From NCBI RefSeq assembly GCF_048128805.1, contig NC_136008.1, positions 12,690,572 to 12,754,571 of the forward strand: 64,000 nt of DNA, in the 5' to 3' direction. This document shows, in pieces, positions 1-64,000 of this stretch. Origin of the DNA: Centroberyx gerrardi (taxonomy: Eukaryota; Chordata; Actinopteri; Beryciformes; Berycidae). Positions within the stretch are counted from its first letter, which is position 1; each line of letters begins with the position of its first letter. The notes beneath the pieces are model-generated. The model made no database searches. It worked only from the letters and a program-made list of their open reading frames with translations, and had not been told where the DNA came from. The translations under genes and the position numbers were made by a program.

Positions 1-667
1 GCTGATGGTTTATCCTCTCTCTCTCTCTCTCGCTCTCTCTCTCCATCTCTCTCGCTCAATTTCTCCCCCTCTCTCTCCATTAAAGAGAGCCTGAGATGCT
101 CTCTCTCGCTCCGACTCATCCTCTCTCCGTCTCCCTACCTCACTCTTGTTGAAAGCACTTCTGTTCATCTTCCATCTTTACTTCTCAAAGCCAAACGCCC
201 ACGCACTGGCAAACACACTTACATGCAAACATGCACTTTAATGCACAAACACACTTTGCTCACAAATGCACTCATGCACACGCACATTGAATCTTTAATC
301 TCTGCCCCATTTTCCTGCCTTTTTGGTCCTCTGCCATGACTGCAGTGTTCCCTAGGAGGCAGGTCTTTTCACAGTTTAGCACAATGGGCACAGAAACACA
401 CTCATACACACACACACACACACACACATACAGAATGGTCTGTTCCAGAGCTGGGCTCTTCTCAGCAAGGGATTCCTGACATCCCTTTGGCCTGCCATCG
501 AGGGTCAGCCCCCTAAAGCTCTCTTCCCTCAGCAATAGCCTGCCAATCCCTCCCATGATAGTCCCATTCACTCCCATATAACCCCCTCTTCCCCTCCCCC
601 TCCAACCCCACATCCCTCTGCCAGCCCTGGCCCCTGTCTTTATAGCAGTTGTATTGGACCTACTCAC
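1..667. other. ttyh1 intron sequence at the window edge
   Basis: This is the part of the ttyh1 intron downstream of the last visible exon (the gene is on the minus strand). It holds CT-rich low-complexity sequence at about 1-130 and a short (AC)n tract at about 403-428. No exon with acceptable splice sites was recognised. The ttyh1 exons for the last extracellular loop, the final membrane segment and the cytoplasmic tail must lie to the left of base 1. Confidence 0.6.
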
Positions 668-2831
668 CACTACAGTGGCAGTCTCCAGGCCCAGGGAGCC
701 CCAGCTTAGGAACAGGGCCAGCCAGGCCAGCACCGTCATCCTGGGGGGGAACAGCACACACACTTCAGCCAAGAGGACACCCTGATGTTCCATCCAGTGT
801 TGTTTGGTCTATGTCTAAAGGCACAACACAGCTTGTGTGTGTGTGTGTACTTACAGGATGAGGAGCCAGCGGGCTTGCTTGGCCAGTCCCAGCAGGATGA
901 ACAGACACACTATGAGGTCCAGCAGCAGCAACAACACATATGACAGCCACCTACAACAGACACACACACCATGTAAGCTATGCACGCAACATATGTCATT
1001 ACATTAAACACTATTATAAACAAAGTCATATCGCTTCTAGTGGAACTTAATGAGCTATTTTTTAACCTTTGAATGAGCATGCTCTTATTCAGCACTGTCC
1101 TGCTTCACAAAACCCCTTAGGAGCTACTGAGCACAACCACAGTCTTCTACTGTTCTTCCACAGAAGCAACTGGGAGTCAAGTGCTTTTTGCAAGGGAACC
1201 TCAATGGCCAGTGTTTATCACTTTCCCCATACAGATTTTCCCAGCTGATCTGGGATTCAAGCCTGCGGCCTTCTGGTCACAAGCCCACTTCTAATAATAA
1301 CAACTTTATGTTATGTAGCACTTTTCTAAAAACAGTTTACGAACTGCTTTACAGACCAGCAAAAAATCAGACAAGATGATACAGTGGTAATAAAACAACA
1401 GTAAATAAAAGCAATGAAAACTGTAACAACAGTAAAAGAAGAACTTATAACATCTTGGCTTCTGCTGCTCCCAAAAACTGCTGAGAAGTGTAATAAGATT
1501 ATTCAGGTTCTAATAATATTGCTGATCTAGGATCACTGATCATGTCTTCTTGCCCATCTCTTTTAAATTGAAAGGCTTTGATATATCCTATCCACTGTGT
1601 ATCTGAATGCAGGTCGATGTTGTGCACCGTTTGACAGTCGAGTCTCAAAGCCAGGTGGCCGCTCCAGCCCGCTGCCTCACCTGTAGTCCTCATTGACCAT
1701 CAGAGTGTTGGCAGCCCAGCCGGGTGAGAAGGGGTTGGGCATGATCCCGGCAGGCACCATAGTAGGAGCCACAGAGGGGGGAACCGGGGTGAGGGCCGCA
1801 ATGGGCGACCCGCTGCTGCTGTCATTCCCCAGCCCTCTGTCGGCACTGGAGCGAGCCAGGGAGAGAGAGGAGAGGAGGTTGATCACGTTCTCAGATAACC
1901 TCCGGCAGTTCCGCGTCGACACCAGGAAGGGCTTACTGCCAGTAAACAGCTCCTCCATTGTGGTCAGCGGGCCAGAGACAGACAGCTGCAGCCCAGTAAT
2001 TGTGTCTGAAATCTGGGGAGGAAGGAAGAGGACAGGGAGGGTTAAGTGGGACGGAAAACCACAAGATAGAGATGATGATGCTCATAAAATCATGTTGGCT
2101 TAAGAGTGGTTGTGTTATGCAGATGGAGAACTGAGAATGTTGGGCATCTTGGTGCCTCGGTCTGCTAATGCACATCAGGACTGTAATACGGGTTCAAAAT
2201 CCTAGCTCATACTATGCTGTCAAATATCTGTGTGCCTATTATTCTGTCTCTTTCCACTGTACCTACTATAGAGCTAATGGAGTGCTTGAAGAGGGAGAGG
2301 TTGAAGAGGGATAGCAGACTCGAATAAAAAAAAAAAACGGGATGGGGGCGCCCCGGTGGCTCACCAAGTAGAGCGTGTACCATATAAGGCTCAGTCCTTC
2401 CCGCAGCGACCCGGGTTCGAATCCAGCCCGCGGTCATTTGCTGCATGTCCTCCCCTCTCTCTCTCCCATACCTTCCTGTCTCTCTCACACTATTTCTGTC
2501 AATAAAGCATAAAATGCCTAAAATAAAATCTTAAAAAAAAAAAAAAAAAATGGGATGTTAGTTTCTTTGTTGATGAATGAATATGAACTGTACCTCAGAT
2601 CCATCCACCTGTGCTTCCTAGGTATTTACATATCTATATATCATTTCTCCATCCCTCTATCTTCCAGAGAGAGCAGTGGAAAGAGGACATTCAGCAGTGT
2701 GACAGAAACCACTATCTGACCACAGCAGTCCACAGGGAGATCAATATCGCGCTTGACAGAAGTTTATATCACACTTTTTTTCTCTCTCTTCCTCTCTCAA
2801 CAAACCACATGTAAACATGTATGCATGTACA

Positions 2832-2863
<32 letters not shown>

Positions 2864-3562
2864 AACACACACACAATGTCAACTAGGTCAGATATTCTGC
2901 ATGTGCCTGGCATTTTACTTGCGTAGAGCAGCACTCACCAGCAGATCGATGGAAGCTAGCGTATAATTGGCTGTGAGAAGAGACGAGGTCAACTGATACA
3001 TCCCATCATTAGCCTCACTGTTGCCGTAGAAACCAACGCCTATGGCAACACTGCAAAAAAAAAAAAAAGAAAAAGAAAAAAGGGAGAAACATGAAAACAG
3101 GGTGGGAGGGTGTGTGTGAGTGTGTGAGAGAGATAGAGAGAGAGAGAAGAAGAGACATGAGAGGCATAAAAGTAATGTTTAATTCAGTGTGTATGTACAT
3201 TTTAAATGAATTTGACACAACAAGATAGAACTGGCGAGGATGTGATATGTGTGCTCTAGATGAGCGTACCAACAGCCAAGCGCAGGGGAAGGAATAAGCA
3301 GATGATGAAAAAAAGCAGAGTCTGTAGCCCTAGACTGTTAGGCTTCAGCAGGCAAAATATTAGAAATGTTAAACATAGCGACATATTTACACATCTTTCT
3401 GTTATTCAAATATTCAGATTAAGGCTCGGGCCAGATGTTCATCAAATCCCCTCAAACCCGAGAGGAATGGTATGACCCAATCTCCCACAAAGTATGTGAC
3501 CCAGATTAGAAAGCAGGGGGAAAAGGAGGTATGTGTGTGTGTGTGTGTGTGTGTTGGTGCAT

Positions 3563-3618
<56 letters not shown>

Positions 3619-6600
3619 ATGCAATCCTGTGCTTTGCATTGCAAGCTGCCAAATGCGTATGCTGTCTAATGCAGCTGCATTTCAAATGACATACACAATG
3701 TTAGTACTATCCGGGGGAAAGGGTGTCACATGAAATATTTCCAAGAGGTAAACTGCGGCATTATTTTTTCATCCAACCCCGGACAGAGAGGTCACAAGCA
3801 ATGGAGAAGGAGGTGACTACACTGCAAGCCGTAAGGGGGAGACACGAGCCACATCAACCTAACGTCTGCATATGATGACATCATCATGACAGCTGAAATC
3901 AGACCTCCAGTACATTATGTTCTGTAATAAAGCAATATGGTGTCAGCCGGTATTGCATATAAAACCACAAGCCTATGGTGGGAGTGGACTGGAATATAAT
4001 AAGTAGCGGTGCTGAAGCATTAAATTGTGCTATTACACCACACAATTTGACAGATAGCTTCCCACTTAAAAGGTCTGATGGGCAGCTGAGCTTCACTTCA
4101 GCGACCCGCGCTTCCGCTCTGCTGTGATATGAGAGTGTCTTGGACAGATGTCAAGTAGCATTCCTGTATAATGTACAGTGAGGACAATGTACTGACTTGA
4201 TGACTGCATGGTCACCAGATCGAGGGGGAACTCTGGTGGATAAATGACTGCTGTAGGTGGGTGAGCTGAGATCATCGCCACACACATTGATGGGGAACCA
4301 CCGAAATCCACACACGAATAAACACACACACACACACACATCCACTGCTGTCATGGGCCTGTGGTCAGTAACCAATAACATAACATCACCGTTAGCAGTC
4401 GTTTGTGTGTCAGTCATATTTCCATAGCGCTGTCCCCCTCCTATGTTATTGGTGATTGTGTGAAACACTAAAAGCCGCATGATGATGGAGGGTGACGCCT
4501 TGTGAATCATAGTGTTGCTGTTGATCCATCTAAAGGCTACTGATGTTGCCATACAATAAAGAACACTATGGTTCATGATGAATCTGCCTTCTCACCAGCA
4601 CAGTGTGACAGCCGCCACCGCCACCCATGTGACACAGCAGATGCCCCGCCCCTTCCTCCCGCCGTATCCGTGACCCGTGCTGCCGTCTTCGTCCTCCTCC
4701 TCTTCCTCGGATCCCTCACTCCGGTCGCCACGGTGACAGCAGCAGTAGTGTATGAGGAAGGAGAGAACCACCAGGAGGGAGAGAACGAGAGCGATGGCGG
4801 ACAAACTGGACAAAACCAGCAGGGTCTGAGAGGACAGGGAGAGAGGAGAGGAGTCGGTCGGTGAATGAGTCAGTGAATCTGAAAAACAGCACTTTAATTC
4901 CATTTTTACATGTGGAGAAGAGCAGTATGAGAGGGTAAAATACCAACTAATCCTGTTAAATTCCATAGCCTGTCATATTGTCCCACCCCCATTAGCAGCA
5001 GGAGATGGTGATTAAAAATGTGTGAGAATATAAATTGTGTGCTTCAAAGGCAAGCAGCAAAAATCACAGATACACTGCATGCGCCCACTACACACACACA
5101 CACACACACACACACATAAATATACATACTAACTCGTCCTGGAAAAGGAACGAGTTAGTACTGCATTTAACACAATTAATAAGATCACTCTCAACTGCTG
5201 ATCATCTATACTTATCATTTCTATGGCTTTAACCCATCAATCTCGGCACTGTCTATATACTAGGCATGGTGTAGTGAATATTAATGTCACTAAGCCATAT
5301 CAGACCCGCATTTGATCAGGGTCCATGTCATAAAGTCAACATTACTGAAATGCATTTCGGTACAACACATATCTACAGTATTATCTCTTATCCATCTGCC
5401 CGTCTGTCACTCCCCATTCCTCCACCTTATCTCTATCTCTATCTCTCTCTCTCTCGCTCTCTCGCTCTCTGTTCTCTACAGCCTCTCTCCGCACCGCTCC
5501 ACCCCACCCATCCCTCTTTCCCCACATTCTCCCTTGCCTGCTCTCTCTCTCTCTCTCCCCCCTCTCTCTCTCTCTCTCTCTCTCTCCCTCTCTCTTCCCC
5601 CCTCCCCCCCTCTCTCTTTCTTTCTATCCACGCCACTGAATCTCTATTAATAATCTGTGACCTACTTAAATACATTCACTGCCACTCTCTCTTTCTCTCA
5701 CTCCCATTCGCTTTCCCTTTTCTCTCTCTCCCTCTCTCTCTCCCTCTTTCTCTTTCTCTCTCTCTGCCCAGTCTTCTGTTCGGCAACCTCCTCGCATTAC
5801 TCATTCCCTCTCTCATTCTCTCTCGGAGCACTTTCAATCTCTTTTGTCTTTCTCTTCTGGAGGATAATTTGAGTCCCCCTCTCTGTACCACAGAAAAGTC
5901 ACAAACACGCACTGTGAGACACGGGTAGCTGGAGCGTTTGTATAAGCCTGTTGGAAGAGGAGGATGAAACCCAGCATTTTGCAACAAAAACTGCACGACT
6001 CTGTACCATGCAGACATTACCAATGTGGCAGTCTGCTATTGGACTCACACCAATATGCTGAATCTGATACACTCAGAGAAACCAGATTGCAAGAAATATC
6101 TCCAATTTGCATGACCAGAAGGAGTGGCGTAATGTCACGATTAAGACATTAAAGCGTCTGAACTATGATTAAAAAAGGCATTATTAGGTGAAAAAATAGA
6201 TTTCTGGATTGACAGACTGGCGGTGCAACATTAGAGATGGGTTCAGAAACATGTCAGTGGTCCTTAGAGGAGTCTAGGCCCATCTTCCTGCCAATAATTA
6301 AGTCAATAAACCAGCCTGATTAAGTATTTTAAAAGGTCTACCAACGCCATCATGATAACTCCTCAGATGATTGTTAACATTCAGGCATTTATAGTGCAAT
6401 TCAATGTGAAGCAAATTGCCCATAACTCACAATTACCTAATGAATTACAGAATCATTACTACGATACAATGTACAGTTATTACTATGAATGGAGCAATTT
6501 ATCTGTAATTATTACGCAACGTGAGGCCTCAGACTGACACTGAATACACAGGGAACAACATGTGGTTTCACTGTGTTGTGTGGCTGGTAGTGACAGGTGT

Positions 6601-6742
6601 CCGTTACCTGCTGGTACTCCCAGCTGTCGGGGACGAAGATGTTGTCCCTCATCTGCATGGTGAGGTCCAGCCGGGGGAGGGCGTGACACACTCTCACCCA
6701 CAGCGAAGGGGTGTAGCTGGGCACCGTTGTCATGGCAGCCAT
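668..6742 (-). CDS. ttyh1: Tweety homologue (TTYH1-like) membrane protein, C-terminus beyond window
   Basis: TTYH proteins are multi-pass plasma-membrane proteins linked to volume-regulated anion currents, cell adhesion and lipid handling; TTYH1 is mainly neural. Coding exons on the minus strand: 6742-6608, 4825-4596, 3050-2939, 2012-1681, 950-855 and 740-668. All have GT-AG sites and keep one open frame of 326 codons. The start at 6742 gives an N-terminus (MAAMTTVPSYTPSLWV) like mammalian TTYH1. Exon 2 encodes the first membrane segment, a CCC motif, an acidic loop and a CCVTW segment. Exon 3 carries the family hallmark GFYGNSE. Exons 5-6 encode WLSYVLLLLDLIVCLF and LSWGSLGLETAT, closer to TTYH1 than to TTYH2 or TTYH3. 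Human TTYH1 is about 450 residues, so roughly a quarter is missing at the left edge. The acidic loop (EEEEEDED) between the first two membrane segments looks longer than in mammals. The paralogue assignment is from memory. Confidence 0.85.
1165..1375. repeat. Common fish interspersed repeat in a ttyh1 intron
   Basis: The stretch TTTTGCAAGGGAACCTCA ... CTTTCCCCATACAGATTTTCCCAGC ... GGCCTTCTGGTCACAAGCCC resembles a widespread repeat of perch-like fishes that I recognise by pattern only. It is followed by a segment (TATGTAGCACTTTTCTAAAA...) typical of another dispersed fish repeat. The copy is old and no target-site duplication was seen. Confidence 0.45.
2345..2550 (+). mobile_element. tRNA-derived SINE with poly(A) tail
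   Basis: The head GGCGCCCCGGTGGCTCACCA is tRNA-like. An A-box-like segment (GTGGCTCACCAAGTAG) and a good B box (GGTTCGAATCC, about 2412-2422) follow, spaced as in a pol III promoter. After them come a CT-rich body, AATAAAGCATAAAATGCC and an A tract ending near 2550. The flanks repeat A-tract plus (C/T)GGGATG on both sides (about 2327-2344 and 2541-2557), which looks like a target-site duplication with one mismatch. The element lies in a ttyh1 intron, antisense to the gene. It is not a functional tRNA gene because the 3' half does not fold as one. Confidence 0.8.
3532..3617. repeat. (TG)n microsatellite, interrupted
   Basis: Two long TG tracts (3532-3555 and 3566-3617) are separated by TTGGTGCATCTC. 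They are in a ttyh1 intron. The apparent open frames here, poly(CV) or poly(HT), are artefacts of the repeat. Confidence 0.95.
5430..5770. repeat. CT-rich low-complexity tract
   Basis: Long runs of CT, CTCC and CTTT fill this part of the ttyh1 intron between exons 1 and 2. Open frames rich in S, L and P here, or R and E on the other strand, are repeat artefacts. The stretch 5035-5117 also holds a (CA)n tract. Confidence 0.9.
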
Positions 6743-9700
6743 TCTTTACTGCCAATCGTCCCCTCCTCCACCCTGTGGGAGGCAGGAGAGAGGAGTCAGA
6801 GCAACCAGCCGGTAGGATGTGAAGTAAGGAAAGAGGAAAGGAAAGAGGGAAGCAACAGCGAAGGTCTTCCCCAGCCCATGGCAGAGCTGAGAGGACAGAG
6901 AGGTCACTGCCTGCTCTCTGCCAGCCACTGAGCCCGCCTCCATCCAGGCACAGAGCCGACAATTTATGACCAGTGACCACCTGAGCAGAGTAAAGGTTAA
7001 AATGTCAGCCATGCTTACTTGAAATGAGCTCTAAGGAGCGTAAATCAGCGCACACGCCTCGCTCAGCGAGGAGGCTGAGGAGTGTTGTTCAGTATTGTGC
7101 TTTACCTGCAATACTTCAGGTGAGGACTTGGGCTTCACTGATCTTAGATCTGTGCCTGAGGGCAACATCAACCAACAGGAAGCCCAGAGGCTCAAATAAA
7201 GATCACATAAAGCAATGAATAGATAAAGTAATCTTTTCACCTGCATTAATATTAATGTTATAACCTTTACCTGTCCCTACCCTCGCTCCATAAAGACATT
7301 AGATTAGAGATTTGTGTTGCAACAGCATAGAACAGCCTGCCATATAGGGAGATTACATTACTATCTATGACCAAGCTTGGCTACTAATCACAAACCTCTC
7401 TCATAACCTATCCTTTTAAAAAGGGGAGTATACTATAGGAACAGTATGGATTATATAAGGGATATATGGGGGCTTTGAAATAGTCTTCACAGCAGAGTAT
7501 ACGCAGGAGAAGAACAGGGTTTAGATTGGGTACCAAGAAGGGATAGAAGGAAGGATGCATTTGGCGGCCTTGATAGCTCCGCTCCATCATCAAACGCTGT
7601 TTAGCGCTCAGCATCTCTTACTAAAGCCAGCCAAGAGGGAGAAAGTAGGGTAAATACAAAGGGCAAATCCGGTTAGCCCAAACACACACTGGAATCCTCA
7701 TTACAATGAAAGAGCAGAGGGGGAACAGAGGGGGAGATGGAGCATTGTAGGCCCACGACACTGGTTGTGTAGATTAAGAGAATATCAGAGCTTTACTGTT
7801 TAAGACAGGAGTGTTTCAAGACAGCTTAAGGGAGGGGAACACAGAGACGACCATTCACAACAACAGTACTGAAGCTTAGATAGAACGGGTTATACAGCAC
7901 AGCTCAATGCCGACGATACCGACGGATACAATTCTGCATTTGAGTCTGACAGGGTTCAATAATGTCAGATAGATTTTGCACTGAAGGCCTGTCTTGGGTT
8001 TTACGGTCTTTGAATGCAGCTGTTATTTATTCAATACAGCATTCAATCAACACAGCATTCTACATTTGTGAGGCTTACTACTATCCCTATTGATTCAGTA
8101 CACCGACACTCACAACCCACCGCATATAATTGCGTATAATAACGTGCATGATAAAAGTTTTGATTCAGCAGATAGTCGCAGTCAATGCCAGACAATTTCC
8201 CATTCAGATTTGGGGCGGTTATGGCCCAGAACAAGTTAACAGCTCGCCCACAGGCCAGACAGGCCCGCTCCGCTCTAAGCCCATTACAATAAGCCTGTTC
8301 ACCTTAATGGTTCCAGCAGCCCAACTGTCACAAATCAAATCAATGCCAGCACTCCATTTCCCTTATTAAAATTGTGGTGAACATAATGGTTTACACGCTG
8401 TGAGCCATGCATCCATCAACCACACACCAACAGTGTCAACAGATTGTGTACTGTAGTCCGGTGCCGCTATGTTCACATACCACAGTCATATATCAATCCA
8501 ATAAACATTTTATGCGTTCCCTTATGATCATTTATACTGGGTTGAGCAAGGCAGAGGCGGTTATTAAATTAGATGTATTATAGGAATTTGATTTAGGCAA
8601 GACTATGAGGTACATTTATCAGACTCTGGAGAGGGTAAGAGCTTTTTGAGTTTGGCCAAAGTGAGAATAATCACATAATCAAAGCTGAATTGCTCTACCT
8701 GTGAGCACCACCACCAATGGAGTAAAATAAAAAAGCAGTTCCTTTGATGGATGACAATAATGTAACAAAAATAATAATAATGATTTTGAGTGTGAGAAAT
8801 AATAGTTGACGTGCATTATAGCTCATTTTAGTAGCACATACCATATGAAACCCATGATCAAACAATTAAAAATACCAAAATAAAAGCCTGGATCAGCAGC
8901 TTGACTAGTCATCTTCCTGGGATGTCACTCGTTGCAGATGAAGAGAACAAAATTAATTCAATGAAGATGAATGGCTGAGGGAAACCACACCAGTGACAGA
9001 TCAATACACATCATGTCAAAATGTAGGTAGGACAGTACTGCAACCCAGAAAGTTATTGAGGCAACCTAATGGGGTGAGGGTGGGAATGGGGGGCTTCAGT
9101 CCCGGAGCAGCAGTTACTCAGCAGTTGTCACAAAGAGGAAGCCTCAAGTTGACGTGATGTCTCCTGCCAGCTTGTTATCATGCCGGTTACCATTGCATAA
9201 CTGAAGGCAAATAAATGTGATTTTGAGCCCACTCGATGGAGGGAGAAGAGAGAGGGAGAGACAAGCAGAGAGAGATGGAGCACAGACCACTGCCTCTCAC
9301 CCAACCATGGCCTCTGAGACAGAGACAAAGAGGAGAATAATTTTGGATTGGAGGATTCTCCCTCATTGGTCTGTCTGCACTGAGCTCAGACAGCCTTGGG
9401 AATGAAATCAATTGCAGGGTATGAGACTCCATAATGTCTGAATGTACAGAACGAGGCCATTTTGTAAGGCAGCTAATGAGAAAAGGCTGAAGACGGGAAC
9501 CATCTCCTTCAGCTGGGTATAAAATCCTCTTTAGCACAGGGAATTCAGCTGCATTTTTATCTATATTTACATTGTGCTGTGACAATTCAATTCTGTGAAT
9601 CGGAGGATATGAATAATGTAGTCCTTCTGCAGCTGAAATGATGCACATTTCCAATTTGCCTCTCATAAAATGTTATGTTTCACATTAAAGCCTAAATAAT

Positions 9701-10805
9701 CATCCAACAACCACTTAACGACACCCTTAATGGCTGCAATTTATGAGACAGCATTATAGCCCAGTGGCACACCACAGCAGCTATGAGACATTAACACCCA
9801 TAAGTGTATGAAGTTGCCTTTAATATATAAGCACCTGTCTGCTTTCTAGAGCCATAGGAACAGTAAAACCTATTAGAGAAAAAAAGCAAGATTTCTCAAA
9901 TTTCAAATAAAATTCAAAATTGTATTTTTTTGTTTGCATTCTTCTGCTAAATTAATGTTCAGTTCCAACAATCTACCCTCAAAGTGAGTGCAGCCTACCG
10001 TAGGTAAGCCAGTGCAAATCGGTGCTTTGATGTGTGCAAGAGTCAAACATGACAAGTTGATGGTGACAAAATGCTTCCACACTACTGACCTAATTGGCAA
10101 ACCTATACAGAGCAAAATGTTAAATTATCTTGCACATTAAGCCAATAGTCCAGAGACATTTAAACAAAATAAATAACTGAGGCAAATTAAACATCTCGCA
10201 TCTCTATTTTCTGTTTTAATTGGGTGGAAAATCAATAGATGCATTGAAACCATAACAGCGCCAAAGTAACAATTCTCTAATTCTAAGAGGTCAATGGGAA
10301 ATACTTCATCAACATCCATTAAGCATGAAAAGATAAGCATGGATCCAAATTGGTAATACATCGTAATGGTTTTAATGTGCATGATGAATCTATTTCACTT
10401 GACTGATTATTCATCTTTATGACCACAAAGACAATTAAGCCATAATCAAGCATTGACAGAAAGAGAGCAGTCTCTTACCTCTGACTGTTGTGCTGGAGGT
10501 TTCTCTCTTTCTGTCTCTTCTCCTTCTCTTCTCTGGGTTCCGTGAAATATTTACCCACTCAAAGAGGTATACCGCCAGCCGTCAACGCTTGATGCTCTTG
10601 CAAAAAAATCATCCTGAAAAATTGTCTTGGAGACATGCCAAAAAACATGTCAAAATGAAAAAAAAAGGAAGAAAAAAAAATAAGCCAATAATTCTTGTGG
10701 AATTTGAAATATTAAATAGCCAATAATTGTATGGTTGTCTGGTCACAGTGGAGAGGTGCTTGTGTTGATGGATGAGAGAGGAGCTCTCAGTGAGAGCAAG
10801 TGAGT

Positions 10806-10926
<121 letters not shown>

Positions 10927-11969
10927 GGATTAAGATTGAGGAGACACCCCTAAGGGACTCTTTATCGTTGCATTGTAGCCCTTCGTAGCTGAACGCCCAG
11001 GCGACTTCACAACAAGGCAGCGACACGATATTGCCCAAAGATAATTAATCCGTTAACAGGGATTAACGGGTCTATCCCCTCACTCACTTCATAGCGAGAT
11101 ACCAGAGACACACTTCTAATGCCGACCCCCATCAACAGCCACACACACTCCCATCAACCTGACCAATCCCTCTCAGACTACCAGACTGAGCCCTAACCAG
11201 ATTATTGAGACCAAGATTAAAAATGCATAATTGCTAGTCAATTGTGCTCAGGAACAGTAAAACAGAGATTAAAAAATCCACTCACATATTGGAGGCAAAA
11301 GAGTGAGCTCCTGCCTAAGATAGCGCTGTTTGGCTGCGATGTGCAGAGAGCCAGCGTGAGGTAGGGATGCACATAAAATTAGAGTAAGAGAGGCGAATAA
11401 GCACACATAGATGGATATGGGGAGGGGATGCAGGGAGAAAGCAACATAAAACACTGCGAGTAGAAAAAAAAAAATCAGGGTTCTCAGTGAGAGGTTGAGA
11501 GAAAGAAAGAGAGGGAGAGAGAGAGGGAGGGAGAGATGGAGTGAACAATGAATAGAGGGGGGGGGGAAGCGACATGCAATGGATTTGTAGGCAAAACCAG
11601 TTTCCAGTGAAGGCTGCAGAATGGCATCAACCCTGATTCAATAACAATCAGGAAAAGGAAAACGTGCAAACGATATGGGCAAAGTGGAGAAAAGAGTGTT
11701 GACGGAGATGTTCTCATGGGGGATTTGACTGAGGAATGAGAATTGGGAGATACACTGATAAAACACAACAAGAAAGAGTAAAAGAGTGTGGTGTTTGTCT
11801 GCCATTGGAGGAAGGGGGGGGCAGAAGCGAGAGAGCAAGAGGGAGGGGGCGGCGTTAGTTTTTCTGTGTCACTGAAAGGGAGTGGGGGAGGGGAGGCAGG
11901 GAGATAATGCGAGCAAGGGAGCAAACACTGGAGAGCCAGAGACCATACTCACTGACTCATATATGTATA

Positions 11970-11971
<2 letters not shown>

Positions 11972-12013
<42 letters not shown>
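11972..12013. repeat. (TG)n microsatellite
   Basis: About 20 TG units in the spacer between ttyh1 and leng9. The open frames reported here are poly(CV) or poly(HT) artefacts. Confidence 0.9.
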
Positions 12014-12015
<2 letters not shown>

Positions 12016-12696
12016 CTGGGAGGAAAAGGGGGGGAAAGAGACAGAAAATTATATTATGTATGCAAGAGTTACTTGGAGAGCGTTTACCCAGCCTCCATGT
12101 CTCTCTGTATGTTAGACCACAGCACAGCAACAGAACCACATCCAGGTCATCCATCACACTGCTGATGAAATATCACCACTCACGGGATTTAAAATAACCA
12201 ATTCAATATTTAATGTCCTTGACAATCTAGTGGTCATAATTCATTGTAAAAGCATACAAATTATTCCTTCTTGTGGCACACAATCCATACAATATTCATA
12301 TAAAACAGATGATATAAATCATGGAATTATGAACTGTGGAATACAGCTTCTTATATTAAATTATGGCTGTTAAGAAAATCTAATCTATTCCCTTTATAAA
12401 TCATTAATGACTACTACACAAACCTTTAAAACAGATGCATGTGTCCTCTCTGTATAGTACTAATACAATACAATAAATGCAGTGTGTTAACAGTACGTAT
12501 ATCTCATATGGCTGATTATCTTGAATAGTGCACCTTAATGCTCAATCAAATGTCCCCAGAAAAGGCAAAGACATGAAGTTTGGTAAACAAGGCAACATGG
12601 CCAGTGCAAATCTAGCTCAGAAATATTGCACCCAGTCATACATGTATACATGTATATGCATGTGAAACTGCACAATGACAGATAAACACCCATCTA

Positions 12697-15600
12697 TCAC
12701 CGAAGAGTTACTGTACACAAGATCTCATAAAAACCATCTTTCTTGAACGTACCCATGGCACACAGGTGTAAGGTGTTTACCGGCAAGCGGCCAAAATTTA
12801 AACCCTTACCCAGCTTCAAGTCCCCCACCCCCCCAAAAGGCCTCTCTGCCTCCTTGCTGTCTACCATGGCCAGTGTGAGGTGGTAACGTGGGTTGAAGGA
12901 GTGCCTGTGGAGCCAGCCCTCCTTCCTGTAGGCCTCCTGTAGGCCGCTGTTGAGCTGCTGCAGGTGGAGCTGCGGCTGCGGACTCACGTACAGCACCCTC
13001 CCATTGAAGTGTTTCAGCTTCAGGGGGAAGGTCACAGCCACCGGGGGGTTGCGATCCAGACGGGCGAAGCGTCGGAGGATCTCCCCGGCGGCGGCCACCT
13101 CAGCCGGGCCAGGCAGCTTCAGGAGGCACAGGGTGACATGGAGGCTGGAGGAGGGCATCATGTGAGGGGCAGAGGAGGGGAGGAGGGAGATGAGCTCCTC
13201 CTGCAGCTGCTGGAAACAGGAGAGGACGGCGGGAGTGTTGGCCCTGAAGGTGATGAAGTGGGTGGGTTGTCGTTTAGGGGGCCGATCGCCAGGCTTCTCT
13301 TCTCTCTGCTCCAGAGGCGCTGATGAGCACTGGGCAATGCGAAGTGCTACAAGATGACTCTGTGTATAATAGAGGTGCATAAAGAGCATCACTATGCTGA
13401 ACTTGAACAGCAATAGCTGAACAAGGATATTAGAAAAAAATGATTTCAGGGTGATTTCAGGGCTGCACCCACCTCAGCTTCCTCGTTGCCTTCCCAACTT
13501 TCCTTCCATTCATCCAAAGCCTCTTCCTGACCCTCCGCTTCCCCTGTCTCGCCCTCTCCTTGGGATAAGGAGATTTGGTCTGTTGAGGTACAAAGTCTAA
13601 AATCAAAAGAGGAGATTGAAATTATTCAAGAGGCAGGCCACTATTTTGTAAAGTTGCTCACCAAGTTTCAGCCTTCGTACTTAAAACCAAGTCACCCTTC
13701 TCTACATGGATATTCTAAATGTCAAAGGTCATGTCTTAAGTTAACAATTCCTATCAAACTGAGCATAGAATATGCAGATATTAAAAAATACTTTCAGATT
13801 GTTTAAAAAAAATGCTTAAAATGCATTAGTAACACATGCGCATGGTCTAGACACAAGTGCTCATCTAGTTTCAGTCAAACTTTAAAGATATTAAAAGATC
13901 ACACCCATGTGCATCTTCCTCCAGGACTGGCTTAGATCCTCCTCGTGCTTCCTGTTCTTCCTGAGGATTGCTTCCTGAACGCTTCAGAGCCGATTGTGTT
14001 GACTCAGGAATGTGAATATTCATCTCATTCTCCCTCTCTTCCTCCAGATGTGTGCTCTCAGTATGGGAACACTCCTCTGTTTCGCTCTCTACCTGCCCAC
14101 TGACAGCAGGTAGCTGGTCTTCTGTCGTTTGAAAGGGGTCTTGTTTTAAAGTTAGTGTCTCTTGTTGCTCTGCATCTCCTGTGCTTATTTCTGTAAAAAC
14201 ACATGCAAATGTCAGGGCAAATTCTGTAGTGTGTGCAGGCTTTTGTTCTAAACTTGTGTGTATGCAAGTATATGTGTGTGTGTGTATATAAGGTGGGGTG
14301 GCAGGAATAAGTCCTCTCTCACCCTCTACTTCCTCTTCCCCTCCAAAGGGGGGAGCCAGAGATTGACCAGTAGAGCCAAACACCCTGTCAGTCCTGCCGT
14401 TGCGGTCCCAGACGCGGTGCCCTCTGTAGATGAAGTACTGGATCCTGTGTCTGGGCAGGGCCAGCTCCGTAGTGTAGTCACAGTCGCATGGGTTGGTGTC
14501 CCAGTTGAACTCAGAGAAGGGGCGCTCCAGCACCCCGAGGAAGCGGTCCACGTACCCCACTATGAATTCTGACGCCTCCACCGACGGATCCCACAGGATC
14601 CTAGAGATGACATCGTCCGCTGTGCGCATGCGAGGCTTTTTGTTCAACTCTGGGGGGAGAGAAAGATATAGAGAGGGATAGAAAGAGATCAAGAAAGAAA
14701 GAAAGGGAGTGAGAGAAACAACAAGAGCTTTCACTAGCCTCTTAGGAGTATGTTATCATCATCAGACGACTTAGGAAACAAGTTGAATGTAGAGTTTTAC
14801 CTTTTCCCTCAGTGTCTTTTGGTTTTGTTGCTTTGTTCACTTTGCCTTTCTTCTTCTTGTGTTTTTCCACCGTTTCTTCATCCTTCCTGTCATCTTGGTC
14901 AGGAAACACAGCACCTGGATCATCTAATGATGGGTTGCTAAGAGAGGAGATAAAAAGGAGATGAAACAGGGCAGAATACAGAGGGGAGACATGAGACAAG
15001 TAAAAAGATATTTCCAATTCCATTTGAACCATTCATGTCTATGTGGGGTATCTGATCTGTTTCTTCTTTGCAGCACTGCATGATTAGCACTGGCCAGACT
15101 GTATGAACCTCAGTCTGCTCTGCCATGTGAGCATCAGTTAAAAATATAGACAAGATATTCCTCATTGTGTTAAGAAAGACTGGAGATTTCTCTGTCACCA
15201 GGTGGAGCCTTGCAATCAGGGGAGGGACTTAACATTCTGACTGCCATCTGCTTGATGCTGGCAGCTGTGCTACATGTAATGTCTTAGTTGTTAAAAAAAA
15301 AAAGTACATGTTTAGAATTTAATTAAGTAATCAAATGTCTCCCGCTATCCCGCTGGTGAGGTTGCTGATCAGACTGAGGGGAACAGACCTGTGAGACAGA
15401 CGACATCTGTGGCCAAAACGGCACTTTCCCATCAGGAAAAACTGGCACACACCGACTCCCTCCTCCTCCTGTTCTGCTGACTCTGTCAATGAGAGAGGGA
15501 CAGGAAGAATGGAGCGGGAGAGAGTGAGAGTTAAGGAAGGACGGGCAGGCCTTTAATGTAAGTGAGCAGCCAATCAGTATGGATTCTACATCTAAAGTAC

Positions 15601-18600
15601 CTCAACAAAATAACACAGCCATGGTAAAATACTAATTTAAACTATATTTTTGGCCAAAGTAGTCCACTATGACCTTGACAGCCTAGCCTTTCTGTAGCTC
15701 CCAGTTATAAACATGTCCATCGACTTACAAATGTTTACATTTTATTTTATTTAACCTTTATTTAACCAGGAAGCCCACTTGAGATTCAGAATCTCTTTTT
15801 GCGAGGGAGACCTGGCCAAGATAGCAGCAAATAAGGAGTAGTATTAGAAGCAATTAAACATTATAAAAACAATAAAACAGTGATTTAAAACACATAACAC
15901 ATCTGACCCAGCAGAGAGACAGTCACAGAGATAAGGGACAGTGAGGAAACAACCTATAAAAAGCAAAAACCCAAAAGTCCAATTGACTTTGATACCATAT
16001 CTCTCACAAAGGCCTTAAACTCGCTCATTGGGATGAGAGTCTTCATTTTTAGATCATTTTTCAACCTGTTCCAAGTAGTAGGGGCCAAAACCATAAAGGA
16101 TTTCTTGCCCATCTCAGTGCAGGCCAACATGGTCACTCTACAGGTGCCAAAACTCCCAAATGTTGATTAAGTTCATATATCAAATTTGGGTTTAATATGT
16201 TTAGTGATTGATCTGAGCCTAAAAACACATTCATTTTAGGATGCCTACGCCGTAATTATGCTCCGATCTGGGGCCTGGTGCTAGCTACAGAGTGCAGGAG
16301 TCACGCAGAATAACATCATTCCACAAGATCATGATGGCCTCCAAATAGCAAGACCCTACAGCCTGACCCCATCCAGACTGAGCTGAGGACATAAGATACA
16401 TGGAGAGTGGAGCTGCTGAACCTGGAAGCCAGACTGAGAGAGAGCCAGGCAGAAGAGCTGAAGAGAAGACAGGAGAAACAGGTATAAAGGAAAGCGCTAT
16501 AAAGACTAAGATGTCCCACTAGTCTACAGGTAAGTTTCACCAACATTGGAAAGGCCCTAGATTCTGCTTAGCCTACAAGTAGCCTATGTTGACTGAGCTA
16601 GCTTGCTGGGCAAATAAAAATATGCTCTCCCTGTTATTTCTTTTTCCTTTTCCATGAGTCTTGCGAGTCTTCATGAGTGAGAGGTGTATACTACATCAGG
16701 TACTATGCCAGTGATGTCTCTGCTCCCAGAGATATGAGTGTTTACATCAAGAACGCCAAGAGGATAACGCTCAATTACACTCACAGTCAAAATCATAGAT
16801 AGGCGGTAACTTTGCGTAGGCTACAACACTGGTACATTTTAGTCTATAAGATTATTTCAGGCAAATTACCTATTTACTTAAGCCAGAAGTTTTCATTTTT
16901 GCAAAGCAGTCATAATCTTAGGTCGCACAAATGGCTTCAGTTTAAAGTGCCTTCTAGCATGATTTTAAACTTAGAATAATGGAAGTGGTCACTGTTAGCT
17001 GCAGTTGCTTCAACTAACAAACACATGACTAAATATTGCTGCCTTGTTTTTGTTTATGCACTGTATTATGTAATGTATTCTTGTCGTACCTATTGTTGCT
17101 GTTGTGATTTGATGTTGTTGTCCTGTTATGTGTTTGATGCTGCTATTTGACCCTGTCTTGGCTAGGTCTCACTTGTAAAAGAGGTTTTAATCTCAATGTG
17201 ACTTCCTAGTTAAATAAAGGTTATATATAAATGCTTTTACTCTAGAGCTAGAGGCAGGGGATGTGTGTTCCTTATGTGGCAGAAGCCTGATGCTACACTT
17301 CAAATCATAAATAATATTATTATATTAATCCCGAGGAGGGGATTGGTGGAGTAACAAAGATGTGTATAATACTATTTATACACTATCTATTCACTGTGCA
17401 ATACACTTACAGAAAGTACCACTCATGTAACAGGTGGCGATGACTCACTGACCTTATGGTATTCAAATGTCAGCCAAACAGTTACTATGCAGTTGCCTGC
17501 TCACTCAATCACATACCAGCACACACTGTAACACTATTTCCAGATAGGAGAACTGAATGTGACTCACGGTCCTAATCCTTTAATTATCAACTGTCAAATC
17601 ATCCTTCCCCACCAAGATGGCACTGACTGGCACTGACAGTCCAGAGCAGAAGCAGGTACAAGGCTACATGAGGCTCAGATGACCGGCCTCTCAGCGGCCT
17701 TTCAACTGGTGCCAGAGACATGAGATCTCAGTACGAGAGGGTAGAAATAATTGGGTAGAAATAATTATGCAAAGCCTAGCCCTTACATAGTTCAAGTCTA
17801 TGTCTTCTATTTACTTCTTGGAAATTGTATCTGGCTTTAAACCAAATTAAACTAGAGGGAGTAGAAACATAGACAGTTACAGACAGGAATCTACTCCTGA
17901 TATAGCACCTGGAGGTCAGAGTCAACACTTAGTCCTCTTGACTCACTTCCTGGCTAATACCGGTCTCCTGAAACATTTCCAGTGGGAGCCGCTTGACATG
18001 TGAAAACGATGGCTTGCTACACAGTGGCCACAGCTCACTCATGTAATTCCCCCTTTAATAATAGGGGCGACAGACTGTAGATTCTGAACCACAGGACTCC
18101 TGATAACAGAAATCATCCCAGAACATTCCCAGAACACAAATTAGTCAGAGTAACAAAGAACTCTGCCACAGACTTAGGAATGTCATTACAGAGTCTGGGT
18201 TCATTGCTGAGAAAACACTGATCCATTCCACTGAACTTTTTCTTGTTTTGCCGTCTTTAAAAGGGCCAGATGGGTGGAGCTTGTCACATGTACTGATATA
18301 TAGCACCAGGCCGAATTAATACAATCAGATAACGTTGTCTGAAAGCTACCAGATATCTGTTCTGTGAATGACCCAAAAACAGAACTGTGCGAAAAGGCAA
18401 ACCCCACCCACCTGGCACTTCAGCGTCACTAAAACAAACTTTGAAAAGTATTTTAAATAATTTTTTGATCTGATCTCAATATGCTGAAATACTGTCTATA
18501 TGCCACATTCTCTACACTATGTGCCTCATTATATGGACTCAATTTATATAATGTCTCTTAAGAAGTCAATAGCCTTTGAAGATGCATTTCATAGACAGCA

Positions 18601-18772
18601 GGTTAGTGTAAAACTGTGAAGGGGTTTTACCTGAGGTGTCTTTGCCATTGTTATCCCCAGCTGGGACCTCTGTCTCTGGACTGGGTGTGTCTGTCAGACC
18701 GCTGGACCTCAGGTTCCCCTCTCTCTGGTTTTCTGGTGAATCTAAAGGCACTGCTGACCCATCTGAAGCCAT
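12697..18772 (-). CDS. leng9: LENG9-like protein: CCCH zinc finger, MJ1316 domain and 2H phosphoesterase
   Basis: This is a predicted RNA-end-processing or RNA-binding protein of 580 residues (human LENG9 is about 500). Exons on the minus strand: 18772-18631, 15482-15389, 14937-14801, 14649-14323, 14190-13905, 13596-13473 and 13329-12697. Phases join exactly through all seven. The start ATGGCTTCAGATGG at 18772 has a good context. Residues 60-78 form a CCCH finger (C60-X7-C68-X5-C74-X3-H78). Residues about 126-235 (PRMRTADDVISRILWD ... HRIQYFIYRGHRVWDR) match the MJ1316 RNA cyclic group end recognition domain (DUF504). The last exon holds an AKAP7/LigT-like 2H fold with both catalytic motifs, H434-V-T436 and H520-L-T522. 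The linkers are acidic and weakly conserved. The donor after exon 2 (AG|GTCTGT) is weak. The biochemical role is inferred from the domains. Confidence 0.88.
15740..16145 (-). mobile_element. 3' fragment of a LINE, minus orientation
   Basis: The minus strand encodes a degraded reverse-transcriptase C-terminus (TEMGKKSFMVLAPTTWNRLKN) of the type found at the end of fish LINE ORF2. It runs into a 3' tail reading CCTGGTTAAATAAAGGTTAAATAAA on the minus strand. The fragment sits in leng9 intron 1, in the same orientation as the gene. Confidence 0.7.
17035..17238 (+). mobile_element. 3' tail of the same LINE family, plus orientation
   Basis: GGTCTCACTTGTAAAAGAGG ... AATCTCAATGTGACTTCCTAGTTAAATAAAGG is the same tail as at 15744-15820, in the opposite orientation. 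Over roughly 75 bases the two copies match at about four positions in five by eye. Only the 3' end is present. It lies in leng9 intron 1. Confidence 0.65.
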
Positions 18773-19630
18773 GGTCAGTCTGTGGGTCAACAGATGATGT
18801 TTTTTCAACAGTCTTATGTCACTGCGGTATCTGCTGCTATACCTTCACCTTTGTTTGATTCATCTGAATGAGACACTTAAACTTGAAACTCACAAAACTG
18901 GAAAATTGTACTGTGACGCTGATGTCTGTTGTATTATTGCGGAAGTGGTGACTAGCGTAGCGAAACAAATCCCAAAAATAAAAAGCTCAAAATCTGACGA
19001 CTCAAAGCCAACTTTATTGACATATGAAGCTCATATATTTACAACATAAACATCTATGTAAATATCATAAGCAAAAGCGTTTTAATAGTACCCGGAAAAG
19101 CAAACTGACAGTTCTGACTTACTCGCACTTTGACCTGGGTTTGTTTGCTCGGAAGGAATTATGGGTAATGTAGTGTTCTCTTTTTTTTTATCGCCGAAAA
19201 TGTAAATGGGAAAACAATATCAAACGTAATATACACAATTAATTAGTTATCAGTGATTATACGACTGCTTTCTCGATTCGATGAACAAAAAAAATTTCAA
19301 ACCAAGCGGTAAAATGAAGAAAAGTAACGTAAAGTAAACGCTATGCGTCATTTGTGCTCGAGCGCGTGACTGTGCGTCACATGATCTGTTGTTGAGCCAG
19401 CAGCTACAGAGAATACACAAGAGAAGTGTACAAAACCTAAAGCTGAAACTCAGAGAATCAAGCATGGGGTTTTGAAAAACGACCAAAATTAAGATTTGTA
19501 GAGTTTATTTATCGTCCTTGTTCCAATATACTGTTATTTACATAATGGCCTTTGGACACTGCGACCAATGAATGTCTTTTGGTGAAGTATTGAGCACCAG
19601 TCAGTTGGTGAATTGGGTTCTGCGCTGAAG
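18773..19630. promoter_or_regulatory. Divergent leng9/flcn promoter region
   Basis: The leng9 start codon (18772, minus) and the flcn 5' untranslated exon (ending at 19630, donor GAAG|GTAAGG) face away from each other. The stretch holds several promoter-type motifs: an ETS site GCGGAAGTGG (18939-18948), a ZNF143/THAP11-like element (19159-19174, read on the minus strand as ACTACATTACCCATAAT) and an MiT/TFE M-box-like site GTCACATGAT (19376-19385). Transcription start sites cannot be fixed from sequence alone. Confidence 0.6.
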
Positions 19631-19817
19631 GTAAGGGTATTTGATATAAGCTGTAATGACCGTGTCTTAGCCTAAGCATTAGTTCAACAACCTATTAATG
19701 TCATAGTTATTGACCAGCAGAAACTTACTGACAAATGTTATGGACTACTTGTTATGTTCACATCCAACTCACACACAGCACAATAAACATCTCTCAACAT
19801 CCCTCTCTCCCTCTCAG

Positions 19818-22800
19818 ATGAATGCTCTGGTTGCTCTCTGTCACTTCTGTGAGCTCCATGGCCCTCGAACATTGTTCTGCACCGAGGCGCTGCACCCTCC
19901 ATCCCCCTCTCCTCCCCAGGCAGGCGCCCCGGTGCCTGGGGACAGGGACCGAGATGGGGATCGGGAGGGTGAGGGGCTGACCATGAGGGCCAACAGCTCG
20001 GCCACTCAGAGAGGAGAAATGTGTGAGGTGAGTGGAGAGACGGGACAAGGACAGGGTGTCGAATCAAATGTCAACTGACCCAGAGAGCCTACAAATACTT
20101 TGTTTCCATCTTACCTGTCCATGGTGCAACTATCTCTTTCTTTCTTTCTCTTAATAACACTCAAGCTACAACTTTTTTGGTCTACAAGTGAGTCCATTGT
20201 CCTGTCATTTATCCCTTTTCTTCGCCCTGTAGGGTTGTCGGTCTCTACCTGCATCTCACCCAGGCTTTGTGAGCATTGATGATGAGACAGGTATCCGCTT
20301 CCTGAGCCACCAGCATCCCAGACAGTCACAGCTTTTCAGTGTGGTACGCCAGGCCTGCGTACGCAGCCTCAGCTGTGAGGTAAACAGCGACGTACGTCTG
20401 TGTGTTTGTGTTTGTGAGTCACACCTCTTCTTGGCAACTTCAGCTGGATCATGCACCAAATTAACGTACCCCATTTTTTATCCCTCTTTCTCTTCATATG
20501 CCCCCTCCTATTCTCTCGCTCTTTCGTTTTTCTTCAGGTATGTCCCGGTCGTGAGGGTCCCATCTTCTTCGGAGATGAACAACACGGTTTTGTGTTCTCG
20601 CACACCTTCTTTATCAAAGACAGCCTGGCCAGGGGCTTCCAGCGTTGGTACAGTGTTGTCATGGTGGCCATGGACAGGATCTACCTCATCAACTCCTGGC
20701 CTTTCCTGCTGCGCCACCTTAGACTTACTATACAGAGCCTGCAAAGCACCGCCCTCAAGGTAGGGACATACACATGGACACATATTGATTTTTGATTTAA
20801 TTTTATTATAGTGTCATACACCATACTGGTGCCCAGCCCACATAGGCTTACAAGACACTGTAAATGAAACAGAGCTATCAAACAAAAGTACAGTTATCAA
20901 AACATAGAGTACATTATCCATCTACAATTCACTTTCAGATTACATTACAGGCACAGAAGTTTGGTATCATAGTATCCAATATGTCATTCAGGATTCAAAA
21001 TAAATAAGGATTCCTTCCTTCTTTCCCACGCCTTAGAGATATATTGGGCAGTGTCAAAGTCATAGTTCCTAAACAGGTATTCTAGTCTTTGACTGTCTTC
21101 CATCAGAAATAAATCCCAATGAATTAGCTTATCACACAACTCAATTCTCAAATCATTATATAGAGGGCAATAAAACATAAAGTGAATTTCATTTTCAATC
21201 TCATTTAAACCACAGAGTGAACACAGTCGTTCATCCGCTGGAGTATTACTGTATCGTCCAGTTTCAATAGCGAGAGGTAATGTGCCTAATCTTAACTGTG
21301 CACATAATGATCTTTTTACCTTTCGTTAGATTGTGAGTAACATATGGTTCAGGTGCAAACTGGTGCTTAATGAGACTGTATGTCTTAAGTTTAGGCTTTG
21401 TCCAAACATCTTCGGCCCAACTATCCTTATATTTTGAAAACAATTCACACAATTCACACATATAAGCCTTCATTCATATTTCTCAGATAGAATGGTGAAG
21501 GCCTATTCAATTCATTGTATTCCCATGATGTTACATGCATTTCCTATCAATATTGTACTTTACCATATACCCAGCTCATTGGCTGTGGCTGTCATTTGAT
21601 TATAATCACCTGTTAGTTTATTACAATCACTTGTTATTTTCCTACCAAGGCTGTGTGGTGATGTAACAGAATACTATGAATAGGAACTCATTTGTTAGTG
21701 TTAGGGAACTTAATTGCTGCTTAATTACAACTATTCAAAATGCTGCAGCTCACTCTTACTAGAACCAAGAAAAGAAAACGCATTACTCCTATATTATCCT
21801 CTCTGCATTGGCTACCTGTGAGCTTTAGGATTGATTTTAAGGCTCATATGGGTCTGGCCCCCACTTATGTCTCTGATCTTTTAACCCCCTATGAGCCAGT
21901 GTACAGCCTGACATCCTCGGACCAGGCCGTCTTTGTTATTCCAGTCTAGGCTGAAAACAGAGTGATCGGGCCTCTGAGGCTTTGGTAGAGCTTACCTGAG
22001 GAGCTCAGGCTAGCCTCTTCATTAGCCTCTTTTATATCACTTCTTAACATTTTGGAGATTTTGTAAAGTTTTATTTATGTAAAATTTGTATTCATTAATT
22101 TATTGATGCTCCAAATTGTTTTATCTCCTCCTGTGTTTTTTCTTCTTCTTTCCTTTTATTCTCTTATTCCTCTGTTATTTCATTCCTTTGCTGTTGTTTG
22201 ATCTGTAAAGCAGCTTTGTAAACAGCTAAGCGCTATAAAAATAAAGACCATAATGTCAGAATGTCCCAGACTGATTTTTCCTGGCACCTGCCACAGGTGT
22301 TTGACAGCGAGCAAGGAGTCTGTCCCCAGCGAGCGGTGAGGATGAACAGTGTTTTCTCACCTGCAGTCTTCCCCCACCAGAGGAGCGGCAACGCGGCCCG
22401 CTCACTAACCTCCCTCACGCAGCACCCCAACCTCTGGGCCAGCCTGCACTCCTCCTTCAGCTGGTGAGTTGCCCATACTGGCAAAGGCTGGTATACTGTC
22501 AGTTTCGCTATTGCATCCAATCTCTCGGTTTTTCCCCCTACGACTGAGATTTAATCACAAACCTTGACATCCTGTTTGTTTTCCCGTCCTGTCTTGTCCA
22601 GGCTGCTGAAGGCCTGTGGGAGTCGGCTGACAGAGAAGTTGCTGGAAGGAGCCCCGACCGAGGACACACTGGTGCTCATAGAGAGACAGACAGGTAGACA
22701 TTCAAGTGACAGACACGTCTTTCTTAATCACACAGGATGACTGTTTGTTTTTTTTACTTGACTGTAGTCCACACAGACTTATATATTTACCCGTCTAACC

Positions 22801-23981
22801 ATCTGTTCATCCCTGTAAGTGGATAAAAGTTGGAGACCTAGAATTGTCCAATAACATTGATATTACCAGAAAGAATATAATTTGGTTTGGGCAAAGGTCC
22901 AGTGTCTCTTGCTTTCCAGGCAAAGGTTTGGCTCCCTGAAGACAATGATATAAACGGATTTCATGTGCTTGCACAATGTACTGGAGTTGAAGCACCAGTC
23001 TGCTATGTTTACCGTGAAAGTCTGATTCACTGGGTCAGACCAGGAGGAGAGGCGATGGGGAAAGAACGATGTGATTCACTTAACCATTGTGCTCAAATAC
23101 AACATGTGACTTCTTGGCTTTCCGGAAAATGTTTACATCAGTTTCAGTCAAGTGTTTCTGTTAGTTGAATGGCTCTTAGGTTTTGGAACTTAGACCTTGT
23201 TCCGTTTTATTAGTCCTGGGCCCTTTGTGGGGTTTTTTTGGTAAGCTGAATGAGAATTGTTTCATGTTATAGATTACCCAAAGTGAAAGGAAACCATTAC
23301 AGAGATTATAATGATTGTTCATTCATACCAAGCTGTAATGAAATGACATAGAAATTAATTGGCAACCACTTTATCCTGTATAATATGAATACTAACAGGT
23401 ATACAGTACTGTGCAAAAGTTTTAGGCACCCTAGATTTTTTATATACATTTTGTCTTGAATGTTTATTTATTTGTTTTCTGCATTAGTGTGTCAGTAGAC
23501 TGCTCTTTATAGTACAATTCTTTGATATTTACAAACTCTTCATTTCGTTATTTTTTGAAAGCATCTTTGCTTTACAGATTTTTTTTTACATGTGCCTAAG
23601 ACTTTTACACAGTACCGTACATATAGGTGTGTAAAACAATCCTCCATGCGATTTACGCTATGCGTAACAAGATGTAGTTCAGTGGCATGACCACCAAAAC
23701 TGAAGTCTGAACAGTCAGTCACTCCAGCCTGAATCCAAAATCACAGGCCCAAAGTAGCAGGACTTGACTACACAACAATGCCTCTCTTGTGCGTGTAAAC
23801 TGGGCTTTGAAAGGATGCAAATGCCACAGAAGTCAAGTTACCTTTTCTAATCAGTTTTGGGTCCTGAGAAATTGTAACTGAGCTGGATCACTTTAACCAT
23901 TTATTGAAGGCAAAATTTTGACTTTCTATAGCACCCTATTATATTATTTATTATTATTAGTAGAAGTAGAAGTAGTCATCT

Positions 23982-24013
<32 letters not shown>

Positions 24014-26480
24014 CTAGTAGTATAAATTAGGCCTAGATAAGGGTCAAGTTTTATGACTGATATTGGGTGATAGGCAGCTTAATTACACAGCATTTATAGT
24101 GTTTTGGAAAAAGAGGATGAGTGGGGGTCATGTGCACATCACATTCCTGTAGAGCCTTGCAATGATTTCCTGTGGTTAACAGCTTCCTTCAAACAAGCTG
24201 TGAAGTCATTAATACTGGTGGACAAGAATAGCCTTATATGTGTAAGGAATAAGGAATGCACCCAAGGCATGAACCTTGGTTTCAATTTTACATTATTCTG
24301 TGTTTCCCCAAAGAGCAAGAGGAGGAAATGAGCTGCTGGGAGGGAGCGGAAGGGGGCGGGTCCAGACCACAGCGGCACCAATCAGAGAGCGAGCTGGACA
24401 GAGACTTCCTGTGTGATGATGCAAAATTGGAGGGATTTCCAGGTCCAAAGTTCAGGTCGCTGAGGCACTTGAGACAGGTGATCTTTGGGTACTTTTTGAG
24501 CTTGTCATTATGTTAATTGTGAAAAATTGCATGAATGACGTAGGTTTAAGGAGAGGGCAGAACCATACAAGTTAAAAGATAGAGAAAGAAGCTTAAAAAT
24601 GCTCAACCACAGTGTTTCCCCAATCACTGAATAGGTGGACCATCACATACACATTTGTGGAAAGAATCATATTTTTATTACGTTAATTTGATACGTTCTG
24701 TGAGAGGTTAATTCACATTATTTATGTCGTATCAAACACTAGGCTATTTTGCTTTCACTATAGTCAGCTCACTGCTTCATAATTCCCACTCAGCCTTTTA
24801 ACCTCACACATATCTATGAGCTGTCTTATAATACAGATTTGGTCCACAGATCCTCGGGGCTGCTGAGTTCCGTCAGCTAGCGTGGCACGTGCTCATGGGA
24901 AATCAGGTCATATGGAGAGGCGCAGACCCCGGGCTCATCCAATCAGCTTTTACAATGCTCAAGGTACTCTGCGCTGCTGCTGCTGCTGCTGCTGCTGCAT
25001 CCCTTGTTGCTCATTAGGAGAAATGGTCTAACTGTGATGTGGTTGAATATTGTCTAAGACAGGGGTTAAGTGTGGACACCTGTGAGGGTCCTCATCAGCT
25101 GAGCCACATTGTAATAAATGTGTCATCAGTTGAATTCAACTTAATAGAACACGCTTGTACCTGTTACAGCCATCTAACATTAACCACTAACACTTATTGG
25201 GCTTATTTCTGCTTATGCCAGTATTTATCTTTTTTTGACTTATTTACTGAGATATATTCATCTGTATGCTAAGAAACCGTATTTATAATCTGAATCTGTG
25301 GTTGTCCTGTATATCCCATCAGTCCTTGCTCCCAGTGGGCTGTGTGCGGTCCGTGCCATACAGCGCCCAGTATGAGGAGGCCTACAAATGCAACTTCCTG
25401 GGTCTCAGCCCCGATGTGCCCATCCCAGCCCACGTCAGCTCCTCAGGTACAGGAGGCTCTTCAGACTCACACTGTAGTGACCCGTAGATCCCAGTATGAA
25501 CCTCTCAGACGCTGCTGAGCCCACAGGTCATGTATGACTGTGTTGATTTTAACTTTGTATTTTTTTCTTATCTTTTTTTTTCCTGTAGAGTTTTCAGTGT
25601 TGGTAGACGTCGGCACAGAGAGAAGCTGTCAGTTCTCGGCTGTAGGTGAAGATGACATCTCCTCGGTTTATCAGTTCACCATCAGCAGTGCGAACACACA
25701 GCCCACAGATAAGGGTGAGCATACATACTGGGGCGAATAGTCACCGTCTTAAAGTCTGCTCCTCCTCTGAATGTCTGAAAGCATACAGCACTTTCCCTCA
25801 TTGATATACCTTAAAAAAATCAAAATAAAGTTATTATAAAGAAGTTGATTGCTTTTGGAAGAGGCAACAGCGTCAACTGATTAACTGACTGAATCTCCGT
25901 CATCTTTCCCCAGGTCCCACGTTGCTGAATAAGCTTGAGGTGGCTTTATCGAATGAGAACCTGTCTGTAGATGTGGTGTCTCACTGCCTGTTGTGTCTGA
26001 AGGAGGAGTGGATGAAGTGAGTAAGACTTCTACATTCATTCATCACACAGACACCTGTTGACTGCTGGGGTTCGACTAAGATTTTCCGTTAACACATAAT
26101 CATGGATACTATAATAAAACAAAAGTTATATGAAATAACTTACATTTTTGAATGTACTAAAAAAAATATATAGATTTCATTCTGCATCTACTTTCCTACC
26201 TGCCTTTGCTCACCCTTCCTTCCCTTTTTGGCTTCTACCCCTTCCTATCTGTTCTATCCCGCCATCTTCCAGTAAAGTCAAAGTGCTGTTCAAGTTCTCC
26301 AAGGTGGACGGGCGAGGGAGGGAGGACACCCAGAAGGTGCTGGCCCTCCTGGGCGCCACGGGGCCAGGGGAGGAGGACAACGTCCGGCTGCTCAAGTTCT
26401 GGATGACCGGGCTCAGCAAAACCTATAAGAGTCATCTGATGACGGCCGTCAGAGGAGGGGAGAGGAGCCCCAGCCAGTGA
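19818..26480 (+). CDS. flcn: Folliculin (FLCN)
   Basis: Folliculin is the lysosomal GTPase-activating protein for RagC/D that works with FNIP1/2 and controls TFEB/TFE3 and AMPK/mTORC1 signalling. Coding exons: 19818-20027, 20233-20379, 20538-20759, 22297-22463, 22602-22693, 24314-24477, 24850-24963, 25323-25446, 25589-25714, 25914-26016 and 26273-26480. All phases agree and give 558 residues (human 579). The start [20 protein letters not shown] is nearly identical to human. The longin domain includes [19 protein letters not shown] and SLAR151, which matches the catalytic arginine finger R164 of human FLCN. The C-terminal DENN part includes [19 protein letters not shown]. The acidic linker (exons 2 and 6) is the least conserved part. 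A 5' untranslated exon ends at 19630. Intron 3-4 (20760-22296) is largely LINE sequence. Confidence 0.97.
20795..21485 (-). mobile_element. Degraded non-LTR retrotransposon (L1-like ORF2 C-terminus)
   Basis: On the minus strand the reading frame, broken by a frameshift near 21300, encodes [20 protein letters not shown], then a zinc-knuckle-like [20 protein letters not shown] and [15 protein letters not shown]. This is the usual C-terminal end of L1-type ORF2 proteins in fish. The 3' tail near 20800-20870 reads GTATGACACTATAATAAAA in the element's sense. It is inserted in a flcn intron, antisense to the gene, and is not functional. Confidence 0.75.
21725..22255 (+). mobile_element. Degraded LINE 3' end (Rex1/L2-type)
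   Basis: The open frame contains [20 protein letters not shown] followed by [20 protein letters not shown], the well-known ORF2 C-terminal region of fish Rex1/L2-like LINEs. The frame is interrupted at 21947. The tail ends GCGCTATAAAAATAAAGACC. It lies in the same flcn intron as the L1-like fragment, in the opposite orientation. Confidence 0.75.
23404..23617. mobile_element. Tc1-like MITE with TA target duplication
   Basis: A 214-bp element is bounded by inverted repeats of about 27 bases: CAGTACTGTGCAAAAGTTTT on the left and, read inward on the other strand, CGGTACTGTGTAAAAGTCTT on the right. TA dinucleotides flank it at 23402-23403 and 23618-23619, the Tc1/mariner target duplication. No transposase is encoded. 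It lies in a flcn intron. Confidence 0.85.
23960..24030. repeat. Trinucleotide (AGT)n repeat
   Basis: An interrupted AGT/AGA array (TAGTAGTAGTAG...) in a flcn intron. Nothing else is visible in the surrounding intron except the MITE upstream. Confidence 0.9.
24973..24999 (+). repeat. (GCT)n repeat beside a flcn splice donor
   Basis: About nine GCT units start ten bases after the end of the flcn exon 24850-24963. In the pre-mRNA they read as CUG repeats close to the 5' splice site. Confidence 0.9.
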
Positions 26481-28400
26481 CAGGGAGGCATTGACAGGAA
26501 TTGACAAGAGGGAGAAGGTTGACATTGAGGAAAGAAAAGTGAGAGCAAAGATATCGTCACCTTTGTTAATTCTGTGGGATTTGGTGGAGCAAAAGGGAAG
26601 AAGATGAGTGTGAATGACATAAATGCTTTGGCTCATTCATGATTCTCTCCCTGAGAAATCCATGACACATTCAGTTTTGTATAATGTATGAGCATTTTTA
26701 TTTGTCAGGGAATTCTTGTAAAAGACGTTTTCACACTAACATGGAAAATCTAAGTTATTACAAAATGATTGGCTGATTGTTAACTTGTGTACAGATGTTT
26801 TTAAACTAAATAAATCAATTTGTATGGTCGGTCTAGCATCCTCTTGTATTCCATAATTGGCTCCATCTTGTGGCGAACTGAAAGAACAAAGAGGGATGAA
26901 AGTGAAGTGGGGGAGAGCAGCACTGCTCTCTCTGCCAGCTCCCACTCACATGCTTTTTTACAATGAGTGGCTGTCAGCCAAGAAACCTCAAGTGGTGTAA
27001 GACAACACTTTAAGGTTTTCTGGTGTCCTGAAGTGCACAAAATGGTTGCATAACAAGGCCTCTCCAGTACTGCCGGACTCAGCGGGGATTCGCTTCTTAA
27101 CGAGCCAGCCACACATTGCTACACTAAAAAGCTGCATTTTTTTGTTTTGTTTTCATAGTCATTTGAGCCTGTCGCTTTGCTGAAGTTTGCAGACTTCAGT
27201 CAATAAAATTCACGGACATACTGCTTTGTTTAAATTGGAGACCTACATTTTTTTATTTTTTACCCCGGCTGCATTTATGTAGTGATTGTGTAAAAACATT
27301 GTCATGTAACCTGTATTGGATTTAGTGCAATTCTGTAAATATTATTAAGATTGATTGTAGCTGTCTTATTAAAATGAATCTACTACTGAACAGTAGTGTT
27401 ACCCAGTAGAGTTTTTAACTTTAATTTTGTTTTTCTACTTCTCGCTCAAATCTGGGTTGCGTTATGCAAGTTTCACTAATACAAACTAAAAGAACAAAGA
27501 TAATTTGTTACAGGTCCACAAATTAGTTGCATGTTTACTTGGCCAATATGTAAACCCACCCTGTATTACAAACTCTCAGAGTGATATATGAGACAGGAAG
27601 ACGGCTTGATGATGGGATATTTATACCCTCTGTTAAAATACATAGTATAGGTGAAGAGGTTTCCGGTTGATGATGCCTCAGGGAGAGTTAAGAATGCCTT
27701 GGTACTGATGAGGAACTCTCTAGTTTCCATTTCCCCTCAGAGAGACGGGGCATCTGGAAACGGCACTGCTTCTTTTGGCCTGTTTACAAAGCACATGTTC
27801 AAGAACAAGTCCTGTGTGACTCAAGGAAATAACTGTGTGCTTCCTTCCTTTATTGATCAACTCCTCTTCCGAATTGCACATGGTGACGCAACACAACCTG
27901 ACATGACAGGACAAAACATAGTGGAGAGGATGACAGTTGCTCACCAAGTGAGACATCATCATCAGACCCTCCACCCCACTGGATCATATTTTCACAGTAA
28001 TTACTAAAGATAACTCGCAGTCAGTGAATGACTTGCAGGTTTTGTCATGCAGTGTTACAATTTAATTTGTCTTTTTTTTTTTAAAGATAATTCTTGATTT
28101 ATGAAAATCCCTTGTCATGTGATGATTAGTCAGGACGGGTATTGCATACTGGCTCTGGAGGGAAAAGGCAAGTGGATCCACAAGCACAGAGGTGTGGGGG
28201 AGAGTAGAAATGAAAAACATACGCTCCAACTGCATGACTAAGCCTCCTCGGGCCTGGTTTGGAGGGGGAGGATGGGGGTAGGGGGTGGGGGTCAGGGAAT
28301 GAGAGGGAGCAGGGGGAGGGGGCTGGGTCAGTCAATAGTGAGGTAAAACGTGTGGTAGTGGGAGGGGCTGAGACTTAAAGGGAGCAGACAGCAATCCAGT
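26481..28400. other. flcn 3' UTR, poly(A) signal and spacer
   Basis: After the flcn TGA a consensus AATAAA lies at 26809-26814, giving a 3' UTR of roughly 350 bases. A second AATAAA occurs near 27200. From about 26840 to 28400 no gene was recognised. An open frame of 118 codons at 27651-28007 has no splice context and no family resemblance, and is probably chance. Confidence 0.6.
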
Positions 28401-28952
28401 GTTAATAGCAAGCACTTTCACTTTGAGCCCAGCCTCTGTCTGAGTAAGGATACACAGAGTGCCCAGAGGGAGGGAGAGGGAAGAGCAGGCCTGTGTCTCT
28501 CTCGCTCTATCCATTAACCAGTTTCGAGGGAGAAAGGAGTGATTCAAATTAGGCAGGGCAGGAAAATTCTGGGTCAACAGGAACAGAGAAAGGGAAAAAG
28601 AAAGAGATATATTTTGTTAAAAAAAAAAGCTGCGGCAGGGAGAGACTGCAGCCAGTCAGGCTTAAGTGGGAAAATCCAAAGTGAGAGCAGCATTGCGTGT
28701 CAGGATAAAGGGGGTTGTATTTGGAAAGTACCAAAGGAACACAAAAGGAAGAATTTTGAAAGAGATGTCAACAAGAAGACTGGAGACTGAGCAGTGAAGG
28801 AAAAGACAGCAACGCTCTCTGTGTCAAAGACCTCAAGAAACCACAGAAGAGGAAACTTTGCCTTTCACAGACTGATACTGAAAACCTCTCTGCAGAGTGA
28901 CTGCTCTCAACAAGAGAAATGGAGAAATGTCCATTCTTAGAAAGATAAAAGG
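28400..28952 (+). promoter_or_regulatory. Putative promoter and 5' UTR of the helical cytokine gene
   Basis: The stretch precedes the cytokine start codon. It contains ACTTTCACTTT at 28414-28424, a close match to the PRDM1/IRF element. Two upstream ATGs lie shortly before the main start: 28919, a nine-codon frame ending at 28948, and 28927, a frame running into exon 1. The transcription start is not determinable. The G-rich segment at 28256-28325 lies further upstream. Confidence 0.4.
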
Positions 28953-31363
28953 ATGTCACTGCCAGGTGAGAAACATTAACTTTGTGCATATTAAGACATT
29001 TTTGACAAACTTTGTTTTGCAAATCTATGGAAAAATAATTGAATAACGGAACTGATTATTAGATTGTCCAGTTTAATAATCAGTAAATTAAACACATTTT
29101 TTTTGACAAGCTTGTCTTGTTAACATTGAATTTCCAGTGCGTTAACATTCATTATATTGGAGTTGGGTCAGCAACAGGCTCTGTTTATATAGTTCCTGCA
29201 CAAATAGCTAATTGAAGCAGGAAATGAGGTGATGTTTCTTAGTATGTATGCCTTTTGAACGTACCGTGCAAACCACAGAAAGTTTCCACCAATTAATCTG
29301 AATCTCTCTCCACCTCTTTCTCCTCCCCCTTCCTTTCTCTCACTGTCTCCCAAACAGTTTTGCTGTTGCTATCATTCTTGACTGTCCAATGTGGTGGATG
29401 TGACTTTGACTGGGAAGGTGTCAAAAACATTAAAACAACTATCGACTCTAACCCAACTGGATTTGTAAGTTTAACACTGATTTTACTTGGCCCTCTTCCC
29501 ACCTTGACTGACTGTGTGTACAGAGTCAATCATTCATTGTTTCTAAAGTGTAGAGGATCCTGTGTGTAAGAGTAAGAGTGTTATCATGTTGTCACCCAAA
29601 GAGTTAAGTTACCTTCTATCCTTTAAAAAGTATCATCACTTTTATTGATTGTGCAATCAATGATTTTGTAAGTGGTGGTCAAAGGGTGGAGGTGTAGTTT
29701 TCAAACAAAACTCTTCATATCTTTAAGCATCTTTGAGTATCTAGAAAAATGTATTATTAAGGAGATTTAATTGACCAAATGAACAAAGTTTCATACCTTG
29801 ACCCTTACAGTCAAACATTACTGTTCACCATTCACATGCCCAGTAACACAAGGTCAAGGGGATCAAACAGTGTACTATTGTTTCACCTTTGTAGTTAAAT
29901 TGCTCCTTAATTCCTTCATAATTTACCAGTCATGCATTGTTCTTTTCAAACTCACAGTGTAATTTACCTATTTCTTCATCTATCAGTTTATTCACATCTT
30001 TGTCTCTGTTTTTTCCTTCTAGCGGACAGTATTTCCTAAAGATTACTATGTTGTGCACCACTACAAACAAGGCATGCTGTGTGACACTGATCCGGTGAGT
30101 TGTTGCATCATTTACAAAGGAAAAATAAGGATTATATATACATACAATAAATGGGTCATAAATCTTAAGTCTTACAGTATTTTTCCACATCAAACTTGTC
30201 CTGTGAGACATTTTAGTGTTTTTTAACAGGATGGCCATTAGCTTTCACCTAATCTTCATGGAGTTTTTAAATACCAGATGATCAAGGCTCCGTGTGAGCC
30301 CTTGCTCTGTGTACCCACAGTTAATCTCATCGATCTGAGATTATGTTCTCTTTTCTGAAAACATATCTTCCTTCCAAGTTGTCTTGGGTTTCATCTGTCA
30401 GTGGTTGAGTGATGTGATCCTTGTCATGATTTGTCAGAGGTGTTGTGCATGATAAAGTGTTGCTTCTTGCTACTTTTATTACAACTTTTTTGCTTTGACA
30501 ACAGATACTGAAGTATTTAATGCCAATAAAGCTCATTAGAATATTATTTTGAATTTTGATTTGGTTCTTTCTTTCCCTCCAGTGTTGTGTGTTTCCCGCT
30601 GCAGTTGTCCTCTTGGATTCCTGGCATGTGCTTCTCAGAAACCTGTACAACGAACACTTAAATCAGTCCTTCATCTTCGATCTAAAGCAAACACTGGATA
30701 AAATTATAAAGAGGAACAAACATACAGAGGTATGAATTTAAAAAAAAACATGTTGTTTAATAGACAAGGTAACCAATGGCCAGAACTATCTCACATTGCT
30801 TGTCATGTGATTGTTTACTGCATTCATGACCCTGTTGGAATCATTATTCAATTTATTATGTGAACTTAAGTAAAGTACATTCATCTGGGACATGTATTTG
30901 TTTTCCTGTAGACAGATCTTATGACCTGAAACCTCTCTCTTACTGTCTAGTGCAACTCCATACAGACTGTTTACTCTAACTTCTCTTCTCTCCTCCTTTC
31001 TCACAGAGGTTCCAGGAGGAGACGGATCTCTCCAGCCTCCCATCAATCCTGTCCTCTCCAGAGGATCTGCTCAGTTTCACCTCAGAGATTTTCTCTAGGT
31101 GGCTAAAGGTTGGGTGCTCACCCTCGATTGAAACATGCTCCCTCCCCACTCTGCCCCCCTCCTCTGCTGAGAGGGAAGAGCTCGCCCCGTCCAGAGCCAG
31201 ACTCTTGACCACCCGGTCTGTCAGCGGGTCGGAGGAAGGACAGAGGGAGAACATGTTGGACATTACACAACCGCCGGTCAACGGTGGTCCGCTATCCTTA
31301 TCCTTTCCTGCTTCCGTCTGGAGCACTCTGCTATTTAGACTTTATTGGTGGTTGTTGCCATAG
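28953..31363 (+). CDS. SCF/FLT3-ligand-type four-helix cytokine, membrane-tethered or secreted
   Basis: Five exons: 28953-28965, 29358-29464, 30023-30094, 30583-30729 and 31007-31363. Phases join exactly and give 231 residues. Exon 1 codes only MSLP plus one base; exon 2 completes a clear signal peptide (MSLPVLLLLSFLTVQC). Exon 3 carries FPKDYYVVHHYKQGM-LC and exon 4 begins CC, so the 21-residue spacing from PKDY to Cys65 equals that in stem cell factor. The exon break just before the cysteine also matches SCF as I recall it. A segment SSPEDLLSFTSEIFSRWL corresponds to the last SCF helix (TPEEFFRIFNRS...). Candidate disulphide cysteines are C19, C60, C65, C66, C150 and C157, with one N-glycosylation site at N91. 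A Ser/Thr/Pro-rich stalk leads to a hydrophobic C-terminus (about 208-231) ending at the stop codon. A KITLG-like or FLT3LG-like protein is most likely; CSF1 or IL34 fit less well. Confidence 0.72.
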
Positions 31364-31646
31364 TTACTAAAATGGATCTCTTAGATGATGCACACAAAAT
31401 GCAAAAACATTTTCTGGCACTGAATGATTGTTTCTCACATGGTCTTTGTATTGTAATGCCATAAGCTTTGTTAATATGAAGTGACATGCACAGGTTGCAT
31501 TAACTGTCCAAAGGTAGTTAAAATAGTTGAGCTCACTTCACACCAGTGCTCTGTAACAGCTGATATCACACTTATAAACTCATAACCATCCTGTCTAGAG
31601 CAAGCCACGAGCTCCAGCTAGCTATGCTCTTTTATGGGGGTCATCC

Positions 31647-31875
31647 CTATGTTCCCTCAGCCCTATGTTCCCTCAGCCCTATGTGTTTAGGCAAGGAGCT
31701 CGTATGGTTGAGGTTAGGGTTAGGGTTGCTTGAGGTCGAGTGGTTCCAGGGCAGATGAGGTGGTTGGGTTGAGGCATGAGGTCACTGAGGTTAAGGTTAG
31801 AGCAAGCTTGCGGTCAAGGCTGTCAGAAGGTAAGTTGGGATAGGGTTGAGGGAACATAGGGCTGAGGGAACATAG
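31647..31875. mobile_element. Foldback (MITE-like) element with 28-bp perfect inverted arms
   Basis: The left arm 31647-31674 (CTATGTTCCCTCAGCCCTAT...) is an exact reverse complement of the right arm 31848-31875. Each arm is itself a partial tandem of CCTATGTTCCCTCAGC. The interior (about 170 bp) is G/T-rich with TTAGGG-like stretches. No open frame and no clear target duplication was seen. It is probably a non-autonomous DNA element inside or just beyond the cytokine 3' UTR. Confidence 0.7.
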
Positions 31876-33539
31876 ACACGCTCCCCTCTTTATGCTAACA
31901 AGTGTTAAAATGCTGGGCGAGCCTCTGCACATAAGCCATGTCTATTTGATGTGAAATTCATCACTGTTTACAAGGAATGCTTAAATGTCAGATATTTTTG
32001 TCCATATACGTTTACTTTTGTACATAATTGTAAATTAAAGCCATTTAGATACAAACATTGTCAGTTGCTTTTTAACTTGTTTTAGTTGGTGTAAGGGTTA
32101 TCTGGGAAATACTATCCCCAGTGTAGCAACTGTTATTTTGGTTCTTTGCTGTTTGTTCAATAAGAAGACTTTCAGACTCATATTTTGTTCTGCTGAAGTA
32201 GTTAATATTTTATTTGTTTGAGACATTACAGTGATAAGACATGGTTTGTAAGGCAGAGTCAGGGGAAGCAGTTTGTGTAGTAGTCGACATGAGGTCAACT
32301 ATAAATCATCACTGCTAGCTCATTCCGAGTCATTCCAACCGAGCGAATAATTAATTACTATGGTGTAACTCTGATATGTGTATAACAGCCTGTAAGATAA
32401 AGCGCAGATGAAAGAGGAATGCACTTGAACGGGGCTCCAGACCGTCGTGCCTCACGGTGCCTGCTGCTATCACGCTCTTCATGAAAAATAAAGAGCACAC
32501 TTTAGTGTTCATACTTGCCCCTGCATGTACACACCCACGCATGTCATTTGCACCATTATCCTCAATGGGCCCTCTCTGCTGTTTCATAATCCATAAAATA
32601 CTAAGCATATGTATTGTTGAGTTGTTTTCCAAGGAATCTTACATTGTTTTGGCCCCTAGCGATCGACTTTTGGATTTCACCTACTGAGGTTTTACTGGCC
32701 TTTTTTCCAGGGGATTTAGCCTTAATGTAAAATGTCTGTGATTTACAGTAGGTCACATAAGGTAAAGAGGAGATATGGGAGTATAGGTCAAACATGAAAT
32801 ACAGCGTGAATAAAAATGACAAAGAATTACATCATCCTCCCCAGAGAAAACAAGGGAAGGGAACGCAGAAAACAAAAGTTAATCTAAAAACGACTTAAAG
32901 TGTACCATTCTTCTGGGCTGCACATTTGTATGCAAGGTTTTTTTTTTTTTCTTTTTCGTCACAAAACCACAAAGACATGTTGTGCCCGCTGCGTCGTATC
33001 AGACTAATTTGCAGTACCTGTCACTGAAGCACGCTACAACATTCAGGCTGCCCACCAGTCTATACTGTTCATTGCCAGTTCTGAGGCGGGCTGCCAAACT
33101 CCCTGTTCCTCATTACTGGGACAAGGTTTACTGACCCCAGTGTCAGTGCCAGGCCAGGCTCTGTGTGACAAGTCCTTACAATACATTAGGGCACATCAGG
33201 ACCTGCACAAGTATAGAGTCAGTCGTAACTTTGAATGCATGCTTGTGCTCAGTCTGCATGCACCAAAACCAAAAAAAAGCAGTCCTTCATACCATCTAAT
33301 TACTGACACCAGTGAAGAAAATGACTCATGCATCCCCTTAGATTCTGCAATGCCACCCTTCCATGAATATTCAAGTTTAGAAATCATTATTGTTGTGTGG
33401 ATTTCCGAGGCAAATGCTTTCAAATAGAGCCTGATCTTTACTGGCAATGTGGTTGGATGAGCCAGAGGGGCCAGCTGAATTCCCGTAAACGGGGGGGAGC
33501 GAGGGGGACGCGGGGCAGCATGGGAGGGGTGTGGAGGAG

Positions 33540-33594
33540 GTTTTAAACCACGTGCCGAGTATAGCGGAAGTAAGCAAACTCTGCCTCTCTCAAG
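33540..33594 (+). promoter_or_regulatory. grwd1 core promoter motifs
   Basis: A perfect E-box CACGTG (33549-33554) and an ETS-type GCGGAAGT (33564-33571) lie within 50 bases of the start codon, so the 5' UTR must be short. The upstream segment 33485-33540 is G-rich. E-boxes of this type bind MYC/MAX or USF, fitting a ribosome-biogenesis gene; occupancy is inferred. Confidence 0.5.
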
Positions 33595-38280
<4,686 letters not shown>

Positions 38281-38532
38281 TGAGAGAAACGGATGGTTGT
38301 GCCAATGTACATGAGTACATATTTGATGTGTATGTGTAGTAAATCCATATATGTTGCATCATTATGGAGCTTGTATTAATGTACATAAACAACACAGTAG
38401 GTAATTTCTTCTTTTGACATGTAATGGTCAACGTAGGCCCCATGTTGGGTTACAATCTTTCCTAGTGATCTTCCAATCTGTATGGTTTACAGATGATTGA
38501 ACTATTTTATGCATTTGTAATTGCATGCTTAA

Positions 38533-38538
38533 AATAAA
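38533..38538 (+). terminator. grwd1 poly(A) signal AATAAA
   Basis: A consensus AATAAA (in TTAAAATAAAACTATTTTC) about 355 bases after the grwd1 stop codon. It would give a short 3' UTR that includes the TG repeat. Confidence 0.65.
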
Positions 38539-38799
38539 ACTATTTTCAAACCGTAGTTCTGTATTCTTTACTCTCCTTGACTTCATACTACTGTTTTTTA
38601 GGAGAGAATGTAGTCTGCTCGATTTGTATTTTCTTTATTTATAATGTAAGAAAGCAGAGGATTTCTTCATGTCCAGAGGCCAGACCTGGGAATCACATCC
38701 TCGCCTTCACAGATTCACACTGAAGTGTTATTCTGTTCGCCAGCTTTGCGCAAGAGTCTTTTTCAGAAAATGATTAAAGTCAAAGCCAAGCATGGTGAT

Positions 38800-40001
38800 C
38801 AAGTTCATCTCCCAATTACATTGTTTTATTGTTTTCATTGTAATCTTTATAAACCCACAGGATAGCATGTAGGGAAACAAAGGCAAAACACTTTTCTAAC
38901 ACAGAAAGATGTTTAAACCCGCGTTTTCAACAGATCAAACTAATGAGCATAATGTTTTCTCCCCTTTTACAGCATTGTTTAACAATTTGTTCCAAAAGAG
39001 ACATTATATAAGCAAAGGCATGTACAAAAATACACTGTTGGTCCTGATCTACAATCTGACAATGATCTGTAAATAAAAGATTGTCTTAGCATTCATAGTA
39101 GCTCAACCCCACAGCCCAAAAGAAATGAAAAAGTAAGAGCTTTGGCAACTATAGTAACAAACAATAAAAAATAACCGCAACTGAAAACAGATGGGCAGTT
39201 ATAAACAGATAGACAGACGAATAAAACAGGTTTGATTTGATCCGATCCAGAGGTTTTCATACTGCACATCAACAGATTTGGAATGTGAGAAGTTCACAGT
39301 CATTTATGATACACAGGATACCTTTATTTTTTTACAATATTTCTGGTCTGGGGACCATTTGATTGTAAAGCTAGTCAAATGCATTGAACATCAAGTGATG
39401 ACATGGAGATTGTAATAAACATGCAATATGAAAAATAACTATTACGACAATGCTATAGGACAGAGTACAATAATGTAAGTATACAGCTCCCTTTAAGGCA
39501 CCATGATATAAAAACTCAATAATAAACATTATCACCTATTGTATGCACTTTAGATGACGAAAACATCTGACATAATATCATAATAACATAAAAAATATCA
39601 ATATAAGCATCATTCATTTAGCCTGAATTAAACTTTCCACTGAGCATCAGTTTCATAGCAAACCTTCCAGGTGCATGAAATGAATCAAAGTGCTACAAAC
39701 CTTTCACTGTAATTCTCAACCTAAGCAATATTTTGCTTCTTTCTGGTCCAAATGACAAAGTCTGTTACAAATCTGTTACCCATGTAGATAAAATATAAAG
39801 AAGTCTTTTCCAGTTGAGGAACTTCGTCTATGAACTGTATAGCTTTCATTCTAAGTCTTGAAATGTCCAGTTTGCATTCTGAAATATTCTGTGTAAATCT
39901 CCCTTTCAAATGACACTAGACTGATGAACTAAAGAAAATAAACTGCAATTGATTTACTTGACAGCAAAGATCTGTTTTCATGGGCAAACCATGCCTATCC
40001 C
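38800..40001 (-). other. Putative 3' UTR of the cdc42ep5-like gene
   Basis: This AT-rich stretch follows the cdc42ep5-like stop codon on the minus strand and has no coding potential. Candidate poly(A) signals in the minus sense (TTTATT on plus) occur at 38825-38830 and 38634-38639. grwd1 ends at about 38555 on the other strand, so the two genes converge. Confidence 0.45.
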
Positions 40002-40943
40002 CTATAGACCGATCTCATCATCAAACTCATCCTCAAATGTGTAGCCCCTTCCACAATCTCCCGCCTCCTCCTCCTCCTCGGAGTCAGTCTCTGAATGGCA
40101 GTTGTCAACCCTCCTCCTGTCCAATGAGGTGACTCCTTCATACTCTGAGCTATGTGATGAGGCAGGACTAGGTGGCATATCCTCTTTGTGATTAGTGAAC
40201 TCTGCTTCACCTCCTCCTACCAGGTTGTCGCCCCTCTCGCTCTCGCCCGCTGTTGGGCTGCGACACTCCAACTCTTCCTCATCCTGGAAGTCAAAGCCCT
40301 GACCTTCCTCCTCCTCGGACGCCTGGCGAATGATCTCCTCTCGCTTATCGCTGAATCTCACTTTTGGTCGTAACCCCTTTGGCTTGATCCCATTCCCATC
40401 TGTTATCCTGCCGTCTCCCATCTGGTTTCCATCCATCCCAACCGAGTTCTTCTCGTTCAACTCATTCTGCACACTCACGGACATCTCCTCCATCAAACCT
40501 TTTCCCTGCTTCGTTTCCACTGTGGCCGCACCGTTAGTGGGAGCAAACACCTCTTCCTCGTTGGTGTTTGTCCACTCAGAGTCAAGTCCCAGTCCATCCA
40601 TCACACCCAGAACATCCCCCAGGATAGACGGGCCCAGATCCAGGTCCAGGTCGAACGAAGACACGGACTCAGAGTGCTGCAGATCATTGTCCTGTGGGCT
40701 TCCCAAGCCGTCTGTTTTAAGATCGCTGTGGTTGACTGGCATCTCAGAGTCAGCAGCTGGCGGCATCCCAGGAGCGCCGAGGTCAGAGCTGGCCGGGCTT
40801 GGGCCGTGAGTGGACAGGAAGGAGGTGTCACCGAAGGCGTCGCCTCCCCTCCCAATGTGCATGGTGTGGCGGAAGTCACCCAGCGGGGCTGAGATCATGG
40901 TAGGGTCCAGGCGAGGGGCCCGGGATGACTTGTGCAGTGGCAT
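40002..40943 (-). CDS. cdc42ep5: CDC42 effector protein (CDC42EP5-like, BORG family)
   Basis: BORG proteins bind GTP-loaded CDC42 through a CRIB motif and organise septins and actin. The single coding exon begins just inside the splice acceptor (CTCCAG|TC ATG), giving 313 residues from the ATG at 40943; the frame upstream of it is intron. Residues 17-46 form the CRIB region (ISAPLGDFRHTMHIGRGGDA, GDTSFLS). Residues 97-116 (FDLDLDLGPSILGDVLGVMD) match the BORG homology segment shared with CDC42EP5 and CDC42EP1. The protein ends DDEIGL, like NDVIGL of human CDC42EP5. It is about twice as long as human CDC42EP5 (148), the extra part being an acidic, Ser-rich, low-complexity tail. The neighbourhood (ttyh1, leng9, leng8) supports CDC42EP5; CDC42EP1 is the alternative. 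Confidence 0.8.
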   Translation of the reverse strand: MPLHKSSRAPRLDPTMISAPLGDFRHTMHIGRGGDAFGDTSFLSTHGPSPASSDLGAPGMPPAADSEMPVNHSDLKTDGLGSPQDNDLQHSESVSSFDLDLDLGPSILGDVLGVMDGLGLDSEWTNTNEEEVFAPTNGAATVETKQGKGLMEEMSVSVQNELNEKNSVGMDGNQMGDGRITDGNGIKPKGLRPKVRFSDKREEIIRQASEEEEGQGFDFQDEEELECRSPTAGESERGDNLVGGGEAEFTNHKEDMPPSPASSHSSEYEGVTSLDRRRVDNCHSETDSEEEEEAGDCGRGYTFEDEFDDEIGL

Positions 40944-42021
40944 GACTGGAGACAGAGCAGAGGGCAAGATAGAGAGAGGATGAATGGTAATTTATTTAAG
41001 TCAGCATAGATTTGAATGAGAGATGTAAAACACAGAGCAAAAGAGGTTACATAACACAAAAACTGGGAAGAGAGCGAAGAGAGTGAAAGACGAGAGCACA
41101 AGAGGCATGTCAGGCTGGAACATGTATGTGTATCATAACATGGTGGCAGGCATCTGTAGGCTACTCACTAGTATTTTCACATTAGATAATTAAGAACTTA
41201 AACAGGCCAAATGCTACTTCAAGGCTATAATGACAGCCGAAAAGCATCTACACACCTGAGCTGACAACAGTCACAATGAAACACAACACCAGAATATCTG
41301 TATAGTTCTGGATTATTTTGAAAGCAAAAAACGCAGCATAAAAAACACTAAATGCTATATTCACTAACCAATGAAATTTCACTGAAAAAGCCACTGGCCC
41401 TCTTGGTGACCCCGTCAGCCAGTAGAAACTATCAGAATCTGTTCAGCAGGGACAGACTTTGTTGGGCCTCTGTTGTTGAGTGACCTTCTAAAACAAGCCA
41501 GCATAAAAACTTCACCATGTTGTGCAAGATTGTGGGAAACCAACGAGTCTTTTGGCACCGGCGCTGCCGTGAGGGCCATGCTGGGACTTGTACGTGAGAC
41601 ACACGCATGCAGCGTTAGCACATACTTGTCTCTGGATTCCTACCCCGAGGGAGCACGCGAAGGAAAACAAGACACTAACTTTCTCTTCAAAAAGCTGAAT
41701 CAATAATACCGAAGCCCCCGTGTTGTGCCGTCTAGGTAGGCATATGTATCATTTGCTATCAGCATGACCAAATTATTTCTGTAGAGGCCTATAATCGGTG
41801 TGTATGGATCAATAAACATTTTGATGTTGACACCGCATTAGCCTGACGCACTTTTCATTACAATAATGATCAATTATTCAGTAATTATCAAGTAGTAGCC
41901 TATTTTAACCCCCAAAAACCTGAGCTGACTTGAAGCATAAGACAGCAGTCCTAACACTGATTTCTTCATCAACTCGGCATCATATATTGCAGTAGGCTAT
42001 ATAAATTTGAGAAAACATGCC

Positions 42022-42037
42022 AAGAGAGAGAGAGAGC

Positions 42038-42102
<65 letters not shown>

Positions 42103-42164
42103 GGGGGAGGGAGGGGGGGTCAATACATATCACCCCCCCCCCACACACACACACACACACACAC
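42022..42164. repeat. Composite (GA)(TG)(AG), G-run, C-run, (CA) repeat
   Basis: The order is (GA)n, (TG)n, (AG)n, GGGGGGAGGGAGGGGGGG (42102-42119), a 13-base spacer, C10 (42133-42142) and (CA)n. The right half is roughly complementary to parts of the left half, so the tract can fold back. It lies in the probable first intron of the cdc42ep5-like gene. Confidence 0.9.
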
Positions 42165-43826
42165 GTCATCCCATCTATTAATTTGAGGAAATATTATGTT
42201 AGCCTATATGAATAATAGATTCTATAAGTTCTATTAGGAGCGCGCGGGGCTAACAGCTTATTGGAGTGAGCAATGAGAGGAAAGGCTGTAAATGTCTCCT
42301 AACTGCTTATCAAGCAGGCTACCTGGGTGAGCGTTACCAAAACATTGAAAGTATGGAAAACTTACTTTAAAGTGTATACTCTGGTTTTTGGCTGGCTCCC
42401 TCCTCAGTATCCAAATTTTCATCTGGCTTTTTTTTTTTTTGCTTTAGCTTCCCTCTCGACTTTTTCCTCGCTCTTTTTCTCGCCGTCGTTTGTCTGTGTG
42501 AATTTTCTTTTCTTTTTTTTTTCCTAAGGGATGGGCATGGGGTAAGGAAGTGACGCGAACAGTTATTAGGGAGTGAGTGTTGGATGAAAGTTGTAGCTGT
42601 CGGTAGGAGTTAGAGTCAAACCACAGTTTTAATTATAGCGAGACAAAAGTAGCAACTCTCCGCAGACTGCTTTTAAAGAGAGAATATTAAAGATATTTTT
42701 AATAGAGAATATTAAACATAGATATTAAGAGATGTTAAAATTGTGAGCCAAAGTTCATCAAGCTCTATTGAGAATACAGATGACTAAATCTATCTCTAGA
42801 AATGTCTTGAGATAGTTTTTAACTTTGTTACTTTCGTGGTAACAATGATGTTTAAGATGTGCTCAATCACAGATATTATGTTATTATGGAAATATGATAG
42901 GCCTATAATACAGCTGCGGGTGGCTGAAGCCTCATTGGGCTGAACTCACACTCTATATATTAAAGACTCTTCTTCAAAGTAGTTTTCAGTCTACGGTTAA
43001 GCATAATGGCACACCAGGAAACCAGACAAATTCTGTGCATCACACAGAACTTATTACGATGGGTTTGACTTGAAACTCACTGCAATTATGTAGTCTTTCA
43101 TGGAATGTAGTCAGTAAAGTCAGCCCTCATGCTGCACCACTTAGTTGACAACAGCAGTTGTTTTTTTTGTCCTTTGAAGGGTGTGACTGTGGGGCAGAAT
43201 TAACTCATAATTAACTTCTCATTCATTCGCTCATACTGCCAGTAAGTCAGAGATCCTCTTGAAAGAAGACTGCGGAAAAAACGGGAATCTGGGTCATCAG
43301 ATTTCAGCAGAACAGTAGAGCTGCTTTAAGGAACCCACCTCATTCAATTTCCTCCCATGGGTTAGAAAAACAGAACAGCCATTACCAAACCCAAGGTATT
43401 CATACAATGGAGCAGGGTAGTGAGTCATTGTTTGTGAGATCCTCTCACACATGCTCGACATATTTGTGTGATGATGTACCAAGACGAAAGACTAGAAGTG
43501 TAACAAATTAGATACACTCAGCAGGCACATAATATAGTGTGGGAAATAGACTGGAAATTATATATTTATATCTGTTACAATACCTGTCTCAGCACCTGAG
43601 GTAGTGTGAATTTAAAAATGTTCCCTCATAGATCATATGAAGGCATTGGGCAGTTATTATTCAGTTTTATTTATTTGCCAGTTACACATCCTGAAATCAG
43701 ATGATGTCATAAATACAACTTTCTTGCATTTTATTGAAACCGAGGAGGAAGACATACTGACTTCTCACCCAACATGATGGTAACAGGCTATAGGATAAAA
43801 TGTGAAGGACTCTGCCTGACAGGAAA

Positions 43827-43829
<3 letters not shown>

Positions 43830-43900
<71 letters not shown>
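43830..43900. repeat. (CT)n microsatellite
   Basis: About 35 CT units in the spacer upstream of leng8. The open frame across it is poly(SL). Confidence 0.95.
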
Positions 43901-43904
<4 letters not shown>

Positions 43905-44092
43905 ACAAATAAGCTCTATAAGAGATTTCTTACATAGCCAAAGCATTGAAATAGTAACACAACAGCAACACATTTATTTTCAATTAAAAAAAGGGTATAG
44001 AATGGCCTACAAATATAAGGCCTGAGAAGTAAACTAAATAAAACATAAAATGGCATGACACATAGTACAATAGTGAGGAATAAAATTAACTT

Positions 44093-44096
<4 letters not shown>

Positions 44097-44146
<50 letters not shown>

Positions 44147-44152
44147 AGATAT
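44097..44152. repeat. (AT)n / (ATAG)n microsatellite
   Basis: (AT)n grades into ATAGAT units. It is located in the same spacer. Confidence 0.95.
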
Positions 44153-44345
44153 GAGCTTCAGTCCCTTTGCTGTCCTATAAAGGTTATGACAAGCAGCCAC
44201 ATATTTTGCTGCCAAAATTGATAGGCCAACCTGTTGATTCCCCTGATAGAACTAAGTTTCTGAAGATCTGTTAATGTGTCAAATTCATAATGTTTAGAAA
44301 TATTTTTGGGGAAGAAGATTGCTCTTATCTCTTTCTCTCTCTGTC

Positions 44346-44352
44346 ACCCCCC

Positions 44353-44391
<39 letters not shown>
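44346..44391. repeat. C-run plus (CA)n microsatellite
   Basis: CCCCCCCCC followed by about 18 CA units. Confidence 0.95.
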
Positions 44392-44539
44392 CCTGCAGCT
44401 GTGTGATGGATGTGAGTAGGCCTGTGGAACTAGTACGTCATCACTGAAAAAATAGTAAAGGGGAAAAATCTGACATGTCGATGGGGTGAAGTGTCAGTGA
44501 CACAGACAGTTTCTCACAGAGGGTCTACAACCACTCCTA

Positions 44540-45110
44540 ATGCAAAACAGTTTTGGAATTCCCATTTGGAAAATATTAATTGGGGAGTAATATGGACCTT
44601 TAATGACAAGAATTGTGTCACCAATAAAGTCAAAGATGTATATTTTAAAATTATCCACTTAATATATCCCACAAACCAGATGTTAAAAATAAAATAAAAG
44701 CATTGATATAAAATATGAATTTTGTGACTTTGATGTCGAAACAATTTTACATTTGTTTTGTGAATGTATATATGTTAAACTTTTTTGGTTGGACTTGGAA
44801 CATGTTTGAAAGGTTATATGGCACTAGGATTTATTTAGATAAAAAATATGTTTTATTTTTTCATGAAAAAAAAACATTGTACAATTTAAAATTGAAGTAA
44901 AACATTATTTTGAAACTCTACAGGATGTTAAAAATCAGACAGCCAATAAGACTCTGGCTGCTATTTATAATACCTTAAATATATTTATTTAGTTTATTTT
45001 TTGTAACCCCTGGTCTAGTTACCTTATTTCTCTTTTTATACACTTCATTTTATTATTGTGTTCCTATGATATTATTATGTGGTGTGAATACATGATAAAT
45101 AAAGGAGAAC
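44540..45110 (+). mobile_element. Degraded L1-like LINE 3' end
   Basis: The plus strand encodes, with breaks, HLENINWGVIWTFN, VKDVYFKIIHLIYPTNQML, then after a frameshift YEFCDFDVETILHLFCECIY and VKLFWLDLE. These are the C-terminal features of L1-type ORF2 proteins (Cys-x-Cys/His knuckle with HLFWxC). The tail ends ATAAATAAAGG near 45100. It is not functional. Confidence 0.65.
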
Positions 45111-45654
45111 ACACACACAAAAGAGGGGTCTACTGTGAAAAGGTGTATTTCTTTGGTTCAAACCTGCTAGATATAGCGATTTTTTCATGTAATAGTGATA
45201 TTTTGACAACATCTGACAAACTGATAATATCCCCCGTTTCCGCCACTGACATGGCTTCATCCAATGAGATGAGGAACGTGAAGAACGAACGGAAAGCGTC
45301 ACTTCACTTGGCGAATTTTACTTAACTGCCATTTTGTATCACTGACACAGTCCGGGCAGGCGAAGTTGGTCGCAAACGGAGAACAAATTTAATATATAAA
45401 TATTCACTTGATTTCAGATCTCGTATTCTGATCAGCATAGTTGAAGTCTGATCTGTTGGAATAAATAGCGTTATTCTCGATTGGTAGATTAGTCCTCCTG
45501 ACTATCGCGTCGGACTTCATCTTGTTTACCTTTTGGTCCCAACTGTCGCCCAGAACGCTATATACGTTAGCTCACTTTCTAGCTAGCTAGCTTGCTAGCG
45601 AACGTCCGCTCTAGCGTTAGCTTGCTAACGTTATCTAGCCTGGTCGGTGGCGAA

Positions 45655-48600
45655 ATGGCGGCCAATGCGACACAAACAACCCCTACAGCTAACTGGTACG
45701 TCAATACTTACTAGCTAGATAATATGGCCAACTAAAACAGATTAATTAGATTAAGTAACGGTATATAGTCTTCATTAGTTCACAACCGTAGTAATATATA
45801 TATTTAAAGACATTAGGTAAGCTTACGGTGCGGGGTAGTGTTAGCTAACAGCTAAGGAGAGGCGGTGGGTTAGTTAGCTACTTAAAATCAAAGCAACAAG
45901 GGGTTGGTGTAGCTAAGTTTGGCCACTCTGGCCTAGCTAATGTTGCTTATGGGGACACATTCGAATTTGGGCCTAGCTTCGTTTTCACTGGATAACGTTA
46001 ACTTGGGCGATTTAAAGTGCGTGAGTGCAGTTAGTTTGTTAGCTGACGTCAAAATCTGTATTGGGATTAACTGTTCTGTACAAATTTTGTCCTAGAAAAT
46101 GTAGTTATGTTACAGTGTTTATTTGATATACTCTGAGATTTCTGAGAGTTTTACTGTTTAAAGGATCTTGGTAACTTTCAATTCGGTTTAACACATTTCT
46201 TCCGTAAGTGCCATTGACTCATGGTCTTCGTGTTAATGGCAGGTCATATGGAGCTGCCCAGGAAGGCCAGGTTCACGAGAACCCAGAATGGGAGAAAGCA
46301 AGACAAGCACTTGCCTCCATTAGCAAGAGTCAGAGCGCTACTAAGACTGCACAAGCCAACCGGACCACAGCAGACGTGTGTGTGAGAGAGGTGTGCTATT
46401 ATCTCTATTATCTTTGCTGTGTCAGAATGAATACGGTGTGAGCCATTCCTGCAGCTCAACCCAGGGTTCAGAAATGATCTCATGCCAATCGATCACAATT
46501 TCATCAATTACTTCTCTGTAGAGCTGTACATACCTCTCAGTTTGCAGGGAGTGCTGCTCTCCAATACATTCCAACGGAGCTCAGGTCTATTTCTATGAAA
46601 GCTGGGTGGATTGTATTCAGAGATCAACAAATACTTTATTTTCTTGACAGATTTAGCATTCCTGCAGCATTATCATTTCTTTTCACTTTTAGACGACTTC
46701 TACTCCATTCACCAGCATAACATCAGGGCTATGTCTGTATGTGTGTGTCTTTCAGGCTGGTCAGTTTCAGCCAGCAGTGACTGACTCTGCTGCCATTCAG
46801 CAACAGCAGTACTATCAGTGGTACCAACAAAATCAACAGCAGTATCCTGGATACACTTATCCCTATAACTACTACTACCCCATGGGTCCAGTAAGTATAT
46901 AGGAAATTGATTTAATTATGTATTTTGTTAACTTTTCTAACAGTCAACTCAGTGATGCAGGGTGTGTACTGAATTGAACACTGTTACCTTGTTTGGGAAT
47001 GCTTAGAACTTTTTTCTATTAGAACCTCAACCCTCCAAATCAACCTGTGTACTTAATGGGTGAATATGCAAGAAAATATTATTATATTATTGGTGGAATC
47101 TTACCAATCATTGGCATGTACTTTCCTTGCAAGCCTATTCCAGGTTTCTAAACAGTTCACTCTCCCAAATGACCTCTGTTCCTGAGGGTTTTGGATTAAA
47201 AAGGTTCTTCAATGCCACTCGGTACAAACAGTGAATTTGATGTGACTAAAACAGTAACATGGCTGTCTCTTTGAATTTCCAGTATGGAGGTGCCTATCCA
47301 CCAAATCAGTATGGTGTTCCTCCAGGGCCTTACCCAGGACCCCCAACTCCTAATGGACAGGTACATAACAGAAGTTCCTACAACCACCAAACACACAGCA
47401 AGTTAGCTTTCATACTCCCATCTCAGTTTTCTCCCAAACAACTGAAGTGAACAGGGTCTTTGTTTAGAGTTCCAAAAGGGGCATAAAATGAATCCAAGTG
47501 TTTGCAAAATGATTGCAGTGCGAGTCCAAAAGGCCTTTATTTACCCCATTCCCTCCTATATTTACCTCACTGACAGTTTCTTGTTTTTAGAGAACATGAA
47601 TAGTCACGCACCTGAATTGTCATTTTGGGGTGCACTGTTCCTTCATCTTTCAAATATTAATGTCATGTATCTTAAATGTCTCAGTGATTAAAAATCTAAA
47701 GAGTTTGAATTAAAGGAGGAGGTTTGAATAATTTAAAAAATGCATGGTTACTCATAGTAGTTCCCTTCCAATCCTCATAGATGTGATCATGGAGCTAACA
47801 GAGTTGGCTTTGTCATTCGCCCTTTATATGAGTTTTTGAAAGCCAGAAATCTCAGCACCTGGCGAAGTAATTGTTGAGTGATTACAGTTGATCACCAACC
47901 CTATCAAACCCCGGCAGATATATTATGGTCATTTTGTGCTATGGGACAGTAAACGCTTGATGCACTTTTAAAATTGGTGTGTTTGGTCTGATACACACTT
48001 TTGTTGCAAATGTTTTAATTGATTTGTTATATTGGTAAATAGCTTTTTTAAATTTTTTTAACCTTTCTCCTTTCATAGCCTCCTCCTGTGCCTGGAATGG
48101 ATGACCAGTCATCTAGCTACCCCTCTCAACCCCAGCCCCCTCCCCCTTCTGCCCCTCAGCCCCCCCAGAGCCCAACCACCTCAGACAAACCCCCTCCTCC
48201 CCCACCCCCACCCATTCCTCCCCCACCCAACTCCCAGTATCCCCCTCCTCCTTCACAAAATGCTTACAATCCCAACAACCCTATGTCTTACCCACCTGGC
48301 GACCCCAACCAAATGCGAGCTTACAATCATGCCCAGGGGAGGCCTAACTATGGACAGAGCTACCAGGCCCAGAACGCCTATCAGGCTTCTCAGAATAACT
48401 CCCAGCAGCAGCAACAGCAGCCAGGCCAGTATGGACCAGGGCTTGGCAGAGGGGATGTCAACAAAAACAAAAACCAAAAACAAGGACAGCAACTCTGGCA
48501 CCGTATGAAACGTAAGATTTTAAATCTTTTGTGAATTAGCTGATGTATGATGTTTCAATTGAATCAGTACAGAGAACTGGATGTAGTTAACCAATGGAAT

Positions 48601-51600
48601 CAGTACAGAGAACTGGATGTTGTTACCAATGGAATCAGTACAGAGAACTGGATGTAGTTATCAATGATTTGTCTGGTGTCACTTGCAAATGTTTTGCCCT
48701 TTTTTTTACATTGTCCTTCAATGGCAACATCAGGCTTGTTCTGTTCTAGATGTAGTGAACTCAATCATCAATTGATACAACTGATATAAGATCAATTGTG
48801 TAAAATTACTTCAAACATCAGAGGTGACAGAAATAGTCCGGTGGAGTGGGAGGCAGCTCTGATGTCAATTTTAGTTAGGAAATGGAGAAGAGTAACGTTA
48901 ATGTGAAAAATTAACAAAAGGTTCTTGTAGATCAGCTTTCATATCTTCATTCTATGCTTTTTACAATTTTTGTTCCCACAGAGGCACCTGGGACAAGTGC
49001 TGTGAAGTTCAATATTTCTAAGAGGCCCTATCAGGTTCAGTGTTCCATGGTTCCCAATCAGACCTTCCCCCCCGGGGAGCAGCCCTCAGGAATGAATCCA
49101 ACTCCTTCCTCACCAGCTACTGCCAGTGCCGCAGCTGGAGCTGCTCAGACACGGTGAGAACTGGACTGTTTCCATTGACTGTTCTCCTTTTCCTTTTATG
49201 AACGATGTCCTGACAGTTGACCCTCTCTCTCCAGTCCCCAGGACTGGCCCCAGGCCATGAAAGAGTATGTGCAGCGCTGTTTCACGGCCTGCGAGACAGA
49301 AGAAGACAAAGATCGCACAGAGAAAGTGCTGAAGGAAGTTCTGCAGGACCGGTTGAAGGATGGCTCTGCCTACACCATTGACTGGACCCGTGAGCCGCTG
49401 CCAGAGTAAGTTGAGAAGAGGAATAGTGCTTGGTATATTTTAACTGCTATCTCATCTAGGCCTTTTCAGATTTCTTCCGACCCCTGTGTATGAGCTTTGT
49501 TGTTTTTACAGATTAAAATTTTTTATTTATATTTCATTGCGTTGTTTTCATGAGTTAATATAGCTAGTTGTCACGTGCTAACTAGTAGCATTAATTGGAA
49601 ATGAACAGAAAAAAATCAACTTTCAAGTTTGTTATTGACTCCAACAATGAATACAACCGTTCCCAAAGCATAATTTTTTTTAGACGTTTATTCCTGTAGT
49701 CTTTCAATAATAGTTCTGTAGTGGCAAAACGCATTGGTAGGGAAATGAGGAAGCAGGCAAATCTGATTGGCTGTGACGCAAAAAGTTCAGCTGTGGCCAA
49801 CTTTTCGCGGCAGACAAGCTCAGCCGCTGATCGCTCAGCTCTATAGGAAATTATTGGATTTCCAATGACTTGATCGTTTTGCTTGCAGTGTGAACATACG
49901 CTAAGACTTTTCAACTCTTTCCCTCTAGACTGAAGGCCAAGCAGTCTCGTTGGGAGGCTGTGCCATCCCAGAGGACATTGGATAGCTCAATTAGCCGTGG
50001 TGGAAATACAGCGGCAGCTTCAAGAGGCAGGGGTGGTGGACACAGATTGGGCCACTACAGGAATGTCTTCTCTCAAAGGAGCCCGTCTTCCAGTTCCTCC
50101 CGCTCCTCCTCTCGCTCACCGTCCCCCTCCCACAGCCGACACAGGGACCGGAGCAGCCAGAGGCACAGGCGCAGGTAACACACCATTTCCCCGCTTTGTC
50201 TTTTATCACTGTGGGTGCCCAGTGCATTTATTTTCTAAATGTGTGGTCTCTGTGCCACCAGTGATTCTGGCTCCCAGTCAGACAGCAGCATTTCCAGCGA
50301 CCTCCGACCTCAGCTGTCCCGAAGAAATCAGAAAGGAGGGCGTGGCCGTGGTAACGACAGGGACCGAGGACGTGGAGAGAGGGGCCGAGGAAGAGGAGGA
50401 AAAGCCAACAGAGGAAGGAGGTAAAAGAGAATCTTATAAAAATAATGTTGAATTGAGTAATCGGGCCCTAAATTTAACTTATTGATCACTGGTCTTGAGA
50501 TGGGATAAAATGGAGTTCTATGTTTCTGTTTAGAAGTTAGAGGAAAACTGATCAGGGTTTTTTTTGTTGCTAATAAGCCATGGGAATAACTTGGTGTAAC
50601 AAAGTGTCCCCCTCCCACACTCTCTCCAGAAACATGGATGACACCAATTCTGGTATGGGCAAGAAGAGGAAAGGCGGCAACGCTGGTCTGGATTTCCATG
50701 ACCCTAACCGGGAGGCCAAGAAGCAGAGCAGGGCGGCCCGCTTCCACAAGCAGCTTCGCTCGGAGCCCCTGGTCCTCTCCATCAACGCCCTGGACCTGCC
50801 CAACGGAACGCAGGAGAGCCTTAGCTGGGAGGACTGCCCCATTGTGGGAACCTGCCAGGACATCACCAAGAACTACCTGAGGCTCACCTGTGCCCCCGAC
50901 CCATCCACCGTGCGCCCTGTGCATGTGAGGCATACTCTTTTGTTAACTTAATCTTTGTTGATGTTTTCTTCCTATAGTTTCACAGCCCTAAGAGAATGCT
51001 TTATCTTTTTGGAGAGCAGTTGAGGAGATATGGCCTCTTTGTACTGTTGAAGTCATGCAGTCTAGGAGATAGGATTTGGTTATTAAATTTTTCTTTGACA
51101 ATCATGGAAATATATTTTTTTATTTGATACTATACAGTGGAGAATGACAAGAAACAAGGCAAGAGAAGTGGCATGGCATGTGACAAAAGTTGCGAAAAGT
51201 ATCTTTTATGTACCTTAGACTGCTGCACCACAGAGCACCAAAGATCCAGGCTCTGATCTATTTCTGAACTCTTGTTTTCACCCAGGTGCTGAGAAAATCT
51301 CTGCAGGCAGTGAAGACTCACTGGAAGACCCACCAGGACTACACCTACGCCTGTGAACAGATGAAGTCCATACGACAGGACCTCACGGTTAGTTATCTTC
51401 ATTTATCCTCCTTCCAGTCTTTGGCATTTTTCTACTTTGTAAAAAATTCTTAATTGGACTCGACTTTCCTCAACCCTCCAGGTCCAAGGAGTTCGTACAG
51501 AGTTCACTGTGGAGGTGTACGAGTGTCATGCACGCATCGCTCTGGAAAAGGTGAGTTTGTTTTTTTCTCTGGTAGCGTTTCAGTAGTTGGCAATATTAAC

Positions 51601-52474
51601 AGTGTGCATCATGTTTTTGTTGTTGTTTTTTAAATATTGGTTAAATATTGTCTTCAGGGCGACCATGAAGAGTTCAACCAGTGCCAGACGCAGCTGAAGG
51701 CCCTGTATAAGGAAAATCCATCAGAGAACATCGGAGAGTTTACAGCATACAGACTGATGTATTACATCTTCACCAAGAACTCTGGAGGTATGCTCACATT
51801 TTTTGAATGGCTCAATATTATGCATGTAAGCAGTTCCTTGTCCTATGTATTCATTATAGTAACTTAAACGGTCAACTGTTTATGTAGGACATTTGGCCTC
51901 AAAGCACCTAGCAGAAATGGCATATTAATGACTGGACTCAAATACTTAATTTCCAGAGCTATGGTGTTATGGTTCTCAGTTTAATCTTGACCGTTTGTCT
52001 CGCCCTCCAGATCTGACCACTGAATTGGTGTACCTGACCCCAGCGCTGCGGGAGGATGCGTGTGTGGCTCATGCTCTTGCGCTCCGTGCTGCCTGGGCTC
52101 TAGGCAACTATCACCGTTTCTTTAAGCTGTACCTGGGAGCCCCACGCATGGCCTCTTACCTCATTGACAAGTTTGTAGAGAGGGAGAGAAAGATCGCACT
52201 CCGGGCCATACTCAAAACGTAAGTCATGTTCCAGTCAGATGTATATGCAAAGATTTTAGGTCCAAATTATTAAGTGCTGACCTCCGTGTTTTCTCTTTCC
52301 TCTGTCCACAGATTTAGACCCGACTTGCCGGTGGAGTATGTGCAGTCCGCTCTGGGCTTCCCTTGTTTAGACTCCTGTATGGCCTTTCTTACTGGGCTAG
52401 GAGTCACCTTCTTCCTCTCTGACCCCAACAAGATAGACTGCAAAGCCAGCTCAGCTGTTTTGGCTGCCTCCTGA
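45655..52474 (+). CDS. leng8: LENG8, SAC3/GANP-domain mRNA export factor
   Basis: LENG8 is a nuclear SAC3/GANP-family protein implicated in mRNA splicing and export. Exons: 45655-45695, 46243-46375 (or -46390), 46756-46890, 47283-47360, 48079-48511, 48982-49153, 49235-49405, 49929-50174, 50262-50420, 50630-50924, 51286-51387, 51482-51550, 51658-51787, 52011-52218 and 52312-52474. The result is 844 residues (human 800). The N-terminus has [20 protein letters not shown], identical in kind to human, then a Q/Y/P-rich region, a long polyproline stretch (exon 5), GQQLWHRMK, and an RS-rich segment (exon 8) followed by an RGG-like segment (exon 9). The SAC3/PCI part (about 605-840) includes [50 protein letters not shown] and [19 protein letters not shown]. 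Two donors 15 bases apart are possible for exon 2. Confidence 0.96.
48561..48666. repeat. 35-36 bp tandem repeat, three copies
   Basis: Units starting GAATCAGTACAGAGAACTGG occur at 48561, 48597 and 48632, with one to three differences. They are in leng8 intron 5, just after the exon ending at 48511. There are no conserved spacers, so this is not a CRISPR array. Confidence 0.9.
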
Positions 52475-55400
52475 GGGGGGAGGGATTCTGGGGAGGGGGG
52501 AAGCGCACTAAAGGGAAATACTTAGGGACCAGCAGGGACCCTTTAATATGAATGCACTGCACTTCAGACACCTCAGCCAGTTGAAATGGAGAGTAGTTGG
52601 TAGACTAAGAACTTTGAAGTCCCATAGAGAAAGATGAATACTAGCAGACTCCGCTTCAAGATCTAAGGGTAGATTTAATCTTACCACACTCAAAGATGAG
52701 GACTGTTTTAAACGTGAGGGAGAATGTCCGCATACACAACCAATCAAATATTGTAGTTTAGCCTAGTGTCCCAAGTTACCTCTCAAGATATTTATGATGC
52801 CAGAAACATGAGTGAACATCTTAGATTGGGATTATCCTGTACTTCCAGCACTGAAAGGCTGTAGTAACAGAACCAGATCAGAGAAGAGCTTACCCTCATG
52901 GTTCCCTATCCATTACCACACTCAGATGTCAAAGCTAACAGTGTTCTGTTATGTTTTTTCCTTCCTCAAGTCAACAGCTCCAAACTCCTGAAGAGTCAAG
53001 CCTTGTCAACCAAAATGGAAATGCAGAAAGCTATTCTTCAAGTCATGCATCAGGCCCTCACCCGCTTTGAAGCCAAGCCCAGGGATTTAGGTCAACTTTA
53101 CATCTTCCTCTTTAGAGACTGTAAGCCTATGCTGATGTGAGAAGATGCCAGCAACCTATCCGGAAGAAGAGATGGTGGTTTGTATGTCCTGTCCTGCTCC
53201 CTATTCCCTAAAGGTATCTACGATTGGCCGTTCTTCCTGTTCCTGCCCTCCAACCATACCTCCCTTGAAAGCTATGGACTGATAAATTCAAAGCCTGGTT
53301 CCTGATTTAGTTGAGTAGTATTCATCCGTCTGTAACCTCTTTCCGCTCACACTTAGGAAGTGGTTGCCCAGCATTTGGAAAAGCTTTGCCTTCGATAGAT
53401 ACCTAGTCTATAATGCATCTCAATCTAATGAGCATTGACTTTATGTATGATGATGGATGCAGGCCAGTGTTCTTCATCAGGACGGCCTTCCAAATCCTCT
53501 ATACTCTGCAGCTGGCGTCCCACCTCTAATCCCAAAGCAGCTACAGGCAGAGAGGGAATCTGCTTCCATCGCTCCCAGGTAGAGGTTCCCCCGTCAGCAC
53601 TTGGAATCCAGAGTAGCCCAGTCAGCACTTCCTTTGATGGTGAATTGCAGCGTTGAATCGCATCTTTCAGTCATCAGCTCCAGTGTTTGGACCGTCGGAA
53701 CGTCATCAACTCCTAATACAAAGAAACGGAAGCAGCGAAGCCGTTATCTTCAAATACAGCGGTGGATGGATTCTGCCCGAAGAAGCAGCGGAGGAAACCC
53801 TGTTGCTCCTCCATGAAGAAATGGCAAGAGTGGTTTGTATGCTACACCTGGCTCTGGTCGACCAGGCAGAGCACGTATGTATGGCTGGTAAGAGAAAGGG
53901 ACTTCTGTGGAAGGAGTTGGATGACAGCACTGCAGTGATGTTGTGTACGCCTCACATTCCCGCTGTGTGTGTGAATAACGTAATGGATAGCTTCCATCCA
54001 TAGGTGATAAGTGTTTTATCTCTTTGTGTGTTTTTTTTTTTTGTTGGTTTTTGTTTTTTTGTTTGGCACAGCAGTATTGGCCTTACCCACTGGCATGATT
54101 GCAAAGTAGAAAAATGAATTATGGAGCTGCAGTCAGCTTTTAATGCAATTTACAGTTTGATTTTGGTCATTAATTGGTTATAAAGCAAATTTTAAACTGC
54201 CAAAGTGGATTGAGTAAGATCCCAGGGATGCACAAATATATGCTGCTGTCTGAATGTCATATGGTCAAGTATTCAAAGCAAAACTTGTGATTTTTACACT
54301 TTTGCAGACAGTAATTTTCAATAAAGAGGGAGATGTAAGTAGAGTAGTGCTTTTATGTCCAACTCATCCAGTCTGCTCATGAAATATTTTTCTAAATTAA
54401 ACAAGTCTGGCAAGTCTAGCCTTATCTCCAATATATACAGGACACGGTCATAGTAATTGAAAGGACATTTCAAGGACAATTGAAATGGCATTGTAGTGGA
54501 GTGAGGAGCTTTTTCTGATGTGGTTTTGGTCCATTGATCCTCTATAGGTTGGTGCTTATCACTACCTGCATTGATTGTCATGGTGGTGAACAGTATGTCC
54601 TTCCAGGATCTCCCATAAATGTACAGTTGTGATCATATGTGCTTTAGAGAAGGAATTTACATATGACAAACATAATGATGCCGTTTCTTGTCCCATGAAG
54701 GGGAATATTTTTGTCCAGTTGATTAGTCATTAGAGAGCTAGTCATTAAGACATGCCAGGAAATGCTCCACATCAGTACAAAACCAACAGAACTTTTCACT
54801 CTGGTTTGACTGTATTGCTGTGTTTGGTGCTTATTTTTACCATGTCCTATCAATTTGGGTCTCCTACAAAATGAATGTCCAGAAATATAAAACAGATTGA
54901 CATGTTCCTCACGATTTTTTCTTTTTTCTTTTTCAAGTCTTTCAACAGTATTAACTGCTAGTGTAGAAATCTTGAGCTTGAGGTATTTAAGTATGTGGTG
55001 TAATTGACCGGAGCATGAGTTGATGCAGGCTTACTGTAAAATCTACTGGCTTATCTACAGAGTATATTTTTGTAAATAATGTATGATATTGCTGTGATTT
55101 CTTTTCAGTTAGTGTGTAGCTTAGTTTTTGTTTTTTTGTTCACACAAGGGTAAGTGTGATATTTTTGTGTTTCACAAGACTATTCTTAAGACCATTGATG
55201 TGAATATGTAAATTTAAAGATGGATTGAATTGCTTTGCCTATATCTTCGCATTATCATTGCAGTGATTATATAGTGGAGGGGGTTGATAGTTGCCAGATT
55301 CTGGTACTAATTTCTCTTAGGGCCACCTGACAACAAGCTATTATTTCTGTTGGTTTACTTGCTTCAAATCATTGCAGTACATTAATTCTTAATTTTATGC

Positions 55401-56048
55401 AAGAGACTGCACAGGCCAAACCAAACCAAATCTTTGACAGATGTCATTTGTAATGCTTTTGTCATTTTAGATGCCTAACAACAATTTATGTATCGATTTG
55501 AGATCCCTAAGCATATTTTCTTGGCTGCATGAATAGTTGTCTCTACCATTCACTGAAGTTCCAATGATGAGAAAGATTTGGTTTGTCAAACTGTCTTCTC
55601 GCCTGCCACGGGGCAGCTTGCCACAGTTTGTGTCCCATGCCAATTTCCATATTGACATTTGAAAATTGAACCCACAGTGGCAATTTTATGTTGGCGAGTT
55701 AGTGTTTGGTTCATGCAAAGGTTGTTGATGTTCTTGATTGAATCAGAAACGCGATGACACATGGGACCACCATCGCCAAGCACATCTAATTGTTATATAA
55801 AAGCACAGCATGGCCTTCCACAAAATGACAAATTCCATCAGATAACACGGTTGTCAAATCGGTCCTCTTGTAAACTCGGCTCATCACTGTTGTTTTTGAA
55901 TGTGTTCATTGTTGACAAAAATGATCTCAACATGTTTTCCTTCTTCCCTCTTCATCTACCTGACCCCTGTCCTCTCTCTGCTGTTCCCTTCCTCCCCCTC
56001 TCTAAACCTTTCTCTCACACACCAGACCTCTCATTCTTCTGTTTGTAG

Positions 56049-56138
56049 TACTGCATTGCAGGAGCAAATGGAGTGATAAGTGGGGAACCTCCTCCTCAGC
56101 AGCAGCCTCCTCCTGAAGCCAGCCGGAGAGAGAGAAGT
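56049..56138 (+). other. Exon-like 90-bp open segment downstream of leng8
   Basis: A long polypyrimidine tract ending TTCTGTTTGTAG precedes the segment and GTGAGC follows it. It is 90 bases, open in frame 1, and reads YCIAGANGVISGEPPPQQQP... SRRERS. A second acceptor-like site (TTTTGTGTTAAG) at 57256 opens a phase-compatible end YVSDSVC-stop before the AATAAA at 57481. No family was recognised. It could be an alternative leng8 end, an untranslated exon or chance. Confidence 0.35.
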
Positions 56139-57480
56139 GTGAGCAATCCAAGTCTTGGTTTGACCCACTCAAGTTCAAGCCATACTGCTGATAAAATACA
56201 TGGGAGCCTCACACATTATGAATTGTCTTTGTGTAAAATGTTTATTTGCCACTAATGTGATCTGCTGCTAACCTAAAGCTAAAAAAAAATGTTTCCTTGT
56301 TACAGTAACACCTATCATGTTTAACTTTGAAACAAGATGTTTGGTGATGGAAAAGTCGGTATGTTTTTGTGGTATTCTGTTTGTCCAGACACATTTGCAT
56401 TTTTTTTAATAAACACGCCTCAACAGTTATTTACTGGTTAGAGCTGTTATGTATTAGAGTAATATTTGTTTTTTCAGTATATTGATGCTGTTAATTACAG
56501 GTAGTTTGCAGTATAGTTTTGAGAATTGTTTCCACAGCATCTCAAAATGGGTCTGGACATACAGAATGTAATGTGTTCTTATCCTCAAATAATACATACC
56601 TATATTCAGTAGTCTCCATTTTTTTTATTTTATTTAATTTTTTTTATTTTTATTTATTTTTTGGAAGTATGTGCTCTCCTTCAGGCAGGCTGTCTCCTTT
56701 GACATTTTGTTGGTGTGTGCTCCCATGTTGAAGAATTGCCTTGTTGCTTCACTGTGACAGGTTGTTGACTGGCTGTTTCGCCTGGCTTGTGTAAATGTTG
56801 TAAGCTTTTTACACAGGGTTGAGATGTGTACATCCAAGGTCTCACTTTTTCAGCAGTGAAAGAGCCCAGAGTATTTGCATTTTATTTTTCTGTAGAAATT
56901 TCACTCCAGACAACTAACAATATGCATTTTCATTTTGAATGTTTTTCTTCTGATGCCCGAGTCATGTTTCAGTATTTTTTGCTCCCATGTACTGTAAACC
57001 TCCATCAATCTCTGTAACTCCTTTCTTGATATTTGGCACTGGAAGAACTCCCATGTCCCTCACTTCAGCTCTATTCATTTCTTAACATTTACTTTTGACT
57101 TGTCTCCATTTGAAATCTTGTCTTCTCTCTGTTCTCACTCTCTCCTCCTCTCTGCTGATCCTTACCTGCATGTCTCCCCTCCCCTGTCCTGCTCTCTCTG
57201 ACAAATCTCTAACCAATATTTGTCTCTTCTCATTCTTGTTTTCCTTTTGTGTTAAGTATGTTAGTGACAGTGTTTGCTGAGTGCAACTAGCCACTCTCAC
57301 TAGTAAGTATTGTATTGCATCTGCAATGCTTTAATAGTTTGTTTCAGCTAACTAACAACTGAAGCTGAAGGTTTAATTGCAATGGCCCCTCCCTTTCCCC
57401 ATCCTCATGCCTCTACAGATTTGATATGATAAACTGCCATTTTGTAAATATTGTGTACATAATCTCTTTTTGAAGAACCT

Positions 57481-57486
57481 AATAAA
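57481..57486 (+). terminator. Poly(A) signal AATAAA (leng8 side)
   Basis: Consensus hexamer in CCTAATAAAATTCAAG, with TTTTGTAAATATTGTGTA just upstream. It is the last plus-strand signal before the converging rbfox1l transcript. Confidence 0.55.
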
Positions 57487-57664
57487 ATTCAAGTATAAAT
57501 GGCTTCTTGTTTTACTGTTTGATATCTTGTGATGCATGCTGGGAGTTGATTCATGGATTTAGAGCTAAATAAATGACAAAAGCAAAAAAAGTAAGAAAAA
57601 AAGCCTCTAAGAAAATAAAGTATCCACACATCAGAAATGAGGAGTCAAGGCTGCGTTTACAGAG

Positions 57665-60563
57665 TTTATTGTGAAATTTCATGATTGAAATGGATAAATC
57701 CAAAGAGAGACACCTGTGACACTGTAAGACCTGTGGAAATGATGGATCAGTTCAATGCAACCTTCCATTCATAACTTGAACATTTTAATTTTGAGGTATA
57801 TGACAATGTATTTCAAAAGAAGATAAAAGTCAGTTGGATGGAGTAGTTGGAGAAGAATAGAGCAGTTGCTGTGTCGTGACAGGAAGGGAAAGCATTCAGA
57901 GAAGATAAAAGTTGGAAGATAAAAGTAGGCAAATAAAAGCATCACAGACTAGGAAGGAGATGGAAAAAAAGAACCCAGAAAAGATAACGGGTATATGAAT
58001 TATAGGGCAAAAAAATGATAGAAAAAGCAAGAAAATATAGCAAAAATCAAAAGGTGAATATAGAAGGAGAAATGTGGCAGAAATAGCAGAAAACAATTGC
58101 TGATAAGTTACATGCAACCAGTAAAGAAAGGGAAAGGACAGTGAGAGGAAAGGAAGATACTGAGGTCAGATAAATACAGTTTAGGTTGAAAGGGAAAGAT
58201 AGAAGCAAGCATGGAGAATAGAAAATAAGGAGGCAGCATAAAAAAGATAAAAGCTTGTGACAAAGAGCGATGAAAGTGAAACAAAAACTCTTTGTAAGGG
58301 GTCTATGCGTAGTACATTCATGAAAGCCTATTGACACATTCACAAATGGCATTTTTCAAAATGAATGCCCTTGGTCAAATGTAATTTTATGATTTAATTT
58401 GCCTATAGAGTGACTCAGCAGATTTCAGCTCTGTCTATTCCACTCATCTGAACTTCTGCTATTTAGTCTGTAAAAATCTTAATAACCTCCCATAGAATAA
58501 CAGCAATTAAAGGGCGGTTAATGTCCACTGTACTTTAATATTTTCCATCTATATTACATCTAATTACAAGATGCTTAATGGAATCTTAATGGCGATCATA
58601 TGTTTAGAAATAGACCAGGACTAAATGCAGCAGTATAATTCTCCTACCTCAAGTGTAAAGTATGATAATGTGTTACAAGGCTTTTTATAATAGATGATTA
58701 ATCAATTTCTCATGGAATGTGGAAGGAGTCCATTGTGAATGTGCCATATGAAAAAAAAATGTGTTTCTGAAAAGTGTTGTCCCGTAAAAGAAAGAGTTTC
58801 AAAGATACAGAAACAGAAAGTATATGAAGGAGAGAACAAAAACAACCACCGAGGGAAGAGAAAACAGAAAAAGTAGAGCTGCAAAACTTTAGCTAAAGAA
58901 TATTTTAGAAAGAAAGTCAGAGAGGACAGATGCCTGCAAGAGAGAGTAAAGCACAGGAAGCAACCAAGGCAGAAAAGCAGAAAATAAAGCTATATTATTT
59001 ACAGCAGCAGAAGAAGCAGAACAGAAAATAAATGGAGAGTAGAATAATCATGCAGCATGCAAAAAGAGAGCAAGTCATGAGAAAATAAATAAATGTTAGG
59101 TTACACTGAGAGAGAAGATGCTAAATCAAAATGGGATAGAATGGAAGCAGAAAGAAGATTAACAGCAAAAGAAAGCATGATACTGGATTTTATACCTTGC
59201 CAACATAACATAAATTAAAAATGAAGCCAATAAATCACACTAGACGTTCAAGGTTGGCACAATGCAGAGAATAGATAAAAGATGACAGGCAAAGGCTGGA
59301 CTCCATGCATGTGAATGTACTGTGTGGCTCCTGATACTTCCTGTAGTGATGCAGAATAGGATGTTTAAAAAAAGAACCACTGATAAATGAATTGATGGAT
59401 AGAGGAGGTAGCAGGTGAAAAAGCAATAAGCACTGAGATAGTTAAAGAAGTAGAAGTAGGAAAAGAGGAGTAGAATAGAAGTAGTCAATAGAAAAACAGC
59501 TGTAAAGTAGACGCTGTTTCAGTTTCTTTATAAGGCCTTTGTAATGGTGGTTGGGATGATGTAGACACATGTGATGTGATGTGATGGAGTCTATCAAATT
59601 TCATCAATCCTCAATATAAAGATATTTGTTTACCAATGTATCACCACTAGTTATTATAAACTTGTACATTACTTTTCACAGCCAATTAGATACAAAGACC
59701 GTTTGCAATAGAGGGGCATAGAAATATAACAGAAAAAGGGACATAGAGGGGGCATAGAAATATAGAAACAGAAAAGAAAAGCCTAAGGACAAAGTGAAAG
59801 GTAAGGAGATGAGAAATGAAAACAACAATAGGAAAATGATTAGAATCAATAAAGGAGAGAAGAGGAGAGGAGAGACAAAATAGTTTTATTTAGAGGTAAA
59901 ACACAGCAGTGAAGAGTGCAGCAGAAATGAGGAAACAGCCTACAAGAAGTCATTAATACTACGGTAGTCAAGAAGTTACTCAACAGTTTTGAGCGAGGAA
60001 GGAAAGAGAAATGAGATAAGGCAACAGTACGTAAGGGTTTTAAGTACCGCGATGAGAGGAGCAGGCTCTCAAGAGATTGCTCTTTACTGCAATCCCCTGA
60101 TGTGAATGAGGTCAATGTGAAGCGGGGTGGGAAAACAGCTCAGCAAAAACCTTTCCCTAGATAAGTAAAAGTAAAACAAATCTTGATTTATCTCGTTTGA
60201 CAGGCGGGAGAAATAACAGAGAGTGTAGAGAGTAGCAACAGACTCATCAGGCAGCGAGACTCAGAACCATGACGACAGAAAGACAGGATATGTTAGTTAG
60301 GTTATATGGACAGAAAAGAAAATCTGGCTTTACAGAATCAGCTATCTGTATCACATATATAGAAAATGATACAGGACTAATGGTGAAAGCCGTATGAAAA
60401 ATGTCACAGAGGTAGATTGTGAGAAAAGCAAAAAAATAAATGAAATTCCAACTACATCCAGACAAACTTTAGTTCCAGGTTTGTCACATTGCAACCGGCA
60501 AAGAGTAATAATAATAATACCAGTGTCATAGCTGTCTCTCTAATTGAACAGTGATGATGCGTG

Positions 60564-60610
<47 letters not shown>

Positions 60611-61174
60611 ATACACACACACACACACACGCACACAGATAGAGAAAGCTAGTAAATCCTTGACAAAAGCCTGTGTCATCAAAAATAAGTCATTTAACAT
60701 TGTACAAAATGTTCTTTTGTTGTACAGTTTGACCCGTGAAACTTCAAAAAAAAAATTTCAGATATGAATCACAAAAATCTCTCACAGTATTTTGCACCTT
60801 AACCAGCCGTAACCAACTCCCCTCATGTAGTGTTAGCCATCTTTCCAGGGGAAGAGCTGTTTAGGCCACAGCAATGCTCTTTAAATTCTGCAAACAGTCA
60901 ATTGTTAAATAAAAGTTTTAAGCAACTGTCTATAAATTAGATAGCATCCTCTTCCATGTACTAAGTATTCTTTAGTAGAAAGACTAGTAAATGGGTCCTA
61001 CAGTATTTACAAGTACAGTCTGTTTAGTCTCTCGAGGAGCGGTTGTGATGGAGACAGGAGGGAACACCTTTTCCATATTTCCAAAGCTTAAGGATCTCAT
61101 AACCTGTCCTGCAGCGTCCATGGATCAGCCAATCCCAGAGTCAGAGAGAGACGTCTTCGCTCCCATTGGGCGGC
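57665..61174 (-). other. rbfox1l 3' UTR, pyrimidine-rich
   Basis: From the rbfox1l stop (61175) to TTTATT at 57665-57670 (AATAAA in the minus sense) there is no coding frame with family resemblance. The plus strand is strongly purine-rich from about 57830 to 60300, so the transcript is U/C-rich. UGCAUG (the RBFOX motif) occurs in the minus sense at 59049-59054, 59056-59061 and 59304-59309. A (CA)n tract lies at 60565-60638. The UTR length is inferred from the signal only. Confidence 0.5.
60565..60638. repeat. (CA)n microsatellite
   Basis: Long CA tract with two TACACATA interruptions, inside the inferred rbfox1l 3' UTR. Confidence 0.95.

Positions 61175-64000
<2,826 letters not shown>

Follow-up and report, generated by a model that had tools for sequence, protein, structure and literature searches.

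A probable diverged SCF/FLT3L-type cytokine gene in the fish Centroberyx gerrardi and its candidacy as a teleost FLT3LG ortholog

Introduction

SCF (KITLG) and FLT3 ligand (FLT3L) belong, together with CSF1 and IL34, to a general family of short-chain helical proteins that act on class III receptor kinases. The SCF/FLT3L/CSF1 members are four-helix bundles that dimerize non-covalently, and they are made with a signal peptide as precursors anchored in the membrane. In the numbering that we assume throughout, SCF is held by the disulfides C4-C89 and C43-C138, and FLT3L has a third disulfide, C93-C132. The human SCF gene presumably carries phase-0 introns around the segment encoding helices A to B, with an exon break shortly ahead of the first core cysteine. 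One mouse FLT3L isoform has a hydrophobic end and is without a cytoplasmic tail.

According to a 2018 review, FLT3L is present in Latimeria and the elephant shark but potentially missing in zebrafish, where divergence may have hidden it, and section 9 of the same review places both the receptor Flt3 and dendritic-like cells in zebrafish (PMC6306437). Among the literature matches listed, the titles and the openings of the abstracts name no described teleost FLT3LG, a statement that concerns the published literature and not automated annotation. Here we describe a gene of the beryciform fish Centroberyx gerrardi that may encode the fish FLT3 ligand, which two papers, the review among them, describe as possibly missing or unidentified. 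It lies in a window of 64,000 nucleotides (NCBI RefSeq assembly GCF_048128805.1, contig NC_136008.1, positions 12,690,572 to 12,754,571), and positions below are those of the window unless a contig is given.

Results

Gene model and coding signal

Spliced translation of the + strand joins five exons in frame into a product of 231 residues that ends at a TAG stop codon (Table 1), and all of the introns are GT-AG, with phases 1, 0, 0, and 0. The five phase-consistent exons proposed in an earlier, sequence-only reading are thereby upheld, and the start and stop codons are the ones given there. Splice sites were ranked among the 418 GT and 449 AG sites between 27000 and 33500 (6.5 kb); in the order of the introns, the donors are outscored by 1, 16, 2, and 7 sites and the acceptors by 26, 2, 5, and 0, so that every junction falls within the top 6% of local sites. 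In a codon model trained on the neighboring genes, with three frames compared per exon, the frame of the candidate is the best-scoring one in every exon, with a minimal margin in the 13-nt exon 1, and over the whole coding sequence it scores 0.8 nats versus -39.3 and -54.6 nats in the other two frames, a score that none of 1000 base shuffles reached. The absolute codon score is near zero and drops below it for exons 2, 3, and 4. A chance-assembled model or a decaying pseudogene might be suspected from this low absolute score, from a first coding exon of 13 nt, and from the moderate acceptor of exon 2, but 231 codons free of any stop or frameshift, high-ranking splice sites, and the best coding frame in each exon make a non-functional locus very improbable, and we regard the candidate as almost certainly a real gene.

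Two extensions of the model were considered and rejected. An upstream alternative start (MSILRKIKGCHCQ) leads, by reading only, to a stop within exon 2 in that phase. An added 3' exon encoding a transmembrane helix and a cytoplasmic tail would need a donor inside exon 5, where the internal donors score at most 4.7, compared with 5.7 to 10.8 in those used, and the single acceptor scoring above 5 between 31363 and 33560 gives no useful frame. The apparent start codon of GRWD1 follows at 33595, 2.2 kb past the candidate stop. The 3' flank of the gene also contains a foldback (31636-31886) with 47-nt arms that are 87% complementary and a 157-nt spacer with GTTAGGGTTAGGGTT-like repeats, which looks like a small mobile-element remnant.

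Table 1. Features of the candidate gene, in window coordinates
Feature	Position	Strand	Remarks
Exon 1, coding part with start codon, 13 nt, phase 1	28953..28965	+	Donor GTGAGA: 1 higher of 418 GT sites
Exon 2, completes the signal-peptide-like start and encodes the N-terminus with C19	29358..29464	+	Outscored by 26 of 449 AG sites (acceptor) and 16 of 418 GT sites (donor)
Exon 3, 24 codons, holds PKDY, phase 0 at both ends	30023..30094	+	Smith-Waterman z 4.7 versus SCF, 1/1000 shuffles
PKDY motif, residues 45-48	30035..30046	+	Also in human SCF and C4 kitlg; PTDY in C24 kitlg
Exon 4, 49 codons, starts at CC pair (C65, C66), phase 0 at both ends	30583..30729	+	
Sole N-glycosylation sequon, NQS, residues 91-93	30661..30669	+	
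Exon 5, the final one, with a region like helix D, then the stalk, the hydrophobic end, and the TAG stop	31007..31363	+	Best acceptor of 449
SPEDLLSFTSEIFSRWL, aligns with last-helix regions of SCF and FLT3L (FSRC in FLT3L)	31055..31105	+	
NGG, residues 205-207, a possible GPI attachment site (the other being SLS)	31280..31288	+	Putative, by a simple residue rule
C-terminal hydrophobic end FPASVWSTLLFRLYWWLLP, residues 213-231, without cytoplasmic tail	31304..31360	+	Wimley-White octanol sum -13.35
First downstream polyadenylation signal, ATTAAA	32034..32039	+	

Anatomy of the predicted protein

The N-terminus (MSLPVLLLLSFLTVQC) reads as signal-peptide-like, in keeping with the signal peptide that had been proposed. 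The pattern PKDYx5YxxGMx6C occurs with identical spacing in the candidate and in human SCF, the cysteine being the 21st residue counting from the proline exactly as in human SCF, and in the kitlg gene on C4 it comes two residues earlier. The exon 3/4 break falls directly before the cysteine pair, and the proposed helix running from SPEDLL to IFSRWL is located in the last exon, so that these three elements of the earlier reading are also in the sequence. The end of this putative helix, FSRWLKVGCSPS, resembles FSRCLELQCQPD of FLT3L, and the N-terminal CDF of the candidate resembles the CSF of FLT3L.

The cysteines of the product are C16, C19, C60, C65, C66, C150, and C157, the first of them probably within the signal peptide. 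By their position, C19, C65/C66, and C157 can stand for SCF C4, C43, and C138, the last of which follows the final helix, and C150 could stand for FLT3L C132. No cysteine of the candidate matches SCF C89, C60 and C150 being extra, and in the assumed FLT3L numbering there is none at C85, C93, or C127, although C150 aligns with C132, the partner of C93. With the partner of the SCF-type C4 missing, at least one disulfide would have been lost or rearranged. Both kitlg genes of the same genome likewise depart from the SCF cysteine pattern.

The candidate, unlike SCF, is without a transmembrane segment followed by a cytoplasmic tail. Its C-terminal end is the lowest 19-mer of the protein by the octanol sum and starts five residues after the NGG site, and a second possible attachment site, SLS at 210, passes the simple residue rule too. 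Such an end can look like a GPI signal, and the protein is possibly GPI-tethered, with the arginine inside the hydrophobic stretch being an unfavorable feature.

Sequence similarity of the whole protein

The 231-residue product was searched against Pfam at E up to 10 and matched neither SCF (PF02404) nor Flt3_lig (PF02947), nor any other relevant family; its sole line was a weak zinc finger (E 0.057), under the cut-off. A single-sequence search of 177,635 PDB sequences, again at E up to 10, returned three matches, all of them SCF, with E-values of 0.43, 0.44, and 0.78. In pairwise comparisons in which the candidate was shuffled 500 times and aligned with SCF, FLT3L, CSF1, IL34, and eight unrelated helical cytokines, the local alignment z was 7.2 for human SCF (0/500 shuffles as high) and 3.4 for FLT3L (4/500), followed by 1.7 for the best of the unrelated cytokines, 1.3 for CSF1, and -1.1 for IL34. 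The global z values were 5.9 for SCF, 2.9 for FLT3L, 2.6 for IL4, and 2.2 for CSF1, and there is thus no clear sequence signal for CSF1 or IL34. Identity in a MAFFT alignment was 28% to human SCF, 22% to the kitlg on C4, and 17% to FLT3L.

The candidate scored above all 5000 shuffles with a mammalian SCF profile (4181 of them were reported), and in the same test the real FLT3L was equalled or beaten by 2703/5000 shuffles, which means that known members of the family often cannot see each other. With an FLT3L profile the match was weak (69/5000 shuffles reached the score of the candidate), and a profile of fish kitlg failed to recognize the candidate (416/5000 as high). Pairwise z values were 3.35 for the C4 kitlg and 0.14 for the C24 kitlg, of which the former counts for nothing because that alignment is out of register. 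As judged from these alignments, family similarity is beyond chance at the level of the whole protein and is strong for SCF, and the candidate is overall nearer to SCF than to FLT3L.

Similarity by exon and selectivity across the locus

Exons 3 and 5 differ in what they resemble. For exon 3, 1/1000 shuffles scored as high against SCF and 9/1000 against the C4 kitlg, and there was no match to FLT3L; for exon 5, 7/1000 shuffles were as high against FLT3L and 96/1000 against SCF, and this exon resembles FLT3L, not kitlg. Exons 2 and 4, shuffled alone, match none of SCF, FLT3L, and kitlg. The sequence-only reading had left the choice between an FLT3LG counterpart and a third kitlg-like gene, and the exons divide along the same line, exon 3 leaning to the kitlg side and exon 5 to FLT3L.

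Each exon was also ranked among 5624 open reading frames (ORFs) from both strands of 224 kb. With human SCF as query, exons 3, 5, 4, and 2 ranked 10, 99, 175, and 242; with FLT3L, exon 5 came first (51 versus 50 for the next) and exons 4, 3, and 2 ranked 1746, 2175, and 2665; with the C4 kitlg, the ranks of exons 3, 5, 4, and 2 were 89, 675, 2895, and 2928. A blind spliced alignment over both strands of 344 kb, with 96 peaks kept, placed the candidate locus 9th for SCF, 1st for FLT3L (51 to 50), and 37th for CSF1. Of the eight SCF peaks that rank higher, seven belong to the C4 kitlg region, namely kitlg itself, five peaks that we read as its shadows, and one on the reverse strand, and the remaining one is an ORF of 2222 codons next to a kinase exon of LMTK3-like type (named by eye, with the Pfam kinase match just under the cut-off). 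The spliced alignment is only moderately selective, and its scores are close to background. Taken with the whole-protein tests, the similarity is real at that level, but alone it would not single out the locus.

Comparison with the kitlg genes of the same genome

A kitlg query against the whole genome (779 Mb, 278 contigs) finds genes on C4 and C24 only. These two share their phases and align with each other at a score of 344, and such a pair is in line with a teleost genome. Since the candidate lies on C12, it is neither of these two genes. Exons 3 and 4 have 24 and 49 codons in the candidate, 19 and 51 in the C4 kitlg, and 19 and 53 in the C24 kitlg, with phase 0 at these boundaries in all three; the exon 3/4 break lies 0 residues before the cysteine in the candidate and 3 residues before it in the kitlg genes. 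Exon 2 starts in phase 1 in the candidate versus phase 0 in both kitlg genes as read. With regard to the Pfam result, in a six-frame search a kitlg exon on C4 itself falls under the SCF cut-off, at 16.5 of 21 bits.

Besides the candidate itself, the only paralog-like match in the genome was on C15 (E 2.67, 27% identity); it contains an internal stop and crosses the exon 3/4 junction without an intron, and we take it as chance. After reading of the frames, a PF02404 match at C12:17087687 (E 0.68, internal stop) was likewise taken as chance. A sub-threshold Flt3_lig match on C2 (E 2.27) is also taken as chance. No Flt3_lig match exceeded the cut-off anywhere in the genome, and C12 had none at all. 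Both C4 and C24 also hold strong PRMT1/PRMT8-type matches, which we take for PRMT8; PRMT8 is presumably on human chromosome 12 and would fit a human-chromosome-12 origin of the two kitlg copies.

Membership in the SCF/FLT3L/CSF1 family, as the earlier reading had it, is therefore supported by the sequence tests (PDB, shuffles, and SCF profile) and by the kitlg-like phases and sizes of exons 3 and 4 with a break near the same cysteine, and we consider it probable. The alternative is a secreted helical protein or other cytokine without descent from this family, in which PKDY, the cysteine, and the exon phases agree by chance. A protein of this kind would sit well with the silence of Pfam, PDB E-values of 0.43 or worse, near-background scores across the locus, a cysteine pattern that fits only in part, and the failure of exons 2 and 4 to match any of the three ligands on their own. 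It would have to explain, though, why the PDB sequences listed were SCF in three of three cases, why none of 5000 shuffles reached the SCF profile score, and why two exon boundaries share their phases and nearly their positions with kitlg, and we think it improbable.

Genomic neighborhood

Between 12700 and 63488, LENG9-, folliculin-, GRWD1-, CDC42EP-, LENG8-, and RBFOX-type genes are close-packed (named by eye and in part by Pfam). Pfam recognized 6 of 10 ORFs in the window, with AKAP7_NLS and MJ1316 (LENG9-type), WD40, BORG_CEP, RRM, and Folliculin_C, and gave no match for the first folliculin ORF, the GRWD1 ORF, and two LENG8-type ORFs; of the ORFs in the flanks it recognized 7 of 8 (Josephin, UQ_con, bZIP, Cir_N, Nop, NOT2_3_5, and, narrowly short of the cut-off, a kinase). 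By eye, we take the genes to be LENG8, LENG9, GRWD1, CDC42EP, JOSD2, UBE2S, DBP, LENG1, PRPF31, CNOT3, and LMTK3, most of which are presumably genes of human 19q13.33-q13.42. Folliculin is on human chromosome 17, unlike the 19q13.3-q13.4 genes packed beside it. With matches accepted at E up to 0.001, nothing outside C12 matches the LENG8-, GRWD1-, folliculin-, and Josephin-type pieces, in contrast to the bZIP and UQ_con pieces, which have matches in other places too. By its gene content, the neighborhood is a block of the human-19q13 type.

Human FLT3LG presumably sits between JOSD2 and GRWD1; here the Josephin exon is 40 kb away from the candidate, and GRWD1 is 2.2 kb away. The earlier argument for FLT3LG from the adjacent GRWD1 is weak as it was put, because in human the two genes are about 1 Mb apart. 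The wider block is of the 19q13 type, but of the genes close to FLT3LG in human, RPL13A has matches on C17 only, and C7 carries NOSIP together with the best matches to PRMT1. Such a scatter might have arisen if copies were lost unequally once the teleost genome had duplicated. The RPL13A matches at C17:12344919-12357179 form two sets of exon matches about 9 kb apart, with a stop inside one match of the first set. Among PDB records, 7qwq_O, with 500 residues, bears the name of ribosomal protein L13a and aligns with FLT3 ligand over residues 31-171 (E 1.8e-73); it is apparently a gene-annotation read-through of adjacent FLT3LG and RPL13A. This L13a record, holding a whole FLT3L, suggests that the two genes are adjacent in a mammal.

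Discussion

The gene on C12 shares with SCF/KITLG the PKDY motif at the same distance from the cysteine, a further cysteine behind the final helix, phase-0 boundaries at exons 3 and 4, and the best sequence match, and it differs in having no cysteine at the position that we number C89, in its C-terminal end, in the phase at which exon 2 starts, in lying below Pfam detection, and in occupying another genomic block than the kitlg genes. With FLT3LG it shares the end of the last helix, the N-terminal CDF/CSF, and the 19q13-type neighborhood, and it differs in its cysteines, in the 17% identity and weak profile match, and in the dispersal of RPL13A, NOSIP, and PRMT1. Given membership in the family, orthology to FLT3LG is somewhat favored, and taking everything together we hold, with about even confidence, that the candidate is a short-chain helical cytokine of the SCF/FLT3L/CSF1 family, secreted or membrane-tethered, and most likely the fish FLT3LG ortholog. 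Counting against the FLT3LG reading, the similarity to FLT3L is confined to exon 5, and the global z of 2.6 for IL4 is near the 2.9 for FLT3L.

It is conceivable instead that the candidate is an old duplicate from the KITLG side that binds Kit, with fish FLT3LG lost or elsewhere. SCF is the strongest match in the PDB search, the shuffles, and the profiles, exon 3 matches SCF and the C4 kitlg and not FLT3L, the PKDY motif and the cysteine spacing are those of SCF, and several genes close to FLT3LG in human lie on chromosomes other than C12, all of which this history would accommodate. It is harder to reconcile with both kitlg genes lying on contigs with a presumed PRMT8 while the block of the candidate is of the 19q13 type, with a fish-kitlg profile that does not recognize the candidate, and with an exon 5 that is like FLT3L and not like kitlg. 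We judge a third kitlg-like gene to be unlikely, and a fish flt3lg to be the more likely of the two.

If the candidate is a fish flt3lg, it is tempting to see in it the missing FLT3 ligand of teleosts in a particular form, with a first half that is partly SCF-like, disulfides that have been lost or rearranged, and a GPI anchor in place of a transmembrane helix and tail, though this fuller picture is tentative. We infer the fold, the dimer, the receptor, and the tether, and on that basis the protein would be displayed on stromal or immune cells by its hydrophobic, GPI-like C-terminal end and might be released when the stalk is cleaved. A pair of such ligands would then hold two class III receptor kinase molecules together, with Flt3 as first choice and Kit as second, and this bridging would drive the growth of blood progenitors and dendritic-type cells.

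With the gene model in hand, fish immunologists could make the factor and grow fish dendritic cells, and it could be asked whether SCF and FLT3L both go back to a single ancestral ligand. Should the candidate turn out to be a third Kit ligand, Kit signaling in fish would be richer than the two-ligand scheme.
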